DNA of 64,000 nucleotides from Sphagnum magellanicum (Eukaryota; Streptophyta; Sphagnopsida; Sphagnales; Sphagnaceae): contig CM038911.1 of the NCBI GenBank assembly GCA_021904315.1, forward strand, positions 11,009,390-11,073,389, written 5' to 3'. The translations under genes were made by a program, and so were the position numbers. Shown here in pieces: positions 1-64,000 of the stretch. The notes beneath the pieces were generated by a model. It worked only from the letters and a program-made list of their open reading frames with translations, was not told the DNA's origin and made no database searches. Position 1 is the stretch's first letter. Each line of letters starts with the position of its first letter.

Positions 1-1439
1 AATGCTGGAGACTCAGAAGAAGCTGCTTCTTGTTTCAACTCAGTTCATCATTGTAGACCAAGTATCCAATAATTGACAACATTTCTTTATCCCTAGGTTC
101 CAAACTAATCATAGTAGCTGTACATGTAAGAGTAGTGAAAATAGCAAAGAAGTGGAGGCGCTGACGAAAGAGAGGGGAAAAGACAGGATGAACTTAGTTT
201 ATCACCAAAATTGATGGTTTTCTGAATTTCACTGCCCTTAGGATGCTACTCCACTTCTTTTTTTCTTCAAGTTTTTTTTTTTAATGTCACCTAGTTTATG
301 AGCTTAACTCAGAGTTCCAGTGCTGTGTTTTCATTACTTTCCAGATATCTCTATTATTTTTCCCCCATTTTTGCAAAATGCAGCAATAAAATTTGTTGCA
401 AAGGTTTCATTATTTTAGAGATTTAAAATTCTAAAAACCTACCAAAGAAGATGCCTATATTTATTGCTGAAATTTCATAAATTAGTTGTTTTTATTACAC
501 AATTGAATTATTTTCAAAATGCATTGCACAATCTAACACTTACTATGAATTGGTGGGACTGATCAACTGAGTACTACACTAATTTGATTGGTCTAAGTGA
601 TTTGCTATTTATAGTCTCTTTCATATTAGGTGGTTCTCACTTTTTTTTTTGTGTGAAAACCATGGGTTTCATTTCTCACACCTGTTTTAAAGAACCTCTA
701 AGGTTTTCATTATTTAAAAAAGAAGAAGAAAATATTTAGATAACCTTTCTGGGTTTCAATGGAAAAAAAAATTCTCAATGGTTTCAGTTTTGTCGGTTCT
801 CATCAAAATTACAACCCTCGGTTCTCAGTGACTGTTCCCAGAAGCCCATTTTCTAAATTTTAGAAAAATTACAATATTTTTTTATTATTTAACTTATTGT
901 GAAATTTTATTTAAATAATTTTTGAAAACCCATTTTTGTAAAAGAATCGGAAGTTTCTTCCTGAAGCTCCTTCAGTAGCTGAAGGTGCTGTTGAGGAGGC
1001 TAGCACTGCCCAATGATTTTTTTTTCAAAATATCAAGGTGTCTTCACAGGCTATGTACAAACCCATATGCAATTATTCATGGCAATTTGAAAAGGTGAGG
1101 AGTAAGTGAGTGTGGCCACCTTTTATTTTAATTAGGTAGATACTCGCTCCTTAGGAACTTAAGCACTCAATATTAGGTGATGATCCAAGGTAACATATGA
1201 TAATAAGTTGTGTTGGCAAAACATTGTCCTTAATGAGGGATTGTATGGTGATCAAATAGATGGATGTGTAAGAAACATGATGAAAATTTTCATTTTGTTG
1301 TGACCGATCAGCAATCTTGGTTGTTCAATATTACATTACAAAGACACAAATGAAAGAAATTGCAAAATCAAAACAACAAATGGATTGGGGGGGAATTAAA
1401 ACCCTAATCCTTAAGGATCCTACCCACTATAGCCCAACC
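1..1439. other. AT-rich sequence, no gene seen
   Basis: The stretch is AT-rich with many A and T homopolymers. I found no long open frame, splice-bounded coding block, RNA gene or clear repeat in it. Confidence 0.5.
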
Positions 1440-4400
1440 CAAATTTACACAAGCCACACACATTAAAACCATATTTGCATGCCCACATTAGTAAGAAGTT
1501 GCCAATGCATCATAACAAAACCACTTTCACAACCCTCACCCATAATGCAACAATAGCATATACCAAACAACCTATGCGCAATGTACAAAAATTGAAAGAA
1601 ACAAAATCTAATTCAATGAAAAGAATGGAGGTGGAAATCCAAACCCCCAACAATTTATATAATGTTTAGTAGCCACATACATTAGGTACCAAGTTGAATT
1701 ATTGATCAACAACTATAATCTTCATGCCACCAGCCATAGCAAATAGTTTGCTACCATACAAGCTACATGTGCAAAAATTAGTAAAACATTTATACCATTA
1801 ACTACTAGCAGAACATATCAAAAATATAACAATCAATTGCATATCTCACCTTATTATTATTCTAATCCTCCATGGCATCCCCAAAAGGAAAACTATCCAA
1901 AGTGTAATGATCATGTGCAAAATCCTGAGAATCAAATCCAAGTGTTTGGTTAGTTGGTTGTGTAACTTGGATTTTAGGAAATACAAGGTGGAAAAACAAT
2001 GTTCATCTTTTACGCTACCTAAAATCATAGCTACAGACAACTTTGCCAACAATGCAAAATACTCTGACAATCAGTGTTGTAAGATGTTGTTGGATGTTAA
2101 AGTAGACAAAGTCGAAAGATAGGGTTGCAAACCAATGGTGGTTCTAAAGCGGCACCATGGTTGCTCTGCATAGGGATCTTAAAGAAGGAAGCTCCAAGAT
2201 CAAGCTTATTTTCATTGAGAAAGGCTGGGATCCTCACCTAATCAGTCATTGGGCCAATGACTTTCTCAAAATAAGATTGAGCCTTCAATAAGGTTAAATG
2301 TCCCTAAATGTTTCTTCAACAAGAGGATTGAGCCAATACTAAGGATAGATGATGCATGTTGCATTCATCAATTCCTGGCTAGGGAACCGTCGCTTTAATT
2401 CCCTGATAAAAAATATGGTAGCATGTGAACACTACATTTTGATAACTTCAAAAGTTGTCGTCTAATCAGCATGTGTAGCTTGAATGAAAACCCCAATAAG
2501 AGGCCATTTTTTATGCAATTGGTATTGCTTGCCCATGAAATAAAAAACCACAAACTAGATGTTTGTTGCAAAATTAGTCCACCAAGTAGTTAACAATTGG
2601 TCATTGTTGTTTTCATGCAAGTCCAAAAACACTTTGAACTATTATACACCATATTTATTTTTAGGATTTGAATACATGATGTACAATTCAAGACAACACA
2701 TATTCACAACAATGATAAAATCACACACAAATGTGTCATGGGCTTACACAAACTTGATATCACATGGATTAACTCCAACAAAAGCACGATGTAAATTAAC
2801 CCCATCACCAAAAATAGTGGAGGTTGGTTTTTATTGGTACCGTAATATGCAAGTCATCATGCATCTTTGGCATTAGAGTTTTATATCTTGCAAGAACTCG
2901 CTTAGCATGAGACAACATGAAGATCCACCTAGTTTTTACATTACAAAGTAGTTTTAGACCCTTGGTTTCAAATAACTTGGTAAGAATTCCATGCTCCAAA
3001 TGTCTTTTAAGTGAAGATGAGAAATATGTGTGTGTAATTTGCAGCAACCCTTCAAGCTTACCAACTAAGGGTTGAACAGAAATAATCTGCACTATTCAAA
3101 AAGTCCGATGTGCCATGTAATGCACTACAATCACAAAAGATGCAACCTTGGATTTAAATTGAGTGGCAACACCAGTTTGTAGCCCTGTGAACATTACAAC
3201 TCCATCTAATCCAAAACAAATCAACTTGTTGCCAATCTAATCAGATGTCAAGCCCCCATACTCCATCAAAGACCTCATAATCAATTGAATCAAGTTATCA
3301 GCATTACCTCCACCAATCACCCTTTCCAAACTTAGCAACAATGGAATCTTTTTCAAGTTGTCAACAACATATGCATGAACACTACACCAAGACTAGTTGT
3401 CAATTGTGGTAACTTCATCATAGCTAATACCAAAGTACTTAGCCTTTGCACAACAATTCTAGTGGATTCAATGATAGTATGATGCATGTTTTCAACCATC
3501 TACGAGCCAATGGAATTAAACCAATGTTCACATGGAATATTTTTCACCTTCAAGATATCAAAGAACTATTTCATATATGCTATCAAAATCTATCAAAGGC
3601 CAGCCAAGTTGCAAGAGCCAAAAAATGGCCACACAATTGAATGAACTTGTGTTTCTTTTCATTAGCTTCACTAGAATCAACCACCATTTCAACAACATAT
3701 TTTGACCCATGCTAGCCCATAATCACTCATTCTTGGCATGTTAATTATTAGTAAACATAACATATTGCCCCATAATAAGTCCAAGATGTGCAACCTTGCA
3801 CTTCTTCCTACTTGCATGTTTTTGCAAACTATCAAATTTAGGAACCAATAGTTTTTCCCTCCCATCAAGCTCATTGCAAATCTTGTAGTGCACCATGTTA
3901 AGTGGAACATCACACCCAATTACCACAACCTTAGCCCAAGGTAATTTTACAACATAGACCTCTTGGAAAACCTAATTTAATTCCCATTCCCTTTTCATGT
4001 GTTTCTTTTGTGTAGGTTCGAGAATTGCAACCTGAAAATCAATATCAAAACTTTGAAGTTAAACCAAATCATTAGAAGATGATGGTGATAAGGGAGAGAC
4101 ATGGTTAATGATTTGAGTCCAAGACGATGAAGTTATGCTTGCAAAAGATAGAGGCCCGACATTAAAGAACATTTTATATTTAAAGTCCATTGGTGGTTAC
4201 AATGGACTAATGATGAGATGAAAATGATAAGACATGAAAGGTAAAAAGAGAACTTAGAAAAGATACCTAGCAGCCCGATTGTAGCACGAGGATCAAACAA
4301 AAATTCAAAATAACACGATGGCAATGTGATGACAATGCGATGGTAATGTAATGAATAAACACGATGAACGCACTAAAATAACCTTAAACATGCTCATAGA

Positions 4401-5180
4401 AGATGAGTAGACCAAAAGAAGCTCAAAGCTTCAAGATCCCAAAAGTTTGATTCAAAGCGATGGCAATGTGATGAACATACACATTGCAGAATGAACATAG
4501 TAACAAAAGCTCATAGACAATGAACAACACGATGAACACGCAATGCAAAATAATTTTCAAAACAAAATGAATTGCGATGAACAAAGAAATGAACATAAAA
4601 CAAAGTGCCTATGGAGCTTATAATGTAAAGAGTAAGAAGATCTTGAAGTAAAATTCAACTTGCAAATTAAATAGGGAAGGAGTAAGTTTAATTGGATGTT
4701 GAAACTCCCTTTGTGCACTCCAACTTCCTTTCCTTTTGTGCTCCATTTCTAGGTCCAATGACCTTCTCTCTAATGCCATGAAAATGAAGATCTCCATGAT
4801 GTTGCCTTTTGCCATGGATTTACAAAACCATTGATTTTACAAATTTAATGTTTGTAACTCCAAGTTCTAATGTCACCTTGTTGTTAATAGAAGCGACAAA
4901 AAAATGTAGTGAAAATTCTCTACAACAGAATAAAAACAAAGAGACTTAGTCATTCTCTATATAAACATGTATAGGCAACTCACATAAAGAAATGAGGGAA
5001 TGTCGGCGATGAAGAAGGACATCATGTGTAGTAAAGTGCCATGTCACCTAACATAAAGTAGAACTAGGGTGGCTACAAGCTTGGAAAAAATAAGCACCTA
5101 TGGTGATGGAGGTGATGGGAGGCAATTGTTCATCAAAATCGACAAGACTAGCAACAAACACTAGCAACCTCTAGCGGCTT
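1440..5180 (-). mobile_element. Decayed hAT-like transposon, copy A
   Basis: On the minus strand, broken frames resemble the large family of plant hAT/DUF659-type transposases. A block at about 3926-3770 carries LLVPKFDSLQKHA. A block at about 3220-3100 carries a TGLQTGVATQFKSKVA-like segment followed by a V-x-Y-M-A-H-R-T sequence. A third block at 3092-2805 carries YFSSSLKRHLEH and CNVKTRWIFMLSHAKRVLA, the conserved KTRW core. Stops and frameshifts separate the blocks, so no active enzyme is encoded. A second copy lies at about 26690-30050 in the same orientation. The two align at both margins: 'acaagccac.cacatta' on the left and 'ggtgatggaggtgatg' on the right. Exact ends, terminal repeats and target duplication were not found. 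Family assignment is by recognition of motifs, not by a search. Confidence 0.6.
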
Positions 5181-5744
5181 TAGATGGAGATGTTGGCGAT
5201 TTCCAAACCTTAATCAATCAAACCCACAATTAGCCTTAGATTGAACGATTAGGATTATGGCTAAATCATTAAAAAAAAACCATCCAATTTTATAAAGGGG
5301 GGCAGAACAAACCATTGGGATATTGCCACTTGGCAAAATTTTGTTAAAAAAAAAGACATTAGCACTGCCCAAACTTAAGCCTAAATCTAACTAAACATTA
5401 AACGATTTGAAAACCTGAAACTAATGCCCACATGTTTTGATACCCTGAAAATTTATCACAAAATATTCAACTAATACCATTTTGAGGTTTTCAAAAAGTC
5501 GATTATCACTTAAGTGAAAATTCACAAGCAAGTTCTCAAAAAGGTTATCATCTTATGTGAAAACCTTGAATTTTCATTTTGAAAATTGAATTAAAAACCT
5601 TAAAAGTTTTCATTGAAAATTTAGGAGAATTGCCCAACATTGGTTTCTTCCCATTTCCAGGCAATCATCCCGGATGTGTGATTTACCTTTGAACACCCAA
5701 TTACCAGGTGTGGGTGGGGCCCAAAGATGTTCTTACTTATTAAA

Positions 5745-6035
5745 TCAATTGTGGATGGATGAAATATCTCATCTTTGACAACACCAATATTTTGGAAAAC
5801 AACTATATGCAATAATAGGATTGATCATGGGGAATTTGATAGAATTGTTACCTATAGGCCCATTGCGGATGGATGAAGTATTTCATCCTTTGACATAACC
5901 AAATATTTTCAAAACCAACAATATGCACACCTAGTAAGGTTTGAATGGGGAAGTCCAATTAAAATGTTATTATAAAGTCAATTGTGGATGGATGAAATAT
6001 TTCATCCTTTGACATAACCAATATATTCAGAAACA
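5745..6035. repeat. Three degenerate tandem copies, about 116 bp
   Basis: The block 'gtggatggatgaaatatttcatc.tttgacataaccaatat' occurs at 5751, 5865 and 5984, spacing 114 and 119 bp. The sequence between blocks ('aggcttcaatgggg..gtc.aatt.aa') is also shared. Copies differ by several substitutions. Confidence 0.7.
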
Positions 6036-9000
6036 ACAATATGAATATCTAATAAGGCTTCAATGGGGGAGTCTAATTGAAGTATTATAGGCATAGGGTT
6101 TAAGGTTTATGAACCAACATTTTCTTATGTGAAATTTTGTTAAAATGTGAAAAAAAATGTAAGGGTTGCAACCCCTACAATCATCAAAAAGCTAGGTTTT
6201 TGGATTGCATTTGTCAATTCTAAAACACTTGTTGTTTCCAAATAATAGTGGGATTATAAAAATCAAATAAAATGTCTTACATATCATGTAGCCAAATCTA
6301 GTTAAATTTTTTTGTGGATGGTTGCCAATTTGGGTTTTACTATCTAATTATTGGTATTCCGCATCTTCATGGATAATTCAATTTCATTGAGTCCATGTTG
6401 GAGATAGTAGGGTAGTCATTACACCATTCGTGCAAGTCAGTACTTATGCGACAAGGAATTTTGCTACCTTAGGACAATTAGAAATAATGATATGCAATTT
6501 CCTACCATTTGATAATATGAAGCAAGTATGTTTTGATTTTCACCTAAAGCGTAATCTCCCCGTAGGCAAAGAATAGCCTAGGTACTTTGCATGGGCTCTT
6601 CCACCCTAGGGGACCCTTGACTTTGATCTACTATGTAAACAAAGTGGTCTTGGAATTGAATGTCTTTATGGGCTATCAAATTATGGGAAGATTGATGGTG
6701 GTTGGATGAGACTGAAGGTGGCTACACCAAAAAAAAAAAAAAGACCATAAATGAAAATTATAACAATTTTTTTGATTAATAAACTTAATCATAGACATTA
6801 ATAAACCATTGCAAACATAACTCTAACGTGGAACTTAAAAGATGATGTAAAAAAAAAAAACAAAACAAAAATGAAACCAATCAACATTTCTAATAATGCA
6901 TTCAAAGTAATTTCATAATGGGAATGGTAGTTGAACCTAAAGGGGTTCCATCATCAAAAAGTAAACAATTATGTTCAAGGTATTACTTCAATGAAAAAGT
7001 TTAAAAATTAAAATTTTTATGCATTCCAACACATGTCCATGCATCAACTTATAGGAATAATGTTTGTGTGCAAGGTAAAAACTAAAGACAATGTTTGCAT
7101 GAATGACCTAATAGATGAAACCATTCCCACCTTGACAATGAAATAAATGATAATCCTAGTATTATCAAAAGACTTCTAACCAATGATCAATTCAAATAGA
7201 ATAACCCCAATAGACTTAAAATTGACTAGGCCAAAATTAGACAACTTGGGATAGAAACCTTCATTCACAAGAATGTATGAGGACTTGAATCCCTAATATA
7301 TCATAGGTGGGTTTGCCTTGCACATGGTTTGTTTTGTTGTGCAGGTACTCCAACCCTCTTGTTGTCCTTGTAGCAATTTTCATCCTTGTGTTCCAATCCA
7401 AAGCCTCTTTTCCTAGCAATGAAAAAATTGCCAAACGACACCATCCAATTACTAACTAACATCATAAATGTAAAACACATATTATATTCATATGCAGATG
7501 TCATGTAACAACCAATTAATTCATCTTGTAGAATTTTCACAATAACATATGCAATTGATATAATAGTTGGACTCAACCCAAAATAATCAATTTATAATGT
7601 GCCACAAATGCGATTGCATTTACATAACAACATAAAAAATAAAAAATATCTCTATTCTCCAAATATTCGCATAAAATGGTCGATTGTCATTGGTAATGTG
7701 TAATAGCACAAAGCCCAAGTGCATTAATGAATGGTGAAATTTATGATTGATGCATGCTTAGGTTTGTCAAATTCCAATGATGAGTAATCGGAATTGGTAT
7801 ATGGGGGACTTTTTGGAATCCTTGTTGTTTTGGACCATTCGAAAGACAATTTCAAAAATAACTATCTCATTTTCAAGCTTAATTACTTTTTTTCCCTTAA
7901 TAATTACTTCCTTTTTTTGTTAACTTTCTTAATATAACTCCTTTTCTACTAACTACCTCCATTTAATAACTATCTCACTCCTCTTCCCTATGAAAAAACA
8001 TGTAAAAATGTGTCTTTTCATGTGAAATGTATATTAATTTAAATTAAATTTGACATTGACATAAATAATGATGAATAATTGAAAACCGTATGAAAACATA
8101 AGAAAAATAAATTGATCATCATTGGTAGTGCGCAACAATGCAGAGCCCAAATGGTATAGGGGTAAAAGAATTTGCCAATTACCAAGTTTATAATGAAATG
8201 TAAACTTAAGGCATAATCCATAATTACTAATAAATAAATGAGGGTGGGAATTTTGGGATGGGATTAAAAAAAATTCATGAATGAGAATTCAAAATGACAT
8301 CCACCTACTTAAAAAAAAGAAAAAAATTGATTGTTAGAAGTTGAAGTTAAAATGGTGCATGGACAACCCATGGGCAAACCTAATTCAAAAGACACACCAT
8401 AGTTCGAGCTTGGAAAGGACACACCACCTCTCATCTTATAACATATTTTACAATTGCTAATGAGGGTTAAATCAAAATGGCTAATACTCATAGAAATAGG
8501 AGTCCCAAAAATTCCAGATTTTATGAAATTATAAAATTTGCAACTTTCTAAACTCATAATTCTTGCACACAAATTTTAGTTGAAAAATTCTAAAAGGCAA
8601 AGTGGTAATCCTTGAAGAGTGTTTTTTGACATTATATAACATGTTTAATTCAAAGGCCATTTAATTAATGACCCTCAATTTTATTAATTAGAAATCAAAG
8701 GTAATAGCTTGATTATTTGTCATTTTTTGGACCATAATTCTTAAATCAAAACTACAAATGAAGAATGAAAACTTGCTTTCGATATTTACATTTCAAAACC
8801 TTTTCAATGATATGTTGAGGGCCAATTTGGACCATGTCTACTACTTACACTTTTGATCAAAAAATGTGACACTTGCATGAGGACATAATTCCCAAAGCAT
8901 TTCTCACTTGAGATTGTTTCAAACTCATTTTCTTTTGATCTTTTGCATTCGAGAATGTGCTCAGAATGTTGAGACATTTTTTAGTCCACTCTCATTTTCA

Positions 9001-9424
9001 TTCTTTAGCCTTGGTCATGAGCCCAACACTAAAGTTTTGATAGTTATGAATATGTTTTGTTAATTAAACACAAAAGTGTAATAATGAATGAATTCCATTC
9101 ATTACAAATGATAAATGAACATAATTCATTAGTAAAAAATTAAATCACATAAATTATTATATGAATTATGATTTCATATATTGATTATTTCTAAGGTTAA
9201 AATGTTATGCAATTTATTTTTGGACCAATTGATATTATTTGTGACATCGCATTTCATTATATTGAAACATTTTGAAAATATCTTTTGTAAGCTTGGTTTC
9301 GATATAAAGAATGAAAAGTTTCATTCATTCAACTTCTCCAAAACTTGGGTTGTCGAATATGTTTGTTGATGTTATAATTTCAATAAATAAACATTACATC
9401 ATTATATTTGACAACGTGAAATCT

Positions 9425-9505
9425 TGAAATTGATGGATGAAACTTGGATGAAACAATTTTCATGATGGATGAAAATGGATGTTCATAGATGAATTTCATT
9501 CATGA
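9425..9505. repeat. ATGGATGAA-rich simple repeat
   Basis: Several close, irregular copies of TGGATGAA occur here. The same motif dominates 9835-10010 and 21296-22060 in this window. Confidence 0.55.
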
Positions 9506-9834
9506 ACAACAAACCAATCTACATGAATTACCATGTGAAGTATATCCTATTCATTGGTTGCATGGAAATTCAAATTCCAAAAATTGGCGGCCACTATTTT
9601 TGGCCTCGACTAATAGCCCTTCCTAAGAACACCCGACCTATTTATTCACACTAATTCACAAAACATAACTAAATAAATAAGGAAATAAATAAATAACTAA
9701 ATTGGTTTACATGAAACTTGACCACAAACTTAACAAGGGAAAATGCCCTAAAACCGCTAATAACTAGGAAAAAAAAATTAAAAAAAACCAACAACAAGAA
9801 CAGCTAGTTCTGTTACCCGATGAGGACTAGGAAC

Positions 9835-10010
9835 AGGCTCAATGGATGATGAATTCGGTGAAACTGGTCGTGAAATTGAATGAACTGGATGAAATTTATG
9901 GCGTAGAATTGGATGACGTGGGATGAAATTGGACACGAGTACTGGGATGAATTGGATGAAACGGGATGAAATTGTACACGAGTAATGGGACGAATTGGAT
10001 GAAATCTGTC
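9835..10010. repeat. GGATGAA repeat with about 43-bp duplicated unit
   Basis: The unit 'gggatgaaattgKacacgagtaMtgggaYgaattggatgaaa' is present twice in tandem (about 9930-10005), preceded by looser copies of tggatgaa. It lies just upstream of the 5' region of the splicing-factor gene. Confidence 0.65.
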
Positions 10011-10407
10011 GCGGACACTCGACGCCTAAAGCCTTGCGTAGTTCCTCCGCGTGGCTGCTGCTGCTGCTGTTTCTCACGCTTCGCGCGCTCACGGAAGCGA
10101 GGAATTGAGTCGGAATTTTTCGCCTGCAGTAGACGAGGTGGGGGCAAGATCAGTCATGGTAGTGATGGTGCTGGAGTTAACAAGAGTTGGAGAAGAAGAG
10201 GAGGAGGAGGAGGAGGAGGAGAAAAGTGAGTGGGAAGTAAGTTACCGAGGGAGGAGGAGGAGGAGGAGTTGTGGATTCGAGGTTTAGGGTTTGATGGTAC
10301 TCCCACAGAAGTAGTTTGAAGACGTGACCGCGCGAGCATGGCTCTCCGAAGCAGCGATGCCGCGTCGGAACCGGATAACGTAACGTTCCTTCACACACAC
10401 ACACACA

Positions 10408-10450
<43 letters not shown>

Positions 10451-11685
10451 GTTTTCTTGCGACTTGTTTCGCTCCAATCTTTGCTTTGACAAGTACACTG
10501 GTGCAGGAGTAGGTCCCTTTGTTTAGGAGGGGTGAAGTGATAGAGAAAGTGGCAATCGTCTTTCTCAGGAGCTATGTGGGATGTTTCAGAAGATTCTATG
10601 TCATTTGCAGTGCATGAGCTCTGGAGACTCAATGGTGTCCGAGTGTTTGTCCTGATGGTGATTTGGTACTTCAGCATTATCAATTGGCTTTGAGTGTCAT
10701 CTATCTCCTGGGACTAAACAGGTTCTTCTGTCTGTGTAGTTTAGCTATAATATTATAATTAGGTAGCAGCAACTCTAATGGCTGCCAGAACATTCTTGCA
10801 CAGTAGAACATTCTTCCTCTCTGAACCTTTAGGTGAAGTGCATGCTCTCAAGGTTTGGCATTTCCCATACCTTTTTATGATGAAATTGAGACAGAGCTCT
10901 TCATGTCTGGCTGTGGGGTTTTGGTGTTTTGTCCAGTATTTCATATTCTATGAGGGGAGGGTAGATGTGAGTATTTCCTGGATGCTGTTGGAAGTCTTCA
11001 TGACATTCTGCTTGCATTTCTCTTCTGAAAAGTCTCTTGCAACTTTGTGGATTTTAACCATTAACCAAAGTCCTAGGGGTTTTGATCTCAACCACATTAT
11101 GCAGGTATTGACATGATCTGTATGCCTCAGGTGCATTCCAAACTACCTCTAATACTGCTACTTTGGACATTACTGCTGAGTCAGTTCTACACATTCTTGA
11201 GGCTTTGTAGTTCTAAAGTTTTCTTCATTTCTCAGATGGTCAGTCTTGTTGTCTTTCTGAACAATGAAGGCTACCCTCTAAAGATTCTCTTAAAGAGCAC
11301 CAGTGGTTTGCTCTGCAAATAGAAATCCCTTTGAACCTGTGATGGGTGTGAAGGTGGTCCCTGGACAAGTAGGAGGTTGTCACTTCTGTTCATACTGCTA
11401 ATTTTTTAGTTCATTTGGAATGAGTTCTTCCCTGTTCTTTTGTCCTTATCTGGGAGTTTTCTCCGATTTAAAGGAATTTTTTTGCCTGGCTATGTTTACC
11501 TTTAATTGTGAGTATGAAGATTCTTGAAACTCACGAGAGTTAATTCTCTTCTTGAACTCAAACATGTGAGTGCTGAAATCTTCTTATAGTGGATTGAGAG
11601 AAACAATTTCACAACTGCCTTTGGGTATTGCTTTTTTGCTAACCTGCTTTAGGTGTTTGCTGACTAATATCTGCAGACTGGTACA
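10011..11685 (+). promoter_or_regulatory. Probable promoter and 5' leader of splicing-factor gene
   Basis: The sequence becomes GC-richer at about 10010, typical of a plant gene start. It contains GGA-rich tracts (10196-10268), a telo-box-like 'ggtttagggttt' at about 10279 and a (CA)n(TC)n microsatellite (10392-10448). The initiator ATG at 11686 follows a good acceptor (ctgcag) by about a dozen bases, so at least one intron in the 5' leader is likely. I could not fix the transcription start or the first donor. Confidence 0.45.
10392..10448. repeat. (CA)n(TC)n compound microsatellite
   Basis: About 19 bases of CA repeat are followed directly by about 38 bases of TC repeat. Compare the TC/AC tract at 32487-32537 beside the DTW gene. 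Confidence 0.9.
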
Positions 11686-20386
<8,701 letters not shown>

Positions 20387-21295
20387 CATTTCTACATGCG
20401 GAAACTCACCAATCTGACGTCCAGCTATTCATGTGCACAGTCTATGACTACTTGATTTTAGAACACCTATCAAGGATTGTTTTTGTTCATTAGAGGAGGT
20501 TGTCATTATCCAAAATTCAAAGTATCTGTTTTGCCCCAGTGATATTGTTCTGCTTCCCTGTCCATACTTTTTTACCTTAGTATATTGTTGACGATGGAAG
20601 GCTGGAGTTGTGCCTTGACTATCATGAATGGTATGCACGACCTTTTGCATGACTATGTTCATGTCATGCACTGGTTGAGATCTTAAACGAGATCTTAAAA
20701 GTATCATAATTGACATCCTAACTGAGTGAAAGGGACACATTGATTCTTTTAACTGAGGTCTTACATGAGATCTTGAAAGACTCAGAAATAGGAGATGGAA
20801 CCTTGGCGAAGAATAGATGACGAGATAGTCTATCTATGAAGGAAGTTAGTTTGTTTTGTTTTGTTTCGTAGTTATGAGGTCCACGGAACTGGGATGCTTC
20901 AGATTGTGTTCTTGGTGTCTTTACAAAGCTCTTGACGACGAGGGGTGCATGGGCGTGGTTCCATGATGCTTGGACTTGCGGTGCAAGAGTTCTTGAATAT
21001 TGAATGATTTCTTCACTGAAAATTAAATTAAATTGTAGCCAAAATTTTTGGAGGAATTGGAATGTGTCTTTGGTGTTGTTGAAAAGATCTTGGTGAGCAG
21101 GATTTAATGGAATTTATTTGGTAATATTTGGATTCAGAATGTGGGAGGTATTGATTTTAAAGTGATTTTTGCTGCTGAAAATTCAAATAAATTCCAAAAA
21201 ATTAGGTTTTGGAAGGGAAAATCAGTTGAGAATGTGGGAACACTTGGGCCCACGGCACAGGCCACACTAGTAGATATGGGAAAGTAGGAAAGAAT
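20387..21295. other. 3' flank of splicing-factor gene
   Basis: Non-coding sequence following the stop, presumably including the 3' UTR. I saw no clear single polyadenylation signal. A small degenerate repeat of 'aactgag.gtcttacatgagatcttgaaag' occurs around 20680-20780. Confidence 0.5.
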
Positions 21296-22060
21296 GAATG
21301 AACGGGTTAACATAGATGAAAATTTAGCTCTGGATGGATGGTGAATTAGTAGAGATGGAAACAACGATTGCATGAATAATAGTGAATTAATTAATAGAGA
21401 TGGAAACTAGCAAAGGATGGATGACAAAAAATCAGAGTATGGATGATGACCTGATGAATAAAGATGGAAACTAGAAAGAGAAAGAATCACTCACAAAAAT
21501 AGAGAAATGGGTCAATGATGAGATTAAAGAACAAACTACCAAAGGATGGATGGATGGATGGATGGATGGATGATGAACTAACTAGTAAAATGGAAACTAG
21601 AAAATGAATGAATGATGAACAAATAGATAATGGATGTTGATCAATAATTAGATGAAAAAAGAAATGCATCAAACAAACTACCAAAAGATGGCTGATGAAA
21701 GTCTCACTAAATATCAATATGGATGGAAATTTAGCAAAGAAATTGATTTGATGAAAGCTGCTAAGGACCATTTTTTTTGGGAGGCTAATTGTTCAAAGTG
21801 TAAGCTTGATACTTTATTCCATTAACAATGAGATTTTAGTAAGAGGGTTTACTTTCCACTAATTAATTAAAGGGACCGTCAAGGGATCTAGTTTTTGACA
21901 CCATGGATGAAGTTGTCCATTATATGGATGAATTTTTTTGACTATGTGGTTCATCGAAAAATATGGATGAATTTGTAGACTATATGGATGAAAATATCGA
22001 CTACAGGCATGAACTCCTTGACAAAATTTGGATGAATTTTTCGACACCATGGATGAAGTT
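21296..22060. repeat. TGGATGAA minisatellite field
   Basis: Copies of TGGATGA(A/T) occur throughout. They include a perfect (GGAT)n run near 21546-21572 and, at 21903-22060, a 21-bp unit ('atggatgaatttgtagactat' type) repeated with variation and some longer units. On the plus strand the 21-bp unit would read as the heptad MDEFVDY, but stops interrupt it. The field ends a few bases from the stop codon of the neighbouring dehydratase gene, so it is likely in that gene's 3' UTR or flank. Confidence 0.75.
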
Positions 22061-22073
22061 TTCAGATCGGCTG

Positions 22074-23327
22074 CTAGCCGAGTATCTTGGCGACGTGACC
22101 ATCGGCGGCCCCGTTGCGATCACGAAGTGGCGATGGAAGAGGATCCTTGATGCGAGGCGGAGGAGTCGGGGTTGCGGCCGTGGCGTTTTCGCCCTTCTGT
22201 AATTCTCCCAACTTCTCAGATCCAGGAATGGTGAGCATGCGCGGATGCGGAACCAAAGCGCGGGAGACATCGCCCCACCAGTCAGGATGAGAGGTGTACC
22301 ATTGCATGGTTTTGAGTAAGCCTTGGTCCCACGAAGTGCGTTCGCGCCAACCGAGGGCCTTGAGCTTGGCGTCGTCCAAATAGTAGCGCTGATCGTTGAA
22401 GGGACGATTATCAACGAATTTGATGCATTTGGAAGCATCGAGATTGAACAAACCGATGATATCCTTGGCGACGTCCAACACACGACGTTCCTTTTTGGTT
22501 CCGATGTTATAAACATGGCCCACGCTTCCCTTGTGAAGCACAACATCGAAAGCTTCAGCTACGTCGTCGCAGTAAAGGTAGCTGCGCACATTCGACCCAT
22601 CTCCATGAATGGGTAGTGGCTGTCCTTGCATTGCTAAGAGCATGAACTTGGGAATGAGCTTCTCCGGAAACTGGTTAGGTCCGTAAACGTTGTTGCCTCG
22701 CGTGGTGATAATGGGTAAACCGTAGGAACGACCGTATGCCATGACCAGCATTTCCGCACCCGCTTTGGTAGCAGAGTAAGGATTTGTTGGGAGCAGTTGA
22801 CAAGCTTCATGGTTTCCCACGATTGCATCAGCCTCGGTTTCACCATAAACCTCGTCAGTACTCACGTGAATAAACCGTTTCACGCTACCCACCAGTTTGC
22901 AAGCCTCCAGTAGCACATGGGTACCGTAGATATTGTTTTTGGTGAACTCGAAGCTGTTGCCGAAGGAGTTGTCCACATGGGTTTGTGCAGCGAAGTGCAT
23001 GATGGTATCGATATGTTCAGTGATAAGCAAGTAGTTGACCAGATCTGCACTCCCCACGTCTCCTTTCACGAACTTGAAATTATTATTCTGGGAATTCGAC
23101 GACTTGTGCTGCAAGCTGCAGAAGGAAGGTCCCAGATTGTTCAGATTTGAACAATAGTCCAGCTTATCTAACACTACCAGCTTGTACTGCGAGTATTTCT
23201 GAACCAGTCGATTCGCTACATGCGATGCGATGAATCCCGCTGCACCTGTTATGAGGATATTTCTCGGCGTGTAATAATTATGAGATGCAGGTGTCTCCAT
23301 TTCCAACAGCGGATCCTCCAAGTGCAT
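22074..23327 (-). CDS. UDP-glucose 4,6-dehydratase (RHM N-terminal type)
   Basis: A single uninterrupted frame of 417 residues starts at a true ATG. It matches the N-terminal dehydratase half of plant rhamnose synthases (RHM), which convert UDP-glucose to UDP-4-keto-6-deoxyglucose in the cytosol on the way to UDP-rhamnose for pectin and glycosides. Visible signatures are the NAD-binding TGAAGFIASH at about 27-36, DKLDYCSN at 54-61, the catalytic acid pair in STDEVYGE (D158, E159), and YxxxK in NPYSATKAG (Y184, K188). Strong conservation continues to about residue 365 (HPRMLTIPG). A short proline-rich tail of about 45 residues then ends at TAG. The fused epimerase/reductase half of angiosperm RHM (about 300 residues) is absent, and I see no sign of it downstream, where a minisatellite begins. 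The next step would need a separate reductase such as UER1/NRS. It could be a 3'-truncated RHM, but the intact frame argues for a working stand-alone enzyme. Confidence 0.92.
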   Translation of the reverse strand: MHLEDPLLEMETPASHNYYTPRNILITGAAGFIASHVANRLVQKYSQYKLVVLDKLDYCSNLNNLGPSFCSLQHKSSNSQNNNFKFVKGDVGSADLVNYLLITEHIDTIMHFAAQTHVDNSFGNSFEFTKNNIYGTHVLLEACKLVGSVKRFIHVSTDEVYGETEADAIVGNHEACQLLPTNPYSATKAGAEMLVMAYGRSYGLPIITTRGNNVYGPNQFPEKLIPKFMLLAMQGQPLPIHGDGSNVRSYLYCDDVAEAFDVVLHKGSVGHVYNIGTKKERRVLDVAKDIIGLFNLDASKCIKFVDNRPFNDQRYYLDDAKLKALGWRERTSWDQGLLKTMQWYTSHPDWWGDVSRALVPHPRMLTIPGSEKLGELQKGENATAATPTPPPRIKDPLPSPLRDRNGAADGHVAKILG

Positions 23328-23660
23328 GTACTACAAGCAGCAGCAAACAGATCAAGCTCGACTCTAGAAAAGAAAAACTCACCCAACCTTGGGAGACAAT
23401 AATTCAAAACCAAAAAATCAAAAAATTCAGATGATGTCGCGATCACTGCCAGGAAGCAAAATTTAGATGGAAAAATGGCAAACAATTTACATGTAAAATC
23501 TCGAAGCTCGCTCGCTCGAGAGAGAAGAGAGGAAGGAGAGAGGGAGAGAGAAAGGGAGGGGGATGGGAACGAGTGGTGTGCACTGTGGAAGCTAGCCATT
23601 GTGTGTTCCTTAAAAAGGCTAACCAATAATCATGGGGTCACGTTCGCTTGGTTCTCTTTG
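23328..23660 (-). promoter_or_regulatory. Leader and promoter of the dehydratase gene
   Basis: Upstream of the ATG, on the minus strand, lies a CT-rich leader (complement of the GA tract at 23515-23565). Beyond it is CTTTTTAAGG at about 23613, a weak TATA-like site, and an inverted CCAAT box (plus-strand ctaaccaat) at about 23619-23627. These positions fit a compact plant promoter, but no element is decisive. Confidence 0.4.
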
Positions 23661-23685
23661 GACACCGACTACCCACGTCCTGGAA

Positions 23686-23706
23686 CCCCCCCCCCCCCCC
23701 CCCCCC
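23686..23706. repeat. 21-base poly(C) run
   Basis: An uninterrupted run of C, equivalent to 21 G on the minus strand. Long C/G runs also occur at 25480-25495 (16 G) and around 25886-25895. Such tracts can form G-quadruplexes and are prone to length error in assemblies. Confidence 0.9.
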
Positions 23707-24850
23707 GCGCCTCTTTTTCCTTTGTTATTTTTTTATGAGTCTTTTCCCAGTGTCTCGGCGGGTATTAGAACCCTCGCCTCCCAAAAAATCCAATCAGGGT
23801 ATCATACTTACTACGTGCCGTTATCAAAATATCAAACACCCGGTTCTGAAATATAACCGTGACTCTCAATTCTTTTGAAAAAAATCAAATAAACTGCCTA
23901 GAAAATTGCCCAGTGTTTGTCAGTTCTTTCAAGAAACCCGGAGGTTCTTTGAGGGTATGAAGCGCCCCCTCTTTTATTCTGATTTTTTTGGGGCCAAACA
24001 CATGTACACCCAGCGGTTCTTTGAACGTGAATTTTTTCAAATACCTGGGAGCAGCAGCTCTTTGATTCTGAATTAAAAAAAAAAAAAACCCAGAACTGGC
24101 TGTTATTACAAAAATCAAAATACCCACCCCACACTGGTTATTTCTGGGGGTTTTTTGGGGTTTTCTTTTTTCTTGCACACTGAATCTAAAGCCAAGAAAA
24201 GGGAGGGGGTGGGGGAGGGGGAGGGGAGAGAGGGGGAAGGGAGCTGGAGCATGAGCAAAAAAAGTTGGGAGAGTAAAATATAGGGAAGATGTGAGTTTTT
24301 TTAATACAATTTTTTAGGGGTTATTTAATTATTTATTTTCTTGGGTTGTGTTTTGTAAGGGTGGGTCACTGGGATAGGCAGTTTTTTTCCTTTATTTATT
24401 TATTTATTTAGTTTTTTTTGCCTCATGCAATTAGGTAGTTTGAAGGAAAAAGAGCTTTTCCTTCCATGTTTTCTCATGCAACTAGTTTAACCAAGAAAAG
24501 GGACTTTGGACACTTTTCTTTTTGACCAATTTATAATGCCCCCCCCCATTTCAGTTGGTTCACTGGTATTAATTCCTACTGTACTCCCTGATTGGATTTC
24601 GCAACAAATTAACTTTTAAAATCTTAACTTGGGCACTTGGTTTTTTAATTCTGTAAATTTTGGCAGAAATTTTTTATTAAAAAAATAAAAAGATTCTCTG
24701 GAAGTGTATGGGACAGTTTATAGTGTCTAGACTCTCTCGGTCTTAAGCTTTAGAAATTTTTAATGTATGTGGTTCAAACCTGAAAGTCAAAATCTTTCAG
24801 ATTTTTAATTATATAAAATTTTCGGCACAAGTAATAAATAATTTTTCAAA
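23707..24850. other. Non-coding, homopolymer-rich spacer
   Basis: Runs of T, A, G and C and a G-rich stretch at about 24198-24240. I see no gene here. Confidence 0.45.
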
Positions 24851-24989
24851 AATTTGGCGAAACAAAAAAATTTAATTTATGTCGAAATCATTCAGGTATT
24901 ACAATATTCAAATTTCAATATGCTGGTTTTCATTGAAAAGCTCTTTATTAACCGCGAGATTGGGACCATCGTGCAAACAAGATACTTGC

Positions 24990-25330
24990 GTTTTAAAGGT
25001 ATGTCATACGAAAGCGAAAGATACTTGTGTGACATCAACTGTGTCCAATTGCGGAAAGCTCTGGCCCGATTTCGATGTTACAACACGTAGCTTGAGGCAG
25101 TGCTAGGTGCGTGGAAGGGCGTGCCATACACAGAGAGGCTCTGTCAAGGCTACGATTTGGGGAGGGTAGAGGATGAAAAACACTTGCTCCTTATTTGTCC
25201 AAATACACAGAAAGTTAGGGAACGCTTTTGTTTGATGCTACCCATCACTCACACAAGCACTCTTGTTGAACTCATGCAGACTACGAACACAGTCGCCCTG
25301 GCCAAATTTGTGGCATGCTACCAATACTAG
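24990..25330 (+). mobile_element. LINE-type reverse transcriptase C-terminal fragment
   Basis: Two abutting frames in the same register, separated by one stop (TAG at about 25088), read RKALARFRCYNT and then GVPYTERLC...GRVEDEKHLLLICP. This is the C-terminal zinc-binding region (RERLCxxC, VEDExHFLLxCP) found after the reverse transcriptase of non-LTR elements. The second cysteine of the first pair is replaced by tyrosine (LCQGY). Only this tail is recognisable and the rest of the element is absent. Assignment is by motif recognition. Confidence 0.6.
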
Positions 25331-26689
25331 AGGACAATCTGTGCTCCATGATCTACCTTTCGTCTAATGGACTCTCGGGTCCCAAATGGACGTAAAATTG
25401 TAAACAATAAACAATCCAGTGTGTTGATTTTGAGGATTTAAAAAAAAAAAGAAAAATATCAGCTTTTTTGGGCGGGGTTGGGGGGGGGGGGGGGGATTCT
25501 GAATTCTGATCACAATTTTTTAAAGAAAATTTAAAAAATGTGCCAGATTTGATATCAGCTTCTAGTAGGTAGCCAACATAATGGAAGGATGCTCAAATGG
25601 CTTTACTTTCATATATGCAAAATTTTGTCTTATGTTCTCTATAAGACAACATAAGACAATTCCAATAGGCTACTACTACCAGTGTTACTGGTTTATGTTT
25701 TCCCCTTGTGCAGAGGAAAAATTCAGTTTGATAGTGTGCCTCCATATATACACAAGAAATCTTGTGCAAGTGTTTTATATGTTTCTAAACTTGCCAATTG
25801 TGCACCAAAAGAAGCCTACATGCCTTCAAAATTTACCAGCAAATTTCTGGGTGCGCTTTTACTTGTAAGGTAAAGCCCCAAGTTGGGGGGGGGGGATTAT
25901 TCCCATCTTCCCCACTTGTGGGTTATACCCATCATAATGAATGAGGCTAAGGTTGTCATGAACCTATACATGCATAGATCCCAAGGCATAGGAGGGGACG
26001 ATTCTTACACCTACTTCTTAAGAGGAAACAAATCTTATAGGTTTAAGATCCCTCTCTCTTAAGGAAAAGTATAATATGTAACATCCTTCCTCTTCTCTAG
26101 GAGTGATATTCACTCATGTAAGTTACCTTCCAAATACACTATGAAATTTCTTTGCATGCTTTACATTCCCATTAAAATCAATCTTTTCATTTTGATGGTC
26201 TCCAATAGTGCCATTTAAAAAATAAAAAAAACCCAAGGTAACTTGTATGGCTACAAAATTTCTGACGGGGAGGCAATAATGGCAAGTTGGAAATGCCTAT
26301 GGTAAGTGCCCATGGTTGAGATGCACTTAAGTCAGGCACATTGTACCTTCTTATGCACTTAAGCAGTTGAATATGGGAAATGATGTTCGAGAGAAAGTAA
26401 TCATGTGCATTTGCAAAATCATTTTTTAAATGGCAATTTGTTTGGTGATTAAGTAAATGGAAAGGCACAAAATGTGGCAAGCATTTGTAGGTTGCATTGG
26501 AGTTTTTACCAATTTAGTGAGCTTGGAAATAAGACTTAAAAAATGAAAACCTAAATAAATAAAAAATCATGAACATAACTTCAATTTCACACGCAACAAA
26601 ACAAAACACCATAATTAGGAAGACCAAGAAGATTGGTGGACTTGGGTGGTTGAACCTTGATCCTTTTGAATTTTACCCAAGTAATCGAA
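25331..26689. other. Non-coding spacer with G and A runs
   Basis: No coding signal. A 16-base G run lies at 25480-25495 after a poly(A) stretch, which could be the tail of an old retroposed insertion, but no source could be named. Confidence 0.4.
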
Positions 26690-29600
26690 TTATATCTTGC
26701 ACAAGCCACGCACATTAGAACCATACTTGCATTAGTATGTATTACCAATACAAGTTACATAAACAATTGCAAAGCACCAACCCAAAATTTAGTAGTAGCA
26801 TAAAATAGACCAACAATCATGAAATGTCATAAATTCCAAAAAAAAAAAAACAATTTCGACAAGGCAAAATAAAGTGGGGTGGAAATCAAAACTTTGTTGA
26901 TTTATATTTTTGATTATGAGCCTTGCAAAATATTGGCATACATCAAGTATGAATTTTAAATGCATCCACTGCCAACAACTATAACCCCACTCCTCATGCC
27001 ATTGCAAAATGTTAATCCAATAGAAACACTAAAAAATTTGCACCATAAACTCTTGGCTAAAGTTGTAAAAATTCTAACAATCAATTGCACATTTCACCTT
27101 ATTATTTGCCATCCTCAAAAGGAAAATATGCAAACTATAAAAATCTTCACAACCAAATCCAAATGTGTAATTAGTTAGTTCCACAACTTGGATTTCATGA
27201 ATGACAAGGTGGAAAATCAACACTCATTTACACTACCTAAAATCACAAGTATAGAAAACTCTACCAATGCTAAATACTTAGAAAGTTGATGTTGCAAAAG
27301 GTTGTTAAATGTTAATTTAAACCATAATTAAATGACAAGGTTGCATACTAGTGAAGGTCCTAAAGCAACATGGTTGCTTTGCACAATAATCTTAAAAAAG
27401 GAAGTTAAAAGTTCAAGTTTCCCTTCATCAAGAAGGTCATGGATTTTCACTGAAATAGTTAATGGGCCAATGAACTTTTGAAAACAAAAGTGAACCATTA
27501 GTAAGGCCAAATGCTTTTGAAACATTTCCTTGGCATGGGATTTAGCTAGTATTAAAGATAGATGATGTTAATTGCATTCATCAATTTCTTGGCTTGGGAA
27601 CTATTGCTCAAATTTGACGATCAAAATAACATGTGAACATTAAACCTTGACCACTTCAAAAGCTATTGTCCAATCATCTCACATGGCTTGGGTGAACACA
27701 CTAGTAAAATGACACTTCTTATGCAATTGATATTGCTTGTCCATGAAATAAAAAATCACAAATTATATGTTTGTTGCATGATCAATCCACCATTCAATGA
27801 ACAATTGATCATTTGTAGACTGATGTAGGTCGAAGAAGGCCTTGAAGTGCTCTTGATTATATTTCTTCTCAAGATTAAAATACATGTTGTACAATTAAAC
27901 ACAACAAATTTTGACAAAAGTTACAAAATCACATACAAAAGTGTTTTTTTATGAGTGCATGCATTTCTTCTAATCAAATCAAACCCATGATCATTTCAAT
28001 GTCACAAAGGTACCCCATGTTTGTCTTTGTTACCACCATTGTGTTCATGTCATCATTGTCTTCATCTCTAAAGTTTAGTACTTTATAAGAACCCACCGAA
28101 TAGGTGACGACATGGAGATCCACTTAGTCTTTACATTACATAACAACTTCAATCCTTTGGTTTTCAATAATTTGGCAAGAATGCATTGCTCAAAATGCCT
28201 TTTTGGTGAAAATGAAAAATAATTATAGGTAGTATGCAAAACCCCTTTAGTTTAGAAACTAAGGGCAAAATAGAAAGAATCTTCATGGTTAGGTTAGTTT
28301 GATGTGCCATGCAATGCACCATAGTCATGAAAGGTGTACATTTAAACTTCAATTGACCACCACATGTATGCATACCAATGAACATTGTAACCCCATCTAA
28401 ACCAAAACAAATTACTTTGTTGGCAACCTATTCAATTATTAAACCCATATTCCATCAAAGACTTCAAAATCAATGTGATGAAGTTATTTTTAGAACCTCC
28501 ACCAACCACCCTCTCACAATTCAACAAGAATGACATTTTCTTAAAGCTAGCAATGACATAAATATGCACACTACACCAAGACTAATTGTCAATTGTTGAA
28601 ACTTCATCATAATTGACAATGAAGTACTTGGCTTTTTACATAATAACTTTGATCAATTTGATGAAAATTTGGTGCATGGTTTTAACCATTTGATAACTAG
28701 TGGAATCAAACTAGTGTTTGTCCAAAGTGTTCCTCACCTTCAAAAACTCAAACATGTGTTTTATGCTTTCAAATTTGTCAAGGGTCAACCAAGTTTCAAA
28801 AGTAAAATGACAAGAAAATGAAAAAACCTACAACAATTCCTTATTGCAACAATTTTGCAATCTAAAACCAATTTAGCAACAATGTTTCAACCCTACTAGC
28901 CCATAAATGTTCATTATTTGCACATTGGTTTTTTGTTGACATGATATACTGGCCCACAACACATTCATGGCATGCAACCTTGCATTTTCATTTGCTTGCA
29001 TGTTTTTGCAAGTTGTCAAATTTAGGCACCAAAAGTTTTTTCCTACATTTGATCTCACTACACATTTTGTTATGAACCATAATCAATTTCCCATCACACC
29101 TTACCATTTACCTCAACCCACGACAATTTCACAACCCACATTTCTTGGAAAACTTGATTCAATTCTCATTCCCTCTTTCTATGTTTTTTCTCTAGATTTT
29201 TTGGCTCCAGCTTTAGAGATTCAATATTAAGATCGAAAGAGGATTTGATAAGATCAAGAGATGACAATGGTGATAAAGGATCAAAGATGGGGAAACTTTG
29301 ACACAACAAAATTTTGTCTATTAGATTTGGCCTTTAGGCATTAAAAAAGAACTTGTAACTAAGACTTAGGGGTAGTTGTAAAAGGCTCATTGTGAAAACA
29401 CACAAAAGATGCAAAAGATAGAAAAACGAAACAAAAATTGGGATTGCAAAAACCTTCAAGCTTTTTTGAAAGAGTAAACTCCCCTCAAGCTCAACCTTTA
29501 CATGAAGTTTACAAGCATGTCAAAACACAATGAACATTGTACTTTTGCATAATGTAAAGACTAGGAAGGTCTCAATGTAAAATCCATGCAACTTTAGGAA

Positions 29601-30050
29601 GAGAAATGGAATATTTATTTGCATCTTGCAAGTTCCATTGCATTCACCCTTACAACAATTTGTAGTCCAATGCCAAGAAAGCAAAAATATTCATGTTGTT
29701 CCTTGTCACTAGTCTCCATGATGCAAATTTTTTTTGGTAATCCCTTTCACACTCAAACCGTAACTCAAGCACAAGATCCTTCCTTTAAATGAGAAGATAT
29801 GATTTCCTCTACTCACTTACATAAAGAAAAATGTACTAATTTACATAAAGAAAAATTAGTGAAACTCAATAGCAAAATAAAAAGTGGATGCAATATACAA
29901 AGTTACACAATTGAAGAAAGGTGGTGATGTGACCTCATAAAGTAGTGAGGAGGAGCAACTACAAATCTTCAAAGGATGGAAAGGGGGAGGTGATGGAGGT
30001 GATGTTAAGTGATTGCCTATTGACATCAATGAGACAAAAAGCAAAGGGAG
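26690..30050 (-). mobile_element. Decayed hAT-like transposon, copy B
   Basis: This is the same element family as the copy at about 1440-5180, in the same orientation. Minus-strand remnants include KNFWCLNLTTCKNMQA at about 29040 (aligned with LLVPKFDSLQKHA of copy A), GMHTCGGQLKFK at about 28370, MVHCMAHQTNLTMKILS at about 28310 and LPLVSKLKGF just after. These correspond in order to the N-terminal zinc-finger-like part and the central part of the transposase. Frameshifts and stops are more frequent than in copy A. Ends align with copy A at 'acaagccacgcacattagaacca' (about 26700) and 'aggtgatggaggtgatg' (about 29990). Terminal inverted repeats were not identified. Confidence 0.6.
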
Positions 30051-31219
30051 GCTACACTCAATGAGACAACTTAAGGAACCCCATTTCTAATACACAATAC
30101 AAAAGCTAAAATTTAAGATGACATTTAATCACGCTAGCTTTCAATTCCATTTGTTGAAAGAAATAGCATGACTAAAACAGCCAAAATAGCATGACTAAAA
30201 ACCTGAACCCTAGACCCTTGTTCCCCCATTGTGAATATCTTGCGTGCAATGTTATTTGTTCTTTTGAATAATGTTGCACATTTTGTTCACCATACCCATG
30301 TGCCCATTGCATTGAAGTAATAACTTCATGAATGAATTTTGATAGTGGCCTTGACAAATTCACCATCCAAATGACATGAGTAATTAGAAGAATGACATGT
30401 GGAATCATTTAGACCCATGTTTTGACGGACATTGAAAGTCGTATTGTGGTTGTGACATTGCATACTTATCAAAATGCAAAATATGCAAAACCTCATATGC
30501 TAGATTGGGTTGCTTATCTAATCATATGTTGCCTAACTGCATACTTAGAAGCATGATGTCCAGTCTCCAAATCGCTTCTGGAAATGTAACACAAACTCAG
30601 GACACATGTTCTTCATAAAGTTTTGCTCAAACTTTTTGAGCAGATTATTAGCTGTATCTACACCCAGTGTCTGATGTTGATGAGGAAGTTTGTCATTGGG
30701 AAGTAATAGCAGCTAGTTGCTGCCATTTGTGATGAAGGTGAAGGTCTGATACTTTGCACTTTTTGTGCACATGCTAGATTGTTGCACCTTCCTCTTTTGA
30801 CTATTGGTGTTCTGAAGGCAAAATGCAGAAATGGTCAATACATAAGCAACTATCGCCTTTTGCCATGTCCTGCAGCACAGTACGTTCCTGCAGATAGCCA
30901 AGCTGACAAAACAAATGAAGTATCAAGCATCTGCAATCTCTTCAGCATAGCAGTATAGTCATGTTGGCAATCACAGGGCAAACTCTTTCCAAGAAAACAA
31001 AAAGCACTGACTACAATATAGAGTGAGCAGAAGGCACAACAAGGCTGACAAGGTGATAATAACTACACGATGTAATACCAAGTGTGACTGGATAGGGGAG
31101 TACTAACTCACTATCCAGCCACAATATGTGTACCTTCAATCACCATCTTTTTTAAATTCCATTGTTGGTCTTGTAATCCTATCAAACATTGTTTCCTATA
31201 GTTAATTGCTGTGGCACTA
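30051..31219. other. Spacer with one dispersed repeat
   Basis: No gene seen. It contains the second copy (30545-30765) of the repeat found in intron 15 of the splicing-factor gene. The last part probably includes the 3' UTR of the minus-strand DTW gene. Confidence 0.45.
30545..30765. repeat. Dispersed repeat, second copy
   Basis: Diverged copy of 19310-19510. Shared blocks are 'catgatgtcca', 'acacaaactcaggacacatgtt' and 'gtgatgaaggtgaaggtctgatactttg'. Confidence 0.55.
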
Positions 31220-32370
31220 TCAGCTTGAATTGCTGACGCCTGGTTCTGTCAGTTGTGTCCTTGAACTTTTTTTCTTCTTGAGCTTGGGACGTATCTTTGG
31301 ACAATGGCAATGCGATGCTTGCAGCAATACCATTTTGCGCAATACAGCCATGAGTGTTTCCTCAATTCTAGGGCCATCTACTTCTAGTATGGAGAGTGCC
31401 TGTGCCACAGCCTGCATGGTACTCACACAGCCACCAAAGGGTTCCTTTCTCATAATAAAATCTGAGTCACCCATGCCATCTCCCTCTCTATTGGCATCAT
31501 AAGGCAGACACACTTGTATGGCAAATTCACTGAGGTATGGGAAACTGGCCTTCACCATCTCCTTTGCATGCTCCCATGTTCCATCTAAAATTATCAATGT
31601 AATTTGTGTCCTTGGTGCTTGCCAGCTCTTCTCGGATGCCTGCTGCTGGCTGTTGTGACAGACTGTATCAACCTCAGTCACAACACTTTGATTCCTCACC
31701 AAATTTCGACAACCTGTGGATGATGCTTCAATGCTTAAGGAGGGCTCATCAAGCCCTGTTAAAGCTGGTGGCATTTGGCTCTGCACCAAGAACAGAAGAA
31801 TGATTATGCTTTGCAATTGCAGTTGCTTTTGAGATCCCTGGTTCTTACTGACACTTGAGACAAGTACATATATGTGAAGCTCATATGCACCTGGAGTCTG
31901 CCCAGATCACAATTCACAAGCATGAGAACTAGCACCTGCTCCTCATCTTCTTGGGGTACATCTGCTGCTGGTGCTGGTATTCCTCTCTCAGCTTCCGGAG
32001 CCATGATGCCCCATAGCCCTTGCTGCTGCAAAGAAGCAAACCACATTCCAAGATCCACGGCATCGGGTCCAGGAAACAGGAGCAGAGCTACATCCCTCCT
32101 CCTCTGCTGTTGACTCTTGGCAGCAATTTTTGCGCTGGTGGCAAGCGATTCCAGGAGCGGAGACGAATTGGAATGCAGACGGCGACCCACAATCACGTGG
32201 CATGGTTGGATGCATCGACTCAGGATGGGCACAGTTGCTAGCTTGTGGCGTGTCTCGTGCGGATGCTGCAAAATGAGAAGACGAGTGGCGATGTGCATGG
32301 GCGGAGAAGGGATGGCATCGCACAAGCACACGGACAGAGGGCGACCACAACCTGGGCAAAGAACTCGCAT
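31220..32370 (-). CDS. DTW-domain tRNA-uridine aminocarboxypropyltransferase
   Basis: Two exons, 32370-31891 and 31780-31220, joined by a 110-bp GT-AG intron in phase 0, give about 346 residues. Near the N-terminus is the zinc-binding pattern CPGCGRPLSVCLC. Next come HPHE and the SPOUT-like core. The second exon holds the signature LDGTWEHAKEM (the family's D-T-W motif in its D-G-T-W form) and RKEPFGGCVSTMQAVA near the end. The family (bacterial TapT/TuaA, human DTWD1/2) transfers the aminocarboxypropyl group of S-adenosylmethionine to tRNA uridine to make acp3U. I chose the ATG just before the zinc motif. The frame is open 36 codons further upstream but holds no ATG there, and an in-frame TAG follows at 32484-32482, so a longer N-terminus would need an upstream exon. 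The C-terminus is lysine-rich (KKKKSS). Confidence 0.88.
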
Positions 32371-32486
32371 ACCTAACGTCTCTTTTGGTGTTGTGCTCTT
32401 TCTCTTCACCGTTAAGGTCAGGCCTGGACGTCGGAACTTCCCGCCTTTGCCCTTGGAACTTGAAGAAGAGACGAGCAATATCTAGA

Positions 32487-32534
<48 letters not shown>

Positions 32535-32760
32535 ACATCAAACCCTAAACCAAAGAATCTGCCCTTCCTCCAAGTGAAGAGAAGAGCACAACACCAAAAG
32601 AAGAACGACAAAATCGCAAACCGACTACCGACGGCCTCTACCCCAAACCCTAATGCATAATTTTGATCTTTGTGAAGCTTTTTCAAGCTATTCAACAAGA
32701 AGAAGAAGAGGAATGACCACCTGATGCTGCTGCAGAACAATTAGGTTACTAAGTAATCTT
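32371..32760 (-). promoter_or_regulatory. 5' region of the DTW gene
   Basis: On the minus strand the leader carries a (GT)n(GA)n tract and two telo-box-like AAACCCTA sequences (plus-strand aaaccctaa at about 32540 and 32645). Telo-boxes are common in promoters of plant translation-related genes. No TATA box is convincing. Confidence 0.45.
32487..32537. repeat. (TC)n(AC)n microsatellite
   Basis: About 24 bases of TC followed by about 27 bases of AC, immediately upstream of the DTW gene. Confidence 0.9.
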
Positions 32761-32885
32761 CATCAGCATCATGCAGAACTGTGGTGCAATCTGTTTGGTG
32801 TGTGCACACATGCATGCATGCTGTGCTAACATTTCTGTGTTTGTAAATGCAGAGATATTGAAATCATACCTGTTCATGGAATTGG

Positions 32886-32888
<3 letters not shown>

Positions 32889-32918
<30 letters not shown>
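32889..32918. repeat. (AC)n microsatellite
   Basis: Perfect dinucleotide repeat followed by a short AT stretch. Confidence 0.9.
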
Positions 32919-32923
<5 letters not shown>

Positions 32924-33973
32924 AAATGTGTAGCTGCTACAATAATGTGGACCTGCAAGAAAAACTCAATGATAGCAACGACAATACCACAAGTAAATGA
33001 ACAGTAGGAGCAAGGTCCATTGCTACTTTCGTGAGTAGAAATATCTGCTCTCCCATTTTTCTTGACAGGGTAGAGATACTGGATTATTGGATTAAGTCAC
33101 ATTTGTTGAAGGTTCTGAGCTTTCTGGTTTCAGTGTCCCTTAGAGTTACCCAGTAATTTTCATACTATCTTTTGCTTGAAATCCCCAGATTCATCAAAAG
33201 CACATTTACACTAGCATTTGATAATGTAATTCTACTTTTTGCACTTTGAAGAGAAGAAGCAGATTGTAGTGCCATTGCACAACAAAAAGTTCAATAGACA
33301 CATACACAAAAAGCAAAATAGGTAAGCTCTTTTTACTTCACGCTTAAGGAGGAGAGAAATCTACAATGTTACAAGAAACATCCAACTACAAAAATTGTAG
33401 AGAGATTTATAATACATCAAAGCGAAATAGGTTTCTACTTCACACACTTGAGAGAAGTAAGTGAGGTTTTACTTCGCACTTGAAGTAAACTTCAAGTTTT
33501 AGTTTGCACAATGTATAGAGCATTTGAAGCAGACTGTACAACAGTGTGAAGAACATCCCATCCAACTACAAAATTGAAGAAATACTTGAAACAGCAAAGT
33601 AAAATAGGTCTTTAGTTTTTACTTCATACTGGAGAAGCAGATTGTACAAAATGTGTATAACATTTGCAGCAAATTTGCAAATGTAACAACATTTGAGAGC
33701 AGCATTTGCTGCATATTGTACAATGTAAAGAACATCCCAATTTCTAGAAGACTTTCCTAAGTGCTATACAATCCCCATTGTCATTCCATCACCAGATTGT
33801 TGGGGTGCAAATGGGGAGGAAAAAAAAGATGATGGGGATTCGTGAAAACGGAATTGCACACAGTCTACCTATTGATACTTCTTGTATGTCCAAAAACTCT
33901 AGTGGATCGGAGTTTTGTTGGGACAAGATTGATGGAGTTTTGTAGGTCTAAAAGAAGAGATCTTAGCTGTCGT
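32919..33973. other. Spacer with degenerate internal repeats
   Basis: No gene seen. Around 33310-33730 there are diverged repeats built on 'caaagYRaaataggt..tttttacttcac' and 'gaacatcccatccaactacaaaattg'. The last part includes the 3' UTR of the HSP70 gene. Confidence 0.5.
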
Positions 33974-36303
33974 TTAGTCGACTTCTTCAATCTTGGGACC
34001 TGGACCACCAGATGCACCTCCAGTTGATGCACCATATCCACCACCACCGTAAGCACCTTCGGCAGGGCCAGTACCGCCTGCACTTCCTCCTCCTTGGTAC
34101 ATGCGTGCTATAATGGGGTTGCAAATTCCCTCCAGTTCCTTCTGCTTGTCTTCAAACTCATCGACTTCAGCCAGTTGGTTCTGGTCCAGCCATTGAATCG
34201 CACTTTCAACTGCTTTCTCGATTTTCTGTTTATCGTCGGCACTGAGTTGTCCTGAGATTTTGTCGTCTCTGATGGTGTTCTTCATGTTGTAGGCGTAATT
34301 TTCGAGGCCGTTTTTGGCATCCACTTTCCTCTTCACCTCCTCGTCTTCCGCTTTGTACTTCTCTGCTTCTTGCACCATCTTCTCGATGTCGTCCTTGCTT
34401 AGTCTGCCCTTGTCGTTGGTGATGGTGATTTTGTTCTTCACACCTGCCGTCTTGTCTTCAGCGGAGACGTTAAGGATGCCGTTGGCGTCGATGTCGAAAA
34501 CCACGTTCACTTGTGGTACACCTCTTGGTGCCGGTGGAATGCCCGAGAGCTCAAACTTCCCAAGAAGGTTGTTGTCCCGGGTTCTAGCTCTCTCGCCCTC
34601 GTACACTTGAATGAGCACACCAGGCTGATTGTCTGCGTAAGTAGAAAACACTTGCTCCTTCTTCGTAGGAATGGTGGTATTTCTGGGGATCAACGTTGTC
34701 ATCACTCCCCCCGCAGTTTCCAGACCAAGGCTCAACGGTGTTACGTCCAACAGCAACAGATCCTGAACTTTGGAATCCCCTTCTCCACTCAGAATGGCAG
34801 CTTGCACAGCAGCTCCATACGCGACTGCCTCGTCGGGGTTGATGCTTTTGCACAACTCCTTCCCGTTGAAAAAGTCCTGTAGAAGGCTTTGTACCTTGGG
34901 AATACGAGTGGAGCCTCCTACAAGCACCACTTCGTGTACCTGTCCCTTGTCCATCTTCGCATCTCGCAAGCATTTCTCCACAGGCTCCATGCACTTTCTG
35001 AACAGATCCATGTTCAACTCCTCAAATCTAGCTCTTGTGATGGTCGAGTAGAAATCCACACCTTCGTATAGCGAGTCGATCTCGATCGTAGTTTGAGCGG
35101 TGGATGAGAGAGTTCTCTTTGCGCGCTCGCACGCTGTGCGCAGGCGACGAAGAGCCCTGGCATTTCCAGAAATGTCTTTCTTGTACTTTCTCTTGAATTC
35201 TTGCACGAAATGGTTCACCAGTCGATTGTCGAAATCCTCGCCGCCAAGATGAGTGTCGCCTGCTGTGGACTTCACCTCAAAAATGCCTTCCTCGATCGTC
35301 AGAAGTGAGACATCGAACGTTCCTCCTCCAAGGTCGAAAATGAGGATGTTCTTCTCTCCAGATGACTGCCCTTTCTTATCCAGGCCGTAAGCAATAGCCG
35401 CAGCCGTCGGCTCATTGATGATGCGAAGCACGTTAAGACCAGAAATCACGCCTGCATCTTTCGTGGCTTGCCTCTGAGAGTCATTGAAATAGGCAGGCAC
35501 GGTAATGACAGCATTCTTCACCGTCTTGCCAAGGAAAGCCTCCGCAATTTCCTTCATCTTCACCAGCACCATCGACGATATCTCTTCCGCGCCGAATTGC
35601 TTTTGTTCGCCCTTGAAAGTCACAACAATCACCGGCTTGTCGTTAGGTCCCGGGATGACCTTGAACGGCCACAGTTTTATGTCACTCTGTACAGAGGGAT
35701 CACCGTAACGTCTTCCGATTAAGCGCTTCGCATCTGCAGTGTGCACACACAAGGATTTTGACGAATTTTCATGTCAGATCATCAAGATGAAGCTGGGGAA
35801 GCACCAGATCACAATTCAGATCCCTCCTCAACTATCACATGAGAAATCCTTGCTGAAACAGACATGGACAAGACAATAGCTGGCTTGCATCTCACACAAA
35901 CAAGATGTGATTGGATAACACGCCCTACTAGACTGATCCTTGCATCCCTGGAGACTTAGCTCGAAGATCCAGCATAAGACATCTTGGATTTTCCTGATCA
36001 CTCGAGAATATAGACGACTACCATGGACATAGATCAGCATGCAATTGCGAAGCTTAGCATCACACGAAAACAACTTACGATGAAGCAATACTTACCGAAA
36101 ACTGTGTTCTGCGGATTCATGGCCACTTGATTCTTGGCCGCATCGCCAATAAGACGCTCGGTATCCGTAAACGCGACGTAGGAAGGCGTCGTTCGGTTAC
36201 CTTGATCATTTGCAATGATCTCGACTCGATCATGTTGCCACACTCCCACACAACTGTACGTGGTACCGAGATCGATCCCGATAGCAGGTCCTTCTCCCGC
36301 CAT
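33974..36303 (-). CDS. HSP70: Cytosolic heat shock protein 70
   Basis: Two exons, 36303-36096 and 35733-33974, give 655 residues, the normal length of cytosolic HSP70/HSC70. The 362-bp intron splits the aspartate codon of the [12 protein letters not shown] segment, the position usual in plant HSC70 genes. Visible signatures are [14 protein letters not shown] at the N-terminus, [14 protein letters not shown], and [14 protein letters not shown] in the ATPase domain. A substrate-binding domain follows, then a GGxG-rich tail ending in EEVD, the cytosolic co-chaperone (TPR) docking signal. The protein folds nascent and stress-damaged proteins with DnaJ partners in an ATP cycle. No frame lesion is seen. 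The upstream region has heat-shock elements and a TATA box, which points to stress induction. Inducible versus constitutive identity cannot be told from the protein alone. Confidence 0.97.
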
Positions 36304-36630
36304 TATATCGTCCTCAAAACAGCGGCACTACTTGAGAACGTCCTATAACCTTCAAGCACTAGAAATCAATATACAGAGCCGTTTGAAGCTGTGCCACGGA
36401 TCAATCAAACGCTGAACACTCAAAAACCACTTTAAAAAAATTTTCCCCTCTCCGGGGCGCTTCTCAGAGGACCAAAAGAACAAATATCCACAACTAGAAA
36501 AAACAGAAGATTGTCTGATTTATCGCTTTCCTTACGGCAATCAGCAGTGCTCCTGTGTAAGTACTATTCCAAATTCTGCACTTGCGATTAATCGATTACG
36601 AAATGAGGAATTCGGAGGCGGAGTGCAATT

Positions 36631-36790
36631 CTTATACCAAGCACTGCAGGATGCGTCCAGCAACAACCAGATGCTTCTCGCTGACGAAAATCCCTCCACA
36701 ATTTCTCGACGCTCCTCGAACGCTCCACAGTTTTCTCGATGCTCCTCGACCGGTCTGGAAGACTGTGCAGAGTTCTGGAAGGGTCGAGAG
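36631..36790 (-). promoter_or_regulatory. Heat-shock promoter of HSP70
   Basis: On the minus strand a TATA box (GGTATAAG, plus-strand cttata at 36631-36636) lies about 330 bp before the ATG. Upstream of it is a perfect inverted heat-shock element core, cTTCcaGAAc (36773-36780 on plus, ttctggaa), and several imperfect GAA/TTC pentamers including TCTTCCAGACC and CGAGAAGCATCT. Spacing between the elements and the TATA box is typical of plant heat-shock genes. This predicts a 5' UTR of about 300 bases. Confidence 0.7.
36693..36750. repeat. 29-bp tandem duplication in HSP70 promoter
   Basis: Two adjacent 29-bp units (36693-36721 and 36722-36750) of the form 'SctccacaRttttctcgaYgctcctcgaMc' differ at a handful of positions. 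Each contains GAGAA and TTCGAGGA-like half sites of a heat-shock element. Confidence 0.75.
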
Positions 36791-36837
36791 CAGGGGGGTC
36801 TTTTAGGGTGGACTGGCAATCATCCAGAAAAAGGATT

Positions 36838-36969
36838 TAGCCAAATTTGGCTACAGCTCATAGAGCAAAGTGTAGAAGCAGTGTTTTTTTTTTTTTTTTT
36901 TTCCCCAATTTTCTCATGTTGCTCCAAAAGTGGTGATCAGCCACAAGAAGATTTAGCCAAATCTGGCTA
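36838..36969. repeat. Repeated 16-bp palindrome TAGCCAAATTTGGCTA
   Basis: A perfect 16-bp palindrome at 36838-36853 recurs with one mismatch at 36954-36969 (TAGCCAAATCTGGCTA), both followed by 'ca' or 'caag' and preceded by 'gattt'. Looser versions (aatatggcgatttc, aatttggcgattt, aatttcgccaaaa) continue to about 37350. Confidence 0.6.
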
Positions 36970-37700
36970 CAAGAAAAAATAGAGAAATAGAAAATCTAGG
37001 AATCCTATTACATGTTGGTGAAACACTAGAACGTATTAGCTAAATATGGCGATTTCAAAAGGAGAAAACTAAAAATCTGCCAAAAATTTCCAAGAATCTT
37101 AGAATTTCTTTTTTTTGAATCCTCCAAATTTGGCGATTTTTAAAATTTTTCTTTTAAATAGAAAAAATGCCGAATTTTCGCCACAGATAAAATCACTGCG
37201 TCGAAGCTATGGTGTAAATCTGGCAATTTTCATTTCTTTTTCCTAAAAATATGGCGATTTCTTATCCTTTATTCCAAAGAAAAAAATTTGTAAGATTGGC
37301 AATCCTTTTTGTTATCATCACCAAGTGGCAGAATTTCGCCCAAAATAAAAGGCTGAATCAAGACAGTGGTAGCCTATTTTTTTTACTGGAGAAATTTAGT
37401 CAAAAAGATGAAAAAAAAATGAAGTGATTTTGGAGGCTTTTAATTGGCAAAAGCAAGGGAAAATAAATAAATAAATAAAAATTCGCCAGATTTCTATATT
37501 TGGTTTCTCAGTGTCTAGCCATAAATATAAAAGGTTGATTAAATATTTGTACTTCATATTACTGGTTTATAGCCAGATTAAGCGAAATATTCCTAGGGAT
37601 GATCGCCATTTTTTTCACATCTTCATATGGATGATCGCCACTTAAAGCTACATTTAAAAAACAATCCTGGAAAAAAAATAAAAAATACTGGAACGTGGTC
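36970..37700. other. AT-rich spacer with TTGGCGATTT-type motifs
   Basis: No gene. Scattered short motifs resembling halves of the palindrome just upstream recur about every 50-120 bp in both orientations. Confidence 0.45.
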
Positions 37701-37719
37701 CAGAAGCTGGGGCTTAGGG

Positions 37720-38062
37720 AACAACAAAACTTCCTGCTAGCAGACAAAGTAGTGGGCAGGGGAATCCCCCCTTTGTCGCTTCTTTGCCGACCGCATGTAA
37801 TCTTAGTTTCGGTCGGCGCCACTTCGTCATACCACGTGGAGAGCCAAGCGCATATGTGGATACTGCACGAGCCCTTTATCCTCCAGGTGGCACGTGTTGT
37901 GGTGTCCAGCATGAGTCGGGTCACCCGGAGTTGAGCAGGGGTCCGCCACCCGCGTAATAAGGAGGGCACGGGCAGCTAACTACATATCCGCCACCCGTCT
38001 GACCGTTAACGACGGTCCGAGCAGATACCCGGACCTAGATACCCGGACCTTGAGTGGCGGAG
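37720..38062. other. GC-rich island with two G-boxes
   Basis: The base composition jumps from very AT-rich to GC-rich and back. Two CACTGT-free, perfect CACGTG G-boxes lie at 37833-37838 and 37891-37896. A perfect 14-bp tandem (agatacccggacct) lies at 38023-38050. The phrase 'tccgccacccg' occurs twice (about 37951 and 37987), and a hairpin CCGACCG...CGGTCGG is near 37786-37815. Frames on either strand resemble nothing known. It could be an orphan promoter or part of an unrecognised element. Confidence 0.5.
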
Positions 38063-38839
38063 TAAAAAACCATTCTTTTGTGAACATTTAGAGAAATTTT
38101 TTTTGCCCACAGCCCACCACAATTGAAAACTAAATTGAGGTTTTTTGAACTGAGAATTTTTTTTCAAGTGTCATTTGCAGGTTTTTTTACATATTCAAAA
38201 TTTAGATCCAAAGTTTTAGGTTCATTCCCTATTAGATTTTTCTAATTTATTTATTCTCTCAAGCAAAGGGATTGTGCACCAAGTAGGCTTGGTGGATTGT
38301 GTCCACCTTCCTATTAATAAGATGAGGTGCCTCCCAAGTTCAATTTTTTTTTTTTTTTTGCAAGGAGCTGCCAATTTGATTGGCCCATCACTCAATTTGA
38401 AATGAAACTATGAAGGCTCCCCAAAATAGAAGGTTCTATACTGAAGTATATAGTTCATCCCCTTTGGCCCACCTATATAGGTGAAAGGAGGACAACAATT
38501 GTCAAAGCATATGGGATAAAAATGAGGTGTTATGGAAAACATGTTGGGGAACACATTGGGAACCTAAAGGGAACGTAATGTGAACAAATTGCGAACTAGG
38601 GAGAAATGAAAAAAATTGTTCCCCCTTCCCCCAAAACTTAAAAGGAAAAAAAACAAGGCACCTTGAATGTATGTTTGGGCTTTCCCATTGGCTACATGAA
38701 ATTTCTCTTGCCAAAAAAGTTCGTCACCATTTTTTGCCTAGCCTAACACCCCTTGTAAAGAACACCCTACCTATTTTGACAACATTGTCATGTGCTTTTA
38801 TGTTGGCACCTATAAACTGACATCACACTCATAACACAT

Positions 38840-38845
<6 letters not shown>

Positions 38846-38878
<33 letters not shown>
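38846..38878. repeat. (AT)n microsatellite
   Basis: Uninterrupted AT dinucleotide run, preceded by 'acataac' repeats. Confidence 0.9.
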
Positions 38879-38880
<2 letters not shown>

Positions 38881-40569
38881 AATGGTACACCACATTCAAA
38901 CCATAGACTAACTCACTTACAACAACACAAGAATCCAAACCCAAAACATAACAAATTAAAACACTTGCATAACAAAAAAAACTGCAAAGCAGAAACTATG
39001 TTCTAAAATCTTAAATCACCAAAGATGATTTGAAGTCACACAAGATGGGATTATATCTTATGACAAATATCCCAAACCCTATTCACACATGGAATGATTC
39101 AAGACTAACTAATTAGCTTAACTAACCCAATTTACCCCTAATTAACTAGGACCTAATTAAGTAACTAAGCTAACACACCTAACAACATAGTGGAATAAAA
39201 AAAACCTAATAATTGATGTAAACATTTTTTCCCCTTTTGTTAATTTGGGAATTTTAATTGTGTTTGAACTAATCATAACTATTATGAAGCTCATGTGGGT
39301 TTGATATTGTAATTTATAAATGTTTCAACTAAATCATAACTACCATGGAACCTTCACAGCTTCAACACAAATAATATTATTTTAAAAAATGTTCAGTGCA
39401 ATTTATTAAAATAAAATTTTCACCTTAAAGGTTTTTCAACCCCAAGTTGTTGAAGGGCCAACCTTTTACATCCACCTTTATTTTCCTTAGTTGGTAGTTT
39501 TGGAAATCCGAAAAACTTTTCAGCAACCTTTTTCATTAAACCTTGAAGATCGTATAGATTTTTAATAATGTTTCCCATTAATCCATAATTAGGCTTTACT
39601 CTTAAAAATTGGAATATTCTACAACACCTAGTAATTATCATGCATAAAGCTTTTACAAGCATACAAGTCACAATGTCACAACCAATGTTGGCAAGGTATC
39701 AAATTTTGGCTAGGTATCAATTAAGGCATGCACACATGTATAGGGCACCTTGACCACTAAGCTTTGGTCGATGAAAAATTTCAATACACCTTATCACGTC
39801 TCTCTTGTCCCATACACATGCAATGTTCATACTTGGGTGGGCCTTGAATTTTGCAAAGATTGTGAGATGCATTGGTGCAGTGGGCATCTCACATCACACA
39901 CCCATGCAAGGCATTAGGGTTTTAAAATTTATGTTAGAGTTTTGCAAAGTCTTGGTGGGTTTTAGTTTTTCTTGGTGTGAGAGATATTGGTTCATGGTTT
40001 TGTGCAATTGTGATGAAAATGACTATGCAACAAATAGGAGCACTAAATTTGCCCTCAAGGTGTTCTACTAGTGATGTCACTAACAGTTATCACATTCTTG
40101 TTCAAGTAAGCTTTAAGTTCTTTTGTTGCACATTGTCCCATTTTAAACCTATGCATAAGGATCTTATGTGTTTTGGTTTTCATCACATTGGCGTGTTTAG
40201 ATTTAGGACCCAAATGAAGCACCAAGATCTATTTTTTGGTTTTGGTTGTTGCATTTGTTACATTTTAATTTCCATTGTCATATTTGAATGTTTTATGTTT
40301 TGTTGTGTTCATCATTCAATTTGCATTGTTAATGGTTGTGTTTCACTACTTTTTCAATTTCTATCATTGATGGTTGTGTTCCAATGGTTTTTCAATTTCC
40401 ATTGTCAATGCGTGCTCTATTGTTTTGATTTGTTGGTTCATCACAAAATAATTTCCTAACTATTGCAAAAGAGCTTTTCCATTGTTGCAGAATTTTTTTT
40501 TTCAATTTAAGATTTAAGGTGTTTTGTGTTTTACATTTCTTAAGGTTTAGTTTTCATTGTCAATCTACA

Positions 40570-41136
40570 ATGAATGCAAATAGTCAAAATGTTTTTATGA
40601 ATGGAGTGACAAAAGATGGAGAAGGATTTCTTTTGTTTATAACTGATTATGGCATTGGCATTGGTGAAGTGCAAGGGGTTGGGAGTGGTGAAGGTGGCTT
40701 GGATCTAAAGCAAGTCCTAATGATAAATGTTGATAGAATGTTCAATGAAAACAACTTGGAGATTTTTGAAGTTGAAGTTGTTGCACTACAAAAACATTGT
40801 CATCATAGTTTTAATGAACATTGTGTCTTACGTTCCACTATAGTCACCACAACCTTATGCTGCCATTTGTTATCAACATGTCATGTCAAAGTGTTGTCAA
40901 TATGCTATTAATGACTTTAAGATATGTGATGGAATACAAAAGGTTTCTCTTGAGGATGTTAGTCTTTTGTGTAAAAGATTATTATTGGATGAAAGGTAGA
41001 CAAGAATGGGCTAGGGCTTGTAGAGATACATCCCTTCTCATTCAAAAATTCAAAACTCATGTCAAAACATGGTTTGCATCCAAAGTGATTTTAGTCCAAA
41101 AAAACCCTACAGTTCAAATATTGGGTTTTTTGCCAT
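40570..41136 (+). pseudogene. Transposase-like remnant, weak
   Basis: Two overlapping plus-strand frames carry an ATG-initiated segment (NANSQNVFMNGVTKDGEGF) and, in a second frame, a segment with LLIQKFKTHVKTWFASKVIL. The latter resembles the KTHVKTRFASKVI-type block that I associate with the plant hAT-like transposases also present as copies A and B. No other domain is visible, so the assignment is tentative. Confidence 0.3.
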
Positions 41137-43549
41137 AATTTTTTGCTATTAAAAATAAAATTGCTTTGCAAAGTAGAATTCCTATTCCTCACACATGGCC
41201 TATGGAACAAAAAATGTCAAAATTTTTGACTCCAATGGTCGCTTAGTGTGCCTTAAACCAATTTTGAGAGCATAAATTATTGTTTGGTGCAAGCTTTGCT
41301 ATCATATCCATGTGTGTTACAATGCACAATAACAATTTTGGTACAAATAATGTGATGTAGGTATATGGGTTAGCAAAATTCTACTTGATTGTTTTAGGCT
41401 CTTATATATAACAAAGTTTGTAGTTTTGAAAATCATCCAACATGGTTTTAAACTTGTTTGAATGTGATTAAATCCATATAGGATATGCATCAATAATATG
41501 CATTTGAAAAAGATAGAAGAAAATATAACATATGTACAAAAAAGACTTATAATATGTATTAATTCTTAGTAGCAAGATGGAAAAGGTAAATGTAATTTAT
41601 AATAAAAGTTTAGAATAAAAGAGGGTAGCATTAATGAGGTGTTATTTACTTGGTCTAGACAAGGAGTTGATGAAGGCGTAGATGTAGCAACTTGGTGGTT
41701 TGTTTATTTGGGTTGTAATGCACACCTTGTCCTCACCTTTTATGATTAAATTTTGGAACCAAAAAAATTTCAAAGTTGCGATGATTTTTGCCATATTGAA
41801 AACACTTTTAGTTTCTATTTGTGAACTAATAATGCCTATGAATTGTTGTGTTAGATGTGAAATATTAAAAAATTACTATTCATTTTTTGCCCACCAATTC
41901 AAAGGATTTAATGCATTTGCATGCATTAATATAGTTTTCTTGAAAAGTGATTACTAAGCTTTAAGCAACCCAAATGCAACCTCTTTAGTAGAAACCAAAA
42001 TTCCAAATACACCCAATTTAAGTGTAAAAGACCTAGTAGGTTCAACCTCAATAAAAGTTGGTGTTAGGGTATTGTAAACAATTTGCAATAGTTGCATAAA
42101 AATTCCACAATTGTATTTTGCAACAACATACAAGGCCAATTCACACCTCATATAATTTTGGATGAATTATAGATTTTAAAATCATGGGTCAAACATGAGA
42201 ACCAACGTGTTATCAATGGCATGAGATTGAAATGATGATACCAAGGCCAAGAATGGCCTCAACACACCAATAACTTCAATCCCCATGCAATGCCCAATAT
42301 GCATAAATTCATCATCAAAATCTCCAACCTACAATCAACAAAAAAATTCAAAAACTTGAAACCTAAACATGAACCCTAAACAAAAAAACCAGAAAACTTT
42401 AAACAAAAAACCCAACTTGGGGTTGAAAATCTAGATAAGTTTTTTTGTTATGAAAATTTGGTCAAATGATCTTGGGCTTGGGTGCACAACTAAGCCTAAA
42501 TTGATCAAGGAATATCTTGAGATTGAAAATGGTATGGTGATGGAAAATGAAGATTTTATTCTTAATTTCAATTTGTTTGAAGAAGATTGACAATATGTGA
42601 TTTTTTTGGTGTAGAAAAAAATGGATGCATAATATGTGAAGAGAAAAATGGGAGCTACCTAATTGTACTTCGAAATTTTTTTTTGTTATTTCAATTTGTT
42701 GGTTATAGGTACATTAACCTTAATAACAAACTATCCCATTTTGTGTTGTATGATTTTGTGATTTGTTGGAAGTGCAAGTACCTAAACCTTAAGGGGCAAA
42801 GTGACTCAATGATGAGCAAAGGAAAAATGTGAAGCACCCTTTTTTTTTTCAAAGCTTCACAATAGGTCAAACGTCTATGTGGTGTTTTGATGTTTGATAT
42901 ATGTTTGTTAGATCTAATGTGGGATGCTTTTTTTTGCAAAAATCTAATTTTAGATTGAAGGACTACATGGGTTTGATGAAATTGCATTGGGGTGTTTTTA
43001 TTATGGTTTCTAATTTGCAGATTGTAGTTCTGGTTTTGAATTGAAGGATTGTGGGTTTGGTGAACTAAATTGGGGTGTCTTTGTTGGGGCTTCCAATTTG
43101 CATATTACAATTATGGTAACTGAGTTCTCAATTTTTTTGTTATTTGACACAATGTTACAAATTTGAATCATTGCACCTAGGGTCAATTTCCACATGATTA
43201 GATGGTCTTAAAATTTGAAGGGTATGGTTTGATGCAATTGTGTTGAATGAATTCAACATAACATCAATTGTTTGAATCAGTTTCAATGCACGGTTGTTTG
43301 AATAAGTTTTGTTTGTGTGTGCATGAATCACAAGAGTTTGAGAATGCACTCTACACCCACTACAAAAATTTATGGATCAAATTGCTAAGGTTATAGGTGA
43401 AAATGAACAACAATTTGTAGTGTGCCATCAACAACTCCAACTTACTAGAGTATTTTGCCCCCTTAGCAGCAAGGTTGTAATTATTTAATTATTTAGACTA
43501 CAATTTTGTTGGTTAATATTTAGTCATGGAAAACATAGGATAAGACAGA

Positions 43550-43805
43550 AGCAAGTCACCTTGCACTGACACAGAAATTAGTTCAGTCCAGACTGCAGCA
43601 TCTGGACAACAGCTTAGGTACCCATCACCAGAAGCATGTCCATTGCACTGACACAAAGAAATTAGTTCAGTACAGACTGCAGCACCTGGTCAACAGCTGA
43701 GGTGCCCTCATTAGAAGCAAGTCACCTTGCACTCAGACAAAGAAACTAGTTCAGTACAGACTGCAGCGCGTTGACAAAAGCTGAGGTACCGATCACCAGA
43801 AACAA
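43550..43805. repeat. Three tandem copies of an 84-bp unit
   Basis: The phrase 'agttcagtacagactgcagc' recurs at 43581, 43665 and 43749, exactly 84 bp apart. The flanking 'caccttgcactgacacaaagaaatt' and 'acagctgaggtaccc.tcaccagaa' are part of each unit. Copies differ by several substitutions. Confidence 0.8.
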
Positions 43806-44871
43806 CAAGTACCATACCTTCCATTATAAACTATGAGATGAACATTCAACTGCTGCACCTAGGTACCCATAGCTATTCTCTATTCTGACATGCTTAGGGC
43901 TCAAACAAACACTAGGAGAGCAGCACTGCTCTCACTCTGGAACACTCTTCATTTTTTCCATCCCACCCAAAATACTTACGCGGCCATTATTGTCACCCCG
44001 GAATGAATCTTCTGAACCTGAAAAGGCCCTACCTTTGTCATGGCCTTCAGTGGAGCCGCATAGCCAATGGGTCCACTTGTATCGCATATTCCATATATCA
44101 AATGCACAGCTAGAGTAGTGGCTGCATTGTCATCTTTCTTTTCACCTGACACCAGCGTATGAAGGCAGATGTTTAACACAGAAATTGGAGTCAATACATA
44201 TGAGTTCGTCTCAATCCTTGAATCTGGACTACTAGTTGCATTTCCAATTAGGTAATGAGACAAGCTGCAGGGATGGGGCACTGGAGAAACTTTCAGCTAC
44301 ATAGTTAGCCAAACTGCCACTCTACCCCTGGCATTTTCCACATCTGTCCATTCCTTTGAGAACACGAACAGAATTTTTTTTGAAGGATAGGATGAGGCCT
44401 TGTTCTCGTGTCCAGCCAAAAAAACAAGGGTGATGAGGGCAGCTTGCAGTCTCGTCAGTGTTGCAGCGACACAAGTTACTAATAATCAGGCCCCTGAATT
44501 TCTGTTTTCTCATTCCTCACTTCAAATGCAGCGAATAGAAGTGGCGAACAGGCATATGTACGAGAAGGCAAACCGATCGCTAGCGCATTCGCGTCTGAGG
44601 TGGGGCCCGCTAAGCAGATTCGCTAGGGTTATCGCTCGCCTCCTAAGAGACAAATAGCTGGGGCTACTGTGTCCACACAGAACGTGTGGTTCTGCCCTGT
44701 TGCTTTACCCGCTCTTTCGCCTCTTCTTTTTGCTGCACGAGTAGTCTGCCGGCCCTGCCTTGCGGCGTCGGAGCTGAAGGTGGCTTTTGCATTTCCTACC
44801 GATTGTTCAGCAACATCTCCCATCCTTCTTCTTCTGCTAGTGCCCCAAGGTCAGATCGCGCGACCGCCTTG
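43806..44871. other. Spacer upstream of the tandem array
   Basis: A minus-strand frame at 44270-43976 (about 95 codons, containing AVHLIYGICDTSGPIGYAAP) is bounded by an AG (tgcag) and could be an exon, but I do not recognise it and found no partner exons. Base composition becomes GC-rich from about 44550. Confidence 0.35.
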
Positions 44872-45560
44872 CAAGCTGACGAAGAGGCGAACCACGACCA
44901 CTACCCGCCACTGTCTGATGTTTGCGCTCCCATCCTGCATCGATCCAGCTAGCACAGTGCACTGCATCTTCTTTTGCTGCATCGAGATCTGGCGCCCGAC
45001 CTACAAGCTGACGAAGAGACGAAGCGCAAGCGCGACCAAACCGCCTCTGGTGTGTGCGCTTCCAAGCTATACCGATGCAGGTAGGCTGCACCTTTTCTCT
45101 CATCGAGATTCTTCCGCCTGCAAGTTGACGAGTAGACTAACCATGACGGCAGACCCCGTCGCCTTCTGGTGTCTATACTACCGAGCTAGACGGATCCAGC
45201 TACGTTGCACCTTCTTTTCCCGCATCGAGGTCAGTTCCGTCCCGTAAACTGACAACTAGACGAACCACGATCGCAGAACTCACCGCCTTCTGGTGTGCGC
45301 TACCAAGCTACTTTGATCCGGCAAGGTTTCACCTTCCTTTTCCGTGTCGAGATCGGGCGGCCACCCCTGCAAACTGACGAAGAGATGAACCACGGCTGCA
45401 GATCCCATCGACTTTTGGTGTGTGCGCTACCAATCTAGACTACGCCTGCTTTTTCCGCATCGAGATTGGGCGCCCGCCCCTGCAAGCAGATGAAGACACG
45501 AACCAGGACCGCAGACCCCACCCCCTTCTGGTGTGCGCGACACCAAGCTACACACCGCGC
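44872..45560. repeat. Six tandem copies of a roughly 120-bp GC-rich unit
   Basis: The anchor 'caagctgacgaagagacgaacca' recurs at 44872, 45004, 45121, 45245, 45370 and 45483 (spacing 113-132 bp). Each unit also contains 'ttctggtgtgcgctaccaagcta', 'tgcaccttctttt' and 'cgcatcgagat'. The copies are diverged with small indels. Open frames that cross it are products of its composition. It lies about 400 bp upstream of the hydrolase-NB-LRR coding region. Confidence 0.85.
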
Positions 45561-45976
45561 TATCTAGCCGCATACCGCGCTGCACCTGATAGACCCCGTA
45601 CCGCACCACGCTTTTCGTACTTGCACCCGCGCATATAACTTAGTGAAGGAAGGCACAGCCTGTGGGCGACGTGCCATCTCTCCTCAGTTCCTATTTCTAC
45701 CTTACGAATCAAATCTGTGCAGCAGTTTCACAACGCGTAATCACGCCAACTCTTCTGCAATCTCGTAAATTGTACTCATACCCACGAGTGACGGGGATTT
45801 CTTTCCGCCAGATCGTTTTGGTGCATTGATCCTTGAGCAAAACAACATTCCCATCAACAATCCTAACCGTTGTATCGACACTCCTAATCATTTTTTGCAT
45901 CCACAGTTTTTTGTTCCGAAAGTGGCACGGGCGATCAATTGTTTGTGAGGGTGAAACTGGGGTTTTCGATGTGCAG

Positions 45977-48900
45977 ATGCCTCCCGTGACACAAGTATGG
46001 CCACCCGACGACCACAAGAGTCCCATTCATTTTGACGTCGTGTTCTTCCACGGCTTCCAATTTGGGCAGGATGCACACAACATGTGGAAAACCACATGGT
46101 CGACACGAAATCACCCAGAAACATGTTGGCCCCAAGAATGGTTGGGACCAAAATTGGGCAACAATGTCAGAATCTTGCTCCTCTCCTACGATGCATATGC
46201 CACCAAATCCAGGTCGCATGAATTTGGATATACTGAAGATGTTTCACATATTGCAAAGAATTTGGTGCAAAGCGTGGTGACCAGGTTTGATTAAGAACCT
46301 ATATTTGTCTGTCGCAATATTTCCATCTATTTGTTATAAAGATTGCGTGGATTTAGGATTTAACACACACAAATTAATTATATTCTAAAATTACAAACTA
46401 GGTACTAGAAATATGGGTGATTCAAATATGTTGTAATTTTTTGAAGCATGCCTTTGTGGAAGAGGCGAGGAGTTTAGATCCAACATGTAAATTCCATTGT
46501 AGATTGTTCTTTTTAAGGTGTTTATGTGCAAGTTGCAAGTGTTGTGGACTTGAACATACAAGAGGCATGCACTTGAACTTGTGGGATGTACCAAATTTGC
46601 AGTGAGCATAGATCTTAGCATATTGATTGTTGAAAGAATGCCACACATGGCTATTATGTGCTTATTTAATGTTGTGCTTGTTTGATCTTGATCTACAGTT
46701 CTGAATGGAAGTTGGGCCAAGAACACCCCTTTGTGCTTGTAGGGCACAGCTTTGGTGGTATTGTCATCAAGAGTTTGGTCATTGAGATTCATAAGATATC
46801 TCAACAACAACATTTTAACAATTTAGAAAAAAGTGATGTTGAAAAGGCAAATGTTTTTTTGAAAAATATGCTAGGGGTGGCCTTTTATGCTGTACCACAT
46901 GTTGGATCACAACCATTAATTCAATATATTTGTAAACAATCAGTTTGGACTCCAAGCAATTGGCCAAAGTCTTGGAAAATATTGATTCCTCCATATCCAA
47001 AGCAACAGATTTATCAAATGATTTCTTTAATACACTTGCAAATTGCACAAACGTTTATGGTGTTTATGTTTTCATTGAAACCAAACCTATTGATGATAAT
47101 GTGGTAAGTGATGAGCATTGTCAATTGTGCAATGGATGGTTAGCATTCAAAGACTATTGTATAGAAAGTTAATAGGATTGGAAAATATTTGGTTTTGCAG
47201 GGTATGATTGTGGAATATGGACTAGCCCAAATTCCAGGACACAAATGTTATAGAGTTGAAGGTTGTGATCATTTCAATGTTTGCAAGCCACCTGATCAAA
47301 ACCATCCAAGTTATAATATGCTTTTGCAATTTTTGGGGGACTGTAGAAAGGTAATAATTGTTGTTTAATTTACAATTATTGGAGATTAATATTAGTCAGA
47401 ATTGAATGTGTTGATTTGCCAATGTCCATGTTGATTAACAATTTGTCAAATTAATTAATGTTTATGCTTTTAATGTTTTAACATAGAAGAAGTTGTAAGG
47501 TTCATGTAGGATGTTGGAATGCACCAAATGGATAAGGCAAATTAACAATTTCAAATGAGACCAACCCAAATTGAAAGATCTTTTGCAATGTGCATATTTT
47601 TTATCAAAACACATTGTACATATACTGGATTTAAAAAATTTTAAGCCTTTTCATAGAAAGACCAACCTTGGTGCAACTTTCATATTTTTATATTTCTAGA
47701 CTCTTCTTAGGGTTTCATGGATATCACTTCTTGTTTTTGTCAATGAAAGTTGATTGTAGCTATAAAAATTTGTGAATGTAGAAAAGATAGATTATAGCTT
47801 GTAGTTTTAATGGGCAAAATTATGGCAATGAAGAGTTTACGCTTTTCTTTTACATTTATCAAAATACAAGTTATGGGTTGCAAGGACTAAACGAGTTTGT
47901 GTTGATGTAGGATTTTCTATCAAGACATGCAAGCCTACCAACATTGCCAGAACTTGTGATTGGGCTCGATGAAGCTATTGCCAATGTTAAGGGGAAAATT
48001 GTGGACAACCATATGTTAGCTGTGGTTGGAATGGGTGGGATTGGGAAGACAACATTGGTGAAGAAACTTTACCATGAAATACATGCTGATTTTAAAAAAT
48101 CAAGTTTCTTGGAAAATGTTTAAAAAGTTAACATTGTGGAAGTAAAAAAAAAATTGTCATGGACTTGCGTGGCTTGAAATTGGAGGATCCCACAACTTAT
48201 TTTAGATATTTTGAAGAATGTTGGACAGAAATGAAAATACTTGTGGTCATTGATGATGTTGAAGAGACTCAAATAATTGAACTATTGGGCAAAGACATAG
48301 ATGGCATCAAAAGAAGTGAAAATGGTAGTAGAGTAATTATGACAGGGCAAAATTGGAAAGATTTTGAAAATGTTATACCTAAAGATGGGAAGTTTGGAAT
48401 GGATGGACTCAATGAAAAACAAGCAATGGAGCTTTTTTCTTGGAAAGCTTTTAAACAGTCAATACCTCCTCATGATTTTGCATCCATCACAAATGAGGTG
48501 GTAGATGCATGTCGAGGGCTACCATTATCCCTTGAGGTCACAAGTTCTTGACTTTCTACCAAAAAAAATCCAAAAGAATGGAAAGAAGGTTTATCACAAT
48601 TGCAACATGCAAAACCTTTTGGTGGGGGTTGTATTGAAAATGATAAGCTTTGGGGGCGACTAAGGATTTGTTATGATGACTTAGCTTATGAAGAACGTGA
48701 AATGTTTTTAGATATTGCTTGTTTCTTTTCAGAATACAATTCAAAACTTGAGGGCATTTCGACAAAGCAAAAGGGGGTCACAATTCAAAAAGCATTACAA
48801 ATATGGAAGGTCCCATCACAATATTCATTGATGAGTAGTTTGCAAAATTTGAAGGATAGATCACTTGTCAAGGTGAGTGCCAAAGGTAATTTGGTGATGC

Positions 48901-51757
48901 ATGATCAATTACGTGATATGGGTCGACGAATTGTAAAAGAAGCTTCTAATTATGAATATTGTAAGCAAAGTAGGATTTGGGACAAGGAAGAAGCAAGAAT
49001 GGTCCTTTTCAATCAGACGGTAATTACTTCATCTTCAAATGTTCATCAAACTTTCAATTGTACACATTAAATCAACATTGTGTGAAATGTTAGATGTACG
49101 TATGAAAATCTAACTCAATTCGTGGTAATGCATATAATTTAATGTTGAATTCTCTAAACTAATTTGGTGTGGTATTTTATTGGTTTTTAGGTCACTTCAA
49201 ATATTCAAGCCATTTGGTTGCTAGAAAATCTACAACTTCCACAAATAGCAACATCAAAATTTCACAAAATGAAGAAATTGCGAATGCTCATCATGGAACA
49301 AGCTAGTGAAACATTCATAGAATCATTTCTTGGACAACATTTTCGCCAATTAAAATGGCTCAACATATGTTCTCACATGGAACAACTTCCTGAATCCATG
49401 AAATACCTTGTTGGTTTGACTATTTTACAATTGCAACATTGCCAAAAGCTATTGTTCATACCAGAATTTCTCATAAACATGACTTTGCTAATGCATTTAG
49501 ACTTTCACAATTGTTCTTCACTTATTTCACTACCAACAACAATTGGTGACTTGAAGCATTTGACTCAGTTATTCTTACAAAGATGTGGAAACCTTAAAGA
49601 GCTTCCTCAAACCATTGGAAACATCTCTTCATTATCAATATTAGACTTATCTTATTGCAAGTCCATTAAATCACTACCAACAACACTTGGTGATTTGAAG
49701 CATTTGACCAAACTAAAGTTGCGAGGATGTGAAACTCTTAAGGAGCTCCCTCAAACCATTGGAAACACCTCCTCATTATCAATATTAGACTTATTTTATT
49801 GCAAGTCCATTGAATCACTACCAACCACAATTGGTGACTTGAAGCATTTGACCAAATTAAAGTTGCAAGGATGTGAAAATCTCAAGGAACTTCCTCAAAC
49901 CATTGGAAACATCTTCTCATTATCAATATTAGACTTATCTTATTGTGAATCCATTGAATCACTACCAACAACACTTGGTGACTTGAAGCATTTGACAAAA
50001 TTATTCTTGCAAGGATGTCAAAATCTTAAGGAACTTCCTCAAACCATTGGAAACATCTCCTCATTATCAATATTGGACTTATCTCCTTGCAAGTCCATTG
50101 AATCACTACCAACAACACTTGGTGACTTGAAGCATTTGATTGAATTATTCTTGCAAGGATGTCAAAATCTTAAGGAGCTTCCTCAAACCATTGGAAACAT
50201 CTTTTCATTATCAATATTAGACTTATATTATTGCAAGTCCATTGAATCATTACTAATAACACTTGGTGACTTGAAGCATTTGACCCAACTAAAGTTGCGA
50301 AGATGTGAGAATCTTAAGGAGCTTCCTCAAACCATTGGAAACATCTCTTCATTATCAATATTGGACTTATCTTATTGCAAGTCCATTGAATCATTACCAA
50401 CAACATTTGGTGACTTGAAGCATTTGACCAAACTAAAGTTGGAAGGATGTGAAAATCTTAAGGAGCTTCCTCAAACCATTGGAAACATCTCCTCATTATC
50501 AATATTGGACTTATCTCATTGCAAGTCCATTGAATCGCTACCAATAACAATTGGTGATTTCAAGCATTTGACCCAACTAAAGTTGCGAGGATGTGAAAAT
50601 CTTAAGGAGCTTCCTCAAACCATTGGAAACATGTCTTCATTATCAATATTGGACTTATATTATTGCAAGTCCATTGAATCACTACCAACAACACTTGGTG
50701 ACTTGAAGCATTTGACCGAACTAAAGTTGCAAGGACGTGAAAATCTTAAGGAGCTTCCTCAAACCATTGGAAACATCTCTTCATTATCAATATTGGACTT
50801 ATATTATTGCAAGTCCATTGAATCACTACCAACAACACTTGGTGACTTGAAGCATTTGACCAAACTAAAGTTGCGAGGATGTGAAAATCTTAAAGAGCTT
50901 CCTCAAACCATTGGAAACATCTCTTCATTATCAATATTGGACTTATTTTATTGCAAGTCCATGGAATCACTACCAACAACACTTGGTGACTTGAAGCATT
51001 TGACAGAATTATGTTTGCAAGGATGTGACAATCTTAAGGAGCTTCCTAAAACCATTGAAAACATCTCCTGACTATCAATATTGTACTGATCTTATTGCAA
51101 GTCCGTTGAATCACTACCAACAACACTTGGTGACTTAAAGCATTTCACCAAACTAAAATTGGGTTTAAGGTAAATTTTAAAGAACATCCTCAAACCATTG
51201 GAAACATCTTTTCATTATCAATATTGAACTTATCTTATTACAAGTCCATTAAAACACTACCAATAACAATTGGTGACTTGAAGCATTTCACTAAACTAAA
51301 GTTGGGAGGATGTGAAAATGTTAAGGAGCTTCTTCAAACCATTGAAAACTTCTCTTCATTATCAATATTGGACTTATCTTATTGCAAGTCCATTGAATCA
51401 TTACCAATAACAATTGTTGACTTGAAGCATTTCACCAAACTAAAGCTGGGAGGATGTGAAAATCTTAAGGAACTTCTTCAAACCATTTGAAGCATCTCCT
51501 CATTATCAATATTGGACTTATCTTATTGCAAGTCCATTGAATCACTACCAACAACAATTGCTGACCTGAAGCATTTGACTCAAATATTACAAAAATGTGA
51601 AAATTTTAAAAACTTCCTCAAACCATTGGAAACTTCTCCTCATTGTCGATATTAAACTTATTTTTCATTACCAACAACAATTAGTGACTTAAAGTGTTTG
51701 ATATAACTATTGCTAGTAGGATGTGGAAAACTTAAAGAGCTTATTTGATCCATTGGA
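45977..51757 (+). pseudogene. Hydrolase-NB-ARC-LRR (HNL) resistance-type gene, broken
   Basis: Five coding blocks with GT-AG introns are seen: 45977-46284, 46699-47103, 47201-47350, 47911-49019 and 49191 onward. The first three form a SERAC1-like alpha/beta-hydrolase: VVFFHGFQFG, CWPQEWLGPKLGNN, the nucleophile elbow GHSFGG and the terminal CDHFNVCKP. Block four is an NB-ARC: P-loop GMGGIGKTTL, kinase-2 LVVIDDV, GSRVIMT, GLPL, FLDIACFF and MHDQLRDMGR. Block five is LRR. This domain order is the HNL class of intracellular immune receptors of non-flowering plants. Lesions: frameshift at about 46936-46945, TAA at 48121, a frameshift at about 48124-48158 (beside a 10-A run), TGA at 48549, TGA at 51069. 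The start is uncertain. The ATG at 45977 follows gtgcag, which could itself be an acceptor, and the frame is open further upstream without ATG. The 3' end is cut by a retroelement at about 51758. Some single-base lesions could be assembly errors, but several remain. Confidence 0.85.
49476..51757 (+). repeat. Sixteen 144-bp LRR units, near-identical
   Basis: From 49476 the LRR exon is built of 48-residue units, each two 24-residue LRRs of the form SSLSILDLSYCKSIESLP and LKHLTKLKLRGCENLKELP. Eleven units (49476-51059) are in frame. Five more follow after the TGA at 51069, with indels at units 11 (143 bp) and 14 (140 bp). Unit starts fall at 49620, 49764 and so on every 144 bp. Differences between units cluster in the x positions of LxLxxC, as in ILDLSYC/FYC/YYC/SHC/SPC and KLKLRGC/ELFLQGC. 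Homology to the unit stops at 51757, where the retroelement begins. Confidence 0.9.
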
Positions 51758-51760
51758 GGT

Positions 51761-52600
51761 TGTTAAGGGAGTAATTACTCATGGTAATAGTTAGTTAGTA
51801 TATTTCGACTTACCTAGTTATTGTTTTAGGAATTACTAGCTAGACTACATGGCTTTTGTCATTGATTGAATTTGAATAAATCATAGGACTTCTTTTTTTT
51901 GGATGGTTATATCTTGGAAGAAGGAAGAGAATGAGAGGAGATTATTCATTATCGAAGATTGAGTTTTATGGGAGTTTGAAACAAGAGTGTTTAATTTTTT
52001 GGAAAATCTTAAATTCCATAGCTAGATTTGTTGTTTTGATGTTTTCTCGTGTTTTCATGATTGGATTTTTATTTTGAAACTATATATGAATAGATCTGAA
52101 TGAACTAATTTTAGTAATATTAGTTTTATGATATGTTTTATTCCAAATTTAGGTCAGAATATAAGATTAAGAATTATGTATTTGCCATTTGACAACCATT
52201 CGAAGGCTTGAATTTAGTTTGAAATTCAGAATGTTGTTTATGTATTATTGTTGCAATTTTTATTTCTAAAAATTGATACTAACTTCAATTCCAATTTTTG
52301 CAATTTTTCAAATCTTGATCATAAATTTTTATTCAAGAAACATATATAAGTAAAGTAGCTAACTATGAAAATATTATTATAATGCAAAAGTTTGTTTAGA
52401 TTTGAATTAGAATGTGGAGAAATGGAAAATAGAATTGCGATTAAAAGTTTGAAGAGACGGTTATATTAGGTTATATTACATGAACAAATGGAAAATGGCG
52501 CTGCCATTAATAGTAATTTGAGTGGAAATCACATAGATTAGTAGTTTGTAACACCTAAAAGAGTTTATCAATTAGAATAAATACATGCATGCCACAAATG
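51761..52600 (+). repeat. 5' LTR and leader of the retroelement (3' limit unknown)
   Basis: Begins with TG as LTRs do. I could not find a convincing end (CA) or tRNA primer-binding site, so the right limit is a guess. Comparison with the 3' LTR, beyond the window, would settle it. Confidence 0.4.
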
Positions 52601-52905
52601 CCTAAGGCAACATCAATAATTCCTCTTGAAGTGCAAACTAATGAAGCATAAAAGCGCACCAACAATCTGCAACAAAATTCTAGAAAAGAAGAATGTTAGA
52701 TTGGAAATGTAGATTCATGGGTTGAGTTTAACTGAAGGAGTTGGGAATATGAACCTCAACAAAAAGTTGCATTGGAGTCAATAGGTCTGATGCAACAACA
52801 TGATTATAATACTTTGATTTATGAAGAAGAACAAATATTCAACATGTCAGAAAGGGAGGAAATAATACCAAGGTATAGATCTACTTCACCTCCTTATTAT
52901 TGAAA

Positions 52906-53165
52906 CAGTAGAAGAAAAACCTTTATTTACAACTGGTGTTTACGACTGTTTTTTAGTCGAAAGAGACATTTTACAACTAACTGTCTAATAGTTGCCTAAG
53001 ACAAGTCGCAGACGACAAATAATCGCAAAACATTACATCAGGATGACATCATCAAATGGTAGATGAAGCCTACATTTAGTATATATCGTTTCATCCGATG
53101 GGGCCAATATATACATAATGTATACAAGGCATCATTTTGCGACTATAAATTACAACTATTTTGGT
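52906..53165 (+). repeat. Left terminus and subterminal repeats
   Basis: Terminal CAGTAGAAGAAAAACC, then repeated TTTACAACT, TTTACGACT, TTTTACAACTA, CGCAGACGAC and GCGACTATAAATTACAACTA. Confidence 0.65.
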
Positions 53166-54000
53166 GGATCCAAACTCCAACCATGTGGAGACACATGTTA
53201 ACTCTTGAAATACTTTTGATTAACTAATGGGTTGTTGCCACATGGCATGGTTTTTAATATTTGGGAAACCAGATTGTGATATTAGATGATCTAGAATTTT
53301 CTAAATCTTATGGTTAAGAAATGACCATGTCTTTTGTGTTTGGCTAATCGAAATGTGCCACATGTCTCATTATGAACATCATGACATTTGAATATTTATT
53401 AAAAAACCCTAGATATATCCCATTCATCAAATGTCAACAATGAGGATCTTGACACATGTCGCATTATTATTTGAATGGAAATTTCAAATTTGCCACATCT
53501 TTTAAAGATCAAAAGAATAGAAACTTGCCACATGGCAATGTTAAATAATTTGAAAATTATTTTTATTGAAAAGGAATAATGGACCCTCATTTAACATTAT
53601 GAATTGAGGTTAACATTTTAGGGTTTAATTAACAATGTTCTAGGGTTAGGGTTACCATGGCTCACTAATCACACACAAAATGGACATGGAAAATGATTTC
53701 CATTGAGCTAATAAAAACTCGGTGAGCACACTCACATTAAGTTTTGCAAAGATGGAAAAATGTTTTGTATTGAACATGGGTTCCTACCTTAATGTAATCA
53801 ACAATACTTAACTTGAATAACTAGATGATCCAAGTCCAAAAAGGAGCAAGTAGATGTTTGGATATCCAACACCAAGTGCGTCATTGCACTGTTCACATGT
53901 GCCATCAACCCTGGCATTAACGGCCCCATCATGACCTACATTCACAAAGAATTCACCAATGTTTCTGTCGTTCAAGTAAAGTGATACACAGATTGTGAGG
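53166..54000. other. Left interior of the CACTA-like element
   Basis: AT-rich sequence with repeated 'tgccacatg' phrases (about 53230, 53350, 53450, 53528). A minus-strand frame at 54035-53808 continues directly from the copper-ATPase remnant and contains VGHDGAVNARVDGTCEQC. It resembles nothing I know and may be a further captured fragment. Confidence 0.4.
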
Positions 54001-57000
54001 TGCTGGCAAGTCATTAATGCCATCCCCAACCATCGCAACTACTGTTCCATCTGCCTGAATTGACTATATTGCTTTCGTCTTCCCAGTAGGTAATACTTCT
54101 GCCATTACATCCATGATGCCCACCTGCCAAATCAAAGAAAAGTAGGGCAAGTTATTTGTCTGTAAGAAGAGTAGAGCCATGACAATCAAAAGGAAGCTAC
54201 TACTGCAAGTAGCTCTTTCTGAGATATGATGCTGGAAGTTTCAGAAATAAATCCTACTTTAAGGGCCAGGACTATGGACATTAATTGACATCATTGGGTA
54301 TTCTTGTTCTTTCAGTGATTGGGCAAGATCTGATTCACAGGCAAAGGAATGAGTAAGGGAAGAAAGCATACTCCAAGAAACACATGCCATCAGAGTACTA
54401 TAAGAAGAAAAGATCAAACCTCATCTGCCACAGATCTAGCAGTTTGCCAATTGTTGCCAGTGACCAGAATGCACTTGATATCCATACTTTTCAGGCCCTC
54501 CACCACAACTGCTGCATCATGTTTCAAGGGATCGGAATGCTAATAACACCTGCTACAGCCCCATCAAAGGCTACTATAACAATTGTCTGAACCCATTGTT
54601 TGTTCTCTTGCAAATAATCTTCTGTGGCCTTTAAAAGATGGCCGTTCCTGAGTTGCTCATCAGATTCTGACTGCCAACCTGGCTAAAAGTTTCAGACAAT
54701 AACAGTCACCGAATTGCAAACACAAAGTGACTGGTGCTGGTGGGGAGCCATGAGTCAGGGTATGACCCTAGTTTCCCAGTGATGTATCTGTCCAATGTTG
54801 CAACAGAGATTAGTTTTTTTCAAAATAAAGACATGTACTGCTTATGCAAATCTTCAATAGAAAACCAGACAGCTACTTCTTGGAACTATTACCTGCCCAA
54901 AAGTCATTAGACCAATGCATTAAACTCAGGCATTCCCAGGCCATATCAGCTTATGCCCAAACTTGAATTAAGGTCTAGGTTGCAGAAAACACTCACCAGC
55001 CAAGAAAGTGGTGACAATCATTGAAACAACAACTGGAACAAAAATGTTGGCAACCTGTCCAGAAGACACAACAACCCAAAGCATGAAACCCAGCATCTAT
55101 TCTGCACAAACAGAACTCAAGAGTATTATCTGCATACACTCACAGTATTTTGTCTGCTACATAGTCTCATGCAACAAGCAATCCAGTTCAGCAGCTTGTA
55201 AAATCAATCCTATCAATCAAATGCAGGTTACACTCAAACTCAGGGGTTGGATTGGAACAGAGACAAGGTAAGTGCTCACATACAGGACTAAGAAGAGAAC
55301 CTAATGCAACAACTAAAATCACATACAATCAGACATGGATATTTATCTACAACAGCCAACTCATCAACAATCTATTTCAAGCAAGAAAGTTGTTGTAAGA
55401 ACGTACACAATCAGCAAACTTTTGTATAGGTGCTTTTGTCATCTGGGCAGCTTCCACCAGGTTGATAATCTGTGCAAGTGCAGTGTCATGTCCAACCCTC
55501 ATGGCCCTTATGTGCATGACTCCATTCGTACTGAGAGTGCCATCTATAACAGAATCACCCATCTTGTTTGCAGCTGGTGAAGACTCCCCAGTGATCATGC
55601 TCTTGTTAACAGGACTGGCCCCACACACATTTATTCCATCAGCTGGCACCTTTGCCGCAGGTGGGACTTTCAGCAAACCACCCCTCTGAATTAACTGCAC
55701 ATTGCACAGCAATTGCATTATAGTCAAGATCTCCACCATGTGCCAAGATGGAAAAGAATCTTAAGTAGCAGAAAAATTGATACTCTGAGTTCTTCCCTTT
55801 GTTAGATGATAAAAGGTGAACATCTTCTTCACAATCCCTCCCTTTGCTGGTAAAGTCAGATTTGACTAGAGCTCCCACAAAAGTCCTGCACTCTGGTGGA
55901 GCTGATCACATGCAATGGAAGTAATAGCACTGGTGCAGATGGATGTAGGGTTTAGGGTTTAGGGAAAATGGATTTTGTATTGAATTACAGACAATGCAAG
56001 AAGAATTGACTGTTCTATTTACTGTAGAGTAAATGTGTAGCTTTCATTATCAGGAACAACATGTAGGTAATCAGGACAATACTGGAGTCTACTGTGAGCA
56101 GAATTGCTGTGGTAGGAGCAAGCTCTAGAAGCTTCCCAATGGCCTCTGAGGTCTTCCCTTTGGCAAGAGACTCCAGGTACTTTCCAAGGAGTACAAATGA
56201 AAAAAGCATGGCACTTGTCTCAAAGTATGTTGTTGCAGGAGAACCTATAACTGCACCATACAGGAGTCCACAAACAGAGTATACATATGATGTTGTGGTG
56301 CCTAATGTCACAAGCACATCCATGTTGGCAGAACCCTGCCACAATGAGTGGTAAGCCCCAACATAAAACTGCCAACCAATAATGAACTGGACGGGTGTCA
56401 CTAGTGTCCACTTGAGCCAGTCCAACAGCAGGAAGAGCCCACATTGTAGGACTAGAAGATACTGGAAAACCACAATATGTGGACAGACAACTCCAATAAA
56501 CACCACAGGTATCTATTTACAATTGTAGTTCATACCACAACTGATCAGTTGACATAAGGATGCAACCTCAATAATTTATACACCCTTGAGCACCAATCAC
56601 GTGAATGTCTCTGGATCCTTCAACCCAGCAATAATGAAAATGCACAATGATGTATAATGTCCTCATCAAGGAAAATACATCAAATGGTAATGGAACTCAC
56701 ACTGAAAGCACAACTCCACAGGAACAGCTGATACATGTGCCCAACCTCTGCACCATAATCAGACGAAACTCGTGTGTAGGGTTTGGGCAAGACCACTTTG
56801 TAGCAGCCAGCTCCACTGTTCTCCACTGCATCAGCAACAGCCCTCAGACCAGTCACTTCTGAATCTATGGATGTCTCCACCTTTCCGGCCATGGCACTAA
56901 CTGTAAATTCTCATACACCCTTCAGGTCACAAAGTACCTCTTCAACACTCTTCCTGTCCTCATAATTGTTCATACCCTTCACCAGAAAGGAGATCTTGGC

Positions 57001-57350
57001 CCTCTGAGGGCTGTCCACTAAGGCAGCATCAAAACCTGTGTCATCAGTGGTGTTGATAATCGCTTGTTGGTCTATTAACCTGGGATCAAATTCCAGGTCA
57101 CCCATCTCAGTGGTCAATGTGACAGATGCATGAGCTATCCCTGGTAGTCTCCTCAACACAGTCTCTATAGAACTCACACAAGCAGCACAAGTTATCCCCC
57201 CAATTCAAAACTGCCCAACCATTTTATTGCTTGAAGGAGCAGCAGCTATACCAAGCTAGGTAAAACTGCATTCAAGGTAATCTCCAGATCAAATCCTGTA
57301 TCTTCTATAGCCTCCACAATGTCCTCTTCTCGTTTGCACACATGCATGCA
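54001..57350 (-). pseudogene. Captured copper P-type ATPase fragments (RAN1/HMA5-like)
   Basis: Exon-like blocks in order on the minus strand: end of a first heavy-metal domain (about 57330-57260, EEDIVEAIEDTGFD); a second one with the copper motif GGITCAAC and the region up to 56701; 56512-56093 (WLKW, NMDVLVTLG, LLGKYLESLAKGKTSEA); 55694-55407 (actuator loop with TGES and KAPIQKFAD); 55054-54997 (ANIFVPVV); 54678-54420 (VTGNNW); 54123-54001 (MVGDGIND). Splice sites are mostly intact (56701 donor GTGAGT). The exons for the membrane CPC motif, the phosphorylated DKTGT and the HP motif are missing between 54997 and 54678. Lesions: stops at about 57214 and 56911, a stop in 54123-54001, and frameshifts in the first and sixth blocks. 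The parent family pumps Cu(I) across Golgi or endosomal membranes. This copy cannot. Confidence 0.85.
55946..55964. repeat. Short telomere-type repeat
   Basis: TAGGGTTTAGGGTTTAGGG inside an intron of the captured ATPase fragment. Confidence 0.7.
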
Positions 57351-57458
57351 CACGACCTCCAGTAAAGTTTATTGAAAGCCAATAGTCCCGACGGGTGCAC
57401 CCTGTCAATTCAGGGAACTCCAGCACTACAAGTTCAATACTGCATCCCAGCAGGCCCA

Positions 57459-57509
57459 TTTAGGGTTTAGGGTTTAGGGTTTAAGTCCAGGTTTAGGGTT
57501 TAGGGTTTA
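57459..57509. repeat. Interstitial telomere repeats between two captured genes
   Basis: Two tracts of (TTTAGGG)n, about three units each (57459-57482 and 57491-57509), separated by 8 bases. They lie exactly between the minus-strand ATPase remnant and the plus-strand HIR remnant. Telo-boxes also occur in plant promoters, so part of a captured promoter is possible. Confidence 0.75.
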
Positions 57510-57629
57510 AGGACTGATGGGGTTTAAGTCTTCTTACTTATGCCAGATTTTGGTGCATCATCTGAGTGTTGAAAATGGGTTGTTGTTGTTGTGTTGTGCA
57601 GATCTTAGACTTGGTGGGGTGGAGGAGAC

Positions 57630-58604
57630 ATGGGGCAAGTGTGTGGTTTATACCAGGTGGACCAATCCACTGTTGCTGTCAAGGAAAAATTCGAAAAATT
57701 CAATACTGTGTTTAGCCCTGGTTGCCATTGTGTCCCATGGTTCTGCGATGTCAATGTTGCAGGTGTTCTGTCCCTTCGCATCCAGTAGCTTGATGTCCAA
57801 TGCAAAACCAAGAGCAAGGTCTGGTGTTGTTTTTTTTCCCCCTCTCCCCCGCCCACCCACCTGCCTGCCTGCTTGGATCTTTTATCAGTGGTCTTGTGAG
57901 GATGAATCAGAGCTCAGGGGTAGGAATTGTGGGGTTTGTGTGTCTGTGATGTTCAGGACAATGTCTTTGTGACTGTGGTGGCATGAGTGCAATATCGAGC
58001 ACACATTGAGACTGCTGAAGATGCCTTCTACAAGCTCACGAATCCAAGGGAACAAATCAAATCATATGTATTTGATGCTAAGTATAGCAGTCCTTGTTGC
58101 AAACAGTTGATGTAATCGGTATCAAATTTCAATGAGTAGGCGTTATGTTCAAGCAAAATGGCAACTATATAGACATATATATATGTGTTCCTCATGTGAT
58201 CAGGTTTCAATTCTGAGCAGAATGTTGTTGTTTGTTTGTGAGCAGTTGTGTGGGCCAGTGTACGAAGGATGCTTCTCGATGATGTTTTTGGGCAGAAGAA
58301 TGACATTGCAAAGAATGTGGAAGAAGAACTTGAGAAGGTCAATTTTCTTTATTCCTTTTTGATAGCAACCATTTTTGTTTCACCTGGCAGCAGTTTGAAA
58401 ATGCTTTCAGTTCTCCAACCCTAGCTGGAGTAATGGAAGATGTGGATATATGTAGCAATTAATAGATGATTCTGACAGTTTATTTTTTGCTGACAAAAAT
58501 ATTGCAGGCCATGCGGAATTATGGGTATGAGATTGTGCAAACTCTCATTGTTAACACTGAACCTGATGAAACTGTCAAGCGGGCCATGAACGAAATCAAT
58601 GCAG
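57630..58604 (+). pseudogene. HIR/SPFH gene, 5' exons, broken
   Basis: Four exon-like blocks match hypersensitive-induced-reaction proteins, plasma-membrane SPFH proteins linked to plant immunity. 57630-57818 starts with the family N-terminus ([19 protein letters not shown], followed by GCHCVPW). 57957-58077 contains DNVFVTVVA and DAFYKL. 58246-58337 contains RRMLLDD and QKNDIAKNVEEELEK. 58508-58604 contains [12 protein letters not shown] and KRAMNEINA. Phases of all four agree. Two in-frame stops are present (TAG at 57786, TGA at 57984), both at codons one substitution from the expected residue. The donor after 58077 reads ctaagt where gtaagt is expected. The last exon is not downstream on this strand but lies inverted at 59264-59650. 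Confidence 0.88.
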
Positions 58605-58861
58605 GTGAGGAGACTCATGTCTCTCTCTTATGTCCTTTTGTCCCATGCTCCAGTTCAATGTTAAACTGGCTGCTCTTCAAGATCTATTCTCTAATGCAAA
58701 TTGATGTCAACTTAGTAGTTGATACAAATTAGGAGAGAGAGATGGTCTTCTTCAGCAAGTCAAGTTTTTCTTGACCAGAACTATCTTGAATGAACTTGCA
58801 ATTTTATAGATTGTGAAGATCTGTGAACCAAATAAGTGCACTTTTTCTTGATTGCAGTTGC

Positions 58862-59140
58862 AAGGGATTTAGATTGTACTCATTCCGATTACCAGACTTG
58901 TAAAAGCCCGGTATCGTTATTTATTGTCACTACCTCCCCATGTCGGGGTTGGGTAATTTGCGCGCCTGCTGCCTTCCTTGGATGTGGTAGCCGTTTCTCA
59001 GGCTCCCTCTCCGGAATCGAACCCTAATTCTCTGTCACCCGTCACCACCACGGTAGGCCTCTATCCTACCGTCGAAAGTTGATAGGACAGAAATTTGAAT
59101 GAAACATCGCCGGCGCCAGGGCCGTGCGATTCGACAGAGT
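58862..59140 (-). rRNA. 18S rRNA gene fragment (about 280 bp)
   Basis: On the minus strand this reads as part of the 5' third of nuclear 18S rRNA. It contains GGTTCGATTCCGGAGAGG, GAGAAACGGCTACCACATC, GGCAGCAGGCGCGCAAATTA, GGGGAGGTAGTGACAATAAA and GAGTACAATCTAAATCCCTT. A small number of substitutions relative to the plant consensus shows it is a dead copy. Its inner edge (58862) falls five bases after a splice acceptor that belongs to the HIR remnant, which marks a rearrangement breakpoint. Confidence 0.93.
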
Positions 59141-59263
59141 TTTTGACTACTTTTATTTGTACAAATCTCTAGAATACTCTCTTGTGCAAGCCTTCAACAA
59201 TGGGCAGATACAGTTTGTTGTAATACCCATTCAAAGAGAAGTGCCGCTCAGACAATTGCCATG

Positions 59264-59650
59264 TTAATTCATATGGCCAGCTTGCCCTTGCAGTAAACCA
59301 TTACGGATCTGCTCTGCAACATCACGCACAACACCAGGACCATGTGGGATGAACATCGTGGAGTTCCTGGAGCTTGCACCGATTTCTTTCATTGTGTCAA
59401 AGTACTGTGTCACCAACACCATGTTCATAACTTCCTTAGGTGTTGTCCCTGGAACATTGTCTGAGAAGGCTAAAGCACTCTCCCGCAAGCCATCAACAAT
59501 TGCCTGACGCTGACGTGCAACACCCACTCCTGAAAGATACTTTGCCTCTGCCTCCCCCTTTGCTCGCTTCACTTGAAGAGTTTTCTCTGCCTCTGCCTTC
59601 TCGAACATTAGTTTCTTTTCATATAGAGCTGGTACTCTGAGAGCATTCTA
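59264..59650 (-). pseudogene. HIR/SPFH gene, last exon, inverted
   Basis: A minus-strand frame without stops encodes the C-terminal part of an HIR protein: [20 protein letters not shown], then [38 protein letters not shown] and [20 protein letters not shown], ending naturally at 59264. It begins at about 59650 with LRVPA, the residues expected right after the last plus-strand exon at 58604 (NEINA). About a dozen extra residues (LYEKKLMFE) follow LRVPA. The two parts are complementary and non-overlapping, so they look like one gene broken by inversion. Confidence 0.85.
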
Positions 59651-60570
59651 CACTGAAATCTCGTCAGAATCTGTAATGCAACCAGATTTGTATGTGTGTT
59701 TACAGTTTATTGTCAGAATAGTATGTGTACTTGATTGAGCATTGTCTGACTTCCCAGTGATTTGCATCAATGGATTGGTTTTCCCTTGCAAAAGTGTTTA
59801 TTTTCAGAGAAGATTCATTTCCATTTTAGCTCACTCTCACAGATGCTTGTTGCAGATTGAATCAAGAGATTAGGTATTCATTAGCTATGCCTTTTGGGTG
59901 CTTGCTGAAATTGTGGTCGAAGTTTTCCTGTTGCTTTAAGAATGTGATACATATTCAATGTTGAAAATTATCTGCACCCTACCTTCCACACATATGCCTA
60001 TTTCATCTCACAAGCTGCAACAACAGAAACAACAACTCTCTTCAACTAGGGTACAGCAGACTTAAAACCACTCAAACTGTTTGACATGGGTTAGCAGAAT
60101 TCCTTAGTACCAAGTCCATAACTTCCTTAGGTGTTGTCCCCTATTAGACTGCAACATAAATCTAGGCAAATATATTGGAACACTAATTTGGAAAACCACA
60201 TAAGGCATGTAATATGACTTGGGTATAATCTGTATATTATTTTAAACAAATTTGACATAAATAAACTAGACAAAAACTAAGGTGATGTATGCAATACATA
60301 TTCAAGTATGCTTCAAATACAATTTACATACAATTTAAATACAACCATTATACATAACCAGTAATATATGGGTACATCTTAGTATGTACCCACATAATAA
60401 TGAGTAGAATACATTCAATACACAATTGTGGACCCCTTATGCCTAAAATATGTATAATACATTTGGAATACTCACATGGCTATGACTCATTTGGTGACAT
60501 TTGCAATTAATGGTAGGTAGAGGGGTCTTCTTGGATGGAAATTGTATTGAAAACTATCCAAATGAAAGGA
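59651..60570. other. Right interior of the CACTA-like element
   Basis: AT-rich and non-coding. A 27-bp stretch at 60114-60140 (cataacttccttaggtgttgtccc) repeats part of the HIR last exon (about 59427-59451) in the same orientation. Confidence 0.5.
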
Positions 60571-60727
60571 TGAAAAAAGCCATTAGTCGTAAGTTAGTCA
60601 TAGAGTAGTTGCAAGCGGCTTCAAATGCAAAAGGTATTGTAGATATAACCAACAATAGTTGTAAATGTCAAATAGTCGCAACTAGTCGCAAATTTGTTGG
60701 TTACAAAATCCCAATTTTCTTCTAGTG
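60571..60727 (-). repeat. Right terminus and subterminal repeats
   Basis: Read on the minus strand it begins CACTAGAAGAAAATTGGG, followed by TTTGCGACTAGTTGCGACTA, TTTACAACTA, TTGCAACTAC and TTACGACTA, mirroring the left end. Confidence 0.65.
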
Positions 60728-63700
60728 AAAGGACAATGAGAATGAAAAGTTTGAACAAATAGCTCAAAATTTTGAACCTTCAATTCATTATGTGGTTGAG
60801 TAAGAAGCTGCAACTTAGGGCATCAAAATGTCAAAGGAGTTGAACCAATATTTGTAACTAAATAGGAAATTGTAATCTTACCGAAAGCAAAACCAATAGT
60901 AGCAAAAGGTGTACATGTGGCTGTTAGACTAAAGTATAGTGAACCCAAACTTAATCACCATAGTGGAAGCATTGTTAGAAGAATCACAAGGGATTGGAGC
61001 AAATGAATTCATAATGTGAATAGAGTTCCAAGACCTAATTCTCCACAATGCACATATTGTCATTAGGTTGGACATCAAATCAATGAATGTCCATTTATTG
61101 AAAATAATGTGAAGCAAAGATTTGTTGAACATTTCCAAAATTTGAATCTAGAACTTGCAAAGGCAAAAAACCATGGACATGTTGAAAGGATCTATACCAT
61201 GAAAGGGTTAGGATTCCATATAGACTCAAATAATAGATCTTGAGAAATAACAAAATGGAAATGAAAGCTTAGACTATGACAAATATAATACTTGTTTATG
61301 TAGCTTTTGCACCAAATATGCTACATCATAACAACGTTAGAATTACTTATGCAGGAGCTTCCAATTTTAAAATGGAACCAATAAAATCTGTACCATTATA
61401 TTTTGTGGCCATGCTTCAATTTATGGTTATAGTTACTAAAGCTCCATTTGTAACAGCACCAGCCCATATTATTATTGGTATGAGGTCCAAACCGCAAACT
61501 CTAAAGGTAACACAACTTGTTAATGTGAATAGAAAAATGCCCAAAAAGGTGAACAAAGTTTTTGCTAGACAACCATGATATCCAGGAGGAGGAAGATCAA
61601 GACCACCAGAACCACCAAGACCTCCAAGACCTTCAAGCTATTTTGGATTGCCAATGATGAATCAGGCAAACCACCATTACCACCAAACAAGCCTTATCAT
61701 TGGCCACTTAACTACCCTGAGTATGTGAATAATTTTAACCTAGATGCTCATGTTAGAGTTTTTAAGGTTGCCATTAAAGCAAATGGTGAAACAAAAGATG
61801 TAAAAATTGTTAATATGTTTAGTTTTACCCTTAAAGATACTATGTTTAACTAGTGTAATAATTACATGGGAGATTACTTAGAATGTATTTTTGCAAAATT
61901 ATAATTAGTTTTCTATAAACGATTTAGAATAGTTCAAAATGATGAGCAAGTAAATCTACAGTTGAAAGACATGAAGTAGGAAACAAATGACAAAGCGAGA
62001 GTTTATTATGAGAGATTATTGAAGTTAGCCAATAGTCTTCAACACAAAACAATAGATAGTTTCCTAACTATTGTTTTTAGATCTAGATTACAACCATATT
62101 TGTGTGTAACAACAACATGCATGAAAAGAAAAACCATGTAGTAACATAAAGAAATAACTTTGGTTTGTGAAGAAGGAATTTCTGAAGTAGAAATTATAAG
62201 TAATTTGTCAATACCACAAAATAGTAAGACAATATTAGTTCAAAAACCTCAAATTGTTCTAGAAAAAACATGAATGTATTGTAGAAAATGTCATAGAACA
62301 AATCACAATGTTGAAACATGCAAAATCAAAAGAAAGGAAGAATCTGTTCTTGTAGTTTCTAAGGTTACCACTTAGTAAATCAAAGTGTAGAAACTTGTGA
62401 GGTATTCTTATCATATCTATGGTGACAATGGACACAAGATCATAAATTGTCATGAGTACAATGACATGCAAAATATGTTTAAGAACAAAGGGGTGAAGAT
62501 TACAGAGAAACCATTTGTCATGGAGCCCAAGGTTGCTAATCCTTCAGTTTATTTAATGGATGTCAACATGGTTATTACCAAGAAAAAGGTTATTGAAGAT
62601 CAAGTTTTCAAGGACAAAGAGCCAATCAAGAAGAAATTTGCTATTGGTTGGGAAGAAGAATAAAAACTACAATAACCTTTTGTCAAAACAATACAAGAGA
62701 TGCAAATAGAAAACCCACCAAAAAATCTAAATCAGAAGGAGAAAGCACAATAAAGTACAAGTTGGGCAAGATTACCAAAGGCAAAAGTGTCTACAAAACC
62801 AATTGTACCACAAAATTTGTTTGCTATTCTTCACAACAAAGTTATGTGTATAGAACAAATATTCCAAGATATCAGTAAAAAAATGTTGGAAACTACCTAT
62901 ACCTCGAGGTTAGGTCAACTAATGAAAATAACACCAAATCTTTAAAAATATATGTGGTAGAAACTAAAGCCAAAAAAACCTAATATAAGTATACAATGAT
63001 ATTAGAGCCTAGTGTAGCAATAATGATTGAGACACACACTAAAGTTCACACTACAGCTATAAAATTAAATAACCAAATGGTCATTATCCAAGTACAAGTT
63101 GGGAAAAACATTGTTGAGGATTTTTTGTTAGATGGAGGCGCAACTGTCAATATAATAATAAAAAACCTTAGAACAAAATTAGATTTACCCAAACCAAGAC
63201 CAGCTCCATACCACCTCAAAATGGCAAATCAAAGTATCATTAAAACCTTTAAGAATCATAAAAAATTTGAAAATTCACATACATGGCATACCATATGTAA
63301 CCACATTTATTGTTTTGCAAAACAGTGTGGTAGATTCTAACTATTTTATGTTACTGGAAAGACCTTGGTTCAAAGATGCAAAGGTACACATGACTAGGGC
63401 AACAATGTCATTATTGTTCAAGGTAATGAAATAGTCAAAACAATATTAATTAACAAGAAATTGGGAGCAAAAACTAGAAAGCCCCAAGTATTTGTTTGTT
63501 ATGACTTGATGGAAAGGCTAACAAATGAAGAGGAAGATTTGATCTTTAAGATAGATCTAGAATTTTTTTCAATTGGTACAATCACTATCTTAGAAGAAAC
63601 AATTTCATTGTTGAATATTAGAATGTTAAAAATCACAATCAATGAAGAATTTGATCCATAGCAAGGGACATCAAATCAAGGAGCAACATAAGTGGTGCCT

Positions 63701-64000
63701 TTAACAATTAAACCAAAAAACTTTTATGTCAAACTAAAAATATCATTTAAAAATAAATTTTATTTAAAAACCTATTATCGTCATAACCAAGCTGATATTG
63801 AAATGGATGAAACACTAGCCAAAATATAGGTACAAAATTTTCAAATAGTAGGTTGGATTTTAATTAAAAAAACAATAGCTTCTTAAGTTGAATCTTGGAA
63901 TAAAGGCAAATCCAAAATGCATCAAAATTAATGCACATTTAATAAAGGAAATTTTTGAAGAGCTTCAAACATTACTCAAGGAGTTCAAAGATGTGTTTGC

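Follow-up and report, generated by a model that had tools for sequence, protein, structure and literature searches.

The interval 52906-60727 of the window (the whole stretch of 64,000 nucleotides that was analysed, C5:11009390-11073389 of a Sphagnum genome) is a real insertion of 7,822 bp, and its structure places it in the CACTA (En/Spm) superfamily. It is very probably a Pack-CACTA element that was built stepwise, sits within the gag part of a degenerate retroelement, was moved by TNP2 in trans, received a late 18S repair patch and carries its cargo as a passenger.

Insertion of a CACTA element into a retroelement

The original prediction had described near-matching inverted ends, mirrored subterminal motifs and an AAA on both sides of the element, and each of these was found where it had been placed. 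The corresponding features of the window are:

52906..60727, plus strand: whole inserted element, non-autonomous CACTA (Pack-CACTA), 7,822 bp; ends common to 39 other scored places each, six of six fetched retroelement copies empty
52906..53205, plus strand: left terminus CAGTAGAAGAAAA; subterminal motifs AGTCG/CGACT and TTGCGAC (genome recurrence and motif count)
60428..60727, plus strand: right terminus TTTTCTTCTAGTG with the subterminal motifs mirrored (genome recurrence and motif count)
52903..52905, no strand: left copy of the target-site duplication, AAA; one AAA in empty sites
60728..60730, no strand: right copy of the target-site duplication, AAA; one AAA in empty sites
52901..52903, plus strand: TGA stop in the gag frame of the host retroelement, directly before the insertion (empty-site comparison)

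The element ends in CAGTAGAAGAAAA and CACTAGAAGAAAA. Its terminal inverted repeats read CAGTAG/CACTAG, and CACTAG was found in most of the other left ends that were read. The motif AGTCG/CGACT occurs seven times in the two outer 300-bp ends of the window element and not once in between.

As had been proposed with the original prediction, the genome (439 Mb in 31 contigs) was searched with both ends and for empty sites. With the left-end query (40 of 541 candidates scored), 39 other places began at query positions 48-56, the element itself beginning at 51, and with the right-end query (40 of 262 candidates scored) 39 other places ended at positions 449-458, where the element ends at 450. Nineteen places were fetched, and at 16 of them both ends were in hand together. 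A perfect 3-bp duplication was observed in 11 of these 16 copies (L030, L031, L032, L034, L035, L037, L039, L040, L041, L042 and L046) and was missing from the remaining five (L029, L033, L036, L038 and L043/L044); L029 has a 4-bp TATT repeat in its place. A query with the flanks (146 candidates, 40 scored) returned retroelement copies, and all six that were fetched were uninterrupted at the insertion point, with a single AAA. The interval is thus a 7,822-bp insertion because its ends recur, 3-bp duplications are present in 11 of 16 copies and the empty sites are intact, and the predicted CACTA element with a 3-bp duplication, nested in a retroelement, is borne out. Terminal inverted repeats, a 3-bp target-site duplication and mirrored subterminal repeats, three marks of the CACTA superfamily, are all present.

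The gag frame had further been thought to continue across the insert. Homology to the retroelement does continue, but the frame is not open, since the TGA at 52901-52903 precedes the insertion. The same stop is present in the empty-site copies L054-L057 and absent from L058 and L059.

A likely source of transposase

The prediction that the element is non-autonomous agrees with its ORF list, in which no transposase frame was recognised, and with a PF02992 profile search (152 matches, 150 of 657 candidates scored), in which none of the matches listed fell into the window interval. Four of the six best-scoring matches of this search (C11:13460844, C12:16104104, C1:2055470 and C1:5665862; 150 of 657 candidates scored) are TNP2 loci that lie about 10 kb from the right end of the family and from a piece of its HIR cargo in matching orientation. 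The stretch on C11 comprises Transposase_21, DUF4218, a protein-kinase fragment, an HIR tail in non-inverted order and the family right end. A likely source of the enzyme is therefore present in the genome. The family left end was not found in the 23.9 kb before the right end at the C11 locus, and a complete autonomous element is for this reason not claimed; of the autonomous relative sought in the original prediction, TNP2 genes near the right end were recovered at four loci, but no complete transposase-bearing element was delimited.

The HIR cargo

A piece of an HIR gene is shared by 18 other family-like places; in the window the gene is interrupted and partly inverted:

57459..57509, plus strand: 7.6 telomere-like TTTAGGG units in a run that lies upstream of the HIR part; other copies have it too
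57624..58865, plus strand: captured HIR gene, intron-bearing 5' part; stops in frame, no GT at the exon-2 splice donor
59141..59602, minus strand: HIR 3' part, 462 bp, inverted relative to other copies (copy comparison)

With the HIR 3' piece as query (27 of 27 candidates scored), the matches were the window itself, 18 other family-like places at 94-97% identity, and seven more distant loci at 71-88%. Parent-like HIR genes on C7, C9 and C14 are 84-88% identical to the piece. In a protein search, the HIR piece gave 685 matches, and among the 120 listed were proteins named hypersensitive-induced response. Compared with the C7 gene, the family copies span the gene from a point upstream of its start through the last exon; the introns are kept, intron 1 in shortened form, and every HIR exon with a match in the C7 gene is present in L030 and similar copies of ancestral order. 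The HIR cargo of the family is a near-whole, intron-bearing gene that is dead where checked: the exon-2 splice donor lacks GT in all seven copies in which the motif was located, and the window copy contains in-frame stops. A working HIR gene was rejected on these grounds.

The TTTAGGG run was considered as a scar peculiar to the window copy and rejected, as it is present in other copies. The C-terminal end of the HIR pieces in the element recurs in a named 128-aa product attributed to Sphagnum jensenii.

The ATPase cargo

A second block, located on the minus strand, contains HMA and E1-E2_ATPase domains of a P1B ATPase, which we take from its resemblance to be of the copper type:

54002..57370, minus strand: ATPase-bearing block; in L030, L032 and L033, absent from HIR-only copies; homology to the C12 gene at 54712-57368
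54693..54699, no strand: deletion point, about 0.7 kb missing relative to L030, L032 and L033; short shared stretch CAA at the join

All 11 candidates for a 1,151-bp ATPase query were scored. They comprised the window, four other places at 95-98%, a single parent-like gene on C12 that matched in pieces of 86, 83 and 72% identity, and five further places where the match was short or weak. The four other places are the paired copies L030, L032 and L033 and, as the closest match (98%), C6:4782806. The C12 gene, the one clear parent-like gene for this cargo, aligns colinearly and in antisense with element positions 1807-4463; the alignment falls into three blocks of 72-82% identity, and the captured piece is partial. 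The mapping of cargo to parent loci called for in the original prediction thus leads to a parent-like gene on C12 for the ATPase piece and to such genes on C7, C9 and C14 for HIR. Where the ATPase block sits, the HIR-only copies (L029) have unrelated sequence instead, about 2.04 kb long, in which a DUF639 match stays under the cut-off of that family.

The 18S fragment and the inversion

Between the two HIR parts of the window element lies a fragment of ribosomal DNA:

58866..59140, minus strand: 18S rDNA fragment of 275 bp; the alignment extends over 280 bp, with 4 bp shared at the HIR junction

Rfam assigned it to SSU_rRNA_eukarya with 215.7 bits over 58844-59297, a span that exceeds the real fragment, the well-aligned part being approximately 58866-59140. 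Domain, protein and Rfam matches together bear out the predicted cargo of ATPase, HIR and 18S pieces, and the prediction of a non-flowering plant was right as well. With a query over this fragment (22 of 22 candidates scored), its junction with HIR was detected in the window only, and 18 places matched the HIR part alone; three other partial 18S-like places were obtained (C10:18172289 at 86%, C10:10921942 at 92% and C5:14008919 at 79%) in this search, which skips very common words and to which a true rDNA array may be invisible. In the copy alignment, the 18S stretch was absent from every other fetched copy.

The 462-bp HIR 3' piece is oriented in the window opposite to 16 of the 18 other places and, by separate copy alignment, opposite to L031; one of the 18, C5:12081911, gave no orientation. 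At the patch and inversion the window lacks 18 and 6 bases relative to other copies, and the three junctions show overlaps of 4 bp (AAGG), about 1 bp and 0 bp. The inverted HIR junction of the window was seen in none of the 13 homologues read from other peat-moss data (120 listed, 685 found). The 18S piece is joined to this cargo only in the window copy, beside an inversion that was also seen only there; it reads as a later break-repair patch and not as family cargo.

Of the 40 differences from the C10 18S-like pseudogene, 31 are C-to-T or G-to-A changes that lie in the C10 sequence, and the window piece is therefore less decayed. This bias and the identity of 86% make the C10 locus an unlikely donor.

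Segment histories within the family

The three pieces differ in their distribution among copies, HIR occurring at 18, ATPase at four and 18S at no other family-like place. Identity of the window to other copies is 94.8-98.0% in ATPase segments (two to three copies) versus 89.2-96.5% in HIR segments (five to six copies). These distributions and segment identities support an order of capture in which HIR would have come first, ATPase second and the 18S patch last.

For the end segments, the best seven copies are 94.2-97.7% (left) and 96.8-98.0% (right) identical to the window. The right end is closest to L029 (98.0%), a copy without the ATPase block, against 97.3% for L030 and L032; in the right-end distance table the values for L041, L042 and L046 are inflated, as the cut stretch was longer than the homology, and the pair mean was set aside. 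A simple descent ladder does not fit every segment because the right end is nearest to the ATPase-less L029, and exchange between family copies is likely. Since other copies carry a peptidase M18 piece (L039) and an AP2 piece (L042), the family is a mosaic Pack-CACTA family. It shares with Pack-TYPE elements host-gene fragments for which parent-like genes exist and the presence of cargo, here HIR and ATPase, in several copies, the 18S piece being confined to the window.

Discussion

A non-autonomous CACTA of a large family inserted into a degenerate retroelement, within its gag part, and the target AAA was duplicated. Its movement was most likely brought about by a TNP2-type transposase from related loci with the same right end, acting on both ends, and we favour cut-and-paste in trans. 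Cargo would have come in during the repair of broken or gapped element copies from unrelated templates. From the contents of the copies, an HIR gene may have been acquired first, followed in a sublineage by the ATPase fragment, which would have replaced the approximately 2.04 kb of older sequence. In the window copy alone, the junctions suggest that a break was repaired with a 462-bp flip, the 18S patch and the loss of 18 and 6 bp. The cargo gives no sign of coding function and is presumably passenger DNA. Against this explanation stand the missing left end at C11, the five of 16 copies without a perfect target-site duplication, the right end that is nearest to L029 and the one HIR place (C5:12081911) that gave no orientation.

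Abortive gap repair is reportedly the mechanism treated by Rubin and Levy, to whom the accessible text of PMC8978399 points as a source for a mechanism of the gap-repair type. It is possible, and we offer it tentatively, that gaps in broken or badly repaired copies left after excision are patched from unrelated templates including the rDNA array, that the window would be a snapshot of a single copy before amplification, and that transposase-bearing members themselves take up and spread such cargo.

The original prediction had envisaged capture from three unrelated loci in one element. All three pieces are present, but the distribution over 18, four and no other family-like places led us to reject their joint capture, and it makes it very unlikely that all cargo including the 18S piece arrived together by fusion of neighbouring elements and then travelled as one unit. 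Fusion of neighbours is a published model for Pack-CACTA, proposed for Arabidopsis in the available parts of PMC8903248 and PMC13317346, and it is possible for the HIR piece and for the ATPase piece, each considered by itself. Internal terminal remnants (at most two mismatches) were not found in the window element, L029, L030, L031 or L032, a weak argument since fusion may delete them; L036 has one internal match to the terminus with two mismatches. It is also unlikely, if somewhat less so, that the insertion is real and the 18S piece with the inversion is an assembly error: patch and inversion are found in one copy only and rDNA is easily misassembled, but the junctions are precise, few bases were lost and the overlaps are short, the patch is just 275 bp within gap-free sequence, and the assembly of Sphagnum divinum (439 Mb in 20 chromosomes) is described in the accessible text of PMC9946827 as based on about 70x PacBio CLR.

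It is extremely unlikely that the HIR or ATPase cargo is still a functional gene or that it controls its parent through small RNAs. The complete set of C7-matching exons in L030-type copies and the wide spread of the HIR piece by the family (18 other places) would suit such a role, but the splice donor without GT in seven of seven copies, the in-frame stops in the window copy, the splitting of its HIR gene by the inversion and the partial ATPase piece all speak against it. The stepwise Pack-CACTA with passenger cargo remains our preferred reading.

The soybean element Tgm-Express1 is said to be a CACTA with fragments of several host genes, like the Sphagnum element. In the available text of PMC8903248, and for Catoni et al. 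(2019) through citing papers, Pack-CACTA elements of Arabidopsis, rice and maize likewise have non-autonomous CACTA ends, a 3-bp duplication, several host-gene fragments and multiple copies; the likeness is one of description, not of sequence, and here the genome is that of a moss and one copy has an rDNA patch. Cactavine-5 of grapevine similarly has a host-gene piece within a CACTA family and a transposase gene nearby, the captured PPR piece being present in two family copies according to the accessible part of PMC2528002, whereas in Sphagnum a complete transposase-bearing element was not delimited. CACTA elements of Chenopodium, in the portion of PMC8978399 at hand, also took up pieces of genes, AP2 among them, and non-genic DNA, but as satellite arrays and in flowering plants, where the Sphagnum element has rDNA. 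That CACTA elements capture host genes, with several loci as sources and with a transposase nearby, has thus been published in the accessible parts of these three papers (PMC8903248, PMC2528002, PMC8978399). Of the capture that the original prediction viewed as unusual, only the rDNA part had no precedent in our literature search, which is not proof of absence. The same search found none for gene capture by CACTA in moss or Sphagnum, again not proof of absence. In the Sphagnum divinum genome the CACTA superfamily makes up 6.8% and unclassified repeats 7.8% of the sequence; the available text of that paper gives this abundance and no transposon capture, and the term 'gene capture' appears in it once, on sex chromosomes (PMC9946827).

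The Sphagnum element adds to the known gene-capturing CACTA transposons, with the 18S patch as its point of interest, and it brings a moss family to a group that the cited papers, in their accessible parts, describe in flowering plants. The order of capture can be read from copy distributions, and the 18S junction cleanly documents the entry of unrelated DNA into a single copy at a break. Some predicted HIR-like proteins in peat-moss data may be transposon pseudogenes.

Further cargo of the CACTA family and an 18S pseudogene

Pieces of other genes were found in two further genomic copies of the family (L039 and L042) and at the C11 locus that harbors TNP2 transposase genes (L050):

L042:7524-7901, AP2 domain piece
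L039:7701-8111, peptidase M18 piece
L050:5550-6455, protein-kinase fragment

The protein-kinase fragment has the transposase genes on one side and the HIR tail on the other, and is perhaps additional captured cargo. On C10, an 18S pseudogene was identified (L053:1-809). Of its differences to the 18S piece in the window, 31 out of 40 were C-to-T or G-to-A, a richness that is expected for methylated, decaying rDNA.

Other features of the window

A direct repeat of ~2.2 kb is present inside the window (1782-4004 and 27030-29188, 68.5% identity). Additionally, the following features were annotated:

46670-47107, GHSFGG-containing ORF
48132-51757, NLR-like disease-resistance gene remnant
62984-63340, DGGATVN-containing ORF

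Pfam searches with the two ORFs gave no match; the DGGATVN motif resembles that of a retroelement protease and the GHSFGG motif that of an alpha/beta hydrolase. The NLR-like remnant was assigned by NB-ARC, winged-helix and LRR matches and contains 14.9 copies of a 144-bp tandem unit (48 residues) at 49527-51661. Together with the NB-ARC part downstream of it, the GHSFGG ORF possibly forms a hydrolase-NLR gene.
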